NCBI GenBank assembly: GCA_902604355.1
Contig: CACKYN010000001.1
Span: forward strand, 1-64,000
Length of the DNA stretch: 64,000 nucleotides
Direction: 5' to 3'
Origin: an uncultured Pelagibacteraceae bacterium
GTDB lineage: Bacteria > Pseudomonadota > Alphaproteobacteria > Pelagibacterales > Pelagibacteraceae
How positions within the stretch are numbered: the first letter of the stretch is position 1; every line of letters starts with the position of its first letter. The position numbers were made by a program, and so were the translations under genes. Below, in pieces: positions 1 to 64,000 of this stretch. Below the pieces are notes generated by a model. It saw only the letters and a program-made list of their open reading frames with translations. It was not told the origin of the DNA and ran no database searches.

Positions 1-531
1 ACATTTTATAATTTTGCTTATTGTTGATTTTTTTAGCAAACTATAATCGCCAAAATTATTTTTGTTTAAATAAATTTTTTGATGATTTATATATTTATTG
101 GTAAGTGCTAAATTATAAAAGATTACTTTTTTTATATTTCCTAAATTTTTTTTTAATAATTCGAAATTGGTTTTTTCAGGTTCGACACAAAAATATTTGC
201 TAATTTTAAGCTTTTGATTAATAAGCTGTTTTGAAGTTAAGCCTACATTTGCTCCAATATCAATAAACACAAATTTTTGACTTTTACTTATTAAATTTTT
301 TTTTATATATTTGACAACAAAATATTCCCATTCTCCATTTTTTAAAATATTTGGAGTGATTATCTCGTCTACCTTCGTACTAAATATTGTATTTTTTTTG
401 CCAAGTTTGCAGTCTTTTTTAAATTTAAGTTCAATATTTTCTATATCAAAATATCTTGAATTTGAGTTTAAAAGCATAAAGAAAATACTTTTAAAGTTGT
501 TTAAAAATATATTTCTTATGTATTTTCTCAT
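1..531 (-). CDS. FkbM-family methyltransferase, N-terminal part (3' end runs off the left edge)
   Basis: Manual minus-strand translation from ATG at 531 is open to position 1: MRKYIRNIFLNNFKSIFFMLLNSNSRYFDIENIELKF...VFIDIGANVGLTSKQLI...FCVEPEKTNFELLKKNL; SAM-binding DIGANVG and VEP motifs. Not in ORF track because partial. Confidence 0.85.
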   Translation of the reverse strand, partial: MRKYIRNIFLNNFKSIFFMLLNSNSRYFDIENIELKFKKDCKLGKKNTIFSTKVDEIITPNILKNGEWEYFVVKYIKKNLISKSQKFVFIDIGANVGLTSKQLINQKLKISKYFCVEPEKTNFELLKKNLGNIKKVIFYNLALTNKYINHQKIYLNKNNFGDYSLLKKSTISKIIKC

Positions 532-585
532 TTTCCTATTAGTTTTTATAAATTATAAATATTCTGGTTAATATATATATTTTTA

Positions 586-675
586 GGAGAGGTGGCCGAG
601 TGGTTGAAGGCGCACGCTTGGAAAGCGTGTAAAGGAGCAATCTTTTCATGGGTTCGAATCCCATTCTCTCCGCCA
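586..675 (+). tRNA. tRNA-Ser(GGA)
   Basis: Acceptor GGAGAGG..TCTCTCC, anticodon loop CTTGGAAAG, long class II variable arm, GGTTCGAATCC T-arm, encoded CCA. Confidence 0.95.
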
Positions 676-760
676 TCAAAAAAGCTTTGATTATCAGGGC
701 TGATTCACATTTTTTATTTTTCTCTTGTAAAGATAAATCAGTATTTTTTTTAAAAAATGT

Positions 761-766
761 TATAAT
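761..766 (+). promoter_or_regulatory. candidate -10 element of gyrB
   Basis: Perfect TATAAT 24 bp upstream of the gyrB ATG; AT-rich background makes this tentative. Confidence 0.35.
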
Positions 767-787
767 TAATTTCTTTCCAGATATTAA

Positions 788-2848
<2,061 letters not shown>

Positions 2849-2850
2849 AA

Positions 2851-4131
2851 ATGAAGTTTTTTGAAACTTCAAAGCAATACTCTTTTAAAAAATCTACCTA
2901 TGTAACTTTAAGGTGGATTGGTATTATTGGTCAATTTATAGCTGTAAACTTTGTATATTTAATTTTAAATTTTAAATTTGATTTTTTTTTATCAAATTTT
3001 ATAATTTTATTGGGGATACTTAGTAATTTTTATTTAATTTATATTTATAAAAAAACGCAATTATCGGACAGATCAGCATTTGTTTTCTTGTTTATCGATA
3101 TAATTCAACTGAGTGCACTACTTTATTTGACTGGAGGCATTGTGAATCCATTTGTCATCTTTCTACTAATACCTAGTGTATTTTCGTCTTCAAACTTAAG
3201 TTTAAAAACTAATTCATTATTAGTAAGTCTAACTGCTGTATTAATTTTATTTTTGACTTTTTATTCTAAAGATTTACCTTCACCTTTAAGTGCTCATTTT
3301 CATGTAAGCCCTTACTATTATTTTTCCATACCAATTGCTTTAGTAATTGCATTATTCTTTTTAAACTATTTTGCTATGACATTTGGTTCACAATCACGTT
3401 TGAGAAAAGACGCTTTGTCAAAAATGGAAGAAGTAATGGCAAAGGAACACGAATTATTATCTTTAGGTGGTCAAGCAGCAGCTGCAGCTCATTCACTAGG
3501 CACTCCACTTTCAACAATTAAAATAATTACTCAAGATTTAGCTAAACAATTAGAGAATAATAAAGAATTTGAGAAAGACTTAGAATTACTAAATAGTCAG
3601 GTGGAAAGATGTAATCAAATTTTAAAAAGATTAAGTCTTAATCCAGTTGAAGAAGACGATTTTATAGACAATGATATAACTATAAGAGAATATTTATCTG
3701 AAATTATTGCATCTTTCAAAGAGATAAGTAAAAAAAAATTTATATTTAATTTTGATCAAGATTCAAACCCAAAAAAAATAAGTAAATCTATTGAGATTGT
3801 ATATGGATTAAGAAATTTTATAGGTAATGCTAACAAGTTCTCAAAAAAAAAAATTTTTATAAATTTGAAAAGTGATAGTGAGATGACAGAAATAACAATA
3901 GAGGATGATGGAGATGGTTATCCTAGAGATATTCTATCTAAAATTGGTGAACCCTACTTAAAAGCTAGTAATCCTGAAGATAAATCAAAAACAGGTTTAG
4001 GACTTGGATTATTTATTGGAAAGACTTTATTAGAAAAAAACTTTGCTTCATTAAATTTTAGAAACTCTAAAACTAGAAGTGGGGCAGAGGTTTTAATTCA
4101 TTGGCGGAATGCTGACTTGTTTAATATCTAA
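2851..4131 (+). CDS. regB: RegB/PrrB/ActS-type redox-sensing histidine kinase
   Basis: N-terminal membrane helices, GGIVNPF quinone-site-like motif, H-box [14 protein letters not shown], HATPase motifs GDGYP and [14 protein letters not shown]. Confidence 0.88.
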
Positions 4132-5924
4132 TGATATTTTTTTTTTGTTTCAAAAAGAGAACTTAATTGGGAAATCATAACATCTCCTAACTCATTAACA
4201 TCTGTTATCTTAATTGCTTTATCATAATATCTAGAAACATCATGACCAATCCCTATTGCAAGTACCTCAATATCAGATTTATTTTCAATATATTTAACTA
4301 TTTTTTTAAGATGTTTTTCAAGGAAATCACCAGAGTTTACAGAAAGAGTTGAGTCATCAACAGGAGCTCCATCAGAAATAATCATTAAAATTTTTCTCTC
4401 CTCTTTTCTCTTTTTAATTCTACTGTAAGCCCAAGATATTGCTTCCCCATCAATATTTTCTTTTAGCAGGCCTTCTTTTAGCATAAGCCCCAAGTTATTT
4501 TTTGCTTGCCTCCAGTGAGTATCTGCACCTTTATAAATTATATGTCTTAAATCATTTAATCTTCCAGGAGTTTTTGGTTTTGAACTTTTAGCCCATAGTT
4601 CTCTTGACTGTCCACCTTTCCAGTTTTTTGTTGTAAAACCTAAAATTTCAACTTTAACAGAACATCTTTCTAAAGTTCTAGATAAAATATCAGCACAAAT
4701 CGCTGCTATGGTAATTGGTCTTCCCCTCATCGATCCTGAGTTATCTATTAACAGAGTGACAACAGTGTCTTTGAAGTCTAAATCTTTTTCTTTTTTAAAC
4801 GATAAGGAATTGTAAGGATCCATTATTATTCTTGGTAGTTTTGAACTATCAAGCAATCCTTCCTCTAAATCAAATTCCCATGCCCTATTTTGTTTTGCAA
4901 GTAACTGTCTTTGAAGTTTATTTGCTAGCTTTGTAATGATATCTTGAAAACCTATTAATTGTTGGTCTAAACTTTTTCTTAGTTTACTCGCTTCATCTGC
5001 ATTTTCTAGGTTTTCTGCTTTTACAATTTCATCAAATTGGGTGGTAAAGATTTTATAATCAAGGTTTAGATTATCGATATTCTTTTTTAAAACCTGCTCC
5101 GTACTTTGTTCTTCCGACTCTATTTCAGATAGTTGTTCGTCTAAATTAAATTCATCTACATCATAATCTGAATCTAAAGTAGCTTGGGTTTCTTGATCAT
5201 TATTTTCATCCTTGTCATCCTCATTGTCATTATTTTGATCATCATTTGAAGGATTATCTTGCCCGTGATCCTGATTATCCTCGTTAGTTTGATCTTCCTC
5301 ACTTTGAAAAATATCCATTTCCTCCAAAATTTTAGAAAAGCGAGAGCTATATGTATTTTGATCTTCAAGATTGTCTAATAAAAATTCTTTGTGTTTTTCT
5401 ATAGATTTTTCAAAGTCTTTTTCCCAAAAATTAAGCATTTTTGAGGTTAATGGATTAAGTTTAACTTTATGAAAATTTTTAAGCATGTAAAGTTCAAATG
5501 CCTCAGAAACAGTAACATCTTCTTTATTTTTTAATTGATCTCTTCGCTTTTGATCAATTATTTGAGAATAATTTTCACGAAAATTTTTTTCAATACCCTT
5601 TAACATTTTACCACCTAACGCCTCATATCTTATTTTTTCTGCAATATTATAAAGTGATCTTGAGGAATTATTTCCTGGCAAATTTTTTTTATAAATAGCA
5701 TCATTAGAAAACTTTTTCTTTAAAGCAGAAGAATCTGTTTCTGCTCGTAGTTTTATTAAATCACTTGGACTGTTTATGTTATCAATTTCTATAGAACTTG
5801 TATCTTTAGATTTATTTTTTTCAGATTCTTTTTTACTTAAATTAAAGTCATCAGATATAACTTTTGCAGTTGAAGTTAATGCAATCCTAAATTTTTCTTT
5901 TATATTGCTTACTCTAGAGCTCAT
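4128..5924 (-). CDS. cobT: CobT-like cobaltochelatase subunit with VWA domain
   Basis: Acidic low-complexity middle region, C-terminal [21 protein letters not shown], adjacent to cobS. Confidence 0.9.
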
Positions 5925-6899
5925 TTAAATTTGAATATTTATCAATGATTCAGGCAATTCTTCGCCAAAACATCTTTGATAATATTCTGCAATAGTATTT
6001 TTTTCAATATCATCACATTTATTTAGAAAGGTTACTCTAAAAGCGTAACCAATATCTTTAAAGATCTCTGAATTTTCTGCCCAGTGCATAACAGTTCTCG
6101 GACTCATAACTGTTGAAATATCACCTGCGATAAATCCTTTACGTGTCAAAGAAGCTACTTTGATCATGTTGGAAACAATTTCTTTCCCTTTTGAATTGTT
6201 CAAATTTTTATTTTTAGCTAAAATAATATCCATTTCTTTATCAAGACTAAGATAATTTAGTGTCGTTACTATATTCCATCTATCCATTTGACCTTGGTTT
6301 ATTTGTTGAGTACCGTGGTAAAGACCACTGGTATCGCCTAAACCTACAGTATTTGATGTTGCAAATAATCTAAAAAATTTATTTTGTTTTATTACTTTAT
6401 TTTTATCCAACAACGTAAAATTACCTTCTGCCTCTAAAACTCGCTGTATCACAAACATAACATCAGGTCTTCCTGCATCATATTCGTCAAACACTAGGGC
6501 GACTGGATTTTGGATAGACCATGGTAAAATTCCTTCGTTGAATTGAGTGACTTGCTTACCTTCTTTTAAAACTATAGCATCTTTTCCTATTAAATCTATT
6601 CGGCTAACATGGCTATCTAGGTTTACACGAATACACGGCCAATTTAGTCTAGCGGCTATTTGTTCTATATGAGTAGATTTTCCTGTACCATGATATCCCT
6701 GAACTAAAACTCTTTTATTAAACGAAAATCCAGAAATTATTGCTAGGGTAGTATCTCTATCAAATTTATAACTTTTATCAATTTCAGGAACATAGTCATT
6801 TTTTTTTGAAAATGCTTCTACTTCCATCTCTGAATCTATTCCAAAAGTTTGTTTCAAGGAAACTTTAATATCAGGTTTTATGTCAAGATTTGGTGTCAA
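5925..6899 (-). CDS. cobS: CobS-like AAA+ cobaltochelatase subunit (MoxR-like)
   Basis: Walker [19 protein letters not shown], Walker [17 protein letters not shown], sensor [10 protein letters not shown]. Confidence 0.93.
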
Positions 6900-7416
6900 T
6901 TTTATCTCTATATGTATTTTTTAGCTGAGTATAAGCTAAAGTTATTAATTTAAGTTTTTCCTCGTATTTTTTATTTCCAGAATTCATATCAGGGTGGAAT
7001 TTTTTCACAAGCACTTTGAATTTATCCTGTATTTTCTTCCACTTTAGGCCTACAGAAATACCAAGAATACCAAACGCTTTGATATCTTTGTGGTCAAATT
7101 TAAATTGACGCATATGATCATAGTCACCATTAATTTTATCTTTATCTAATTCATCTTTTAATGTTGTATTCCAGAGAACTTTAAAAAAATTATCTGAAGA
7201 GCTAAAACTCTGAGTAGGCTTATGCCAGATCATATCAGATTTCAAAAAATCCATTATTTGGTCATCATTCATTCCTGAAAAATAATTCCAATTTTTATTA
7301 AATTCTTTTACATGCTCCAGACAAAGCATTCTAAATTTTTTACTATTATCTTTTTCAACTGGTGCTTTATATTCACCTATTTCATTACAATTATTCCAGT
7401 CACAAATATTTTTCAT
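6883..7416 (-). CDS. DnaJ-domain protein
   Basis: C-terminal J-domain [33 protein letters not shown] (HPD). Start moved to the internal Met ([10 protein letters not shown]) at 7416. Confidence 0.85.
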
Positions 7417-7420
7417 GATA

Positions 7421-7434
7421 TATAATAAATTATA
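7421..7434. promoter_or_regulatory. candidate divergent promoter pair, inverted -10 boxes TATAAT-AA-ATTATA
   Basis: Perfect inverted repeat in the 21-bp gap between the two divergent ATGs (7416 minus, 7438 plus). Confidence 0.45.
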
Positions 7435-7437
7435 CTT

Positions 7438-7698
7438 ATGGATATAAATCACTTAATAGCAATTGTAAAAAAAAAATTACAAAATCAGATAAATATTGAA
7501 GACATTAAAATTGAGGACAAATCTTTTCTTCATAAAAATCATGCTGGCAACCAAGAAGGTAAATTTCATCTGAAAATAAGTTTAATCTCTAGTGAACTCA
7601 AAATTATGAATAAGATAGAAAGTAATAAGAAAATTTATAAAATTCTAGATAAGGAAATGAAAGAGTCTATTCACTCAATACAAATCCTAATTTCGTAA
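7438..7698 (+). CDS. BolA family protein
   Basis: BolA fold pattern: HKNHAGNQEGKFHLKISLIS...LDKEMKESIHSIQI. Confidence 0.85.
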   Translation: MDINHLIAIVKKKLQNQINIEDIKIEDKSFLHKNHAGNQEGKFHLKISLISSELKIMNKIESNKKIYKILDKEMKESIHSIQILIS

Positions 7699-8793
7699 AA
7701 AAATTTTTAAAAAAAAACCTATTTTTTTTTTAGAATACTCTTTATTAATTATTGGGACCCCAATTTTTTTGAGTAAAACCAAATTAATATTATTTGATCT
7801 ATTTTTCTTATCTTTTGCCATAAAGCTTAAAATTTTGTTTACATCTTTTGGACTAAAAAATTTTCTTACAGAAGATGGTAAATCAGAATTATCGATGTGA
7901 TCTATGATGGAATAATACTCTCTTTTATTCATAAATCTTGTTTTAAGGCTAAAATTTAGTGCTGTTTTCATTCCAAGTATTACAGCTTCTCCATGATTTA
8001 GCTTTTTACTAAATCCTAATGTTGCTTCATAAGCATGCGCAAACGAATGACCAAAATTTAAAATTTTTCTTAAACCCTTTTCTTTTTCGTCTTTTTGAAC
8101 TATCGCTTTTTTAATTTTACAACTTTCATGAATAGCCTTTTCAAGAAACGGAGAAGTAAGCTTTAAAATTTTATTTTTATGAATGTTTAAAAAATTATAA
8201 AATTTTTTGTTTCCAATAATTGAATGTTTTAAAATTTCTCCATATCCACAAACTATCTCTCTCTTAGGTAACGTTTTTAAAAATTCAGTATCAGAAATAA
8301 CAAGATTGGGCTGGTAAAAACTCCCAACTAGATTTTTCCCATATTTAGTATTTACACCAGTCTTACCACCAATTGATGAGTCAACTTGAGACAAAAGAGT
8401 AGTTGGTATGTTTATAAATTTAAGTCCCCTCTTGAAAAGACTTGCGGCAAAACCGCTTATATCCCCTGTAATTCCTCCTCCAATAGATATCAAACAGTCA
8501 TCTCTTGAAAAATTTTTATTTAGCAAAATTTCTAAAATCCTGTTTATACTATTCATATTCTTATTTAATTCATTGGCTTTAAAATAATGAATATAACTCG
8601 TTTTATTTTTTAAAGATTTTTTAATTATTGAAACAAATTTTTTAGGAACATTACTATCTACAACTAAAAGACATCTATTAAATTTAATTGAATTAGATCT
8701 TGTAATTTGAGAAATATTTGCAGATATTTTTTTTCCAATATAGATAGGATATTTCTGTGTCTTTGTTTCTATATTTAATTTAATTTGACTCAT
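7687..8793 (-). CDS. aroB: 3-dehydroquinate synthase
   Basis: GGGITGDISGFAASLFKRGL, IPTTLLSQVDSSIGGKTGVN, LNFGHSFAHAYE, HGEAVILGM. Confidence 0.96.
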   Translation of the reverse strand: MSQIKLNIETKTQKYPIYIGKKISANISQITRSNSIKFNRCLLVVDSNVPKKFVSIIKKSLKNKTSYIHYFKANELNKNMNSINRILEILLNKNFSRDDCLISIGGGITGDISGFAASLFKRGLKFINIPTTLLSQVDSSIGGKTGVNTKYGKNLVGSFYQPNLVISDTEFLKTLPKREIVCGYGEILKHSIIGNKKFYNFLNIHKNKILKLTSPFLEKAIHESCKIKKAIVQKDEKEKGLRKILNFGHSFAHAYEATLGFSKKLNHGEAVILGMKTALNFSLKTRFMNKREYYSIIDHIDNSDLPSSVRKFFSPKDVNKILSFMAKDKKNRSNNINLVLLKKIGVPIINKEYSKKKIGFFLKIFLRN

Positions 8794-9292
8794 AAATTTT
8801 AATTATTTTATTAACTACTTCATTTTTAGTTAAGTTATCACATTTAATTTCAAATAAAGCTTTTGCATATACGTTAGAGCGTTTTTGAATTAAATCAATT
8901 ATTTGATCATCAGATGAGTTTATCGCAAGAGGTCTTTTTTTACTATTTTTTATTCTACCTAATAAAATATTTTTATTCCAGTTTAGCCAAAACGATAAAT
9001 GACTTTTTAAAACTTCTTTTCTAATATTTTCATTCATAAAAGCTCCACCACCAAGAGATATCACAGAGGAATGTAGTTTTAAATTTTTTAGCGTTACTTT
9101 CTCTTCAACTTTTCTAAAAAAATCTTCACCTTTATCCTCAAACATTTTGTTTATTGTTGTGCCTATTTTTTTTTCAATCTCATTATCTATATCTATAAAA
9201 TTTAATTTTAGTTTTTTTGCGACCAACATGCCTATAGAACTCTTTCCAGATCCCATCATTCCTAAAAACACAAGATTTTCTTTTGATTTCAT
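8780..9292 (-). CDS. aroK: shikimate kinase
   Basis: P-loop FLGMMGSGKSSIGMLVAKKL, D-x-D FIDIDNEIE, VISLGGGAFM. Start trimmed to MKSKENLVFLG. Confidence 0.93.
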   Translation of the reverse strand: MKSKENLVFLGMMGSGKSSIGMLVAKKLKLNFIDIDNEIEKKIGTTINKMFEDKGEDFFRKVEEKVTLKNLKLHSSVISLGGGAFMNENIRKEVLKSHLSFWLNWNKNILLGRIKNSKKRPLAINSSDDQIIDLIQKRSNVYAKALFEIKCDNLTKNEVVNKIIKIYESN

Positions 9293-9349
9293 AAGTTTCT
9301 TTATTGAAAAAACACAAATATGTCTTAATTTGAAATTATTTAAAGTTAT

Positions 9350-9532
9350 ATGCAATTTACTAAAAACACAAGTTCAGGCAAAGCTAGTATTACAGGAATT
9401 GTAATTAAGTTAACACTTGGATTGATTATTGTTATAGGAATTGTATTTTTTATAAACTCATTAGATTTTCCTGCACCTAAAAAAGAAATAGAAAAAATAA
9501 TTCCAAATGAAAATTTTAAAATTGTTAAATAA
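9350..9532 (+). CDS. small single-TM protein (60 aa)
   Basis: One strong hydrophobic helix ITGIVIKLTLGLIIVIGIVFFIN; overlaps the next gene's start. Confidence 0.6.
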   Translation: MQFTKNTSSGKASITGIVIKLTLGLIIVIGIVFFINSLDFPAPKKEIEKIIPNENFKIVK

Positions 9533-11270
9533 GAGATATTTTTCAATTTTAATATTTTATTTATTATCAGGGATAAATACGCTCGCAGAAGATAAACCAG
9601 TTGATATCTGGAATTTAGAAAAAAAAGAAACAGATATTGTTGAAGAATCCAATATCTCTGATCAAGACCAAAACAATAGCACTGGAAGCAGAATTTATGA
9701 TATGCAATCAAACAAGAAAAACGATCCAATTAAACTAGACCAAGATGTTGTGTCGAAAGAAATTAAAATTGTAGGATTATATGATCCAGCCGAATATGGA
9801 CTAAGTATTGATATGTGGTCAAATTCTGATGGGTCAAAGTTAAAAAGTCTTTTTGAAAACATAAATAAATATAATCTTTCACAAGATGCTTCTGAAATAA
9901 TGAATATTTCCATGTTAACTAATGCTTACTATCCAAATCAAAATATAACTGAGAAAGAGTTTTTGAAATTTAAATCTGATTGGTTAATTAAAAACTCTAA
10001 TTTAGCGCTAATTGAAGAATACTTGATAAAAAATCAGTCCATCAACCTTCATCCTGAGCTAACTCGATTTTTAGTAGACACTTATTTATCTGACTCAAAC
10101 ATAAAAAAATCATGTGAAATTTTTTCCAATTTTACCATACCAATCGAGGATAATTATTTGTCTAAGTTCAATTTATATTGTTTAATTAATTATGGTAAAA
10201 ATGAAGAGGCTCAATTAATTTTAGATTTAAAAAAAGAACTTGGTTTTCAAGATGATTACTATGAAAATAAAATAAGTTATTTATTTGGATATGTAGAGGA
10301 AGCAGATAAAGCAATTTCTGAAAACTCTATTTTAGATTTTCACTTAGCACATAGAACTGACCCTGAATTTTCTTTTGAGCCAAATGTAAATACTCCAAAA
10401 TTTATTTGGAAATATTTATCCTCATCCAATCTTCTTTATAATATTCAAGATATAGAAATTACAGATATAGATAAAATTTCTACGATTGAAAAAGCAGTTC
10501 ATGATAAAAATTATTCAGAAAAAGATTTATTTGAACTTTATAAAAAGTTTCAATTTAATATTAGTCAACTCTTAAACGCACAGGAAGTTTATAAATCCTT
10601 ACCACCTATAGAAGGGAGAGCGCTCTTATACCAACGAACACTTTTAACAGAGGAGCCAAATTTAAAATTAGAGTTGATGAAAACTTTAAAAGATGTCTTT
10701 AATAAGGATGAAATTGGCAATGCTTTTGATGAAGAATTAAAACGTTTTTTAAATCAAATTTCAGAAGATGATGTGCCTTCAAATTATACAACTTTTTATA
10801 ATAGCTATTCTAAAATGGAGAAAGTGAAAGATAAAAAAATAAAATTTAACAACAAAGTTTTGCATCAATCTAAATTAGTGAATTATTTTAATGGGGACTA
10901 CGCTAAATCCCAGATCGAACAAGATTTAGAAAAATTTTTAAAGAAAATCAAAAAAGATAAAAAATATTTATTATCCAAAAAAGATATTATTTTTTTAGAA
11001 GCATTGAAATCTGATGGAATTCAAATTTCAAAAAAATATGATAGCTTATATAAGATTAACCAGTCAGAAATGCCCGCAGATATTCAGTTCATGATTGAAA
11101 ACAATGAAATTGGCGCTGCATTGCTAAGAGTAATTGAAGTCATTGGTCCAGAAAAAATTGAAAATCTGGATGAAGATACGGTTTATTTTATCATCAATAC
11201 ACTCAATCAGATAAATGTTGATTTGATTAGAAATAAACTTTTGTTAAAAGTTCTACCTTTAAAAGTATAA
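9507..11270 (+). CDS. hypothetical exported protein
   Basis: 587 aa ORF with N-terminal signal-like segment (RYFSILIFYLLSGINTLAE); no domain recognised. Confidence 0.75.
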   Translation: MKILKLLNKRYFSILIFYLLSGINTLAEDKPVDIWNLEKKETDIVEESNISDQDQNNSTGSRIYDMQSNKKNDPIKLDQDVVSKEIKIVGLYDPAEYGLSIDMWSNSDGSKLKSLFENINKYNLSQDASEIMNISMLTNAYYPNQNITEKEFLKFKSDWLIKNSNLALIEEYLIKNQSINLHPELTRFLVDTYLSDSNIKKSCEIFSNFTIPIEDNYLSKFNLYCLINYGKNEEAQLILDLKKELGFQDDYYENKISYLFGYVEEADKAISENSILDFHLAHRTDPEFSFEPNVNTPKFIWKYLSSSNLLYNIQDIEITDIDKISTIEKAVHDKNYSEKDLFELYKKFQFNISQLLNAQEVYKSLPPIEGRALLYQRTLLTEEPNLKLELMKTLKDVFNKDEIGNAFDEELKRFLNQISEDDVPSNYTTFYNSYSKMEKVKDKKIKFNNKVLHQSKLVNYFNGDYAKSQIEQDLEKFLKKIKKDKKYLLSKKDIIFLEALKSDGIQISKKYDSLYKINQSEMPADIQFMIENNEIGAALLRVIEVIGPEKIENLDEDTVYFIINTLNQINVDLIRNKLLLKVLPLKV

Positions 11271-11295
11271 AATTTATAATAAAATAAATTTAAAC

Positions 11296-11814
11296 ATGGC
11301 TATAAGAACTATAATTACAGAACCCAGTAAACTGCTGAGACAAGTTTCAAAACCAGTAAGTAAAGTTGGAAAAGAAGAGCAGAAACTAATGAAGGATATG
11401 TTGGAGACAATGTATGCTGCCAACGGAATTGGTCTAGCTGCAATACAAGTTGGAATACCAAAAAGGATTATTGTCATGGATATTTGCAAAGAAGAAAATA
11501 AAAAAGAGCCAAGATATTTTGTAAATCCTATAATTAAAAATAAAGATCCTTTAAAAGCAACTTATGAAGAAGGATGCCTTTCTGTTCCAAACCAATTTGC
11601 AGATGTAGATAGACCAAGTAAATGTGAAGTAGAATATTTAGATTATAATGGACAAAAACAATTGCTAAAGGCTGAAGGTTTACTTGCTACATGTATTCAA
11701 CATGAAATGGATCACTTAGAGGGAATATTATTTATTGATTATCTTTCAAAATTAAAAAGATCGATGATAATTAAAAAACTATCAAAATTAAAATCAAGTA
11801 CTGCCGAAGTTTAA
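11296..11814 (+). CDS. def: peptide deformylase
   Basis: GIGLAAIQVG, EEGCLSVP, QHEMDHLEGILFIDYLS. Confidence 0.97.
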   Translation: MAIRTIITEPSKLLRQVSKPVSKVGKEEQKLMKDMLETMYAANGIGLAAIQVGIPKRIIVMDICKEENKKEPRYFVNPIIKNKDPLKATYEEGCLSVPNQFADVDRPSKCEVEYLDYNGQKQLLKAEGLLATCIQHEMDHLEGILFIDYLSKLKRSMIIKKLSKLKSSTAEV

Positions 11815-11817
11815 TTC

Positions 11818-12741
11818 ATGGCTAAGAAAATTATTTTTATGGGCACGCCTATGTTTGCTGTACCAATTTTGAAATCTCTTTATCAAAATGGATATCCTGT
11901 GACATGCGTTTATACTCAACCTCCTCAAAAATCACATCGTGGACAAAAAATTAACAAATCTCCTATTCAAGGAATTTCTGAAACTTTAAATTTAGAGTAC
12001 AGGGCACCATCAACTTTAAAAGAAAATAAAGAAGAATACGAATTTTTTAAATCTTTAGATGCAGATCTAGCAATTGTTGTAGCCTATGGACAAATTATAC
12101 CTAAAGAATTTTTAAGTTTAACAAAAAAAGGATTTATAAATATACATGCATCTATTCTACCCAAGTGGAGAGGAGCGGCACCTATACAAAGAGCTATAAT
12201 GAATTTAGATAAAGAAACTGGGGTCACTATTATGAAAATAGAAGAAAAATTAGACACAGGTCCAGTTTGCAATACTTATAAAATCAATATGGATAATAAT
12301 TTTAATTCTGCTGAAATTGCTGAAAAATTATCTTTTATTGCCGCAGAAAAAATTTTAGATAACATTGATGACATACTTGAAGACAAAGCAACTTTCGTGG
12401 ATCAAGATCATTCCAAAGCAACTTATGCTCCAAAAATTCAAAAGACAGAGGGTTTAATTGATTGGACGAGTGATGCAGAAAATATTATAGGCAAAATAAA
12501 CGGTTTATATCCGATCCCAGGTGCTTTTTTTATATCAAGTGGTGAGAGATATAAAATTTTAAAAGCAGAAATCAGCAATGGGATTGGAAATCCAGGAGAG
12601 GTCCTTAATGATTATTTAGAAATTGCTTGTGGAGACAGGCAATCAATTAAAGTCACGGAGATACAAAGACAAGGAAAAAGGCCCCAAAATATTGGTGAAT
12701 TTATGCTTGGTACACGAATTAGAAAAGGCCATCAGATTTAA
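11818..12741 (+). CDS. fmt: methionyl-tRNA formyltransferase
   Basis: IFMGTPMFAVPIL, NIHASILPKWRGAAPIQRAI, next to def. Confidence 0.97.
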   Translation: MAKKIIFMGTPMFAVPILKSLYQNGYPVTCVYTQPPQKSHRGQKINKSPIQGISETLNLEYRAPSTLKENKEEYEFFKSLDADLAIVVAYGQIIPKEFLSLTKKGFINIHASILPKWRGAAPIQRAIMNLDKETGVTIMKIEEKLDTGPVCNTYKINMDNNFNSAEIAEKLSFIAAEKILDNIDDILEDKATFVDQDHSKATYAPKIQKTEGLIDWTSDAENIIGKINGLYPIPGAFFISSGERYKILKAEISNGIGNPGEVLNDYLEIACGDRQSIKVTEIQRQGKRPQNIGEFMLGTRIRKGHQI

Positions 12742-13482
12742 ATGGCGAGGTATCAAGTTCTTATTGAATATGTTGGAACAAGTTTTAGAGGATGGCAGAT
12801 CCAAAAAAAAGGTTTTACTATTCAAGGATTAATTCAAAAACATTTATCAAAACTTTTAAAAGAAAAAATAATTCTCAATGGATCTGGTAGAACTGATGCA
12901 GGTGTGCATGCTGATGCTCAGTCAGCTCACTTTGATTGTCAAAAAAAAATTTTAGATTTATCAAAATTTTTAAAATCAATTAATCATTTTCTTAACAATA
13001 AAGGTATAGCAATTACTAAAATTAAAAAAAGAAGTGAAAAATTTCATTCGAGATTTTCTGCTAAACAAAGAGTTTATAGATATGTAATTTTTAACCAAAT
13101 AAGTGCTCCTGTAATTGAAAATGGAAGAGGGTGGCATGTGAGGAGAATATTAGATATTGATTTAATGAAAAAAGGAGCAAAAAAATTATTAGGAACGAAC
13201 GACTACTCAACCTTTAGATCATCAAGTTGTCATGCTAAAAGTCCAATCAGAACAATTAAATCAATCAAAATAAGAACATTAAAAAATAAAATTGAAATAG
13301 AATTTAAGTCACAATCATTTTTACAACAGCAAGTAAGATCGATGGTAGGTTGTCTAAAATATTTAGGTGAGAAGAAATGGGATCTAAAAACTTTTGATAA
13401 AGTATTTAAATCTAAAAAAAGAGTACTGTGTGCTCCACCAGCACCACCAGAAGGACTTTTTTTATATAGAGTTATTTATTAA
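12742..13482 (+). CDS. truA: tRNA pseudouridine(38-40) synthase
   Basis: YVGTSFRGWQIQ, GSGRTDAGVHA, FLQQQVRSMVG. Confidence 0.96.
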   Translation: MARYQVLIEYVGTSFRGWQIQKKGFTIQGLIQKHLSKLLKEKIILNGSGRTDAGVHADAQSAHFDCQKKILDLSKFLKSINHFLNNKGIAITKIKKRSEKFHSRFSAKQRVYRYVIFNQISAPVIENGRGWHVRRILDIDLMKKGAKKLLGTNDYSTFRSSSCHAKSPIRTIKSIKIRTLKNKIEIEFKSQSFLQQQVRSMVGCLKYLGEKKWDLKTFDKVFKSKKRVLCAPPAPPEGLFLYRVIY

Positions 13483-13952
13483 TTTTTTTTGTTGCTCATT
13501 GCAAACTTTTTATTAATTCTCCATCTAGACTCAGCTCTTACTATATAGCCACAACAGTTTTTAGATTTGCACTTACATGGAAATTGTTTGTAATTTTCAT
13601 CGTAACCAAATCCATAATCACAAGTAAATTCCTCACCTTTTTTAATATCTCTTATTGCTTTAACCCAAATTTTTAGTCCTTTACCATCATAGTCACAATT
13701 GTTATCACATGAATGATTGATTAAACCTGCAGTATTCCATGGAAAATCTCCATCAAGATCGTATCTTTTATTTATAGTAAATAAATAAATAGGTTTACCA
13801 TTATCGTATTTATCAGATTCTTCAGTTTGTTTTTTTGTGATTAATTTACCGATGTAATCAATTACTTTAGTTCCAGCTTTGATATCTTTTGTTGCGTAAA
13901 GTCCTCTTCCCTTTTTATCTATGGTTGACTTTTTAATTCTGTACAGTTTCAT
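13479..13952 (-). CDS. SET-domain protein (protein lysine methyltransferase-like) with post-SET Cys motif
   Basis: KGRGLYATKDIKAGTKVIDYIG, AGLINHSCDNNC, RDIKKGEEFTCDYGF, CKCKSKNCCGYI. Confidence 0.88.
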   Translation of the reverse strand: MKLYRIKKSTIDKKGRGLYATKDIKAGTKVIDYIGKLITKKQTEESDKYDNGKPIYLFTINKRYDLDGDFPWNTAGLINHSCDNNCDYDGKGLKIWVKAIRDIKKGEEFTCDYGFGYDENYKQFPCKCKSKNCCGYIVRAESRWRINKKFAMSNKKN

Positions 13953-13984
13953 TTAGAGTGTGTTTAGATAGTTATATTAGATTA

Positions 13985-14914
13985 TCAATTAAATTCTATG
14001 AGAGCATCAACATGCCTTTTGGTGCTTTCTTGTAATGCTTTAAGATCATATCCACCCTCAAGTATTGATACAACATTTCCATTACAAAATGGTTTTGAGA
14101 TCTCTAATGTTCTTTTGGTAATTTTATAAAAATCCTCAGAACTAAGCTGCAGTTGGGCCAAAGGATCATCAATGTGTGCATCAAAACCTGCAGAAAACAA
14201 CAAGAATTCAGGCTTAAACTCTCTCACTTTGTTTAAAACATTTTCGTAAGCGTTTAGATACTTTTCTGCAGATGTTCCAGCCTCAAGAGGGATATTTAAT
14301 ACGTTATTAAAATTACCTTTTTCTTTTTCAGATCCAGATCCTGGATAGTAAGGGTATTGATGAGTAGAAATAAATAAAACTTTTTCGTTATCATAAAAAA
14401 TATTTTGAGTACCGTTTCCGTGGTGAACATCAAAATCAATAATTGCTATTTTATTATATTTATATTTTTCGATTAAGTAATTTGCCCCAACAGCAACATT
14501 ATTGAAGATACAAAAACCCATTGCCTTTTCTTTTTCTGCGTGATGTCCGGGCGGTCTTACTGCACAAAATGCATTTTTAAACTCTTTATTTTGCACCCCA
14601 TCAATTGCGGTAATAATTGAACCCACAGCATCCTTAGAAGCATCTTTACTACCAGGAGAAACTATGGTGTCGCCATCAAGAAAATTATATCCTTTTTTTG
14701 GAAAAGATTTATTTACTTGATCTATATAATTTAAGGTGTGAGTTTTAATTAAAAAAGAATTCTCGAATTTATTCGGTTTCTTCCAAATTAATTTTTTATT
14801 ATCTAATTTTTTAAAATTATCTATTACAACAGTAACTCTATCAATTTTTTCAGGATGTCCATCTCCAGTATTATGATTTTGATATGTATCTGATGTAATT
14901 AACCCTGTTTTCAC
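13985..14914 (-). CDS. histone deacetylase / acetylpolyamine amidohydrolase family protein
   Basis: RPPGHHAEKEKAMGFCIFNNVAVGA, IIDFDVHHGNGTQNIFY, FSAGFDAHIDDPL, LEGGYD. Confidence 0.94.
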   Translation of the reverse strand: MKTGLITSDTYQNHNTGDGHPEKIDRVTVVIDNFKKLDNKKLIWKKPNKFENSFLIKTHTLNYIDQVNKSFPKKGYNFLDGDTIVSPGSKDASKDAVGSIITAIDGVQNKEFKNAFCAVRPPGHHAEKEKAMGFCIFNNVAVGANYLIEKYKYNKIAIIDFDVHHGNGTQNIFYDNEKVLFISTHQYPYYPGSGSEKEKGNFNNVLNIPLEAGTSAEKYLNAYENVLNKVREFKPEFLLFSAGFDAHIDDPLAQLQLSSEDFYKITKRTLEISKPFCNGNVVSILEGGYDLKALQESTKRHVDALIEFN

Positions 14915-16068
14915 TTAAAATAATTTTTCAATATATTTGAATAAATTAAGGTCAATTTTTTTAAATCTGACAGTGAAACTGCTTCATCTACTTTATGCAT
15001 TGTTTTACCAACTAACCCAAATTCTAAACAAGGTGCAATTTTCCTAATAAACCTTGCATCTGAAGTTCCTCCTGTTGTTGAAAGTTTAGGTTTAATTTTT
15101 GTAATTTTCTTAATTATATCTTGTATCATAAAGGTTGTTTTATTAGGATTTGTTAAAAAGGCCTCTCCAGATACACTATATTCTATTTTATATTTAGATT
15201 TATTTTTAGCTGATATTTTTTTAATAACTTTATTTAACTTATTCTTCAGGGAAGTAGAGGAGTGTTTATTATTAAATCTTATATTAAATGTAGCCGTAGC
15301 AAGACCTGGAATCAAATTGTCAGCAGTATTATTAATATTTATTTTTGTTATTTCCAAGTTAGTTGCTTGAAAATCTTTTGTACCTTGATCAAATGTGATA
15401 TCTTTTATTTCTTTAAGAATTTGAACAAGTGCTGTTGAAGGATTATTTGCTCGATGAGGATAAGCTACGTGCCCTTGCACTCCTGTAATAGTTAATCTAC
15501 CGTTCATACTTCCTCTTCTCCCAATTTTAATCATTTCACCCAATTTACTTGGGTTAGTTGGCTCACCTACTAAGCAAAAATCGATTTTCTCTTTTCTTTT
15601 TTTTAAATATTCCACAACTTTTTTCGTTCCGTTTATAGCAACACCTTCTTCATCACCGGTAATTAAAAGACTAATTGAGCCTTTAAAATCAGAGTAATTT
15701 TCAATAAAATTGCTAATTGCTGCAACGAACGCTGCTATAGAGCTTTTCATATCATTTGCACCTCTTCCGATTAAATGTCCTTTTTTAATTAAGGGTTTAA
15801 ATGGATTGACTGTCCAGTCCTTTAGGTTTCCAGCAGGTACTACATCTAAATGACCTGCATAACAAAAGTTAGGACTTTTACTGCCAAGTCTTGCGTAAAG
15901 GTTTTTTACCGGTTTGCTGTTCTTTTGTCTAAATTCAAGTACTTTAGTTTTAAAACCAAGTTGTTTGAGCTTTTTTTCTAAAAAACTCATTATACCTGCA
16001 TCAACAGGAGTTACCGAAGGAAACCTAATTAGCTCTTTAGCTAATTTAAGTTCGTTAATTTTTTGCAT
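14911..16068 (-). CDS. dapE: succinyl-diaminopimelate desuccinylase
   Basis: M20 peptidase motifs YAGHLDVVPAG, GRGANDMKSSIAAF, ITGDEEG, STTGGTSDARFI; next to dapD. Confidence 0.94.
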   Translation of the reverse strand: MQKINELKLAKELIRFPSVTPVDAGIMSFLEKKLKQLGFKTKVLEFRQKNSKPVKNLYARLGSKSPNFCYAGHLDVVPAGNLKDWTVNPFKPLIKKGHLIGRGANDMKSSIAAFVAAISNFIENYSDFKGSISLLITGDEEGVAINGTKKVVEYLKKRKEKIDFCLVGEPTNPSKLGEMIKIGRRGSMNGRLTITGVQGHVAYPHRANNPSTALVQILKEIKDITFDQGTKDFQATNLEITKININNTADNLIPGLATATFNIRFNNKHSSTSLKNKLNKVIKKISAKNKSKYKIEYSVSGEAFLTNPNKTTFMIQDIIKKITKIKPKLSTTGGTSDARFIRKIAPCLEFGLVGKTMHKVDEAVSLSDLKKLTLIYSNILKNYFK

Positions 16069-16070
16069 TT

Positions 16071-16898
16071 TTATTCTCTCAAAAGATCGTTTACTGATGT
16101 TTTTGATCTAGTTTTTTCATCAACCTGTTTAATAATTACCGCACAATAAAGTGATGGCGCTGCAGGATTATTTTTATCTGGTAAAGAACCAGGTACAACA
16201 ACTGAATAAGGTGGTATTTTTCCGTAAGTAATTTCACCAGTTTTTCTATCAACTATTTTTGTGGACTGACCAATATACATTCCCATACTTAATACAGATC
16301 CTTCCCCAACTATTACACCTTCAACAACTTCAGACATAGCACCAAGGAAAACATTGTCTTCAATTATCGTGGGTAATGCTTGAGCAGGCTCTAGTACACC
16401 TCCGACACCTGAGCCAGCTGAGATATGACAATTTTTTCCAATTTGACTACAACTTCCAGCTCTCGCAAAAGTATCAATCATAGTGCCTTCATCTATGTAT
16501 GCACCAATATTAACATAGCATGGCATCAATACTGCATTTTTGCCAACGTATGACCCTTTTCTTATTGGTGAATTTGGTACCATTCTAAAACCAGCATTTT
16601 CATGATCTTCTTTACTCCATCCCGCTGTTTTTCCTTTTAAGAGATGAGCTTTGTCATACCAACTACTATATGGACCATTTAAGTTCTCCATTGGGTACAT
16701 TCTAAAACTTAACATGATTGCTTTTTTTAGATATTGATGAGTTGTCCATTCACCATTAATTTTTTCAGCAACTCTGACTTTACCACTATCTAAATCATCA
16801 ATAATTTGATTTACAGTATTCTTTAAATTTTCGTCTGAACCTGGGGTTATTTGATCTCTTTTTTCCCATGCTTCGTTAATAATATTTTCTATACTCAT
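16071..16898 (-). CDS. dapD: 2,3,4,5-tetrahydropyridine-2,6-dicarboxylate N-succinyltransferase
   Basis: Hexapeptide repeats, YVNIGAYIDEGTMIDTFARAGSCSQIGKNCHISAGSGVGGVLEP. Confidence 0.97.
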   Translation of the reverse strand: MSIENIINEAWEKRDQITPGSDENLKNTVNQIIDDLDSGKVRVAEKINGEWTTHQYLKKAIMLSFRMYPMENLNGPYSSWYDKAHLLKGKTAGWSKEDHENAGFRMVPNSPIRKGSYVGKNAVLMPCYVNIGAYIDEGTMIDTFARAGSCSQIGKNCHISAGSGVGGVLEPAQALPTIIEDNVFLGAMSEVVEGVIVGEGSVLSMGMYIGQSTKIVDRKTGEITYGKIPPYSVVVPGSLPDKNNPAAPSLYCAVIIKQVDEKTRSKTSVNDLLRE

Positions 16899-16902
16899 AA
16901 TT

Positions 16903-17574
16903 TTAAGTGTTTTTTAATAACCTTATTTCTTTTAAAAATAAAGAAAGATTTTCTATTTTATAATCAATGTATTCTTTATCTGACTCTTTTTTACCCCAGT
17001 ATTCATCATTGATTAACCATGCAGTTGTTGTTCCTCTTTCTTTTCCAATGGATAAATTTTTTGCAATATCCTCAATATAAAGTGTTTCTTTTGGATCTAT
17101 TTTGAATTTTTCTAACATCAAATCAAAAGCTTTTGCTGCAGGCTTAGGATTATATTTGGCATCCACTATGTCAAAAACATTCTCAAATTGATCATCGATA
17201 CCAAGTGATGTGGTTATGTTTTTAACATGTTCTTTGCTTCCATTAGTAAAAACAAATTTTCTTAAATTTGTGCTTTCAAGCTCTTTTCTTAAAGTTTTAT
17301 CTTTCTCTAAGAAAGATAAATCAATATCATGGACATAATCTAAAAATTCTTTTGGTGGGATATTATGATGAATCATTAAACCATTAAGACTGGTATCATA
17401 TTTATGAAAATAACTTCTCTGCAATTCTTTAGCAACTTTTAAATCTAAATTTAATTTTTTAGATATATATTCAGTCATTTTTTTACTTACCTGACCGAAA
17501 ACTGCTTCTAAATCTTGATATAAAACTCCATCACAATCAAAAAGTATATTTTTAATATGCCCTAATCTCATCAT
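16903..17574 (-). CDS. HAD-family hydrolase, pyrimidine 5'-nucleotidase-like
   Basis: ILFDCDGVLYQD, VFTNGSKEH, YIEDIAKNL. Confidence 0.85.
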   Translation of the reverse strand: MMRLGHIKNILFDCDGVLYQDLEAVFGQVSKKMTEYISKKLNLDLKVAKELQRSYFHKYDTSLNGLMIHHNIPPKEFLDYVHDIDLSFLEKDKTLRKELESTNLRKFVFTNGSKEHVKNITTSLGIDDQFENVFDIVDAKYNPKPAAKAFDLMLEKFKIDPKETLYIEDIAKNLSIGKERGTTTAWLINDEYWGKKESDKEYIDYKIENLSLFLKEIRLLKNT

Positions 17575-18419
17575 CTTCTAATTAACGTACCTGCACCTTT
17601 ATCAGAGAATATTTCCCATAAACATGAATGTTTTTTTGTGCCGTTAATTATACCAACTGCAGTTACTCCATTATTTACAGCATCTAAACACGCATTAATT
17701 TTAGGTATCATGCCTTCAGTTATAGTCTCATTTTTAATCATTTCTAAAATTTCTGAGGAAGATATTTCCTCTATCAGTTTCTTTTGTTTATCAAGGACAC
17801 CATCAACATTTGTCATTAGTAATAATCTTCTAGCTTTTAAAGATTTAGCTATGGCCATAGCAGCAGTATCACCATTAACATTGTAGGTCTGATTATTTTT
17901 GTCTAAGCCTAATGGCGAAACAATTGGAACTTTATTTTGTTTTAGAATATTTAATATTGTATCCTTATTAATTTCGGTTGGTATCCCTACAAAGCCTAAC
18001 TCTTTTGCTTCAGGTTTTACCTCTATAATATTATTATTTTTTGTGTGTATTGAAATACCTTCAGAGCCCCTTTTTTTTAAATTCTGAAGAATATCATCGT
18101 TAAAATCGATTAAAACAGACTCTACAATATTTATTATACTTTTATCGGTAACTCTTAAACCTCTAATAAATTTTGATTGAATATTCGACTTCTCTAATTC
18201 TCTTTTAATTCTTGGCCCACCACCATGAACAACTACTGTAGAAAGACCTAATCTATTTAATACATATAGATCTGTTATAAAATTGTTAAATACGTTTCTA
18301 TCAATTAAAACATTTCCTCCATATTTAATTACAATTAAATCATTTTTATATTTTTCAATATATTTATTTACTTCACTTAAAGGTGGCCCATCTTCGGGCA
18401 ATATATTTTTAAGATCCAT
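17571..18419 (-). CDS. argB: acetylglutamate kinase
   Basis: VIKYGGNVL, VVVHGGGPRIKREL, TNVDGVLD, GMIPKINACLDAV. Confidence 0.96.
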   Translation of the reverse strand: MDLKNILPEDGPPLSEVNKYIEKYKNDLIVIKYGGNVLIDRNVFNNFITDLYVLNRLGLSTVVVHGGGPRIKRELEKSNIQSKFIRGLRVTDKSIINIVESVLIDFNDDILQNLKKRGSEGISIHTKNNNIIEVKPEAKELGFVGIPTEINKDTILNILKQNKVPIVSPLGLDKNNQTYNVNGDTAAMAIAKSLKARRLLLMTNVDGVLDKQKKLIEEISSSEILEMIKNETITEGMIPKINACLDAVNNGVTAVGIINGTKKHSCLWEIFSDKGAGTLIRR

Positions 18420-18442
18420 GCGTTATCAACTATTTAGAATTA

Positions 18443-20119
18443 TTAGGTTACAGTTTTAACTGTTGTACGCTTCATGATGAAGACTTGTTGTGCCATAGTT
18501 AAAATATTGTTAACTGTCCAATAAATTACTAATCCTGCAGGGAATGGAGCTAATATTATTGTTAAGAAAAGTGGAAAGAACATGAATATTTTTGCCTGCA
18601 TTGGATCTGTGGGAGCTGGATTAAGTTTCATCTGTACCCACATGCTGATACCCATTGCTATTGGCCACGCTCCTATAACTAAAAAAGATGGCACGTCATA
18701 AGGCAATAAACCAAATAGATTAAATAATGAAGTTGGGTCTTTTTCTGATAAGTCTTGTATCCAACCATAGAATGGCATGTGTCTCATTTCGATAGTCACA
18801 AATAATACTTTATATAAAGCAAAAAAAACTGGGATTTGAACTAGAATTGGCAAACACCCTGACATAGGGTTAACTTTTTCCTTCTTATATAGTGCCATCA
18901 TTGCTTGCTGTAATTTCATCTTATCATCTTTGTGAAGTTCTTTAAGTCTTGTCATCTCTGGAGTTAAAGCCTTCATTTTAGCCATACTTCTGAATGAGAA
19001 ATTTGCTAAAGGGAAAAATGCCAATCGTATACAAATAGTAATTGCTATAATTGCTAAACCATAATTACCAAGCAATTTAAAGAAATAGTCTATTCCAAAA
19101 AATAATGGTTTTGTGATAAAATATAAAAAACCCCAATCTATTGTTAGATCAAATTTATCTATTTTTAGTGTATCTGCATACCCATCAATAACATCTACTC
19201 TTTTAGCAGCTACTATAATCTGCATTTTATCTTCTATTGTAGAATTACTATTTAATTCAAGCGGCTCCGTACTTACAAAGTTTGCTCTAAATTTATTTTT
19301 ATAATCGAATGTAGTTTTAAATTCTTTTCCTTTTGGGGGAATTAATGAAGTGATCCAGTACTTATCTCCAATACCAAGCCATCCTTTTTGAGCAGTTCTA
19401 GTGAATTTTTTTTCTTCAATGTCATCGTAATCTTCCTCAATAAGTTCATCATCAAGTGTTGCAACCAAACCCTCATGAAGTATATAAAAATTTGTTATCT
19501 CAGGGGCCTCATTTCTAATAATTTGGCCGTATGAATAAAAATCATATTTATTATTAGTAGAATTAATTACACTTTGTTTAACTGTAAATAAGAACTTATC
19601 ATCAATAGATATTTCTTTTTCGAATGTTATTCCCTGATCATTAGCCCACGTTAATTTTACTGGAGATTGTGCAGTAAGTTTACTATTACCTGATACTGAC
19701 CAAATAGAATTTGAGTTAGGTATTTCAACATTTTTGTCGGTTGTGATAAACCCACTCTCAATTAGATATCCTTCTTTAGAATTTCTTGGTACTAATAAGT
19801 TTACTTTTTCATTACTATTTAAAACCACATTATATTCTTTAAAAGTTAAATCATCAATTGCAGCCCCCTTCAAAGATATTGAACCAATTATACTTTGGTT
19901 CTCAAACTGAATTCTTTCACTTTCACTCAAAGCCTGTTCTCTCGAAATTTCTTTAACATTTTCTTTTTGATCTAGACTTGGTGTATCAGAATTTTGCTCA
20001 GTTTTATTTTTTTCAACTAAATTCTCTTGAGTCACCGGCGGAGGCGCAAAAAATAAAGTGTAAAGAATAATTACTGCTGCCGATAAAGAAATAGCTGCTA
20101 TTATGTTTCTTGTTTCCAT
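18443..20119 (-). CDS. yidC: membrane protein insertase
   Basis: N-terminal TM plus periplasmic domain, then KVNPMSGCLPILVQIPVFFALYKVL and C-terminal TM bundle. Confidence 0.97.
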   Translation of the reverse strand: METRNIIAAISLSAAVIILYTLFFAPPPVTQENLVEKNKTEQNSDTPSLDQKENVKEISREQALSESERIQFENQSIIGSISLKGAAIDDLTFKEYNVVLNSNEKVNLLVPRNSKEGYLIESGFITTDKNVEIPNSNSIWSVSGNSKLTAQSPVKLTWANDQGITFEKEISIDDKFLFTVKQSVINSTNNKYDFYSYGQIIRNEAPEITNFYILHEGLVATLDDELIEEDYDDIEEKKFTRTAQKGWLGIGDKYWITSLIPPKGKEFKTTFDYKNKFRANFVSTEPLELNSNSTIEDKMQIIVAAKRVDVIDGYADTLKIDKFDLTIDWGFLYFITKPLFFGIDYFFKLLGNYGLAIIAITICIRLAFFPLANFSFRSMAKMKALTPEMTRLKELHKDDKMKLQQAMMALYKKEKVNPMSGCLPILVQIPVFFALYKVLFVTIEMRHMPFYGWIQDLSEKDPTSLFNLFGLLPYDVPSFLVIGAWPIAMGISMWVQMKLNPAPTDPMQAKIFMFFPLFLTIILAPFPAGLVIYWTVNNILTMAQQVFIMKRTTVKTVT

Positions 20120-20370
20120 TATTTTTTAATCTTCATTTCTTTTTTAACTGGATCAAATCCCTCACCACCACCTAAAAATTTAATAGGATGACACGAAAAT
20201 ATTCTTCTAATACTCATGAAAATTCCTTTGATAAAACCAAATTCTTTTAAAGCATCAATGCTGTATTCAGAACATGTAGGCAAATATCTACAAGAATGTC
20301 CAAATAAAGGACTAATTAGATATTTGTAGCCCTTAATAACTTTAATTAATGATTTAGTTAATATATTCAT
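20119..20370 (-). CDS. yidD: membrane protein insertion efficiency factor
   Basis: YKYLISPLFGHSCRYLPTCSEYSIDALKEFG. Confidence 0.95.
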   Translation of the reverse strand: MNILTKSLIKVIKGYKYLISPLFGHSCRYLPTCSEYSIDALKEFGFIKGIFMSIRRIFSCHPIKFLGGGEGFDPVKKEMKIKK

Positions 20371-20711
20371 TATTTAATTTTTTCTAAGTCCTGAAATAGA
20401 GTTTCTTTTATATTTTTGTATTCATTATTTAGCATAGAAGGCTTGGCTATAACAAGAAATGAATATTTATAGTTTATTGATATATTCTTAATTGCTTCAT
20501 TTGTTATATTTCTTAGTCTTCTTTTAATTTTATTTCTTTTAACTGCATTACCAATTTTTTTCTTTGTTACAAAACTTATATTAAGTTTTGATTTATCCTT
20601 ATTAATTAGCCTTCCAAAAAAAATCGTAACGTATTTGTTAGATATTTTTCTTTGATTTAGTAGGTTTTTAAATTCCTCGTTTTTTGAAAGAGCAACAATT
20701 TTGCTTTTCAT
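20370..20711 (-). CDS. rnpA: ribonuclease P protein component
   Basis: VTKKKIGNAVKRNKIKRRLRNI; next to rpmH. Confidence 0.93.
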   Translation of the reverse strand: MKSKIVALSKNEEFKNLLNQRKISNKYVTIFFGRLINKDKSKLNISFVTKKKIGNAVKRNKIKRRLRNITNEAIKNISINYKYSFLVIAKPSMLNNEYKNIKETLFQDLEKIK

Positions 20712-20715
20712 TAAT

Positions 20716-20856
20716 TTAAATAGAAACTGTTAGTGACTTTCTTCCTCTAGCTCTTCGTCTGGCTAAAAGTTTTTTACCACCTTTTGTTTTCATTTTGGAT
20801 CTAAAGCCATGTTTTCTGGCTCTTTTTACATTTGAGGGCTGGTAAGTTCGTTTCAT
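20716..20856 (-). CDS. rpmH: 50S ribosomal protein L34
   Basis: Manual translation: [46 protein letters not shown]. 46 aa, below the ORF-track cutoff. Confidence 0.98.
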
Positions 20857-20948
20857 AATAAGTGATTAATTTTTATTAAATTTCGCTCTTTATAGTAATT
20901 AAATATATAAATAGCAAATAGAACATTTTATAAATAGCATTATTATTA

Positions 20949-21671
20949 ATGGAAAAATCAAACAAATTTAAATTATTTATCGGTCTAGTTTATTTGATAC
21001 TGATTTGTTTATTTTTATATTTTTTCTTTTCTAAATTTAGCTTTCAAGAAATTACATCATATGACTTCATTAGAGAAAATAGATCATATTTTGTTAAATT
21101 AAAAAATTCTAATTTAATTCTGATATTTTTTATCTTTTTAATTTCAACAATTTTATGGGTATTTCCACTTCTAGGGTTTGGATCACCTGTTGCTATAATG
21201 GGGGGCTTTATTTTTGGCAAATGGATCGGAACAATCGTTGTAGTGTCTGGATTAACCATTGGTGCAACACTATTGTATGTCTTTGGAAATTATTTTCTTA
21301 AAGATTTTATAAGAGAAAAATTTTTGAATAAATACCACAGACTGGAAACTAAGTTTAAAAAATCAGAATTTATTTATTTACTATTTTATCGCATGGTTGG
21401 AGGTATTCCTTGGCAGCTACAATGTCTTTTACCAACCCTATTTGATGTAAAATTAAAAAATTATTTTTTTTCAACACTGATTGGTGTGGTACCTGGCACT
21501 TTTTTGATTACTTCAATAGGCAGTGGTTTAGAAAAAATTATTGATAAAAATTCTAAGGTTCCCAATATTGTAGATATCATTTTTTCACCAGATATATACA
21601 TTCCACTTTTAGCTTTTTTTGGCCTAATCTTAACTTCTATTTTTTTAAGAAAAATATTCTATAAATATTAG
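20949..21671 (+). CDS. TVP38/TMEM64 (VTT/SNARE-assoc) family membrane protein
   Basis: Multi-TM; FPLLGFGSPVAIMGGFIFGKWIGTIVVVSGLTIGATLLYVFG, FYRMVGGIPWQLQ. Confidence 0.85.
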   Translation: MEKSNKFKLFIGLVYLILICLFLYFFFSKFSFQEITSYDFIRENRSYFVKLKNSNLILIFFIFLISTILWVFPLLGFGSPVAIMGGFIFGKWIGTIVVVSGLTIGATLLYVFGNYFLKDFIREKFLNKYHRLETKFKKSEFIYLLFYRMVGGIPWQLQCLLPTLFDVKLKNYFFSTLIGVVPGTFLITSIGSGLEKIIDKNSKVPNIVDIIFSPDIYIPLLAFFGLILTSIFLRKIFYKY

Positions 21672-21745
21672 TGGTGCTCCCACCCTGTACTGACCAGGGA
21701 ACTAGTCATTACCAATGACTTGTTATGCCATTTAACTACAGGAGC
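21672..21745 (-). tRNA. tRNA-Thr(GGT), non-canonical T-loop
   Basis: GCTCCTG acceptor with TGGGAGC-A-CCA, D-arm GTTA/TAAC, anticodon arm AGTCA-TTGGTAA-TGACT, T-stem CCCTG/CAGGG enclosing GTCAGTA. Confidence 0.9.
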
Positions 21746-21793
21746 AAAGAAACAATTTATATTTTGTGGATAATAATGCATTTTTTTCAAATT

Positions 21794-21816
21794 ATTGCCT
21801 TAATTTTTTAGGCAAT
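21794..21816. promoter_or_regulatory. stem-loop ATTGCC...GGCAAT
   Basis: Inverted repeat in the tRNA-Thr / 66-aa ORF intergenic region; function unknown. Confidence 0.3.
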
Positions 21817-21844
21817 ATGATTTATATCTATTTAAGGTAATGTT

Positions 21845-22045
21845 ATGGGAATTCACTACGATTACAAGTCAACCAAAGGTAACAAGCTTATGGAAAAGCA
21901 GGCTAAAAGAGAAAAAAAGCTTGCTGAAAAAAAAGCTAAACGTCTAGCAAAAGTAGGCCCAAAACAAGAGGAAAATAAATTAAAACCTTTAGATCCAAAT
22001 AAACCAATTTCTCTAGACTTCCTGACAAATCCAAATAAAGAATGA
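21845..22045 (+). CDS. small basic hypothetical protein (66 aa)
   Basis: ORF with Lys-rich centre (KQAKREKKLAEKKAKRLAK), ATGA-coupled to the next small ORF. Confidence 0.65.
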   Translation: MGIHYDYKSTKGNKLMEKQAKREKKLAEKKAKRLAKVGPKQEENKLKPLDPNKPISLDFLTNPNKE

Positions 22046-22143
22046 GTTCTAAAGATAAAAATGAGCGTTTAAGTCTAGCCTTAAGAAAGAATTTAAAAAA
22101 AAGAAAAACTTTTCAAAAAAAAACTAAGAAAAAAAATAAGTAA
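22042..22143 (+). CDS. 33-aa highly basic peptide
   Basis: Manual translation [33 protein letters not shown]; overlaps upstream stop (ATGA) and dcd start (TAATG). Not in ORF track. Confidence 0.6.
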
Positions 22144-22697
22144 TGTCAGTTCTCTCAGATAAGTGGATTAGAAAAATGTCCAAAGAAAAAGACATGATTT
22201 CACCGTTTGAGGATAAGCAAGTAAGAGGCAAAAGCATCTCATATGGACTTTCTTCTTTTGGCTATGATGCAAGAGTATCAGATGAGTTTAAAATTTTTAC
22301 AAATGTTAATTCTGAGATTGTTGATCCTAAAAACTTTAAACCTACAAATTTTGTAACCAAAAATGTTTCTGAGTGCATCATTCCTCCAAATTCATTCGTG
22401 CTAGCTAGAACTGTAGAAAAATTTAAAATTCCAAATGATGTATTAGTTATTTGCTTAGGCAAATCAACATATGCAAGATGTGGAATCATCGTAAATGTAA
22501 CTCCATTAGAGCCTGGCTGGGAGGGATATGTTACTCTCGAATTTTCAAATACAACACCCTTGCCTGCAAAAATTTATGCAAACGAAGGTGTAGCACAATT
22601 TATTTTCCTAAAAGGAAATGAAAAACCAGATGTCTCTTATGCAGATCGAAAAGGAAAGTATATGGGACAAACTGGAGTAACATTGCCTAAAGTTTAA
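22143..22697 (+). CDS. dcd: dCTP deaminase
   Basis: [66 protein letters not shown]. Confidence 0.97.
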
Positions 22698-22699
22698 AT

Positions 22700-23953
22700 A
22701 TGCAAAAACTAGAAGTCTTTGGAGCAAAAAAGCTCAAGGGACAAATAAATATTTCAGGTTCAAAAAACGCCTCACTACCAATTTTGGCAGCAACTTTGCT
22801 CTCAAAAAATCGAATAACTTTAAAGAATTTACCAAAAGTAAAAGATATAGAAACTATGATAAATTTACTTCAATCATTGGGATCAATTACGAAATTAAAT
22901 AAACAAAGTCTTATTATAGATAACTCAAAACAAAAAAAAGTATTTGCATCTTATAATTTGGTCAAAACGATGAGAGCTGGAATATTAGTGCTTGGCCCCT
23001 TGATTGCAAAATTTAGGAAAGCAAAAGTTTCACTACCAGGTGGTTGCGCAATTGGAACCAGACCTGTTGATATTCATCTTAAATCTCTATCAAAACTTGG
23101 AGTTAAATTTAAAATTTTGGGTGGATATGTTCATGCTAATGCACCAAAAGGACTTATAGGAACCACTATTCGATTCCCAAAAATATCTGTTGGAGCTACT
23201 GAAAATTTAATAATTGCTGCTTGTTTTGCAAAAGGAAAAACTATTTTAAATAATTGTGCAATAGAACCTGAAATAAAAGATTTAGTTAATTTTTTATTAA
23301 AAATGGGTTGTAAAATTACATGGATAGGAAAACGTTCAATTAAAATTTATGGTGTAAAACAAATTAAAGAAATTAGTTATTCAATTATGTTTGACAGGAT
23401 TGAGGCTGGAACATATTTGATAGCAGGCGCATTAACAGAAGGAAATTTGCAAATAAATAATGTAATACCTAAAATAATTAAAACTGAAATAGATGTTTTA
23501 AAAAAGGTTGGTGCAAAAATAAAAGTTTATCGCGATAAGGTAAACATTATAGGTAGTAAAAAGATAAAAAGTATAGAAATTAACACCTCTCCATATCCTG
23601 GTTTTCCGACTGACCTGCAAGCACAAATTATGGTTTTATTATGCAAAGCAAATAAAAAATCAATAATTCAAGAAGACATTTTTGAAAATAGATTTATGCA
23701 TGTTGCTGAATTGAATCGTATGGGTGCTCAAATTTTAGTCAAAGGAAATAAAGCAGAAGTCAAAGGCAACATTAATTTTGCACCTGCTGAGTTGATGGCC
23801 ACAGATTTGCGTGCATCAGTTTCTTTAATACTTGCTGCGCTGACTACTAAAGGAAAATCAATTATTAATAGAATTTATCATTTAGATAGAGGCTATGAAA
23901 ATATAGAAAAAAAATTAAACAAAGTTGGTGCAAAAATACGTCGAGTAAATTAA
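22700..23953 (+). CDS. murA: UDP-N-acetylglucosamine 1-carboxyvinyltransferase
   Basis: INISGSKNASLPILAATLL, LPGGCAIGTRPVDIHL, FPTDLQAQ, DLRASVSLILAAL. Confidence 0.97.
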   Translation: MQKLEVFGAKKLKGQINISGSKNASLPILAATLLSKNRITLKNLPKVKDIETMINLLQSLGSITKLNKQSLIIDNSKQKKVFASYNLVKTMRAGILVLGPLIAKFRKAKVSLPGGCAIGTRPVDIHLKSLSKLGVKFKILGGYVHANAPKGLIGTTIRFPKISVGATENLIIAACFAKGKTILNNCAIEPEIKDLVNFLLKMGCKITWIGKRSIKIYGVKQIKEISYSIMFDRIEAGTYLIAGALTEGNLQINNVIPKIIKTEIDVLKKVGAKIKVYRDKVNIIGSKKIKSIEINTSPYPGFPTDLQAQIMVLLCKANKKSIIQEDIFENRFMHVAELNRMGAQILVKGNKAEVKGNINFAPAELMATDLRASVSLILAALTTKGKSIINRIYHLDRGYENIEKKLNKVGAKIRRVN

Positions 23954-24351
23954 TGGAAAAAAAATACCTTGCAAAAATTATTGCAAACGATCAAGAAGGT
24001 CTCCAAATGATATCTGCATGCAGTGCTGGTGCAAAGGTTAAGGTTGTTGATATAAAATATCTACCATCAAATAAAGTATTTTTGTTATTTATTGAAAGAA
24101 CAAAAGTTGAAACAGATAATGAAGATAAAAAAATCAACAGTATTTGTAGATTTGATTTTGTTGATAAAGTAAAATCAAAAAATATAGATCAATTAAATCA
24201 GGAGCTAGTTTTAGATTTAATTGGGATTGATTATTTGAAAAATAATACAGATTATGAAATAAACTTAATTTTTAATAATAATGCACACATTACTTTGACT
24301 ACGGAGACAATAGAAGTAAGACTTGAAGATCAAAATGAAAAAAAAGATTAA
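23953..24351 (+). CDS. DUF2948-like protein
   Basis: Small protein between murA and hisD, as in other alphaproteobacteria; KIIANDQEGLQMISACSAGAKVKVVDIKYLPSNKVF. Confidence 0.75.
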   Translation: MEKKYLAKIIANDQEGLQMISACSAGAKVKVVDIKYLPSNKVFLLFIERTKVETDNEDKKINSICRFDFVDKVKSKNIDQLNQELVLDLIGIDYLKNNTDYEINLIFNNNAHITLTTETIEVRLEDQNEKKD

Positions 24352-25643
24352 TGAAAATACTTAATAGCACTAATAATAATTTTGATAATTCATTAAACAA
24401 GCTACTTTTACAACGTAAAAAGAAAATCCAATCAAGTTTAATCTCTGTAACTAGTATTGTTAAAGATGTAAAAAAAAATGGTGATAAAGCTTTATTGAAA
24501 TATGAGAAAAGATTTAATCAAAACAAAGTAATTGTTCCAAGCCCCAAACAAATTAATATTTCAATAAAATCTTTAAATCAAAAAGTAAAAAAAGCAATTG
24601 ATGTTGCATACAACAGAATTTATAAATTTCATTCTCTTCAAAAATTTAAAAATATTTCCTATGTTGATAAATTTAAAAATAAACTTCAATATAAATATTT
24701 ACCATTAAATTCTGTTGCTATATATGTTCCTGGATCTGCAGCATCTTATCCATCGAGTGTTTTAATGAATGCTATCCCAGCAATTGTAGCTGGTGTTAAA
24801 AGATTAATAATGATTAACCCAGGTTTTAAAGGAAAGCAAAATCCAGCAGTTCTATATGCAGCTAGAAAATGTAAAATAAAAGAAATTTATTCTATAGGTG
24901 GTCCCTCTTCAGTTGCAGCCGCCGCTTATGGAACAAGAAAAATTAAAAAAGTAGATAAAATTGTTGGTCCTGGAAATACTTATGTGGCTGCAGCAAAAAA
25001 AGAAGTTTTTGGAGATGTTGGTATTGAAGGTATGACAGCCGGTCCTTCAGAGGTTACTATAGTTTGTGATAGATTTTCAAATCCTGAATGGGTTGCAAGT
25101 GATTTATTAGGCCAAGCAGAGCATGATAATCTTGCACAATGTATTTTAATCTCAAAAGATAAAAAATTATTACATAAAGTAAAAATTGAATTAATTAAAC
25201 AATTAAAAGAAATTCCTAGAGTATCTGTGGCTAGAAAGAGTTTAAATACCAATGGAATTTTAATGTATGTAAAATCTGATAAAAAAATAATTGAAATTGT
25301 AAATAAAATAGCACCAGAGCATTTGGAATTAAATATTAAAAATTATAAATCTTATGTTTCCAAAATTAGAAATGCTGGATCTATATGTTTAGGAAAATAT
25401 GCTGTGATGGCTATGACAGATTATAATGTTGGCTCCAATCATGTCTTACCAACAAATGGATCTGCAAAATATTCGAGTGGAATTAGTGTTAATGAATTTT
25501 ATAAAAGAATTTCTTACGTAAAACTATCAAAAAAGGGTATTGAAAGTCTTGGACCATCAGTTATAACACTTGCAAATTATGAAGGGTTAGTTGGACACGC
25601 TCAATCAGTAATAAAAAGAATTAAAAAAATTAGGAGAAAATAA
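24351..25643 (+). CDS. hisD: histidinol dehydrogenase
   Basis: [53 protein letters not shown]. Confidence 0.97.
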
Positions 25644-25645
25644 AT

Positions 25646-25861
25646 TTGTCAAAACAAGACTTACTGGAGTTTAAAGGTAAAGTAATTGATCTACTTCCTA
25701 ATGCTATGTTTAGAGTTAAGCTGGAAAATGGACATACGGTTACAGCTCATACAGCAGGTAAGTTAAGAAAAAATAGAATTAGAGTTCTTCAAGGTGATAA
25801 TGTGACTGTAGAAATGACACCTTATGACCTTACAAAAGGCAGAATAATCTTTAGAGGTTAA
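25646..25861 (+). CDS. infA: translation initiation factor IF-1 (TTG start)
   Basis: [57 protein letters not shown]. Confidence 0.96.
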
Positions 25862-25867
25862 AATCCT

Positions 25868-25942
25868 GCCTCGGTAGCTCAGGAGTAGAGCAGAGCCCTG
25901 AAAAGGCTTGTGTCGGAGGTGCGAATCCTTCCCGAGGCACCA
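25868..25942 (+). tRNA. tRNA-Phe(GAA)
   Basis: GCCTCGG acceptor, anticodon loop CTGAAAA, GTGCGAATCC T-arm, encoded CCA. Confidence 0.95.
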
Positions 25943-26024
25943 CTATCTACTTTTCGTCTTGAAATAATCTAAAAAAAAATTAACCTATTTCCAATAATAA
26001 ATAACAAAAGGACTAAGAAATAAA

Positions 26025-26237
26025 ATGAGTACACTAACTGGTAAAATTAAATGGTATAATGGAAAAAAAGGATATGGTTTTATTGAAAGAGACGATAAAG
26101 AAAAAGACGCCTTTGTTCATGCTTCTGCAGTAAAGGACGCTGGAATGAGATATCTTAATGAGGGTGACAAACTTGAATTTACATTAGAAGATGGTCCTAA
26201 AGGTCCTTCTGCAGTTAATTTAAAGAAAGTAGACTAA
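26025..26237 (+). CDS. cold-shock domain protein
   Basis: GKIKWYNGKKGYGFIERDDKEKDAFVHASAV (RNP1/RNP2). Confidence 0.96.
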   Translation: MSTLTGKIKWYNGKKGYGFIERDDKEKDAFVHASAVKDAGMRYLNEGDKLEFTLEDGPKGPSAVNLKKVD

Positions 26238-26253
26238 TTTTTTTAATATTTTT

Positions 26254-26291
26254 AAGGACGTCTTATCCTATTAGATTAGGTACACGTCCTT
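26254..26291 (+). terminator. stem-loop downstream of the cold-shock gene (terminator-like, weak U-tract)
   Basis: AAGGACGT...CCTATTAGATTAGG...ACGTCCTT nested inverted repeats starting 16 bp after the stop codon. Confidence 0.55.
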
Positions 26292-26397
26292 ATTTAATTA
26301 ATACTTGCGTTATTGTAGTTTTTGTCTAAAAGATTGCCCATGATTATAAATATTACATTAAGAGAGACTTTAAGAAGTACTCATAGAAATAGCTTAC

Positions 26398-26413
26398 ATA
26401 GCCTTTAGGCTAT
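26398..26413 (+). terminator. short hairpin ATAGCC-TTTA-GGCTAT
   Basis: Palindrome followed by TTATTTAT, between the cold-shock gene and tRNA-His. Confidence 0.4.
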
Positions 26414-26465
26414 TTATTTATAATATAATTTTAAATCTACAGAAAATAATATAAAATCAAGGGAT

Positions 26466-26540
26466 GCCTGGGTGGTGTAACGGTTAGCACGAAAGTTTGT
26501 GGAACTTTAAGTTTGAGTTCGATTCTCAGCCCGGGTACCA
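26466..26540 (+). tRNA. tRNA-His(GTG)
   Basis: GCCTGGG/CCCGGGT acceptor, anticodon arm AAAGT-TTGTGGA-ACTTT, GAGTTCGATTCTC T-arm, A73, encoded CCA. Confidence 0.95.
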
Positions 26541-26544
26541 AAAA

Positions 26545-27939
26545 ATGGATAAAGATAATAAATTAGTACCTGAATTACCTTCAGGATTTGAAGATCGTTG
26601 GGAAAATAAACTTCTTCTCAAAAAGAAGCTTTTAAAAGCTATTGAGAATAATTTTATTAAATTTGGAGCAGAACCTCTTGAAACCCCTTCGTTTGAAATT
26701 AGTAAAAATATTGGATCTTTTTTGGCAGAAGATGAGACTAATTCTATGTCTGATGTATTCTCATTTCAAGATGGTGAAAAAAGTATTACACTTCGATATG
26801 ATTTATCAAGCCCACTTGCAAGGTTTGTGGCTCAAAATAATCAACAACTACCATCAATATTCAAGCGGTATCAAATTCAAAATGTCTTTCGTAATGAAAA
26901 AGCTGGAAATGGCCGTTACAGAGAATTTATGCAAGCTGATTTTGATATTGTTGGTAATGTTGACCCATCACAGGCAAATGCAGAACTTTGTAATCTAATA
27001 TCAAATACATTATCCGACTGTGGTTTGAACAAAGATCAATTTACAATCAATGTAAGCAATAGAAAAATTGTGCAAGGTTTAATTAATGAATTAAAAATTT
27101 CTCAAGAAAAACAGATTAAGGTTATTAGGGCAATAGATAAATTAGATAAGCCAGGATTTGGTCTAAAGGGAGTTGAAGACTTATTAAAGAAAGAGAGAAA
27201 AGATCAAAGTGGTGCTGTTACTAAAGGAGCTGAACTATCTGATGATCAAGCATCAGAAATTTTAAATTTTTTAAAAATAAAAGATTTAAATGAATTAAAG
27301 CAAACTTTAAAAAATCCATTATCTCAGGAAGGCATAAGTGAATTAGAAAATGTATTTGAAATACTTGGATATGCGTCAAATCTAAATCAAGTTAAAACAA
27401 ACTTTACGATTGTGAGAGGATTAGCTTATTATTCAGATTTCATTGTTGAGACAAATCTAAATTTCAAAGTCACAAATAACAAAGGTAAGGAAGTTGATAT
27501 TGGGAGTATTTGTTCAGGAGGAGCCTATGCAAAACTCATATCAAGATTTAGAGGGGTTGATATTCCAGGTACAGGAATAAGTTTTGGAGTTGATAGACTG
27601 TTATTTGCTCTAATGCAATTAGATCAAATTAAGGTAGAGGACCAAAAACCAGTATTAGTATGTGTAATGGATAAAAAATATTTAAAAAATTATTATGAAT
27701 TAGTTGATCAACTAAGAGATAACAATATTAATGCTGAAATTTTTTTAGATAGTAAAAAAAACCTAGGTAAACAACTAACTTTTGCAAATAAAAGAGATTT
27801 ATCAGTTGCAATTATTTGTGGTGAAAATGAATTCAAAGAAAACACTGTCACCATAAAAAATCTAAAAGGTTTCAAGGGCAAAAATAATCAAACAATTCCA
27901 AAAGAAGATTTAATCAATGAAGTCAAAAAACTTATCTGA
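26545..27939 (+). CDS. hisS: histidyl-tRNA synthetase
   Basis: LRYDLSSPLARFVAQN, FRNEKAGNGRYREFMQADFDIVG, VRGLAYYSDFIVE, GISFGVDRLLFAL. Start trimmed to MDKDNKLVPELPSGF; the track start lies inside tRNA-His. Confidence 0.95.
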   Translation: MDKDNKLVPELPSGFEDRWENKLLLKKKLLKAIENNFIKFGAEPLETPSFEISKNIGSFLAEDETNSMSDVFSFQDGEKSITLRYDLSSPLARFVAQNNQQLPSIFKRYQIQNVFRNEKAGNGRYREFMQADFDIVGNVDPSQANAELCNLISNTLSDCGLNKDQFTINVSNRKIVQGLINELKISQEKQIKVIRAIDKLDKPGFGLKGVEDLLKKERKDQSGAVTKGAELSDDQASEILNFLKIKDLNELKQTLKNPLSQEGISELENVFEILGYASNLNQVKTNFTIVRGLAYYSDFIVETNLNFKVTNNKGKEVDIGSICSGGAYAKLISRFRGVDIPGTGISFGVDRLLFALMQLDQIKVEDQKPVLVCVMDKKYLKNYYELVDQLRDNNINAEIFLDSKKNLGKQLTFANKRDLSVAIICGENEFKENTVTIKNLKGFKGKNNQTIPKEDLINEVKKLI

Positions 27940-28972
27940 AAAAATCCTTAGATCAGTAAAATCTAGGGGTTTTAAATATATTGAGCTACCATCTGTAATA
28001 GAGGCAAATCATATTGTTCAAAGATCAGGAGAGAACTTCAGGAAATTCATGTTTTCTTTCACAGATATCAATGGAAAGGAATTATGTTTAAGACCTGACT
28101 TAACCATTGCTTCTTGTTTAAGATACTTAGAGGGAAATTTAAAAGGTAAAGAGAAAATTTTTTATAGTGGCCAAGCTTATCGAAAGGTTGAAAGCAAAAA
28201 AGATAAAATTATTAGAAACCAAATTGGATTTGAAATTTTAGGCTCTAAAAATGAAAAAAAAGATGATAACGAAATCATTACCGCGTCATTAAAAATACTT
28301 CAAGATTTTAAATTTTCATCAGGCACGTTAACCATTGGAAACATCGAGATATTTAATTTACTTATATCAAAATTAGATGTCCCCAAAAGATGGAAGTTAC
28401 GTTTATCAAGACATTTTTGGAGAAAAGAGTATTTTAAAGACTTGCTAAAACGATTAGAGACAAACGCAGATATTGATCCAACAATAGTGGAAGTTGACAA
28501 AAAACGATATCTGAATTTACTCAAAGAAAATCCAGAAACTATGATTGCTGGAAGATCTGTTGGCGAAATCTTAAAAAGATTTGATGCAAAGATTAAAGAT
28601 CCACGACAAGCAAATAGAGGTAAAAAAGTATCTAAAATTATTAATTCTTTTTTAAAGATTAAGTGCCCCATCAATAAAGCTGCAGAGGTATTAAATAATT
28701 TTTTTAAAACTAATAGAATTAATTTAGCTGTGGATCAAAAATATTTTCCAATCTCACATAATAAAATTTCTAAACTTAATGTAGTTTTTGATGCATCTTT
28801 TGGAAGGCAACAAGAATATTATACAGGATTGGTTTTCAAGATTGATATTAAATCTAAATCAAAGAATATTAGTATTATTAGTGGTGGGCGTTATGATAAG
28901 CTCATATCTGACTTAGGATCAAAAAACCAAGTTGCAGCTGTGGGCGCAGCGCTTAACCTAAATTTCCAATGA
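27917..28972 (+). CDS. hisZ: ATP phosphoribosyltransferase regulatory subunit
   Basis: HisRS-like paralog, LRPDLTIASCLRYLEG, YYTGLVFKI, ISGGRYDKLISDLG; same cluster as hisG. Confidence 0.85.
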   Translation: MKSKNLSEKILRSVKSRGFKYIELPSVIEANHIVQRSGENFRKFMFSFTDINGKELCLRPDLTIASCLRYLEGNLKGKEKIFYSGQAYRKVESKKDKIIRNQIGFEILGSKNEKKDDNEIITASLKILQDFKFSSGTLTIGNIEIFNLLISKLDVPKRWKLRLSRHFWRKEYFKDLLKRLETNADIDPTIVEVDKKRYLNLLKENPETMIAGRSVGEILKRFDAKIKDPRQANRGKKVSKIINSFLKIKCPINKAAEVLNNFFKTNRINLAVDQKYFPISHNKISKLNVVFDASFGRQQEYYTGLVFKIDIKSKSKNISIISGGRYDKLISDLGSKNQVAAVGAALNLNFQ

Positions 28973-29817
28973 TAATCTGGCTAGCTTCATATCCCAAAAG
29001 TGGAAATACTTGGTTAAGATCATTATTATCTAGCTATTATTTTTCTAGAAACGGTGAATTTAATTTTGAATTACTTAAAAAAATTGATCAGTTTCCAAGT
29101 GTGAATTATTTTAAGGATGACAAAGATTTATATTTAAAACCTGAAGACACTGCAGAAAAATGGCTAGATAAGCAAGCCGAAATAAATAGAGAAAAAAAAT
29201 TACGATTATTCAAAACTCATAATGCAATCTGCACAATAAACGGCAACAGATTCACAGATCCAAAAAATACTTTAGGTGGAATTTATATAGTTAGAGACCC
29301 TAGAAATGTTGTTACTTCACTGGCAAACCACTATCAGATAACAATTGATGAGGCTTATGAGTTTATGAAAGATAGTAAAAGAGCAATTATTGAAAAAAAA
29401 GGTAATAGATATTTAGGTTTTACGGCTTTATTTTCATGGGATTTCCATATCGATAGCTGGCTAAGTTATGAAAATTTTCCAATTTTAGTTATCCGATATG
29501 AAGATTTACAATCTGAAACTTTTCAAACTTTAAAAAAAGTAGTTAGTTTTATTAAAGATATATCAAAAAGTAATGAAAATTTTAATCGATCTAAAGCAAA
29601 AGAAGCTATCAAATCTTGTGAATTTGAAAAATTAAAAAAAATGGAAGAAAAAAAAGGGTTTCAGGAAGCAGTATTTAAAAAAGATAAATTAGAAAGAATT
29701 AAGTTTTTTAATTTAGGTAAAGAAAATAATTATAAAAATTTACTAAATACAAATTTAATAATGCAAATGAACGAACTTTATAAAAACAAATTATTGAAAT
29801 TTAATTATGAATTATAA
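28969..29817 (+). CDS. sulfotransferase-domain protein
   Basis: 5'-PSB loop SYPKSGNTWLRSLL, 3'-PB motif YIVRDPRNVVTSLANHY, IRYEDLQ. Confidence 0.9.
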   Translation: MIIWLASYPKSGNTWLRSLLSSYYFSRNGEFNFELLKKIDQFPSVNYFKDDKDLYLKPEDTAEKWLDKQAEINREKKLRLFKTHNAICTINGNRFTDPKNTLGGIYIVRDPRNVVTSLANHYQITIDEAYEFMKDSKRAIIEKKGNRYLGFTALFSWDFHIDSWLSYENFPILVIRYEDLQSETFQTLKKVVSFIKDISKSNENFNRSKAKEAIKSCEFEKLKKMEEKKGFQEAVFKKDKLERIKFFNLGKENNYKNLLNTNLIMQMNELYKNKLLKFNYEL

Positions 29818-30499
29818 TATCAATATTGGAATTCCTAGCAAGGGAAGGCTTAGGAAAGATGTTTTAAATATTTTTAAAAAAAATAAATTAAAACTTATCT
29901 CAGAGAGAGGAGACAGAGATTTGTTTGGCTCAATAAGTGGAAGACCAAATATTCAAGTAATTTATTTACATGCTCGTCAAATAATTGAAAGACTATCTGA
30001 TAAATCTCTAGATATTGGTTTTTCAGGTTTAGATTTATTGAAAGAAAGTGAAATTAATATTCAAAAAAATATTAAAATATATAAAAAATATCCATATGGT
30101 CGTGCCTCTTTAGTTGTAGCTATCCCTGATGATTTTATTGATATTTATTCAATGTCTGATTTAGAGGAAGTAGCATTTGAATTTAAGGAAAAGAAAAATA
30201 GAAGAATAAGAGTTTCTACTAAATATCCAAATCTTACACGGGAATTTTTTTATAATAAGGGTGTTACTCAATTTTCAATTGTAAAATCAATTGGATCAAC
30301 AGAAATAGAGCCTTTTACTGGAGGTTGTGAGTTGATAACTGATATCACTAGTACTGGGTCAACTCTTGCAGCAAACAATTTACGTATAATAAATGATGGC
30401 TATATTTTAAAATCTGAGCTTTGCATGTTCATCGGAAAATCTTCTTTTAAAAATAAAGGAGTAAAAAAAATAGCAAAGTTACTTTCTACGAAGTATTAA
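29807..30499 (+). CDS. hisG: ATP phosphoribosyltransferase, short form
   Basis: IGIPSKGRLRKDVLNIF, DIGFSGLDLL, EPFTGGCELITDITSTGSTLAANNLRII. Confidence 0.94.
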   Translation: MNYNINIGIPSKGRLRKDVLNIFKKNKLKLISERGDRDLFGSISGRPNIQVIYLHARQIIERLSDKSLDIGFSGLDLLKESEINIQKNIKIYKKYPYGRASLVVAIPDDFIDIYSMSDLEEVAFEFKEKKNRRIRVSTKYPNLTREFFYNKGVTQFSIVKSIGSTEIEPFTGGCELITDITSTGSTLAANNLRIINDGYILKSELCMFIGKSSFKNKGVKKIAKLLSTKY

Positions 30500-30613
30500 G
30501 TCTTTCCAATATATTAAAATAATCTTAATAATATCTAGATTTCTAGCTATCGCATATCCTGCAATCACAATAATAAGAGCAAATAATATTTTTAATATAA
30601 GAGATAATTCCAT
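30479..30613 (-). CDS. 44-aa putative single-TM peptide
   Basis: Manual minus-strand translation MELSLILKILFALIIVIAGYAIARNLDIIKIILIYWKDLILRRK*; overlaps the hisG 3' end by 21 nt. Not in ORF track. Confidence 0.4.
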   Translation of the reverse strand: MELSLILKILFALIIVIAGYAIARNLDIIKIILIYWKDLILRRK

Positions 30614-30677
30614 TAAGTTACATTAAATATTTAAATATATTAATCGATTTTTTACTATAAAATAAGAGTTAAGAATC

Positions 30678-31775
30678 ATGGATCTTATTTTAATAGTATT
30701 ACTTGTTTTATTGCTTGGGGGAGTTTTGGCAATTCTTTACCTAATTTTAAGACCAAAACTCAAAGACGAAAATGACAATAAAGAAGCAGAAGAAATAGCT
30801 AATTTAAAAACAGAGATTGTTACGCTTAAAGATACCTTAAATAATACTATTAATACCTCTCTTGGTACAATGTCGACGTCGTTTAATAATCTCTCAACTG
30901 GTGTAACAAAAGATATGACCGAAGCTTTAACTAAAGTTGATGAAAAGGTTGGAAACTTTAACCAGCAGGTACAATTACTTAATCAAAGCCAGGAGAGTAT
31001 TACTAAAATTTTAGCTGGAGTTAAAAAATATGGAACGCTTGCTGAATTTAGCTTAGATGCACTAATCAAAGATTTGTTGCCAGCCTCTCAATTCATGACG
31101 AATGTAAAAATGAAAGAGGATACAAGTGAAAATGTTGAATTTGCAATTAAACTTCAAGGAGATGTTTTAGTTCCAGTTGATAGTCATTTTCCAGTAGAAA
31201 AATTTAAAGCAATTACGGATGGTCATGATGCGGACGACAAAAGGACTGTTGCTGATGCAAGAGCGAAATTAGCAACCGCCTTTAAAGCCAAAGCTAAAAG
31301 TGTTAATGAAAAATATATTGTTCCTCCAAAAACTACAGATTTTGCAATCGTATATGCACCAACTGAAAGTCTATATAAAGAATTAACTGAATACCAAGAT
31401 CCAAGCACAAAAGAGTTATTAACTCAAGAATTAATGAAAAAATATAAAGTTGTAATCTGCGGACCTAATACTTTATCTGCTTATTTGCAATCTCTTCACA
31501 TGGGATTTCAATCATTGAAAGTTCAAAAAGGTGCAACAGAAATTTATAATCATTTGAAAACGATAAGTACTAGATTCAGTAAACATTTTGACAATATAAT
31601 TTCTCTTAGAAAAAAATTAGAAGAAGCAATGGTAGTTGTTGATAAGTTTGGTACAGATGCTAGATCAATTACTAGAACACTGGAAAGCATTAAAGATCCA
31701 GAACAACTTGAAAAGGCTGTTCAAACTGAAAATGTAGAAAAATTTATTGATCGTTCAAAACAAGCAAATAATTAA
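30678..31775 (+). CDS. rmuC: RmuC-family DNA recombination protein
   Basis: N-terminal TM, coiled coil, then RmuC core (VPVDSHFPVEKFKAI, IVYAPTESLYKEL, VVICGPNTLSAYLQSL). Confidence 0.88.
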   Translation: MDLILIVLLVLLLGGVLAILYLILRPKLKDENDNKEAEEIANLKTEIVTLKDTLNNTINTSLGTMSTSFNNLSTGVTKDMTEALTKVDEKVGNFNQQVQLLNQSQESITKILAGVKKYGTLAEFSLDALIKDLLPASQFMTNVKMKEDTSENVEFAIKLQGDVLVPVDSHFPVEKFKAITDGHDADDKRTVADARAKLATAFKAKAKSVNEKYIVPPKTTDFAIVYAPTESLYKELTEYQDPSTKELLTQELMKKYKVVICGPNTLSAYLQSLHMGFQSLKVQKGATEIYNHLKTISTRFSKHFDNIISLRKKLEEAMVVVDKFGTDARSITRTLESIKDPEQLEKAVQTENVEKFIDRSKQANN

Positions 31776-31812
31776 TTTCAATTTTTCTCCAATAAAGAAT
31801 ATAAGAAATCTG

Positions 31813-32499
31813 ATGCAGTGGAATAAGAAATATGATTATCCAAAATCCTCAAGAGCTACAGTAGATGGTATAAGAAGATATTTATTAGGTGAAGCGAAAC
31901 TACCAAGCGTTACCTCAATCTTAGATGTCACAAGATCAGAGGAGGATAAGGCAGCATTAGCCAATTGGCGTGAGAGAACAGGCTATAAAGAAGCTGAAGC
32001 AATTACAAAAGCAGCTAGTAGCAGGGGTTCACAGATGCATAACTACTTAGAGTCCTATCTTCTAGGTAGAGAAAACCTTAGTTTTTTTGATGACAATGAA
32101 CAATATAAATTAATGGCAAAAGAAATTATCGAAAAAGGATTAAAAAATAGATTGGAAGAAATTTGGGGAGTTGAATGCACACTTTACTATCCAGATAAAT
32201 ATGCTGGTACTGCAGATTGTGTTGGAGTTTATGAGGGACGAGAAACAATAATAGATTTTAAACAGAGCAATAAACCAAAAAAATCAGAATATATCGACTC
32301 ATGGCTTCTACAAACGAGCGCATATTCTTTGGCTCATAATATTGTGTATAACTCTAATATCACTTCTTGTGTAATTCTAGTTTGCACAGTAGATAAATTA
32401 TTCCAAGAATTTAAAATTCAAAGTCACGATTTAGTTGTTTATCAGAACTTATTTTTGGGAAGATTAAAAAAATTTAATGAGCTTTCAAATTTAGCTTAA
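31813..32499 (+). CDS. PD-(D/E)XK nuclease, MGME1/phage exonuclease-like
   Basis: SRGSQMHNYLESYL, YAGTADCVGVYEGRETIIDFKQSNKPK active-site pattern, YSLAHN. Start trimmed to MQWNKKYDYPKSS. Confidence 0.75.
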   Translation: MQWNKKYDYPKSSRATVDGIRRYLLGEAKLPSVTSILDVTRSEEDKAALANWRERTGYKEAEAITKAASSRGSQMHNYLESYLLGRENLSFFDDNEQYKLMAKEIIEKGLKNRLEEIWGVECTLYYPDKYAGTADCVGVYEGRETIIDFKQSNKPKKSEYIDSWLLQTSAYSLAHNIVYNSNITSCVILVCTVDKLFQEFKIQSHDLVVYQNLFLGRLKKFNELSNLA

Positions 32500-32507
32500 A
32501 TATTAAA

Positions 32508-33944
32508 ATGGATAAAATAGTAATATACGATACTGAAACTACAAATTCGACTATATGGGGAAGTATTATTGAGGTTGGTGCTGTAGTTGTGGATAAAAAT
32601 CTTAAGGAAATTGGAAAGTTAAATATTAGAGGCAGAATGCCAGAAGGTGAAGTACCTAGTGCAAAAGCACTTCTAGTAAACTCCACAAGTATTGATTTAC
32701 TTACCAAAGGCAACTATTCACATTATGATTTTCTAGGAGCTGTCGAAAATTTTTTTTCAAAAGCAGCTCCATCTTTATTTATGGGTTGGAGCAATCTTAA
32801 TTTTGATCGCAGAATGTTTCACTTTAATTTTTTTAAAGGAAACAGATATCCTTATATAACCCACTCTTCACCCAATCAAGAGTCTGATGGTTTACATGTT
32901 GCAAGAGCTGCTCAAACTATAAACTCTAAAACTTTAAAAACTGAATTAACACCTGCAGGAAATGAAAGTTTGGCTTTAGAAGCACTTGCACGACAACAAG
33001 GATTTGATACCACACAACAACACACTGCCTATCATGACGCTCTCACAAGTTTAAAAATTCTTAGAATCATAAAAGATCAACATAAAGATAATTGGGAAAA
33101 ATTTTTAAGTACATCAACAAAAAGTAGTGTTGAATCACTTTTAAAAAGTGAAGGGATTTATTCTATTTTTGAAAATGTAAAAGGACGAAACATGATGTAT
33201 CTAGTTTGTACACTTCATCCAGAACATTGTTTTCATCCTACCTATGCGTCTTGGGGATACGTTTGGGACCTGAGAAGAGATCCAGAACCTTATTTAAATT
33301 TGTCAGTTAATGAGCTTAAAGCAAATTTAAATAAAATTAGTCCAAAAGCACTTAGAGTACTAAAAACTAATAAGGCTCCAGTAGTATTAGATAAAAAATT
33401 TGCATTAAAGGAAAAAGCATATTCAGAATTAGATTTAGAAACAATTATTAAGAGAGCAAAGTTAGTAAAAGTTAGTGAAAATTTTTGTAAAAACATTCAA
33501 ATTATTAATAGGGAAGCTGCTGAGGAGAAAGCCCAAACTCAAACACAAGAAGATTTACTTCCAGAAGAGACGTTGTATGAAAAATTTATTCCCAATAAAG
33601 ATACTGCATTATTTAAAACGTGGCATAGTTCATCTTGGGAAGATAAACTAAGATTATTAGATAAGTTTCAAGACAAAAGATGCAGTTGGTTTGGACAAAA
33701 AATAATCTACCAAGAGGCACCTCATATTTTACCTCCTGATTTATACAAAAATATTAAGAGTGAAATTGCCAGGAGAATATTGAGCAAAAACAAGGAAAAG
33801 TGGCAAACAATTGGCATGGCCTATACCGAAATTGATACATTGAGAGATCAAGCCTCTAATCGAGATGATCAGGATGAGTTGAAAAAATTAGACGAAATTA
33901 ATGAATTTATAATGTCAATTGAAAAAAAATATGAAATTGCCTAG
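32508..33944 (+). CDS. sbcB: exodeoxyribonuclease I-like DEDD exonuclease
   Basis: IVIYDTETT, MGWSNLNFDRRMFHFNFF, AYHDALTSLKILRII; ExoI-like C-terminal region. Confidence 0.82.
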   Translation: MDKIVIYDTETTNSTIWGSIIEVGAVVVDKNLKEIGKLNIRGRMPEGEVPSAKALLVNSTSIDLLTKGNYSHYDFLGAVENFFSKAAPSLFMGWSNLNFDRRMFHFNFFKGNRYPYITHSSPNQESDGLHVARAAQTINSKTLKTELTPAGNESLALEALARQQGFDTTQQHTAYHDALTSLKILRIIKDQHKDNWEKFLSTSTKSSVESLLKSEGIYSIFENVKGRNMMYLVCTLHPEHCFHPTYASWGYVWDLRRDPEPYLNLSVNELKANLNKISPKALRVLKTNKAPVVLDKKFALKEKAYSELDLETIIKRAKLVKVSENFCKNIQIINREAAEEKAQTQTQEDLLPEETLYEKFIPNKDTALFKTWHSSSWEDKLRLLDKFQDKRCSWFGQKIIYQEAPHILPPDLYKNIKSEIARRILSKNKEKWQTIGMAYTEIDTLRDQASNRDDQDELKKLDEINEFIMSIEKKYEIA

Positions 33945-33978
33945 TTGACTTTGAGGCTCCAATTTATAGAAAGGATTT

Positions 33979-34296
33979 ATGCTTATAGATTTTAAAGACG
34001 AAGATTTTGACAGTAAAATTAAAAATGAAGACGTATCAGTAATACAATTTTCAGCATCGTGGTGTGGTCCATGTAAAGCCCTTAAGCCAGTGATGGATAA
34101 ATTGTCAGACGAATACAAAGATAAAGCAAATTTTTACATTACTGATATTGAAGATGCTGGAATTAATACAGGTTCAGCAGCGGGGATCAGGGGAGTTCCA
34201 ACAGTGATTATATATAAAAAAGGACAAGAAGTTAGCCGTAAAGTTGGAGGAGTTCCAGAAGGTCATATGAAAGAATTCCTAGACGAAAATATCTAG
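33979..34296 (+). CDS. trxA: thioredoxin
   Basis: FSASWCGPCKALKPVMDKL, GIRGVPTVIIYKKGQEV. Confidence 0.93.
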   Translation: MLIDFKDEDFDSKIKNEDVSVIQFSASWCGPCKALKPVMDKLSDEYKDKANFYITDIEDAGINTGSAAGIRGVPTVIIYKKGQEVSRKVGGVPEGHMKEFLDENI

Positions 34297-35561
34297 TTTA
34301 AATTTAACACCTCACCAGCAAGATACAAAGATCCAGTAATCAAAATTATATCATTTTCCTTGACTGGAATTGACTTAATAGCATCAATAATACCTTCTTT
34401 ATATTTAACGTTTTCAAAGCTATTAAGTTTGCTTTTTAATACTTTTCCTTTGATCGAGTTTGGCTGATTGGGGATATCTATAGTGGTCAAGGAGGAAATA
34501 TTTTTAAAGTAACTCATATAATCGTTATGATCTTTATTGTTCATCATACCTAGAATAATATGTTTATTGCAATTTAAACTTTCCAAATATTCATTTAAAA
34601 CTTTTGCTCCTAAAGGGTTATGAGATCCATCAACAAGTAATTTGTTATTTTTTACCAAGTCTTTAAGTTTACCAGAACATATTTCTTGAAGTCGTGCGAT
34701 ACTTTTAATTTTAGTAATTCCATCTTTAATATGTTTTTCACTAACTTTTAAATGGTTGATTGATCTTAAGGTTGCTATTGCTGTTGAAATATTTTCAAGC
34801 TGAAATTGACCTTTAACGCTTGGAGTCGGAAGTTTAATACCACCATTTTTATCCTCATAAAAAATAAAGCCATTTTCATTTGATGAATAATTATAATCTT
34901 CATTAAAAAAATATTTTTTTGAAGAATTTTTTAAAATTGAACTTTTAATTTCATTAACAATTTCAGATGAACTTTGCTTGGCAATAATAATATTAGAATT
35001 TACTAAAGTTGAGGTTTTTTCAAATATTATTTTTTTAGTTGTTTGTTGATTTTCAGGTAACCAATCTAAATGATCCAAACCAATAGAAGTTACAATGCTC
35101 GCTAAATTATCTTTTAGTATATTTGTTGCATCAAATCGGTGAAATAACCCTGTTTCAATTAGGTTAATATTTTCAGGGTATTTTGAGGCATTATAAAAGT
35201 AGGCTGCAGTCAATATTTCAAAAAAAGTTATTGGTTCATTGTTATTTGCTTCTTCAATTTCCTCAAAAAGAACTACAAGATCATCATCATTTAATTCTTC
35301 ATTATTAAATACAAATCTTTCGTTTATTCTTTTGATATGAGGGCTGGTGTAAATATTACACTTAATATTTGTCTCTTTTAAAATTGCGAATAAAGCCTGA
35401 ATAGTTGAATATTTACCGTTTGTACCAACAACTGAAATAGCTTTTAATTTATCCTGTGGGTTTCCAAGTGTTTTACAGAGTTTTTTTATTCTATTTAAAC
35501 TTAGATCTATCTCTTTAGGATGCAACTTTTGTAAGCGATTGACTATCTTCTGCAGTTTCAT
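34293..35561 (-). CDS. folC: folylpolyglutamate synthase / dihydrofolate synthase
   Basis: VVGTNGKYSTIQALFAIL, YTSPHIKRINERF, TSIGLDHLDWL, DGSHNPLGAKVL. Confidence 0.94.
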   Translation of the reverse strand: MKLQKIVNRLQKLHPKEIDLSLNRIKKLCKTLGNPQDKLKAISVVGTNGKYSTIQALFAILKETNIKCNIYTSPHIKRINERFVFNNEELNDDDLVVLFEEIEEANNNEPITFFEILTAAYFYNASKYPENINLIETGLFHRFDATNILKDNLASIVTSIGLDHLDWLPENQQTTKKIIFEKTSTLVNSNIIIAKQSSSEIVNEIKSSILKNSSKKYFFNEDYNYSSNENGFIFYEDKNGGIKLPTPSVKGQFQLENISTAIATLRSINHLKVSEKHIKDGITKIKSIARLQEICSGKLKDLVKNNKLLVDGSHNPLGAKVLNEYLESLNCNKHIILGMMNNKDHNDYMSYFKNISSLTTIDIPNQPNSIKGKVLKSKLNSFENVKYKEGIIDAIKSIPVKENDIILITGSLYLAGEVLNLN

Positions 35562-36444
35562 TTTGTTCAGAAGTTATAACAGAATTTCTCTTTAACAATA
35601 TTGATAATAGAGTTCCAATTTTAGAGGCTAGTTCTTTTCGTTCAACTATTAGGTCAACAAATCCAGTTTTTTCAACATACTCACTCTTTTGAAAACCTTC
35701 AGGCAACTCCTCTTTAACGGTACCTTGAATAACCCTAGCCCCTGCAAATGCAATTAATGCACCAGGTTCTGCAATATTGATATCACCAAGCATTGCGTAA
35801 GAGGCAGTTATTCCTCCAGCAGTAGGATCCGTAATACAAACCAAATAAGGTAAACCATTTTTTTTTAATTCATTAATTGCTAAAGTAGTTCTCGTCATCT
35901 GAGATAATGAAATTAAACTTTCCATCATTCTCATTCCGCCACCAGCACTAATACATAAAAAAGGAGTTTTATTTTCTATCGCATGTTGAATTCCATATAA
36001 AAAAGCCTCACCTTCTGCAGCAGCCATTGAGGCACCCAAAAAATCAAAATCAGATGCAACTGCAGTAATTTTAATATTGTCGATAGTGCCTGAGGCAACC
36101 ATCATACCACACTCTAACCCGGTTTTTTTTCGTGCACTTTTTAATCTGTCTTTGTATGATTTAGAGTCGGTCCAATTTAATGGATCATCTTTTGGAATAG
36201 GAGTTTTAAATATTTCATAATTATTTTTACCAAATAAAATATCAAATCTCTGTTTAGGTTTTATTCTATGGTGTTTATTACATTCAGGACAAACCCATAA
36301 ATTACTTTCTAAATCTTTTTTAAGTATTGGACCTATGCAACATGAAGTCCAATCACTGTTTGCAATATCTTCTTTTGATGCTCTTTCTTTAATAGCTGTT
36401 TTAATCTTTTCACCAGCTTTTATTATTTTTGTAATCCAGTTCAT
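35515..36444 (-). CDS. accD: acetyl-CoA carboxylase carboxyltransferase subunit beta
   Basis: Zn ribbon CC..CPEC, GASMAAAEGEAFLYGIQHA, CISAGGGMRMMESL, DPTAGGITASYAMLGDI. Confidence 0.96.
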   Translation of the reverse strand: MNWITKIIKAGEKIKTAIKERASKEDIANSDWTSCCIGPILKKDLESNLWVCPECNKHHRIKPKQRFDILFGKNNYEIFKTPIPKDDPLNWTDSKSYKDRLKSARKKTGLECGMMVASGTIDNIKITAVASDFDFLGASMAAAEGEAFLYGIQHAIENKTPFLCISAGGGMRMMESLISLSQMTRTTLAINELKKNGLPYLVCITDPTAGGITASYAMLGDINIAEPGALIAFAGARVIQGTVKEELPEGFQKSEYVEKTGFVDLIVERKELASKIGTLLSILLKRNSVITSEQNETAEDSQSLTKVAS

Positions 36445-37241
36445 TTAATTTTATTTTTTAACCTTCTAACAACATTAGTAACATTTGTGACAGCATTTTG
36501 TCTTTTTTTAATGGATTTAGTTATTTCCTTACAAATCGCACTTCCTACAACCAAACCATCGGCTTTTTTGAGTGATTTAATAGTTTTTTCAGTGATTCCA
36601 AATCCAATTACAACATTTTTTGATTTGTTTTGATTTTTAATTTTGAAATAATTTTCTAAAATTTTTTTAGGGGAAACTTTTAATTTTCCTCCTGTAGTTG
36701 ATAGCATACTTATATAGTAAATCATATCATGAGAATCTTTTATAATTTTTTTTAATCTTATATTTGATGTAGTTGGAGAAACTAATTGCACAAAGTTGAT
36801 ACCTTTTCTTTTACATTTTTTAGAAAAACTTTTATTTTCTGGATAGGGGAGGTCAACTATAATTAAACCATCTATTTTTGAACTTTTACATTTTTTAAGA
36901 AATTTATTTTCATCATATTGATAAATCATGTTGTAATAGCCCATTAAAATAATAGGGGTTGTTTTTTTTGATAACTTAAATGCCTTAGCGATTGCAAAAA
37001 CATCATTTATTTTAATTCCATTTTTAATGGCGCGATAAGCACTTGTTTGTATTTGACCACCATCTGCAATAGGAGTGTTATGTGGGAAACCCAACTCACA
37101 TATATCAGCGTGAGCTGATATTGACTTAAGAATATCTAAAGATTTTTTTTTAGTATTATCACCAGCAACCGTATAAGTTAACAATGCTGGTCTTTTAGCA
37201 TTTCTTGCTTTTTTAAAAACTTCGTTAATTAATGAGACCAT
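36441..37241 (-). CDS. trpA: tryptophan synthase alpha chain
   Basis: ELGFPHNTPIADGGQIQTSAYRAI, GLIIVDLPYPE, VVIGFGI. Confidence 0.94.
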   Translation of the reverse strand: MVSLINEVFKKARNAKRPALLTYTVAGDNTKKKSLDILKSISAHADICELGFPHNTPIADGGQIQTSAYRAIKNGIKINDVFAIAKAFKLSKKTTPIILMGYYNMIYQYDENKFLKKCKSSKIDGLIIVDLPYPENKSFSKKCKRKGINFVQLVSPTTSNIRLKKIIKDSHDMIYYISMLSTTGGKLKVSPKKILENYFKIKNQNKSKNVVIGFGITEKTIKSLKKADGLVVGSAICKEITKSIKKRQNAVTNVTNVVRRLKNKIK

Positions 37242-38470
37242 TAATTCTTACCTAATCTCTCTTTTAAAATGTCCCTATCTTTTTTCGCGTCTCCACAAGA
37301 ATTTACAATTATAATTGTATCTTTGCTAAGTCTTGGAGCAATTTTAATTGCTTCAGCGAATGCATGGCTAGGCTCTAAACTTGGATTTAAGTTTTCAAAC
37401 TTGGTTACCATAACGTGTGCATTCAAAGCTTCTTCATCAGTTGCAAAAGTATATCTTGCTCTTCTAGTATCTTTTAAAAAACAATGAATAGGACTAACTC
37501 CAGGATAATCTAGTCCTGCACTTATAGATTCTGTTTCATTTATTTGACCTTCATTATCTTGGCAAACATAAGATGCAGCACCATGTAAAACTCCAATTTT
37601 AGCATTTCTGCTTAACGGGGCCGCATGAAGCTTTGATTTTTTAGGCCCACCCGCCTCAACTCCAATCAGCTCAATTTGTTTTTTGTTAAAATCTATAAAT
37701 TCACTCCAGAAGCCATAAGCTGAACTTCCACCACCCACACAATTAATTAATTTTATTTTTTTTGGGATCTTTTTAAATTCAGATTTTAATTGTACCTTTA
37801 ATTCTCTAGAGATTTGGGCAGTACTCCAACCACATATTTTAACAAATATATTTGGACCTACGGTACTTCCAACACACATATGAGTATTATCACAATTTGA
37901 TACCCAATATCTCATGCATTCACTAACTGCATCTACCAAAGTCTGACTACCAGAATAGACAGGAACAATCTCTGCTCCATTTTTTTTCATTGCATCACAA
38001 TTTGGTTTTTGCCTTTTTATATCCTTAGCACCCATAAAAATTTTACATTTCAAGCCAAACTTTTTCGCTGCCATACTTAGCATTTTCCCAGCATACCCCG
38101 CACCTGTGTCACCAACGATATATTTTTTACCCATAGCTTTGCAAAGGAGAGCATGCACAGTGGCGTTATATATTTTGTGAGCACCACCATTGGCTTCAGA
38201 AACAACTTTTGCCCATATTTGAGCACCACCTAGATGGCTAGTCAAATTTTCCAGTTTTACAAATGAAGTTGGAGATCCAATATAATTTTTAAAATAATAG
38301 TCTCTCTTCTTAATAAATTTTTTATTTTTTCTTAATTTTTTAAATTCTTCTGTCAAATCTTCCACAGGTTTTTTTAGAGTTTCAGGAATAAAGCTTCCTC
38401 CAAATTTTCCTCCCCAAAAACCAAATTGGTCATGTTGGTCAATTAATGGAATACCTTTTTTAAGTTTCAT
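37241..38470 (-). CDS. trpB: tryptophan synthase beta chain
   Basis: GAHKIYNATVHALLCKAMGKKYIVGDTGAGYAG, CVGGGSSAYGFWSEF, HGAASYVCQDNEGQI. Confidence 0.96.
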   Translation of the reverse strand: MKLKKGIPLIDQHDQFGFWGGKFGGSFIPETLKKPVEDLTEEFKKLRKNKKFIKKRDYYFKNYIGSPTSFVKLENLTSHLGGAQIWAKVVSEANGGAHKIYNATVHALLCKAMGKKYIVGDTGAGYAGKMLSMAAKKFGLKCKIFMGAKDIKRQKPNCDAMKKNGAEIVPVYSGSQTLVDAVSECMRYWVSNCDNTHMCVGSTVGPNIFVKICGWSTAQISRELKVQLKSEFKKIPKKIKLINCVGGGSSAYGFWSEFIDFNKKQIELIGVEAGGPKKSKLHAAPLSRNAKIGVLHGAASYVCQDNEGQINETESISAGLDYPGVSPIHCFLKDTRRARYTFATDEEALNAHVMVTKFENLNPSLEPSHAFAEAIKIAPRLSKDTIIIVNSCGDAKKDRDILKERLGKN

Positions 38471-39089
38471 TTTTAATTTGTTTTACTTTATTTAAAAAAA
38501 TTTCTATTTTTGATTGATCTTTTAATCCAGAAGTTTCTAAGCCTCCAGACAAATCTATAAAATCTGCTATTTTTCCATAATTTATTAGATCATCGTTGAA
38601 TTTAATATTACCAGCAATCATTAATTTTTTATCAATTTTTAGGTTTTTAATTAGATCATGATTAAATCCTTCACTTTTTTCATAACCCTTACTATCAAAT
38701 AAATAAATATCAGTTACCTCATTAAAATCTTTATATTTTTCTAAGTCTGATTTGTCTTTAATGGTAAATGCAGTGATAATTTTCTTATTGTAGGTATTTT
38801 TAATAGAACTTATTTGTTCTGGAGTGCAATCATATAATTGGTAATAGTCAAAAGGTAGATTTTTAATTTTTTCTAATATCTCTTCATTAGGTTTAACTAA
38901 TACAGCGACATACTGAGAGTTATTTTTATCTATACTTAATAACTTTTCTAATTTGTTAAACTCAACATATCTTGGACTTTTTTGATAGTTGCAAATAAAA
39001 CCAATAAATTTTGGTGGATATGGATGATTAACAATAAAGCTTAATGTATCTAGATCAGAAACTCCACAGATCTTACAGCCTTTAATCAT
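38460..39089 (-). CDS. trpF: phosphoribosylanthranilate isomerase (divergent)
   Basis: KICGVSDLDTLSFI, GFICNYQKSPRYV, MIAGNIKF, DLSGGLETSGLKD; between trpB and pyrF. Confidence 0.88.
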   Translation of the reverse strand: MIKGCKICGVSDLDTLSFIVNHPYPPKFIGFICNYQKSPRYVEFNKLEKLLSIDKNNSQYVAVLVKPNEEILEKIKNLPFDYYQLYDCTPEQISSIKNTYNKKIITAFTIKDKSDLEKYKDFNEVTDIYLFDSKGYEKSEGFNHDLIKNLKIDKKLMIAGNIKFNDDLINYGKIADFIDLSGGLETSGLKDQSKIEIFLNKVKQIKNET

Positions 39090-39778
39090 TGACTTAAATG
39101 ATCAATCAATTTCTTCACATTATGTTTAATGTTACCTTCGATAAGTGATCTACCCATTACAACCCCTGAAACTTTATTTTTAAAAGCATCTTTTGGAGTC
39201 ATTACTCTTGCTTGATCGTTTGATTTATCTCCAGGTAATCTAATGCCAGGAGTTATTATCAAAAAATTTTTAAATTTTTTTCTTATCATTTTAGACTCTT
39301 GTGGAGAGCATATAATTCCATCACAACCTGACTTTTTAATAAGCTCAGCTTGTTTTAAAACTAGTTGTTGAACATTTTTTGTATGACCGATCTCTTTCAA
39401 AGATTTGTTATTCAAGCTTGTTAATATAGTAACACCTAAAACTTTTAAGTTTTTGTTAATTTTTTTTGCATGCTTTTTTACAGCTTTTAGCATATCAAGG
39501 CCACCATTTGCATGGACTGTAATATATTTACATTTTTTTAAATCTTTTAAACTATCTATTGCTGAGAGTGCGGTTTGTGGAATATCATTTATTTTTAAAT
39601 CTAACCAAAAATCTCTTTTAAATTTTTCAAGAAACTTTCTTCCATTTTTTGAGTAAAAAAGTTGTAATCCAAATTTTGGTATTATCTTTAATTTATTATT
39701 TTTTGTTTGAATGATAATGTTTTTAGCTTTTCTTATATTTGATGCATCGCACGCAACAAATATGATTTTATTCTTCAT
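39086..39778 (-). CDS. pyrF: orotidine-5'-phosphate decarboxylase
   Basis: DLKINDIPQTALSAI, VHANGGLDML, ITPGIRLPGDKSNDQARVMTP, GVVMGRSL. Confidence 0.93.
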   Translation of the reverse strand: MKNKIIFVACDASNIRKAKNIIIQTKNNKLKIIPKFGLQLFYSKNGRKFLEKFKRDFWLDLKINDIPQTALSAIDSLKDLKKCKYITVHANGGLDMLKAVKKHAKKINKNLKVLGVTILTSLNNKSLKEIGHTKNVQQLVLKQAELIKKSGCDGIICSPQESKMIRKKFKNFLIITPGIRLPGDKSNDQARVMTPKDAFKNKVSGVVMGRSLIEGNIKHNVKKLIDHLSQ

Positions 39779-40058
39779 TATTTAATTTTTTAAACAAGTC
39801 CTTAGACATTTTAAAGTGAATAGTTTTTTTTTCAGGAGTATTAACCTTTTCCCCTGTTTTAGGATTTCTTGATATCCTGGCTTTTTGAATATTTGTTGAA
39901 AATACCCCAAAACCCCTAAGTTCTACTCGATCTCCTCTTCTCAGAGCCCTCTTTATTTCGTTTAGAATTATGTCGCTAAATTTTTCTAAGTCTTTTTTTA
40001 GAAAATTAGGATAATTGTTTGAAAGTTGTCTTAAAAGCTTTGATTTTACAATAGCCAA
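39768..40058 (-). CDS. ihfB: integration host factor beta subunit
   Basis: HU/IHF fold GDRVELRGFGVFSTNIQKARISRNPKTGEKV; next to rpsA. Confidence 0.92.
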   Translation of the reverse strand: MAIVKSKLLRQLSNNYPNFLKKDLEKFSDIILNEIKRALRRGDRVELRGFGVFSTNIQKARISRNPKTGEKVNTPEKKTIHFKMSKDLFKKLNNEE

Positions 40059-40075
40059 TTTAAATCTTCTTAATT

Positions 40076-41800
40076 TTAATTATCTTCTTCTTTTTTCTTC
40101 AAGTCTTCTGATAGAGATGAAAATGGTAAGTTTTTACCAGATCCCTCTGATCCATATTTTTCTAAAGCTTCTTTTTTTTCAATTTCCTCAAGTAATTTTA
40201 TGCTAAGTACTACTTTTCTCCTTTTAAAGTCTAGATCAGCAATTGCACAATCAAGTTTTTCCCCACCGGTCCATCTACTAGGCCTTGCATCAGCTGCATT
40301 TATTGCAATTGCAGATTTCTTTATTTGAAAGTCCATCTCACAACCCTCAGGCCTTACCATTAAACCTTTGTTGTCAGTTGATACAACTTTTACTGTGATA
40401 GTTTGATTTTTATTTTTATCTTTGAAGAAATCGAAAGGATCTGCTTGAGTTTGCTTTAAACCAACTCTAATTTTCTGATCAGCAGTTTTAATTTCTAGTA
40501 CCATTACTTTAATTTTGTCTCCCTTTTTATATTTTGCTAATTCCTCTTCTCCGTTGTTAAAATATGTTAAGTCATTACAGTGAAGAAAAGCATCAATGTC
40601 CAAGTTATCTATTTTTACAAACAATGAGTACTCATTTTTGTTCACAATTTCACCTTCAACAATGGTGTTAACAGGAAACTTTTTCTCAAATGTTTCAAAA
40701 GGGTTTTCTTGAGTCAATCTATGTGAAATAGCAACTCTTCTTTTATCCTTATCTATTTCAGTTATAACACAATCTATTTCATCACCAATTTTAAAAATTT
40801 TTTTTGCAGATAAATTTTTCTTTGTCCAGCTTAGCTCACTAGAATGTAGAAGAGTAGTCAGGCCAGGCTCTAATTCACAGAAAGCTCCAAATTCCATCAG
40901 TTTTACAACTTTAACCTTATATATCTTATTTAGCTCATAATTTTCTATATGTTCAAAAGGGTCTGGTGACAATTGTTTCACTGAACACCCAACTTGTAAT
41001 TTTTCTTTATCAACACTTATAACTTTTAAATCATGTTTTTCACCAATATTAAATACCTCATCAGGATGATTAACTCTTGAGTAAGAAATTTCTTGAAGAT
41101 GAACTAGCACATCTAATTCTCCGTTCACATTGAAAAAGCACCCAAAAGAGCTATAACCTTTTACTTCAGCTCCTTTGATAATGTCACCAACTTTAAATTT
41201 ATCAATTATTTTAGCTTTATCCTCTTTTTTAAATGATGAAATAATTTCTCTTCTTGAGACGCATGCGTTACCACGGATCTTGTCTAGTTTTATAAGTGCA
41301 AATTTTTGTGGCTCATTCATCAGGTGACTAATATCTTTTAGAGGTTTATCTGATATTTGGCTGCCAGGCAGGAACATCAGAGAACCTGTATCAATATGCT
41401 CAACGATACAACCTCCTTTACATTTAGAAGTAATTTTACCCATAATAGGTTCATTTTTTTCATAAGCCTCGACTAATTTATCCCAACCTTTTATCTTTTG
41501 CGCTTTAGATGCAGAAACTAAAACTTCACCATGTTTATCCTCAATTTTTTCCAATAAGACAGATATGGTCTCGCCAATTTTAATTTTCTCAGAAAGGCCC
41601 ATATTTTTTAACTCATTGATATCTAAAACAGGCTCAGATTTTAGTCCTTCTACAAAAAGAAAAACAAATTTTTCTGTAATTTTGTTTATTTTACCCTCTA
41701 TTATTTTTCCTTCTTCTATCTGAATTTTTGAGAGCTGACTGTTAAGTAATTTTTCAAATTCTTGAGAGGCCGGATTTGATAAATCTTTATAAATTTCCAT
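40076..41800 (-). CDS. rpsA: 30S ribosomal protein S1
   Basis: Repeated S1 domains (YSSFGCFFNVNGELDVLVHLQEISY, LMEFGAFCELEPGLTTLLHSSELSW). Start trimmed to MEIYKDLSNPA at 41800. Confidence 0.95.
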   Translation of the reverse strand: MEIYKDLSNPASQEFEKLLNSQLSKIQIEEGKIIEGKINKITEKFVFLFVEGLKSEPVLDINELKNMGLSEKIKIGETISVLLEKIEDKHGEVLVSASKAQKIKGWDKLVEAYEKNEPIMGKITSKCKGGCIVEHIDTGSLMFLPGSQISDKPLKDISHLMNEPQKFALIKLDKIRGNACVSRREIISSFKKEDKAKIIDKFKVGDIIKGAEVKGYSSFGCFFNVNGELDVLVHLQEISYSRVNHPDEVFNIGEKHDLKVISVDKEKLQVGCSVKQLSPDPFEHIENYELNKIYKVKVVKLMEFGAFCELEPGLTTLLHSSELSWTKKNLSAKKIFKIGDEIDCVITEIDKDKRRVAISHRLTQENPFETFEKKFPVNTIVEGEIVNKNEYSLFVKIDNLDIDAFLHCNDLTYFNNGEEELAKYKKGDKIKVMVLEIKTADQKIRVGLKQTQADPFDFFKDKNKNQTITVKVVSTDNKGLMVRPEGCEMDFQIKKSAIAINAADARPSRWTGGEKLDCAIADLDFKRRKVVLSIKLLEEIEKKEALEKYGSEGSGKNLPFSSLSEDLKKKEEDN

Positions 41801-42456
41801 TAAGTAACTATTTTTCTGTCTATTATTTTTTTTATTTTTAAAAAACAACGTCTTATACTTAGGTTACTAGTGTTTAGCAAGATGCTATCCTTTGTTTTTT
41901 TAAGGGGAGAAATCTTTCTATTTACATCATTTTTGTCTCGTTTTTTCAGGCTTTTTAACACCTCATGGTAAGAAATCTTCTTATTTTTTGTTTTTAGCTC
42001 CTCATATCTTCTCAATGCTCTAGTCTTTAAATTTGCAGTTATGAAAAGTTTTACATCTGCATCAGGCACAATAACTGAACAGATGTCCCTACCATCTAAA
42101 CATGATCCTGCATATCTTTTTGGAGGATTGTAAGCACATTTTATTTGGAAAGCATAAACTAAATTTCTTATTTTTTTATGTTTGGCAATATATGATGCAA
42201 CTGTTGCAACCTCGTCAGAGTCTAGTTTTTTATTGTCTAAAGATGAGATTTTTAAAGTATTAATTTTCTTTTTCAAATAATTGTAATTAAATTTTTCTGG
42301 CTTGTTAATCTTAATATATGCAAAAAATCTATAGATTCGACCAGTATCAAGTTGGAGCAGATTATAATGCTTAGAAATTAATTTAGCTTGTGTTCCAGCA
42401 CCTGCAGCAGCAGGAGAGTCTATTGCTATTTTAATTATATTTTTTCTTTTTAACAT
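41800..42456 (-). CDS. cmk: cytidylate kinase
   Basis: IAIDSPAAAGAGTQAKLI, LDTGRIYRFFAY, DGRDICSVIVPDADVKLFITA. Confidence 0.92.
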   Translation of the reverse strand: MLKRKNIIKIAIDSPAAAGAGTQAKLISKHYNLLQLDTGRIYRFFAYIKINKPEKFNYNYLKKKINTLKISSLDNKKLDSDEVATVASYIAKHKKIRNLVYAFQIKCAYNPPKRYAGSCLDGRDICSVIVPDADVKLFITANLKTRALRRYEELKTKNKKISYHEVLKSLKKRDKNDVNRKISPLKKTKDSILLNTSNLSIRRCFLKIKKIIDRKIVT

Positions 42457-43774
42457 TTTTTCTTAAATCATTAATTATTTTCAAAAAATTTGGAAAAGAA
42501 GTTTTGATTGAATCTTTGTCATGTATTCTCCACTTTCCACCAAATGAAAGTGCAGCTATTACACTTGTCATAAAAACTCTATGATCTTTAAGGTAATTTC
42601 TAATTGATATTTTTTTTTTTATAATCAATCTAGGATTACCATAAATTTTAATGGAGTGATTAGTGATGACAGCCTTAACTCCTATTTTAGTCAAGATTGT
42701 TTTAGCCCATTTTAGTCTAGGACTTTCTTTTTGATTTAATTCAGCTAAATTTTTAAAATATGAAATGCCATTTGCTTTAGCAGCTACTAAAAATATTATA
42801 AGAAATTCATCTATAGCAGCACTATTTAATTTTGATGGGCAATTAATTGGCTTAATTGATTTAGGACTTTTGATTATTATATCAGCAATTTTTTCTCCCT
42901 TATAAATTTTACGATTTTTAAAAATAATAGATATACCCATTTTTTTTAAAATAGTAATTATTCCTGTTCTAGATGGATTAATGTTCACATTTTTAATAAT
43001 TAATTCTGAATTACTAGATAGAGCTGTCAAAACAATAAAAAAAGCACTTGAACTAATATCTGAAGGAATATTATAATTTAATGGTTGAAGAGTTTTTACT
43101 TTATTAATTTTAATTTCATCATAATTTTTTTTTGTTTTTATAGAAATTGGTACATTTAAGTATTTACATAAAATTTCTGTATGATTTCTTGATTTCTTGG
43201 CTTTAATTATTGTGGTACCATTGGCTCTCATTCCTGCAAGTAGTACAGAACTTTTGCACTGAGCAGATCCTTTATTTTCGATGTATTTGATTGACTTCAA
43301 CTTTTTGGAACCAAAAATCGTTAAAGGCAAATTTTTGCCATTGTTTAATTTAAATTTTACACCAAATTTGCTTAGTGGCTTAGTTACTCTTGTAAAATCT
43401 CTCTTTGATAAACTTTTATCACCAATTATTTTTATTGGAAATCTGGTATTGATTAGTAGACCAAGAATAAGTCTACCTAAAGTTCCAGAGTTTTCTGCAT
43501 TGATTTTGAGATTTTTTTTATAATTATATCCATTAAAGCCTTTACCAAAAATTTTAGTTCCGTTTTTTGAAATTTTAGATTTTATACCCAATATTTTAAT
43601 TGCTCTTATGGCTGCTAACACATCTTCTGATAACAACAAATTTTTTGCATTAGATACTCCATTTGCTAACGAGGAGAAAAGTACCCATCTTATGCTTAGA
43701 CTTTTGTCACCACTTACTGAAATAACTTTTTTAAATTTGCCTATTTTATCATTAATGATTAATGAATTTGGCAT
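42431..43774 (-). CDS. aroA: 3-phosphoshikimate 1-carboxyvinyltransferase
   Basis: VSGDKSLSIRWVLFSSLANG, NAENSGTLGRLILGLL, GDKSLSKRDFTRVTKPL. Confidence 0.94.
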   Translation of the reverse strand: MPNSLIINDKIGKFKKVISVSGDKSLSIRWVLFSSLANGVSNAKNLLLSEDVLAAIRAIKILGIKSKISKNGTKIFGKGFNGYNYKKNLKINAENSGTLGRLILGLLINTRFPIKIIGDKSLSKRDFTRVTKPLSKFGVKFKLNNGKNLPLTIFGSKKLKSIKYIENKGSAQCKSSVLLAGMRANGTTIIKAKKSRNHTEILCKYLNVPISIKTKKNYDEIKINKVKTLQPLNYNIPSDISSSAFFIVLTALSSNSELIIKNVNINPSRTGIITILKKMGISIIFKNRKIYKGEKIADIIIKSPKSIKPINCPSKLNSAAIDEFLIIFLVAAKANGISYFKNLAELNQKESPRLKWAKTILTKIGVKAVITNHSIKIYGNPRLIIKKKISIRNYLKDHRVFMTSVIAALSFGGKWRIHDKDSIKTSFPNFLKIINDLRKNVKKKKYN

Positions 43775-43780
43775 TACAAA

Positions 43781-44557
43781 TTAATTAAATTTAAAATTAT
43801 CACCAAAGTATGCATTTTTAGCATTGATATTTTTTACCAAATTTGATGGTGTGTCTTGAGCTATAATTTTGCCATTACTTAATATCATTGCCATATCAAC
43901 ACATGCTAAAAGATCTCTTGCTTGATGGTCGCATATGCAAATCGTGATTCTGTTTTCATTTTGAAGGTTTACAATTATTTCTTGTAGCATTTTTATTGTT
44001 AAAACATCTAATGCAGCAAAGCATTCGTCTAGAAGAAGTACTCTTGGTTCACTTAATAATGATAAAGCAATTACTAACTTTTTTTTTTGTCCACCTGATA
44101 AAAATTTGCCTTTAATATCTTTTAGATTGTCAAGTTCGAATTTAGAAATTAAATAATTTACTCTTTCTGTTCTATAGTTTTTGTTCTCTATTACAATTTC
44201 ACTAATTGCTTTTAAATTATCATAAAGTGTCAAATCATTGAAAAAACCTCCATATTGAGGTACATAGCCAACTTTAAATTTTTTTGTTCGCATGTAAACA
44301 GGGTAATTAGTTACTTCTTCACCAGCTATTTTAATTTTTCCATTTCCTGGACTAATTAAGCCAGTTATAAGATTGAAGATAGTTGACTTTCCAACACCAT
44401 TAGGTCCTAACATACCAAATATTTGTCCCTCATTTATTTTGAAATTTATGTTTTCTAATATTTGTCTGTTTCCATAGGATAATGATACATTTTTAAACTC
44501 AATAATTGAGTTAATATTTTTGAATGACTTAATTCGAAATTTTTTTATTATAGCCAT
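43781..44557 (-). CDS. lptB: LPS export ABC transporter ATP-binding protein
   Basis: MLGPNGVGKSTIFNLITGL, KFLSGGQKKKLVIALSLLSEPRVLLLDECFAALDVL; next to lptC-like and kdsD. Confidence 0.92.
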   Translation of the reverse strand: MAIIKKFRIKSFKNINSIIEFKNVSLSYGNRQILENINFKINEGQIFGMLGPNGVGKSTIFNLITGLISPGNGKIKIAGEEVTNYPVYMRTKKFKVGYVPQYGGFFNDLTLYDNLKAISEIVIENKNYRTERVNYLISKFELDNLKDIKGKFLSGGQKKKLVIALSLLSEPRVLLLDECFAALDVLTIKMLQEIIVNLQNENRITICICDHQARDLLACVDMAMILSNGKIIAQDTPSNLVKNINAKNAYFGDNFKFN

Positions 44558-44558
44558 A

Positions 44559-45134
44559 TTAATTTACACTTTTAATATTTACTTTTTTCTGATTTTCATA
44601 CATAAATATTTTAGTATCTTTAGTTTTAATATTCATTTCTACAGCATCAGCTTTAAGAATATTTTCTAGATTTGTATAAACTACTTTTCTAGAAATTAAT
44701 AATGAATTTCTTTCTAATGAAAATTCCAAATATTCTCCAGTAATTTTATTATTTAGATAATTAATTATTACATTTTTAGAAAATATTGTATCAAAATTTC
44801 CAGAGTTATATTTGCCATACTCTGAAGTTATTAATATATCATCGGAGTTTATTAATTTAATAATAGCTTTAAGATCAGTAAGATATATTATGTTAGTATT
44901 TGAATAATCTATCTCACCTTCTGTTGCTGTAATAATATACTCATTTCCATCAGCGTCTAGGGTTGTGTATTTAACATCTTTTATTTTATTCGAACTGAGT
45001 ACCTCATTATTTAATTCTTGAGTTTCTATTTGACTTTTATGTTTTTTCTCAAAAAATTTTGGATAAAGAATAGTAAATATTATGACTAAGAACAAAATAA
45101 CAAAGATAATTTTACCAGCTTTATTTCTTATCAT
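44559..45134 (-). CDS. lptC: LptC-family LPS export periplasmic protein
   Basis: N-terminal TM, beta-rich domain (YIITATEGEIDYSNTNIIYLTDLKAIIKL); between lptB and kdsD. Confidence 0.8.
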   Translation of the reverse strand: MIRNKAGKIIFVILFLVIIFTILYPKFFEKKHKSQIETQELNNEVLSSNKIKDVKYTTLDADGNEYIITATEGEIDYSNTNIIYLTDLKAIIKLINSDDILITSEYGKYNSGNFDTIFSKNVIINYLNNKITGEYLEFSLERNSLLISRKVVYTNLENILKADAVEMNIKTKDTKIFMYENQKKVNIKSVN

Positions 45135-46102
45135 TAAGAAATATTTGATTGTAAAATTGTATGTACATGAATAACACCGATTGTTATTAATGGTTTCTGT
45201 TTATTATTTACGATTAGTGAGGTTATCTTTTTACTATTCATTGTAGAAAGTGCTTTGGCGGCAAGTTCGTTTTTATCAATAGATATTGGGTTTTTGGTCA
45301 TAATTTCTTTTACAGATAGATTATGAAAATTTAAACTTTTTTGACTAAATCTTCTAATCTGGCCATCAGTTATTATACCACTAGTTTTTTTATTTTTGTT
45401 TCTGACTATTAAAATTCCTAATCTTTTTTTAGTTAATATTTTCAAAGCACTGCTCATTTTTAAATTTTCGTTCACGAATGGTATTTTTTTTCCCTTGATC
45501 ATAATGTCTTCAACAGTTCTTAGTTGAGCTGCCAAACTTCCGGCTGGGTGCAATTTTTTAAAGTCTATCTTACTGAACTTCTTATACTTCATTGTAGCAA
45601 TAGCTAAAGCGTCTCCTAAGGCAAGTTGTGTAGTCGTACTAGCAGTCGGAATAATGCCACCTGCTTCTGTTACTTTTGGAATTACAAGTTTGATATCAGA
45701 TGCTTTATAAAGTATTGAGTCTTTTTTGGAAACTATTCCGATTAACAAAATTTTGTTTCTGTTTGCATACTGAATTATATTTCTTAATTCACTTGTTTCT
45801 CCTGAATAACTTAAAAGTATTAATATATCTTTTTTAGATATCATTCCAAGATCACCATGGGAAGCTTCACTTGCAGAAATACTAAATGATGGTGTACCAA
45901 CAGACGCTAATGTTGCTGCTATCTTTGAAGCTATCAATCCACTTTTGCCAACCCCACATAGAATTACTTTTGACTGACATTTTATAATTTCAGAGACTGC
46001 TTGATTGAAAGAATTGTTTAAGGTATTTTTTAAATTTTGAAGGGCCTTAACTTCTAAGTTTATTACTTCTTTAGCAGTTAATATGAATTTTTTTTTTGAC
46101 AT
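45134..46102 (-). CDS. kdsD: arabinose-5-phosphate isomerase (KpsF/GutQ family)
   Basis: SIS domain VILCGVGKSGLIASKIAATLASVGTPSFSISASEASHGDLGMI plus CBS domains. Confidence 0.94.
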   Translation of the reverse strand: MSKKKFILTAKEVINLEVKALQNLKNTLNNSFNQAVSEIIKCQSKVILCGVGKSGLIASKIAATLASVGTPSFSISASEASHGDLGMISKKDILILLSYSGETSELRNIIQYANRNKILLIGIVSKKDSILYKASDIKLVIPKVTEAGGIIPTASTTTQLALGDALAIATMKYKKFSKIDFKKLHPAGSLAAQLRTVEDIMIKGKKIPFVNENLKMSSALKILTKKRLGILIVRNKNKKTSGIITDGQIRRFSQKSLNFHNLSVKEIMTKNPISIDKNELAAKALSTMNSKKITSLIVNNKQKPLITIGVIHVHTILQSNIS

Positions 46103-46713
46103 TAATGTGACCAGATATCATCTTTAAAAAGAGCTAGATCAAGATCAACCCTAGTTTTTAAAAATTTTAAGCAATCTTTGTATAGCTTTATACGGTTTTC
46201 TCTTTCTAGTATTTTTTCTAAGTTTTCGTGAATTTTATGTAAATAAATAACATCATTTGCACAATATTTTAGTTGGGCAGGTGTTAACTGTCCTCCAAAA
46301 TCTGAACTTTGAAATTGTTTGCTAATATCAATGTTTGCAAATTCTTTTATCAATGTTTTTAGTGAGTGATTATCAGAATATGATCTTGCAAGCTTTGAAG
46401 CTATTTTTGTATCAAGAATATTATTAGTGTCAGTTTTTAAGTAATATTTAATGTGAGACATATCTGCTCGACCATAGTGAAAGATTTTACTAACATTTTC
46501 ATCTTTTAATAGCTTAACTAAATTTGGAGCATTGTAGTTATCTCTATCGAATTGCACAATATGAGCATCTGAGTTTCCTGAGGATATTTGTATTAAGCAT
46601 AAAGGATCTCTTCTGACATTAAGACCCATAAATTCACCGTCAACTGCTATTATATTGCCTAATTTTAAATCATCTGGTAGATCATTTTTGTGAAGTTGAA
46701 TATTATTACTCAT
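46102..46713 (-). CDS. rnd: ribonuclease D-like 3'-5' exonuclease
   Basis: DEDD motifs AVDGEFMGLNVRRDPLCLIQIS, HYGRADMSHI, YCANDVIYLHKIH. Confidence 0.88.
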   Translation of the reverse strand: MSNNIQLHKNDLPDDLKLGNIIAVDGEFMGLNVRRDPLCLIQISSGNSDAHIVQFDRDNYNAPNLVKLLKDENVSKIFHYGRADMSHIKYYLKTDTNNILDTKIASKLARSYSDNHSLKTLIKEFANIDISKQFQSSDFGGQLTPAQLKYCANDVIYLHKIHENLEKILERENRIKLYKDCLKFLKTRVDLDLALFKDDIWSH

Positions 46714-46729
46714 TTTTAAACATATATAT

Positions 46730-47722
46730 ATGAAAGCAAAAAATTGTCTAATTTTTGGTGGTAGTGGTCAAATTGGTCGAAACCTCATAAGAAAACTCAC
46801 TAAGAATAACTTTAGAGTTACTGTGGTAACTAGAAATATTCATCAAAAAAGTTACATTATCAAGACCCAAGCAAATGTTGGCTATATAGACGTTGTTGAA
46901 GTAAATATATTTGATGAAAAAAAAATAAGAGAGCTTTTTAAAAAATCAGATATTTGCGTAAACTTAATTGGTATATTATTTGAAAACAAGAGGGGAAATT
47001 CATTCAAAAACATACACACTATCTTTCCTTCACTGTTAGCAAAACTATCCAAAGAATATAATCTGAAGCATTTTATTCATTTATCTGCTCTAGGGATAAA
47101 TGAAGCTAGAGATTCAGCTTATGCAAATAGTAAAGTTGAAGGGGAAAATAATATCTTAAAAAACTTCCCTCTTGCAACCATATTAAGACCATCTGTAGTT
47201 TATTCTGTAGATGATAATTTTACTACAAATTTTATGACTCTTTTAAATAGACTTCCGTTTTTTCCTCTCTATTACAGTGGAAAAACTAAGTTCTCCCCAA
47301 TTCATTGCTCTGATTTGACAGATACCATTTATCATGTGATTTCAAATAATATTTATTCAAAAATTATTGAATGTGTGGGTCCAGAAGTATTTACTTTCAA
47401 AGAAATAATAATGAAACTGTTGAACTTGATTGGCAAAAAAAGAATTTTATTACCTATGCCTTTACCAATAGCCAAAATGTCTGCAAGAATATTTGAAATA
47501 ATGCCGAAACCTTTGCTCACAAGAGATCAATTGAAACTTTTAAATTATGATAATATTGCCTCTGGAAAGTATAAAACAAACTCAGACATTGGTGTGCCGA
47601 GTGTTAGATTTTTTGATGAAGAAGTTAAAAAATATTGTTATATGTGGAGAGAGGGTGGACAATTTTCTACAGAAAAATACAATTCTGAAAAAAATCCAGA
47701 TATTAACTTAGGTAAAAATTAA
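46730..47722 (+). CDS. NAD-dependent epimerase / complex I NDUFA9-family protein
   Basis: CLIFGGSGQIGRNLIRKL, HLSALGINEARDSAYANSKVEGE, ILRPSVVYSVDDNF. Confidence 0.88.
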   Translation: MKAKNCLIFGGSGQIGRNLIRKLTKNNFRVTVVTRNIHQKSYIIKTQANVGYIDVVEVNIFDEKKIRELFKKSDICVNLIGILFENKRGNSFKNIHTIFPSLLAKLSKEYNLKHFIHLSALGINEARDSAYANSKVEGENNILKNFPLATILRPSVVYSVDDNFTTNFMTLLNRLPFFPLYYSGKTKFSPIHCSDLTDTIYHVISNNIYSKIIECVGPEVFTFKEIIMKLLNLIGKKRILLPMPLPIAKMSARIFEIMPKPLLTRDQLKLLNYDNIASGKYKTNSDIGVPSVRFFDEEVKKYCYMWREGGQFSTEKYNSEKNPDINLGKN

Positions 47723-48213
47723 CCTGTTTGGATTTTCTTTTCTATAAATTCAGGTACCTCTTCCTTGTCAGTCGTCTCATCTTTTTTGCCTTTTGGCTGA
47801 TATGCGTAAAGTAAATGTAATTTACAATATGAAAAATCTTTTAAAGATGATCTTCCACAAAAGTAAAAAGATTTTTCATCTGGATGACCAATTGGCCATT
47901 TGCACGAACTTTCGTCCAACTCTTCTAATTGCTTAGGATTTTCTGGCTCAAAGTCTTTCTCAATTATTAAAGATTTGAATTTACTTTTACGACCTCTTTT
48001 ACTTTTTAAGTTTTTATCCTCTAACGAATTTTCAAAATTTTGATTAGAAGTAGCAGCTCTAGTTTTTATTTTTGCTGATAAATTTAATCTGTGAGCTTTG
48101 CCTATGACTGCATTTCTACTGACACCACCAATAATTTCAGCTATTTGACTTGCTGTACTTCCTTTACCCCAAAGCTCTTTTAATTTTGTTACTTTTTCTT
48201 CAGTCCAGCTCAT
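47719..48213 (-). CDS. gcrA: GcrA family cell-cycle regulator
   Basis: MSWTEEKVTKLKELWGKGSTASQIAEIIGGVSRNAVIGKAHRLNLSAK; C-terminal CKWPIGHPDEKSFYFCG. Confidence 0.95.
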   Translation of the reverse strand: MSWTEEKVTKLKELWGKGSTASQIAEIIGGVSRNAVIGKAHRLNLSAKIKTRAATSNQNFENSLEDKNLKSKRGRKSKFKSLIIEKDFEPENPKQLEELDESSCKWPIGHPDEKSFYFCGRSSLKDFSYCKLHLLYAYQPKGKKDETTDKEEVPEFIEKKIQTG

Positions 48214-48385
48214 ATATCAATATCTAGTGCTATATTTATTTATACCAACAATATACTGATATTAAATTTAATTATACACCCAAAATATTTAAGTTATCAA
48301 CAAATATTGGCTTAACTTATTAGATATTCATTTTCAATCATAGCTTGTATCTAATAATTAAAATTTATAAAAACAAATTAAATTT

Positions 48386-49552
48386 ATGAGCTATTTGGCA
48401 AAAAACTACAATCGAAAAAAAATCTCCTTCAAGTACGGTAAAGGAAGTTATTTATTTTCTACTGATAACAAAAAATATTTAGATTTTGTTCAAGGAATTG
48501 CTGTAAATTCATTAGGTCACGCACACCCAAAACTTATAAAAACGATTAGTGCTCAAGCAAAAAAATTATGGCATGTCTCTAATGCTTTTCAAATTCCAGA
48601 AGGAGAAAAGTTAGCTAGAAAATTGTGCAAAAAAACTTTTGCTGATTATGTAATGTTTCAAAATAGTGGTGCAGAAGCTACTGAGGCTGCAATAAAAGTT
48701 GCTAGAAGATATTTCTACTCGATAGGTAAAACTAATAAAAACAGAATACTATGTATTAGAAATTCCTTTCACGGAAGAACTTTAGCTGCGATTTATGCAA
48801 GTGGATCAAAGAAAATGACAGAGGGATTTGGTCCAAAAGTAAGAGGATTTGATCATTTTGTTTTTGGAGATCATAAATCTTTAAAGAGTAAAATTTCCAA
48901 AAATACAGCTGCTATTATGGTGGAAACAATTATGGGTGAGGGTGGAATTAAAGTAATACCCGATTGGTGTTTGGTAGAATTGAGAAAGCTATGTAATCAA
49001 AAAAAAATATTATTAATATTAGATGAGGTTCAGTGTGGAATAGCAAGATCTGGTGATTTTTTTGCATTTGAAGAATCTAAAGTAAAGCCAGATATTGTAC
49101 CAATTGCAAAAGGAATTGGAGGTGGATTTCCAATTGGAGCAGTTTTAATGAATAAGAAAGTAGCTACTGGTATGACACCAGGAACACATGGTTCAACGTT
49201 TGGTGGTAATCCATTAGCAATGGCTGTTGGAAATACAGTAATGGATATTGTTTCAAATAAAAAATTTTTAGAAAATGTTAAAAGTGTTTCTAAGTATTTT
49301 TTATTAAAATTGAATAATTTAAAGAAAGTTTATCCAAATATAATAAAAAATATTAGAGGCAAGGGACTTTTAATCGGCATTCAACTGCATAAAGATCAAA
49401 CAAAATTTATAAAAAAACTCATGGAAAATAAGTTGTTAACTATACGTGCAGCCGAAAATGTTGTTAGAATTTTACCCCCACTAAATGTTAAAAAAAATGA
49501 AATTAATCAAGCGTTAAAGATAATAAATAAAGTTTGCAAAGAATTAAATTAA
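48386..49552 (+). CDS. argD: acetylornithine aminotransferase
   Basis: FQNSGAEATEAAIKVARR, FHGRTLAA, LILDEVQCGIARSG, HGSTFGGNPLAMA. Confidence 0.95.
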   Translation: MSYLAKNYNRKKISFKYGKGSYLFSTDNKKYLDFVQGIAVNSLGHAHPKLIKTISAQAKKLWHVSNAFQIPEGEKLARKLCKKTFADYVMFQNSGAEATEAAIKVARRYFYSIGKTNKNRILCIRNSFHGRTLAAIYASGSKKMTEGFGPKVRGFDHFVFGDHKSLKSKISKNTAAIMVETIMGEGGIKVIPDWCLVELRKLCNQKKILLILDEVQCGIARSGDFFAFEESKVKPDIVPIAKGIGGGFPIGAVLMNKKVATGMTPGTHGSTFGGNPLAMAVGNTVMDIVSNKKFLENVKSVSKYFLLKLNNLKKVYPNIIKNIRGKGLLIGIQLHKDQTKFIKKLMENKLLTIRAAENVVRILPPLNVKKNEINQALKIINKVCKELN

Positions 49553-49553
49553 A

Positions 49554-50483
49554 ATGAAACACTTTATTAATCTAAAAGATATTCCATCTAGAGATCTTAA
49601 AAAAATAATAATAGATGCAAAGAGAAGAAAAAAATTGAGAAAAAAACTAAGTACACTCGAAATTGACAAAGGTGCTCCTTTAAAAGGAAAGCTTCTCATC
49701 CAAATGTTTGAAAAGTCAAGTTTACGGACTAGATTAAGCTTTTATTTAGCAATTAAACAACTTGGAGGAGGCACTTTAACTCTTAGATCAAATGAGCTTC
49801 ATCTTGGGCAAGGTGGTGAGAGTATTGCAGATACTGCAAAAATTCTCTCAACATATGGGGATGGATTTATGCTGAGAACTGATAACGATAAAAAGGTTGA
49901 AAGTTTTAAAAAATATCTTTCAATTCCAGTAATAAACGGTCTTAGTCCATCATCTCATCCGACACAAGTTTTATCTGATGTATTTACAGTTGAAGAAATA
50001 AAGAAAAAACCAATTTCAAAACTAAATATTTGCTGGATTGGAGACTCTAACAATGTTTTAGATAGTTTGATTGCGGCATCAGTTAAATTTTCATTTAAAT
50101 TGAGTATAGGCTGCCCAAGAAAATTTGAACCTGGCACAAAAGTAAGAAACTGGGTTAAAAAAAATAAAAAGAAAATTTTTATTTACAATGATTCAAAAAA
50201 AGCAGCCTTAGGTGCGGATGTAATTTTTTCAGATAAAGTTATTTCTTTGAATGATAAAGTTAATAAGAAGAAAAAAATAGGCCAATTTAAAAAATTTAAA
50301 ATTGATAAAAAACTTATGGGGTATGCAAAAAAGGATTGTATTTTCTTACATTGTCTTCCAAGAGGCAATGAAGTAACTGATGATATTTTTTTAGGAAAAA
50401 AATCTCATGTGTGGCAACAGGCTCTAAATAGAGTTCATGTTCAAAAAAGTATTTTATTATACTGTTTTGGAAAACTAAGGTAA
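49554..50483 (+). CDS. argF: ornithine carbamoyltransferase
   Basis: FEKSSLRTRLSFYLAI, HPTQVLSDVFT, FLHCLPRGNEVTDDIF. Confidence 0.96.
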   Translation: MKHFINLKDIPSRDLKKIIIDAKRRKKLRKKLSTLEIDKGAPLKGKLLIQMFEKSSLRTRLSFYLAIKQLGGGTLTLRSNELHLGQGGESIADTAKILSTYGDGFMLRTDNDKKVESFKKYLSIPVINGLSPSSHPTQVLSDVFTVEEIKKKPISKLNICWIGDSNNVLDSLIAASVKFSFKLSIGCPRKFEPGTKVRNWVKKNKKKIFIYNDSKKAALGADVIFSDKVISLNDKVNKKKKIGQFKKFKIDKKLMGYAKKDCIFLHCLPRGNEVTDDIFLGKKSHVWQQALNRVHVQKSILLYCFGKLR

Positions 50484-51014
50484 GGGTAAAGGATTATCAG
50501 AGTTTTGGTTGAGATATTTAATTACTGAAGCTCTATCTTTTTCTTTTCTTAATCCAGCAAAAGCCATCTTAGTTCCTTTGATCCATTTGGCAGGCTTTAT
50601 TAAATAACCGTTAAGCTCTTCGAGTGTCCATTCTTTATCATAAGATGCTAGTGCCTTAGAATATTTGTAGTCTTCAACTATACCAATTTTTCTACCAACA
50701 ACATTATATAAAGCCGGACCAATATTATTTTTTCCACCTTTAACAATAGAGTGACATGCAGCACATTTCTTAAAAACTTTTTCACCGTGGGTTAGATCAC
50801 CCATAGCCATTAATGCATCAATATCGATTTTCTCTTCTACACTTGCTTTTGTAGAGGATGAAACTGTTGTTGCTTCTTCAACATCTACTGCATAACCTGG
50901 AGTCTCTGGTTTTTCTACATGAAAAATAACATCTGATAATTTTCCAATACCTATTACTAAAAGTGCAACCATTAAAACTGCAGCAACTATTTTATTAATT
51001 TCGAAAGAATCCAT
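50475..51014 (-). CDS. membrane-anchored class I cytochrome c (CycM-like)
   Basis: N-terminal TM, heme site FKKCAACHSIVKGGKNNIGPALYNVVGRKIG, TKMAFAGLRKEKDRASVIKYL. Confidence 0.93.
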   Translation of the reverse strand: MDSFEINKIVAAVLMVALLVIGIGKLSDVIFHVEKPETPGYAVDVEEATTVSSSTKASVEEKIDIDALMAMGDLTHGEKVFKKCAACHSIVKGGKNNIGPALYNVVGRKIGIVEDYKYSKALASYDKEWTLEELNGYLIKPAKWIKGTKMAFAGLRKEKDRASVIKYLNQNSDNPLPLP

Positions 51015-51125
51015 TTTTTATTAAATAATTTTGAACATATATCACGATAAATTAAAAAATTATCAAAATTATCTGTATAAATTTGCCTCTATTGGTATTT
51101 AATAGCTATAATTAATTAAGTATTT

Positions 51126-51857
51126 ATGAAAACTTTGATCATTATACCATCAAGACTAGGAGCAACCAGATTACCCGGTAAACCTTTGTTAAAGATTAAT
51201 AATAAATCAATAATTTCACATGTTTTTAAAAGAGCTCAAGATTCTGATATTGGAGATGTAGTAGTAGCTACGGAAAATACCGAAATTGTTGAAGATGTGA
51301 CCAAGAATGGAGGTAGAGCCATTTTAACTAGCAATAACCATAAAACTGGTACAGACAGAATATATGAAGCTTTCAAAAAAATGAATTTAAATGATGTTGA
51401 CCTAATAATGAACTTACAAGGAGACGAGCCAGCAATTAATATAGAAGATATAGTAAGTTTAAAAGACAAAATGATTGATTACCAATCAAAAATGGGGACA
51501 CTGGCTGCAAAAATCGAAAATGAAAAAGATTTTCAAAATAAAAATATTGTCAAAGTTCAAACAAAATCTAGTCTTCAAGAAAACTCTTTTTCTGAAGCAG
51601 AAGCATTTTCACGGATATCTAAAAAATTAGACAACATTTATCATCACATTGGTATCTATTGTTATTCTGCTGAAACTCTTGAAAAATTTGTTGAATTAAA
51701 TCAGACTAAAAATGAAATAGAGCAAAGATTAGAACAGCTAAGAGCACTAGATAATAGTATCAAGATAAATGTTGCGTTAGCAAAATCTCCTCCAATAGGA
51801 GTAGACACCGAAGAAGATTATATGGCCTTAAAAAAAATTATGGAATATAAAGATTAA
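51126..51857 (+). CDS. kdsB: 3-deoxy-manno-octulosonate cytidylyltransferase
   Basis: IIPSRLGATRLPGKPL, MNLQGDEPAI, IGIYCYSAETLEKFV. Confidence 0.95.
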   Translation: MKTLIIIPSRLGATRLPGKPLLKINNKSIISHVFKRAQDSDIGDVVVATENTEIVEDVTKNGGRAILTSNNHKTGTDRIYEAFKKMNLNDVDLIMNLQGDEPAINIEDIVSLKDKMIDYQSKMGTLAAKIENEKDFQNKNIVKVQTKSSLQENSFSEAEAFSRISKKLDNIYHHIGIYCYSAETLEKFVELNQTKNEIEQRLEQLRALDNSIKINVALAKSPPIGVDTEEDYMALKKIMEYKD

Positions 51858-52690
51858 TGAGTAAAATTTATTTTCAAGGTACATTTGGTGCTTATTCTCA
51901 CTTGGCAGCTTTATCAGTTGATCCAAATGCTGAAATTATACCATGTAAAACTTTTGATGAGTGTTTTAGTAAGGCTTCACTTGAACCTGAAAACAAAATA
52001 ATTATTCCCGAGTCTAATAGAATAACAGGGAACATAGGAATTGAGTATTTGATATTTAAACATAGATTAAATATTTATATGGAGCATTTTCAAAAAATTG
52101 AACATAACTTATTAGGTCAACCAGGCTCGAAATTAAAAGATATTAAAGAAGTATATTCTCATGCACAGGGGCTATCTCAATGTTCACAATTTATAAAGGA
52201 AAATAATTTAATAGAACATATTAGAGCAGATACTGCTGGTTCTGCTGAAATGATTTCAAAAACTAAAAATGTTAAGCAAGCTGCGATAGCTTCTTCTTTA
52301 AGTGCTGAAATTTATGGACTAGAGGTAATAAAAAAAAATATTGAAAATGAGGATGGAAACTTAACAAGATTTTTAGTAATGGGTAAAAATATTTCCCAAC
52401 CTGAATTTAAAGATAAAAATTATATCACGTCTTTTTTATTTAAACTCAAAAGTAAACCAGCTGCTCTCTATCAATCACTAGGAGGTTTTGCAATTAATGG
52501 AGTAAATTTAACTAAACTTCAGAGCTATCCTGAAAAAAATACATTCGACTCTTATTTTTTCTTATGTGACCTAGATGGACACATTGAAGATAAAAAAGTC
52601 CAAAAATCTTTAGAGGAACTAGGTCTCCATTGTGAAGATTTTCACGTCTTAGGTGTTTTTGAAGCAGATAAGTTGAGAGAAAATAAGTAA
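51857..52690 (+). CDS. pheA: prephenate dehydratase
   Basis: YFQGTFGAYSHLAAL, IIPESNRITGNIG, KSKPAALYQSLGGFAINGVNLTKLQSYP (ACT/ESRP-like). Confidence 0.93.
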   Translation: MSKIYFQGTFGAYSHLAALSVDPNAEIIPCKTFDECFSKASLEPENKIIIPESNRITGNIGIEYLIFKHRLNIYMEHFQKIEHNLLGQPGSKLKDIKEVYSHAQGLSQCSQFIKENNLIEHIRADTAGSAEMISKTKNVKQAAIASSLSAEIYGLEVIKKNIENEDGNLTRFLVMGKNISQPEFKDKNYITSFLFKLKSKPAALYQSLGGFAINGVNLTKLQSYPEKNTFDSYFFLCDLDGHIEDKKVQKSLEELGLHCEDFHVLGVFEADKLRENK

Positions 52691-52700
52691 TAATCTTTTC

Positions 52701-52730
52701 TTGTAGATTAGAAAATATAACTGCTATAAT
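52701..52730 (+). promoter_or_regulatory. candidate promoter of SRP RNA
   Basis: TTGTAG, 18 bp spacer, TATAAT; predicted TSS 6-7 bp downstream coincides with the RNA 5' end at 52737. Confidence 0.55.
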
Positions 52731-52736
52731 ACTTTT

Positions 52737-52820
52737 GGAGGCTAGAGGTGGATGCTGCTTGAACCCGACCAGATCTTAACGGAAGCAGTCGTAGAGACAG
52801 TTATTCAGGTTCTAGTCTCC
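52737..52820 (+). ncRNA. ffs: bacterial small SRP RNA (4.5S)
   Basis: Terminal helix GGAGGCTAGA/TCTAGTCTCC and apical core GAACCCGACCAGATCTTAACGGAAGCAG; just upstream of dnaX. Confidence 0.9.
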
Positions 52821-52830
52821 TAATATATAT

Positions 52831-54474
52831 ATGAATAATAATTCGAAAGTACTGGCATTAAAATATAGACCGCAAACTTTTGACGATCTAATAGGCCAGG
52901 AAGTGGTTGCAGAAACAATAACAAATTCAATTAAAGCAGACAAAATTCCAAATGCATATTTATTCACAGGCATTAGAGGAATTGGTAAAACTACAATAGC
53001 CAGGATTGTTGCAAAAACTCTTAACTGTTCAAATGGAATTGAAAATAAATGCAAAGTAAAATGTGAGAATTGTGACTCAATTGCAAGTTCCAATCATATT
53101 GATGTTTTGGAAATGGATGCAGCTAGTAAAACTGGTGTAGATGATGTTAGAGATCTTATAGAATTTTCCAGATATGGACCAACTTCAGCTAAATATAAAA
53201 TTTTTATAATTGATGAAGTACACATGCTTAGTAAACAGGCTTTTAATGCTCTTTTAAAAACATTAGAAGAACCACCAGAATATCTTAAGTTTATTTTTGC
53301 AACTACTGAAATTAAAAAAATTCCAATTACTGTTGTATCTAGATGTCAAAGATTTGATTTATCAAGAATTAAATCATCAGAATTATTCGATTTTATAAAA
53401 AAAATTAAAGATAAAGAAAATGGCAAAGTTACTGACGAAGCTTTAAAACTAATTGTAAAAATTTCTGAAGGTTCAGTTAGAGATGCATTATCTTTATTGG
53501 ATAGAGCTTTATTAAGTTTAGATGAAAATACTGAATTAGATTTAAACGCAGCACAAAAAATATTTGGCTACTTTGATAAATCTCAATTAATAGATTTATT
53601 TGAACTAGTCTTAAAAGGTGAAGAAAAAAAAGTTATAAATATCTATAGAAAAATTTATGATCAAGGAGTTGAACCTAAAGTATTCATAAATGATTTCTTG
53701 GAATTGTCGTATTACTTCAAAAATATAAACTCTTTAACACTAGAAAGCACAAATTTTTCTCTAAATGATGAGGAGTTTTCGAAAATAAAAAGTATTTCAA
53801 ATAAAGTAGAGTCTGATGTGTTAGTGTTGTTCTGGCAATTTGCAATTAGCTCTCTTGAAGAATTAGATATAGTTTCAAATCAACATTTGTCGATTGAGAT
53901 GTTTTTAATTCGATTAATGCATTTACAGTCTGTGAAATCTCAAAAAAAAATTGAGCCTGAAACTGAAAAAAGAGCAACTAATGAAATTGAAGAAAATATA
54001 AGCTCAAATAAAATAATAGATCAAATTAAAAATATTTCCCAAGAAGAAAAAAATAAACCACAAGTACAAACTGAAATTAAGGCAGAAAATAAAATACTAA
54101 TAAATTCTTTTGATGATCTATTATTAATCTGCTCTGAAAAAAAAGAAATCAAATTGAAACATGAATTAGAAAAAAATGTCAATCTAGTAAAATTTGAAAA
54201 AAATAGAATAGAGATATCTTTTAACGATAGTTTAGATAAAGATTTTGTTAAAGATTTATCATCGAAACTTTTTGATTGGACTGGTGAGCGATGGATTATT
54301 ACTTTTAGTAAATCTAAAGGTGAAATGTCTGTAAAAGAAAAACAACTTAACAATAAGAAACTTTTAATTGATGAAGCAAAATCTTCAGAAGCTTATAAAA
54401 ATATAATAGAAAATTTTCCTGATGCAGAATTAATTGACGTTAAGATAAAAAAGGATGAGGGTCAGAATGACTGA
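52831..54474 (+). CDS. dnaX: DNA polymerase III subunit gamma/tau
   Basis: KYRPQTFDDLIGQEVV, FTGIRGIGKTTIARIVAKTLNC, IDEVHMLSKQAFNALLKTLEEPP. Confidence 0.96.
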   Translation: MNNNSKVLALKYRPQTFDDLIGQEVVAETITNSIKADKIPNAYLFTGIRGIGKTTIARIVAKTLNCSNGIENKCKVKCENCDSIASSNHIDVLEMDAASKTGVDDVRDLIEFSRYGPTSAKYKIFIIDEVHMLSKQAFNALLKTLEEPPEYLKFIFATTEIKKIPITVVSRCQRFDLSRIKSSELFDFIKKIKDKENGKVTDEALKLIVKISEGSVRDALSLLDRALLSLDENTELDLNAAQKIFGYFDKSQLIDLFELVLKGEEKKVINIYRKIYDQGVEPKVFINDFLELSYYFKNINSLTLESTNFSLNDEEFSKIKSISNKVESDVLVLFWQFAISSLEELDIVSNQHLSIEMFLIRLMHLQSVKSQKKIEPETEKRATNEIEENISSNKIIDQIKNISQEEKNKPQVQTEIKAENKILINSFDDLLLICSEKKEIKLKHELEKNVNLVKFEKNRIEISFNDSLDKDFVKDLSSKLFDWTGERWIITFSKSKGEMSVKEKQLNNKKLLIDEAKSSEAYKNIIENFPDAELIDVKIKKDEGQND

Positions 54475-54784
54475 TTTTAGTAAGATTTTAGATAAAGCCA
54501 AAGAGCTTGAGGCAAAAATGAAAGAAAGCCAGCAGAAAATTAAGGAAATAAGAGTAGAGGGCGTTTCTGGCTCCAATTCTGTAACAATAACTCTTGATGG
54601 TGAAGGTGAAATGCAAACAATAAAATTATCCGATGAAATTATGAAAGAGGACAAAGCTATTATTGAAGATTTAATTATTGCTGCTCATAATAACGCTAAA
54701 GCACAGTTAAAATCGAAAACTTCTGAAGAGATTTCAAAAGCTACAGGTGGTTTTGGTATACCTGGTTTTAAATGGCCTTTATAA
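54467..54784 (+). CDS. YbaB/EbfC nucleoid-associated protein
   Basis: LDKAKELEAKMKESQQKIKEIRVEGVSGSNSVTITLDGEGE; between dnaX and recR. Start trimmed to MTDFSKIL. Confidence 0.93.
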   Translation: MTDFSKILDKAKELEAKMKESQQKIKEIRVEGVSGSNSVTITLDGEGEMQTIKLSDEIMKEDKAIIEDLIIAAHNNAKAQLKSKTSEEISKATGGFGIPGFKWPL

Positions 54785-54787
54785 TTC

Positions 54788-55399
54788 ATGCAAAACATTA
54801 ACGAAATAGAAGAGCTGGTTAAACTGATATCTAAACTACCAGGCTTAGGACCAAAATCAGCAAAGCGAATTGTATTAAAATTAATCAATAATCGTGATGA
54901 GCTTGTTAAGCCTTTGGCAAAGTCATTAGCCGATGTATACAAAAATATTGTTCGTTGTAAGATTTGTGGAACTTTAAAACCAAATTCAATCGAGTGTAAT
55001 TTTGACAACTGTAAGATTGTTGAAAAAAAATATAATAAGATATGTGTTGTTGAGAATATATCTGATCAATGGAGCATAGAAAGTTCTAATATATTCATTG
55101 GATATTTTCATATTTTAGGAGGTACAATTTCATCAGTTGGTCAAAAAAAAGAGGACTTGCTAATTAGTTCTTTAGTAGAAAGAGTAAAAAAGGATAATAT
55201 TGATGAAGTAATTTTAGCTACAAGTGCAACCGTCGAGGGTCAGACAACTGCATATTATATACAGGACAGTCTAAAAGGTATTGAGGTTAAAGTAACGAAG
55301 TTGGCTCAGGGTCTACCAGTTGGTGGTGAAATAGAAAGTTTGGATGATGGAACTTTATTTTCAGCTTTTAAAAATCGTTCAAATTTAACTTCTAATTAA
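54788..55399 (+). CDS. recR: recombination protein RecR
   Basis: LISKLPGLGPKSAKRIVLKL, TOPRIM VVENISDQWSIE, YFHILGGTISSVGQKKEDL, LAQGLPVGGEIESLDDGTL. Confidence 0.95.
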   Translation: MQNINEIEELVKLISKLPGLGPKSAKRIVLKLINNRDELVKPLAKSLADVYKNIVRCKICGTLKPNSIECNFDNCKIVEKKYNKICVVENISDQWSIESSNIFIGYFHILGGTISSVGQKKEDLLISSLVERVKKDNIDEVILATSATVEGQTTAYYIQDSLKGIEVKVTKLAQGLPVGGEIESLDDGTLFSAFKNRSNLTSN

Positions 55400-57578
55400 G
55401 ATTAGATTTCTTTTCCAATCTATTAATATGTAATAACGGTTCAGTATATCCTGAGGGCTGTTCTATAGCTTTAAAAACTAAATCGCACGCAGTTTTGAAA
55501 GCTATAGATTTTTCAAAATCTTCTGACATTTTTGTATATCCACTTCTACCACTTCGATTATGTGCAGGATCTTTTTCATTTTGTTTATCAACAATTTTGG
55601 CCATATTTTTCATAATTTCAGTGACTTGGATTTTAGTAGTAATTCCGTGATGTATCCAGTTTGCTATATGTTGTGAGGAAATTCTTAAGGTTGCTCTGTC
55701 TTCCATTAAACCTATGTTATTAATGTCTGGAACTTTAGAACAACCCACTCCTTGGTCGATCCATCTTACAACATAACCTAGTAGTGTTTGTGCTGAATTG
55801 CTTATTTCATTATTTATTTCCTCAACAGACCAATTAGTTCTATCTGCAACTGGTATTGTTAGAAGATCATCAAGTTTTGCTTGATTTCTATTCAAAATTT
55901 TTTTCTGTTCATCAAAAATATTTATTTCATGATAATGTAGGGCGTGAAGAGCAGCAGCAGTTGGAGATGGCACCCAAGCGCAATTTGCACCAGCTTTTAA
56001 ATGGCCTGTTTTTTGTTCCATCATATCTTTCATTTTATCAGGCATAGCCCACATACCTTTACCAATTTGAGCTTTTCCAGAAAAACCACATTTTAATCCA
56101 ACATCCACATTTCTATTTTCATAAGCTGTAATCCATTTTGATGACTTCATTTCACCCTTTTTAATCATAGGTCCTGCCATCATTGATGTATGTATTTCAT
56201 CACCAGTTCTATCTAAAAATCCCGTATTTATAAAAAATACTCTATTTTTTAAGGACCTAATGCACTCTTTCAAATTAGAGGATGTTCTTCTTTCCTCATC
56301 CATTATTCCTATTTTGCATGTATATTTTTTTAATCCCAAAACTTCTTCTACTTTTGAAAAAATTAAATCTGTGAATGCTGTTTCATCTGGTCCATGCATT
56401 TTAGGTTTAACGATATATACAGATCCAGTTTTAGAATTATTTTTTTTCTTTAAATCGTGAAGTGCTGCAGCTGTAGTTATAAATGCATCTAAGATACCTT
56501 CTGGTACTTCATTTCCATCATTTAAAATAATCGATGGGTTTGTCATTAAATGTCCAACATTTCTTACAAGCAGAAGACTTCTGCCGTGTAATTTTAAACC
56601 TATACCATCTTTAGAAATATAACTTCTATTTGGATTTAGCTTTCTCTCATATAACTTTCCATTTTTTTCAAATTTTGACTTCAGGTCTCCACGCATTAAA
56701 CCTAGCCAATTTCTATAACAAATAATTTTATCTTCTGAGTCAACTGCTGCTACACTGTCTTCATTATCACAAATAGTTGATATTGCTGACTCTACTATTA
56801 TATCACTAATACCTGCATGATCTTGTTGGGCAGCAAACGCTCTAGAGTCTTTTAAAATTTCAATATGCAAATTATTATTTTTTAAAATAATTGCAGAAGG
56901 ATTATCACTGTCGCCTCTGTGACCAATAAATTTATCCTCATCTATTAAGCTTACTAAATCGGTACCTCTTAGGATTTTTAGCTTTCCATCTTTTACAGAA
57001 AAGTTTGTTATTTTTTTCCAACTTAACTCTTTCAATGGAAAATATTTGTCTAAAAAATCTCTACCATACTTGATAACCATTTCACCTCTTAGTGGATCAT
57101 ATCTTTCTGAAACACTATCTTCTGATTGCTCAATAATATCAGTTCCGTAAAGACTATCATATAAACTCATCCATCTAGCATTTGCAGCATTCAGTGCATA
57201 TCTTGCATTCATAATCGGCACGACCAGTTGAGGTCCTGCAATTTTTGCTATCTCATCATCAACATCTTTTGTTTCAATTTGAAAATCAGGTCCTTCATTT
57301 TTTAAATAGCCTATTTCAATTAAAAATTTTTTATACTCTTCAAAATTAAATTCTGATTCCTTATTCTTGATATGCCAATCATTAATTTTATTTTGTAAAT
57401 CTTTTCTAATCCTTAATAATTTTCTATTTTTAGGTGCTAATTCATTAACAGTTTTTTCGAAACCTGACCAAAAATTTTCTGGTGATATTTCTGTTTCTTT
57501 TAGCAACTCATCATTGACAAATTGAACAAGATCGCTCGATACTTTTAAACTTTTAATATTTATGTATTTTTTCCGCAT
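55392..57578 (-). CDS. glcB: malate synthase G
   Basis: DNEDSVAAVDSEDKIICYRNWLGLMRGDL, VKPKMHGPDE, GIMDEERRTSSNL, FINTGFLDRTGDEIHTSM. Confidence 0.97.
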   Translation of the reverse strand: MRKKYINIKSLKVSSDLVQFVNDELLKETEISPENFWSGFEKTVNELAPKNRKLLRIRKDLQNKINDWHIKNKESEFNFEEYKKFLIEIGYLKNEGPDFQIETKDVDDEIAKIAGPQLVVPIMNARYALNAANARWMSLYDSLYGTDIIEQSEDSVSERYDPLRGEMVIKYGRDFLDKYFPLKELSWKKITNFSVKDGKLKILRGTDLVSLIDEDKFIGHRGDSDNPSAIILKNNNLHIEILKDSRAFAAQQDHAGISDIIVESAISTICDNEDSVAAVDSEDKIICYRNWLGLMRGDLKSKFEKNGKLYERKLNPNRSYISKDGIGLKLHGRSLLLVRNVGHLMTNPSIILNDGNEVPEGILDAFITTAAALHDLKKKNNSKTGSVYIVKPKMHGPDETAFTDLIFSKVEEVLGLKKYTCKIGIMDEERRTSSNLKECIRSLKNRVFFINTGFLDRTGDEIHTSMMAGPMIKKGEMKSSKWITAYENRNVDVGLKCGFSGKAQIGKGMWAMPDKMKDMMEQKTGHLKAGANCAWVPSPTAAALHALHYHEINIFDEQKKILNRNQAKLDDLLTIPVADRTNWSVEEINNEISNSAQTLLGYVVRWIDQGVGCSKVPDINNIGLMEDRATLRISSQHIANWIHHGITTKIQVTEIMKNMAKIVDKQNEKDPAHNRSGRSGYTKMSEDFEKSIAFKTACDLVFKAIEQPSGYTEPLLHINRLEKKSNLN

Positions 57579-57585
57579 AGCACTG

Positions 57586-57738
57586 TTTACTACCCCATCT
57601 GTATTTTTGCCTGAGAGTTTTGCTCCTTCGGCGGAATTTAATCTCTTTCCAGAGTGTTATGCCTACTACGGTCCTTTTGCCTGAGAGTTTCCGGGGCGGT
57701 TGCTCCTTCGGCGCTAAAAAATGTTTAGTCTCTCCCGA
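57586..57738 (-). promoter_or_regulatory. tandem glycine riboswitch upstream of glcB
   Basis: Two aptamer cores on the minus strand: GCGCCGAAGGAGCAACCGCCCCGGAAACTCTCAGGCAAAAGGACC and CCGCCGAAGGAGCAAAACTCTCAGGCAAAAATACAG. Confidence 0.94.
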
Positions 57739-57850
57739 AAATGAACTTTTATCTTTTAAAATTATTTAGTCAATTAATAACCACTACCATTAAAATAATT
57801 CATCATTTTATGGCCTTTTTTATAATTTAACTATCCGATATAATTAAACT

Positions 57851-58945
57851 ATGAAAAATTACCTCAATTTTGAAAATGAAATTAAAAATCTTGAAAATGA
57901 AATAGAAAAATTAAAGGATCCATATAATCAAGAAGGACTATCAGAAGTTGATACTCAAAAAATTTCTAGTACCCAAGCCGAGCTGGATGAAAAACTAAAA
58001 GATATTTACTCAAATTTAGATCCATGGCAAACAACTATGGTTGCAAGACATGAGGACAGACCAAAATCTAAATTTTTTATAGACAATTTATTTGAGGATT
58101 TTATTCCGTTGTCTGGCGATCGTCATTATGGTGAAGATAAATCTGTTTTAACTGGTTTTGCAAAATTTAAAGGAAATTCAGTTTTAGTTATTGGACAGGA
58201 AAAAGGGGATAATTTAGATAGTAGAATTGAGAGAAACTTTGGAATGATGAGACCTGAGGGATATAGGAAAACAATTCGATTGATGAATTTGGCAAACAAA
58301 TTTAATATTCCAATAATTTCCTTTATAGATACACCAGGTGCGTATCCAGGTGTTGGTGCAGAGGAAAGAGGTCAAGCAGAAGCAATTGCAAAATCAATAG
58401 AGTGTTGTATGGAACTTAAGGTCCCAACAATTGCAATAATAATTGGTGAGGGTGGTTCTGGAGGAGCAATAGCTCTTGCATCTTCAAATAAAGTTATAAT
58501 GTTTGAAAATGCAATCTATTCAGTTATATCTCCCGAGGGATGTGCAACAATTCTTTGGAGAGACCCAAAAAAAATGCTTGATGCTGCAAAAGCAATGAAA
58601 CTTTCAGCAAAAGACTTATTGAAATTAAAAGTTATCGACGAAATTATTTCTGAGCCTTTGGGTGGTGCTCATCGAGATAGAGATACGATGCTTGAAAACT
58701 TAAAAACTTCTATCACACAAAATTTAGATTACTTCAAAAACTTATCTCCAGAGGAGATAGCAAATGAAAGAAAAAATAAGTTTTTAAAGATTGGAAGGAA
58801 TGATGGATTTATAAGCACGACAGAGGATCTAAGTTCATTAACTGTTAAAAAAAATCAATTTGAAAATATTTTAAAATCGAAAAAAATTCAAATAGGTATT
58901 GGTATAAGTGTTATTTTGTTAGGTTTGATTTTTTTATTAATTTAA
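57851..58945 (+). CDS. accA: acetyl-CoA carboxylase carboxyltransferase subunit alpha, with C-terminal TM extension
   Basis: FGMMRPEGYRKTIRLMNLANKF, FIDTPGAYPGVGAEERGQAEAIAKSI, IGEGGSGGAIAL, SPEGCATILWRD; tail IQIGIGISVILLGLIFLLI. Confidence 0.95.
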   Translation: MKNYLNFENEIKNLENEIEKLKDPYNQEGLSEVDTQKISSTQAELDEKLKDIYSNLDPWQTTMVARHEDRPKSKFFIDNLFEDFIPLSGDRHYGEDKSVLTGFAKFKGNSVLVIGQEKGDNLDSRIERNFGMMRPEGYRKTIRLMNLANKFNIPIISFIDTPGAYPGVGAEERGQAEAIAKSIECCMELKVPTIAIIIGEGGSGGAIALASSNKVIMFENAIYSVISPEGCATILWRDPKKMLDAAKAMKLSAKDLLKLKVIDEIISEPLGGAHRDRDTMLENLKTSITQNLDYFKNLSPEEIANERKNKFLKIGRNDGFISTTEDLSSLTVKKNQFENILKSKKIQIGIGISVILLGLIFLLI

Positions 58946-58947
58946 AA

Positions 58948-61512
58948 TTATAAAGCACCACAGCAATTTTTAAATTTTTTTCCTGTTGCTTCACATTTGT
59001 CATTTCTTGAAATTTTTTCATTTTTCTTAGTGATAAGTAAGCATTTTGGATTGTTATTTTTTTCTATATTTCTAATATTTCGACTTGAGGATTGTTCTTC
59101 CTGAACTACTTTTAAATTCATTAAGATTGTAACATAGTCCAATTTTAGTTTTTCTAAGAGGTTTGAAAACAAATCAAAAGCTTCTTTTTTATATTCAACT
59201 AGAGGATCTCTTTGACCATAAGACCTTAAGCCAACAACTTGTCTTAACTGTTCTAAATATTGAATGTGAGATTTCCAATTTAAATCAATTGATTGTAGAA
59301 AAATTCTTTTTTCAATATCTTTTGCATAATCTTCTCCAAGAATTTTAATTCTTTCATTTCTTGTCTCATTAAATTTTGTAAGTATTTTTTTTTTAAGCTC
59401 TTCATCTTTAGTTTCAATTAATTCCCCAAACTCCTTATCTGTGAAACTTTTTCCTAGTATTTGCTTAATTCTATTACTAAATTCTGTGCTCTTAGGATTT
59501 GAAAGTTTTTGAATCTTTAGTTTAATTAAGTCCTCAATTATCTCTTTTAAAAATTGATCAGAATATCCAAAAATATCACCACTACTCATTGCATTTTTTC
59601 TTTGAGAAAAAACAACCTGTCTTTGATCATTAACTACATTGTCAAATTTTATTAAGGTTTTTCTAATATCAAAATTTCTTGCCTCTACTTTCTGCTGCGC
59701 TCTCTCCAATGCTTTATTGATCCAAGGATGATCAATGCTTTCTCCATCTTTAAGCCCTAACTTTTCAAGCATATTATTCATAGACTCAGAACCAAAAATT
59801 CTCATTAAGTCATCCTCCAAACTTACATAGAATACCGAGCTTCCTTCATCTCCTTGTCGTCCTGATCTACCTCTTGCTTGATTATCAACTCTCCTTGACT
59901 CCATTCTTTCTGTGCCAATTACAAACAAGCCACCTAAAGACTTTATTTTATCTTTATCAATTTTCAGCTGGTCATCAGGAATAGATCCTTTTTTTCCTCC
60001 AAGTTGGATATCAACACCACGTCCAGAAATACTGGTTGTGATAATTAAAGATTTTTCTTTACCTGCATTGGCTATAATTTCAGCCTCATTTTCATGATTT
60101 TTGGCATTAAGAACAACATGTTTAATATTTTTTTTATTCAATAAATTTGAATAAACCTCTGATTTATTAATGCTTGATGTAAAAACTAATATTGGTTGGC
60201 CAAGTTCATTACGTTCTATAATTTTATTAATAATTGCGTTATTTTTTTCTTCCTCAGTTCTAAATATTAAATCATTAAAATCTTTTCTAATCATATCTTT
60301 ATTAGTAGGAATTACCACAACTGATAAATCATAAATTTCAAAGAACTCTGCAGATTCAGTTAAAGCAGTACCAGTACAACCTGCTATCTTGTTATAAAGT
60401 TTAAAATAATTTTGATAAGTGATTGATGCTAAAGTCTGATTTTCTGCCTGAATTTCAATTTTCTCTTTAGCTTCTAGTGCTTGGTGCAAGCCATCTCCAA
60501 ATCTTCTACCCTCAAGAATTCTACCTGTTAACTCGTCAATTATTTTCAAACTTCCATCTTTTACAATATAATCTTTGCCTTTCTCAAATAAATGATTTGC
60601 TCTTAAAGCTTGATTAACATGATGAACTAAATGTAAATTTTCTGGATCATAAAAATTATCATTTTTTAAAATTCCAGCATTTGAAAAAAGTTTTTCAACA
60701 TTATTAATTCCATCATTTGTTAAAAGAATACTTTTTTCTTTTTCATCAATTTCAAAATCTTTATCATTTAAAATTTTTATTAGTTTATCAATTGCCAGAT
60801 ACTGTGCAGTCTTATCTTCAGCAGATCCAGATATTATCAAAGGTGTTCTTGCTTCATCAATTAAACAAGAATCTATTTCGTCAACAATTGAAAATGAATG
60901 TTCTCTTTGAACCATCTCATTTTGTGAAAATTTCATATTATCCCTAAGATAATCAAATCCTAATTCACTATTTGTTGCATAGGTTATGTCACAATTATAA
61001 TTTTTTTTACGTTCCTCATCATTTTGGTCATTATTAATAAACCCTGAAGTTAACCCAAGAAAATTATAAATTAGTCCCATTTCTATCGAGTCTCTTTTTG
61101 CCAAATAATCATTAACAGTTACTATATGAACACCTTTTTCACTTAGTGCGTTTAAATAAGCTGCCAATGTGATTGTTAAAGTTTTTCCTTCACCCGTTCT
61201 CATCTCAGCAATTTTACCTTCATGTAAAATAACACCACCAATTAATTGAACATCAAAATGTCTTTCTTTTCTAGTTCTTCTCGAAGCTTCTCTTACAAGT
61301 GCAAAAGCTTCAGGCATTATTTCATTTAATGATTTTCCACTTTTAATTATATCCTTAAGCTCTAAAGTTTTTTTAGGAAAATCTGCATCATCTAAATTTA
61401 TAAATTTTTCCTCAAGCAAATTAATTTTTTCAACAATCTTGCTGACCCTATCAAGCTCTTTTTGGTTGCTAGATTTAATAAATTTGGAGATAAGATTTAA
61501 TGGATTAAACAT
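58948..61512 (-). CDS. secA: preprotein translocase subunit SecA
   Basis: AEMRTGEGKTLTITLAAYLNALSEKGVHIVTVNDYLAKRD, IVDEIDSCLIDEARTPLIISG, GRSGRQGDEGSS, C-terminal Zn motif. Confidence 0.97.
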   Translation of the reverse strand: MFNPLNLISKFIKSSNQKELDRVSKIVEKINLLEEKFINLDDADFPKKTLELKDIIKSGKSLNEIMPEAFALVREASRRTRKERHFDVQLIGGVILHEGKIAEMRTGEGKTLTITLAAYLNALSEKGVHIVTVNDYLAKRDSIEMGLIYNFLGLTSGFINNDQNDEERKKNYNCDITYATNSELGFDYLRDNMKFSQNEMVQREHSFSIVDEIDSCLIDEARTPLIISGSAEDKTAQYLAIDKLIKILNDKDFEIDEKEKSILLTNDGINNVEKLFSNAGILKNDNFYDPENLHLVHHVNQALRANHLFEKGKDYIVKDGSLKIIDELTGRILEGRRFGDGLHQALEAKEKIEIQAENQTLASITYQNYFKLYNKIAGCTGTALTESAEFFEIYDLSVVVIPTNKDMIRKDFNDLIFRTEEEKNNAIINKIIERNELGQPILVFTSSINKSEVYSNLLNKKNIKHVVLNAKNHENEAEIIANAGKEKSLIITTSISGRGVDIQLGGKKGSIPDDQLKIDKDKIKSLGGLFVIGTERMESRRVDNQARGRSGRQGDEGSSVFYVSLEDDLMRIFGSESMNNMLEKLGLKDGESIDHPWINKALERAQQKVEARNFDIRKTLIKFDNVVNDQRQVVFSQRKNAMSSGDIFGYSDQFLKEIIEDLIKLKIQKLSNPKSTEFSNRIKQILGKSFTDKEFGELIETKDEELKKKILTKFNETRNERIKILGEDYAKDIEKRIFLQSIDLNWKSHIQYLEQLRQVVGLRSYGQRDPLVEYKKEAFDLFSNLLEKLKLDYVTILMNLKVVQEEQSSSRNIRNIEKNNNPKCLLITKKNEKISRNDKCEATGKKFKNCCGAL

Positions 61513-61577
61513 GACTATTTGATTTATTCTTTAAATATTATGTTTAATATATGTATTAAATATATAATTTAAACAAT

Positions 61578-62879
61578 ATGGGAATTAATTTAACGAATTT
61601 TCTATCTTCTCAATCAAAAAATACCAAAATGATTGATTTTCAAGACTTAGATCATATAGATGGTCTTTCAATTTCAGTGCTGAGTGCAAATTTATATAAG
61701 AATGACAGAGATGATTTATCAATGTTTTATTTTAGAGATGGGGCAAATCATGCATCGTTATATACACAGTCTAAAATTGTCTCTGAAAATATTAAATGGA
61801 ACTTAAATCAAAAAACTAAAAAAGTATTTTCTTTAATTGTTAATACAAGAAACGCAAACGCTTTCACAGGTAAACAAGGATATGAAAGTTTAAAAAAATT
61901 AGCAGACTTAGTATCAAAAAATTTAACAGAAAAACAAAAACAAGACGAGGAAACACCTAAAAAAATAAATCCAAAAGAAATTCTATTTGGTTGTACAGGA
62001 ACTATAGGGGAAGAGTTTCCATTTGAAAAAATATCACATCAAATACCTAATTTAATTAATAAAATTCGTTATACACAAAATAAATTTTTATGGATGAAAG
62101 CTGCTCTTGGAATAATGACTACTGACACTAAGCCAAAAATTGCGATGGAAGAATGTTATATAGGAAGTGATAAAGTCAAAATTTACGGAATTGCCAAGGG
62201 CTCTGGTATGATACATCCCAATATGGCAACAACCTTGGCTTACATTTTTACAGATGCAAGTTTATCCAATGATATTTTAAATAAATTACTAAAAAAAAAT
62301 ATTTTTAACACTTTTAATGCTATTTCTTGTGATGGAGATACCAGCACAAACGACATGGTCACTATTTTTGCAACTAATAAAATCAATAATTCACAAATAA
62401 AAAGTATAAATGAAAATAAAATTAAAAATTTTGATAAAGCTTTAAATAATGTTTTATTAAATTTAGCCAAAAGAGTTGTTGCAGATGGTGAGGGAGCATC
62501 AAAATTTATTTCTATACATGTGTCTAAATGTAAAAATGAAATAGATGCAAAAAAAATAGCTTTTTCAATAGGAAATTCACCTTTAGTAAAAACTGCAATT
62601 GCAGGTGAAGATCCAAATTGGGGAAGAATTATAATGGCAATAGGTAAAGCTGGACCAAAAATTAATTTAAAAAAACTGAGTATAAAATTAGGAAATATCA
62701 AAATAATTCAAGATGGGAAACTGTACCCAAATTATAGTGAAGAGGTAGCATCTAAATATATGAAAAATGAAAATATTGATATTGGCGTTGAAGTTTTCAC
62801 AGGAAAAAAAGATTTTACCACATACACAATGGATTTAACCAAGAAATATATAAATATTAATACAGACTACAGAAGTTAA
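61578..62879 (+). CDS. argJ: glutamate N-acetyltransferase / amino-acid acetyltransferase
   Basis: NTRNANAFTGKQGYESL, GCTGTIGEEFP, AKGSGMIHPNMATTLAYIFTDA, AGEDPNWGRIIMAIGKAG. Confidence 0.94.
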   Translation: MGINLTNFLSSQSKNTKMIDFQDLDHIDGLSISVLSANLYKNDRDDLSMFYFRDGANHASLYTQSKIVSENIKWNLNQKTKKVFSLIVNTRNANAFTGKQGYESLKKLADLVSKNLTEKQKQDEETPKKINPKEILFGCTGTIGEEFPFEKISHQIPNLINKIRYTQNKFLWMKAALGIMTTDTKPKIAMEECYIGSDKVKIYGIAKGSGMIHPNMATTLAYIFTDASLSNDILNKLLKKNIFNTFNAISCDGDTSTNDMVTIFATNKINNSQIKSINENKIKNFDKALNNVLLNLAKRVVADGEGASKFISIHVSKCKNEIDAKKIAFSIGNSPLVKTAIAGEDPNWGRIIMAIGKAGPKINLKKLSIKLGNIKIIQDGKLYPNYSEEVASKYMKNENIDIGVEVFTGKKDFTTYTMDLTKKYININTDYRS

Positions 62880-62916
62880 ATATTGAAAATTTTAAGATAA
62901 ATACCATTTATACAAT

Positions 62917-63345
62917 ATGATCAAATATAAACTTGTTTGTAAAGATTGTAATATAAAGTTTGATAGTTGGTTTGCATCATCAAATGAATATGAAAAGTTA
63001 AAAAAAAAAAATTTTTTGACTTGTCATAGTTGTAACTCATTAAGAGTAGAAAAAACTTTGATGGCTCCACAATTGATAAATAGTAACACTAAATATGAAG
63101 TAAAACTGGACACTGCAAAATATCAAAAAATTAAAAAAACTATTAAAAATTATCAAAAGTTTATTAAAGATAATTTCCAATACGTAGGAGATAATTTTGC
63201 TTATGAGGCAAGATCAATTCATTATAATAATAAAAAAAAAACTAAAGGTATATATGGAAGTGCCTCAAAAAGAGATCTTGAAGATTTAAAAGATGAAGGA
63301 ATAGAGGCTCAGATGATACCCTGGATAGAAGATAATGATAATTAA
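62917..63345 (+). CDS. DUF1178-family protein
   Basis: MIKYKLVCKDCNIKFDSWFASSNEYEKL...CHSCNSLRVEKTLMAPQL; two CxxC motifs. Confidence 0.85.
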   Translation: MIKYKLVCKDCNIKFDSWFASSNEYEKLKKKNFLTCHSCNSLRVEKTLMAPQLINSNTKYEVKLDTAKYQKIKKTIKNYQKFIKDNFQYVGDNFAYEARSIHYNNKKKTKGIYGSASKRDLEDLKDEGIEAQMIPWIEDNDN

Positions 63346-64000
63346 ATTTTCAAAAACTTTGCAATATAGTTTACAGATAGATCTTTTGTAATACTCCATT
63401 CGTCTTTAATTATATTAAAATGCATTCCATCAAACCTTTTAAGGGATAAATTATATTTAGTTAAAATATCTTTTAGTTCTTCAGGTTTAATAAATTTTTC
63501 CCACTCATGTGTGCCTATCGGTAACCATCTTAAAACATATTCTGCACCAACTATAGCAAATACATATGACTTTAAAGTTTTATTAATTGTTGCGACAAAC
63601 ATTAATCCATTTTTTTTTAAAAGCTTAGAACAAGATTTTAGAAAAAAAGTAACATCCTCTACATGCTCAACTATTTCCATATTCAGTATTACGTCAAATT
63701 TTTTTGAGATTTTTAATTTTTCTGGAGATGAACAGATATAATTTATTTTAAGTCCATTTTTATTTGCATGAAGTTTTGCAATTTCAATATTTTTAATTGA
63801 TGCGTCGATCCCTGTAATATTAGCACCCAATCTATACATTGGTTCAGAAAGCAATCCACCACCACAACCAATATCTAAAATATTAATTCCAGATAAAGGT
63901 TTAGCTTTATTACTTGTTTTAAATTGGTCAATTATATTTTCTTTAATGTATTTAATCCTTATTGGATTGAATTTGTGCAATGGTTTAAATTTTCCATGCG
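63342..64000 (-). CDS. ubiG: ubiquinone biosynthesis O-methyltransferase (5' end outside window)
   Basis: HGKFKPLHKFNPIRIKYI, ILDIGCGGGLLSEPMYRLGANITGIDAS; open through the right edge, so the track start at 63980 is artificial. Confidence 0.93.
   Translation of the reverse strand, partial: HGKFKPLHKFNPIRIKYIKENIIDQFKTSNKAKPLSGINILDIGCGGGLLSEPMYRLGANITGIDASIKNIEIAKLHANKNGLKINYICSSPEKLKISKKFDVILNMEIVEHVEDVTFFLKSCSKLLKKNGLMFVATINKTLKSYVFAIVGAEYVLRWLPIGTHEWEKFIKPEELKDILTKYNLSLKRFDGMHFNIIKDEWSITKDLSVNYIAKFLKI

Follow-up and report, generated by a model that had tools for sequence, protein, structure and literature searches.

A phage-family MGME1-like nuclease gene and its ExoI-like neighbour are exchanged as a pair among Pelagibacter lineages

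Three consecutive genes of a Pelagibacter genome appear to encode DNA-processing enzymes, which raises the question of whether they act as one unit and, if so, in what process. The genes lie in a 64,000-nucleotide stretch of contig CACKYN010000001.1 (hereafter the window), and a first-pass annotation made from the sequence had read them as a possible module for end processing, recombination or defence against phage. An open reading frame (ORF) listing of the window confirmed three ORFs on the forward strand between positions 30678 and 33944, and profile and structure searches matched all three to the families originally named: RmuC, PD-(D/E)XK nuclease and ExoI-like DEDD exonuclease. The order in the window is hisG, then rmuC, the PD-(D/E)XK gene (hereafter the middle gene) and ExoI, then trxA-folC-accD-trp. 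In our locus survey hisG (29807–30499) and the thioredoxin gene trxA (33979–34296), also on the forward strand, form the conserved left and right borders. A gene for a sulfotransferase-like protein, at 28969–29817, separates hisZ from hisG and is present in 16 of 111 surveyed loci, including the window. Promoter and terminator scans gave signal no higher than in shuffled sequences.

The middle gene (31813–32499, forward strand) encodes a 228-residue protein whose profile match to the phage family phrog_298, labelled exonuclease, has an E-value of 1.4e-47. Its ATG start at 31813 agrees better with the phage homologues than does an alternative TTG at 31747, which would create an overlap with rmuC. 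The protein also matches human MGME1 (phmmer, E = 3e-10), and scores 16.1 bits against Pfam PDDEXK_1, below the 22-bit cut-off. When an AlphaFold (AF2) model (mean pLDDT 92.8) was searched against known folds using Foldseek, the nine best matches were all human MGME1 (PDB 5zyt–5zyw and 8xa9; E down to 2.5e-12, TM 0.69–0.83), followed by RecE at 1e-4 and, more weakly, Cas4. The GTAD...IIDFK pattern that had been likened to phage and mitochondrial exonucleases proved to be part of a complete MGME1-like active site: His76, Glu121, Asp135, Asp148, Lys150, Gln167 and Tyr171 correspond, with similar spacing, to MGME1 His180, Glu223, Asp238, Asp251, Lys253, Gln271 and Tyr275, whose roles we take from PMC6237815, and all are invariant across 34 aligned homologues. 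The codon for His76, the counterpart of the metal ligand His180 (PMC6237815), is at 32038–32040, and the stretch from Asp135 (GTAD) to Asp148 and Lys150 (IIDFK) at 32215–32262. The protein differs from MGME1, the human mitochondrial exonuclease, in being bacterial, only 24–26% identical, free of the mitochondrial N-terminal region and encoded beside ExoI. With Cas4 and RecB-type nucleases it shares the PD-(D/E)XK fold and weak profile matches, but the structural match is far weaker and the four-cysteine iron-sulphur cluster of Cas4 is not conserved, C191 being the sole invariant cysteine in the alignment; we thus rejected assignment as Cas4. The middle protein is predicted from its profile matches and modelled fold to be a PD-(D/E)XK exonuclease of the MGME1 type.

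The third gene (32508–33944, forward strand) encodes a 478-residue ExoI-like DEDDh 3'–5' exonuclease with a Pfam Exonuc_X-T_C match (E = 6e-16) and the ExoI C-terminal domain PF08411 (58.8 bits, cut-off 27). Residues D8, E10, D100, H172 and D177 correspond to D15, E17, D108, H181 and D186 of Escherichia coli exonuclease I (SbcB) and are invariant in 139 sequences. Although the catalytic residues, domain order and length are those of SbcB, overall identity is 20%, the score against the NCBI ExoI equivalog NF008746 is 93.3 of the 260 bits required, and the gene nearly always adjoins the MGME1-like gene in Pelagibacter; on its sequence we file the product as ExoI-like rather than as an ExoI equivalog. 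ExoI had been thought notable here as an enzyme best known from gammaproteobacteria, a view not borne out, as every one of the 11 genera sampled from the order has it, in 279 of 297 genomes. A search of 50,697 phage records returned no ExoI match, and on this ground we rejected its acquisition from phages.

The middle gene has a different history. It is carried by 183 of the 198 genomes of Pelagibacter, the genus of the window, among 297 genomes of the order searched, in which the only match outside Pelagibacter is a doubtful one in a fragmentary assembly. In a separate class-wide sample (357 genomes, 265 genera) it was found in Pelagibacter only, and the records that carry it are titled Pelagibacteraceae and Candidatus Pelagibacter. 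Genome G087, a 64% complete assembly from the other family, has a middle-gene match and also a 3.4-kb contig (L233, contig 25) with a Pelagibacter-like ExoI-trxA-folC; the ExoI on this contig is 86% identical to that of the window, and the match is probably contamination.

Full-length relatives of the middle gene, 38–48% identical, occur in marine viral contigs and in the pelagiphages HTVC023P and HTVC027P, and the phrog_298 exonucleases of these phages, cyanophages, PA5oct and 121Q are full-length homologues of its product. The phage copies differ in that none is paired with ExoI, for which the phage records hold no match, and the cellular copies form a clade of their own: a tree built from 56 proteins places all 30 of them on one side of a branch with support of 100/99, with phage sequences around them. 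Even the odd copies of G040, G082 and G159 lie inside this clade, which rules out repeated capture from phages. By sequence, a member of a phage family thus appears to have been domesticated once, in Pelagibacter, and we infer the direction from phage to host because the phage sequences are more diverse and the gene is missing from the sister genera. The sister genera have the order RmuC-ExoI-trxA and the other family, where examined, ExoI-RmuC-trxA, both without the middle gene; RmuC, ExoI and trxA are therefore the older neighbourhood of the order, into which the middle gene was later inserted.

Once formed, this arrangement has been largely kept. The compact RmuC-middle-ExoI order between hisG and trxA/folC is found in approximately 105 of 139 surveyed loci, picked mostly for carrying the middle gene, and 80 of 80 loci of a second collection, comprising the closest relatives, have RmuC-middle-ExoI. 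The neighbourhood is thus conserved, and the arrangement is not due to chance. However, the proposal of a three-gene module stands only in part. The RmuC protein (30678–31775, forward strand, 365 residues) is itself a clear family member (PF02646, E = 2.1e-49; 168.6 bits, cut-off 26), with an N-terminal membrane helix and coiled coil recognised by eye, and the family occurs in 8 of the 11 genera of the order. Yet RmuC has been exchanged, swapped for a different RmuC lineage or lost independently of the other two genes. Exchange of RmuC and of trxA is independent although both lie equally near, so that the middle nuclease and ExoI alone make up the unit, and RmuC is an ancient neighbour outside it. 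Our literature search found no paper joining Pelagibacter with RmuC.

The main new result is that exchange between lineages moves the middle gene together with ExoI, as a pair. Protein distances for the two are correlated at r = 0.91 in 82 genomes, and at 0.88 when flanking genes are allowed for; the corresponding values are 0.38 (partial 0.08) for RmuC and the middle gene, and 0.54 for ExoI and trxA. Just three of the 11 adjacent gene pairs stand out: HisZ-HisG (r = 0.89), TrpA-TrpB (0.88) and middle gene-ExoI (0.87). HisZ-HisG and TrpA-TrpB are obligate complexes, and the middle gene and ExoI show co-inheritance at their level, as expected of a two-subunit complex. We then counted discordance among informative genome pairs, in which one gene is at least 85% identical, a pair being discordant when the other gene is at most 65% identical. 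Only 1 of 1390 pairs (0.1%) was discordant for the middle gene and ExoI, compared with 585 of 1449 (40%) at the RmuC/middle-gene border and 589 of 1911 (31%) at the ExoI/trxA border. The middle gene falls into seven types, each with a single ExoI type, and the types match in 124 of 124 genomes. They stay matched where the genes have opposite orientations (G040, G082 and G159) and where another gene intervenes (G026, G046 and G170). When G013, G131 or G005 is compared with the window, DNA identity is 80–90% over most of rmuC, falls to approximately 50–70% in the two nuclease genes and rises again at trxA.

This paired exchange suggests that the two proteins work as one enzyme, and they probably form a physical complex. 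A caution is that it could be a recombination artefact: if alleles are too diverged to recombine and crossovers occur only in the conserved flanks, both genes are carried along together. Under this main null, the two would be ordinary housekeeping exonucleases acting independently, linked by adjacency and by the flank-limited recombination of diverged alleles. The genes indeed lie side by side on one strand in 120 of 126 loci, some with a 4-base overlap, alleles of different types are too dissimilar in DNA sequence to cross over within the pair, and distinct allele classes are also found in hisS, trxA and folC of the same region. Within a type, G066 combines an ExoI of 77% identity with a middle gene of 95–96%, which shows that similar alleles do cross over inside the pair. 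However, RmuC and the middle gene, which overlap or lie tens of bases apart, and ExoI and trxA have the same geometry, yet 30–40% of their informative pairs are broken, and the linkage of the middle gene to ExoI survives inversion or an intervening gene. We regard independent action as unlikely.

What the pair might do is suggested by the nucleases that Pelagibacter has lost. ExoVII was found above cut-off in 0 of 198 Pelagibacter genomes and is present in genera g2–g4 and in the other family. AddA and MutS were each found in 0 of 27 Pelagibacter genomes tested, with positive controls, which agrees with the reported absence of RecBCD, RecF and MutSL from SAR11 (PMC12374537) and rules out a role for the middle gene and ExoI in MutSL mismatch repair.

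RecJ is present in 34 of 198 Pelagibacter genomes, and most sister genera keep it. In all 20 genomes examined, recJ lies downstream of a glpX-like gene, in Pelagibacter as in other genera; for these genomes lateral regain is thus ruled out, and RecJ is ancestral and was lost repeatedly within Pelagibacter from the glpX-recJ site. Retention varies with the type of nuclease pair, RecJ being found in 0 of 47 genomes with type 1, 1 of 38 with type 2 and 27 of approximately 38 with the remaining types. The Fisher probability of 3e-17 is inflated by kinship; independent pairs gave 7:0 (p ~0.016) on a tree of flanking genes, which themselves recombine and do not amount to a species tree. These data are suggestive of RecJ loss chiefly in genomes that carry pair type 1 or 2, but this loss may simply follow lineage, which counts against replacement of RecJ by the pair. 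Titles and abstracts in the literature we searched showed nothing on RecJ loss in SAR11.

We establish here the families, active sites and fold of the nucleases, a single origin of the middle gene, its paired exchange with ExoI, and the loss of ExoVII together with the recurrent losses of RecJ; the physical complex, cleavage polarity, substrates and cellular role are what we infer for the pair, as follows. A Pelagibacter ancestor would have captured the MGME1-like gene once from a phage. Trimming of 5' ends, flaps or overhangs would fall to its product and digestion from 3' ends to ExoI, and the pair would do the work of RecJ and ExoVII, namely clearance of single-stranded DNA (ssDNA), end trimming in RecOR-type recombination and disposal of linear fragments, in a cell whose minimal set of recombination genes lacks RecBCD/AddAB, RecF, MutSL and ExoVII. 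RmuC, the older neighbour, may have a related but separable role. RecJ and ExoVII are the proposed functional counterparts of the middle nuclease as ssDNA exonucleases alongside ExoI, but the middle nuclease is of an unrelated family, and Pelagibacter has lost ExoVII in all genomes and RecJ in most. We give roughly even odds (about 0.5) to this reading of the middle nuclease and ExoI as a co-adapted two-part ssDNA exonuclease that covers the roles of RecJ and ExoVII. MGME1 does not act strictly in the 5' to 3' direction, which counts against 5' trimming. A few genomes (G103, G184 and G202) have neither the middle gene nor RecJ, their locus holding another nuclease that is Cas4/RecB-like, and genera g5 and g6 lack both ExoVII and the middle gene, most of them keeping RecJ; both cases count against cover for RecJ and ExoVII.

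SAR11 bacteria recombine at very high rates despite having no RecBCD, RecF or mismatch repair (PMC12374537). The middle nuclease and ExoI are a concrete, testable candidate for DNA-end processing in this group and, if the reading is right, a clear example of a nuclease of phage origin turned core gene in a streamlined bacterium. Mitochondria use the same nuclease family, through MGME1, in DNA maintenance, a parallel to Pelagibacter. A bolder version, that a heteromeric, bidirectional ssDNA exonuclease of a new kind, in which ExoI binds a domesticated MGME1-family nuclease from phage, replaced RecJ and ExoVII and shapes the exceptionally high recombination of the most abundant ocean bacteria, is put forward as speculative.

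The suggestion of an anti-phage module drew on the same genes, and a captured phage nuclease that is now directed at phage or incoming DNA, sits at a hot spot for defence and owes its allelic diversity to an arms race would fit both the phage derivation of the middle gene and the strong divergence of its allele types. Approximately 25 of the 139 loci are rearranged, with canonical RmuC in place of the window type, DUF2130, S24-peptidase-like, WGR, Cas4-like or TM0106-like (PD-(D/E)XK/helicase) proteins. Known defence genes occur in some: the DISARM genes DrmA/DrmB (G122), MzaB/MzaC (G159), type IIG restriction-modification (G103), cytosine methylases (G096, G114 and G046, of which G114 also has a recognised type II restriction enzyme) and a PbeC-like gene (G026), and the TM0106-like helicase-nuclease can be counted with them. 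ExoI and canonical RmuC also match the PADLOC models of reverse transcriptase-associated SbcB and RmuC. However, no reverse transcriptase was recognised on reading the ORFs of window positions 24000–41000 or among the scanned accessory genes, and we rejected a defence reverse transcriptase (DRT) system on this basis. Moreover, the usual arrangement is found in nearly all Pelagibacter, among housekeeping neighbours and with no sensor or effector gene, known defence genes being confined to rearranged loci; nearly all of the order has ExoI and RmuC is common in it, and many recombination hot spots hold defence genes with no functional link to their surroundings. End processing or recombination suits the gene losses better, and we consider a defence role unlikely. 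Literature searches pairing SAR11 with DISARM, or RmuC with SbcB and defence, found nothing relevant.

Two further observations concern these rearranged regions. The region between hisG and trxA is a defence-gene hot spot, though only in a minority of Pelagibacter (L221, L215, L218, L225, L238, L223 and L222). An unnamed, recurrent set of genes, encoding proteins of approximately 130, 160, 100 and 530 residues together with WGR and S24-peptidase-like proteins, surrounds a very divergent ExoI (22–27% identity) in G024, G040, G082, G103, G159 and G184 (L213–L220 and relatives). The approximately 530-residue protein has a HELSH metalloprotease-like motif, and the set is possibly a different system that uses ExoI.
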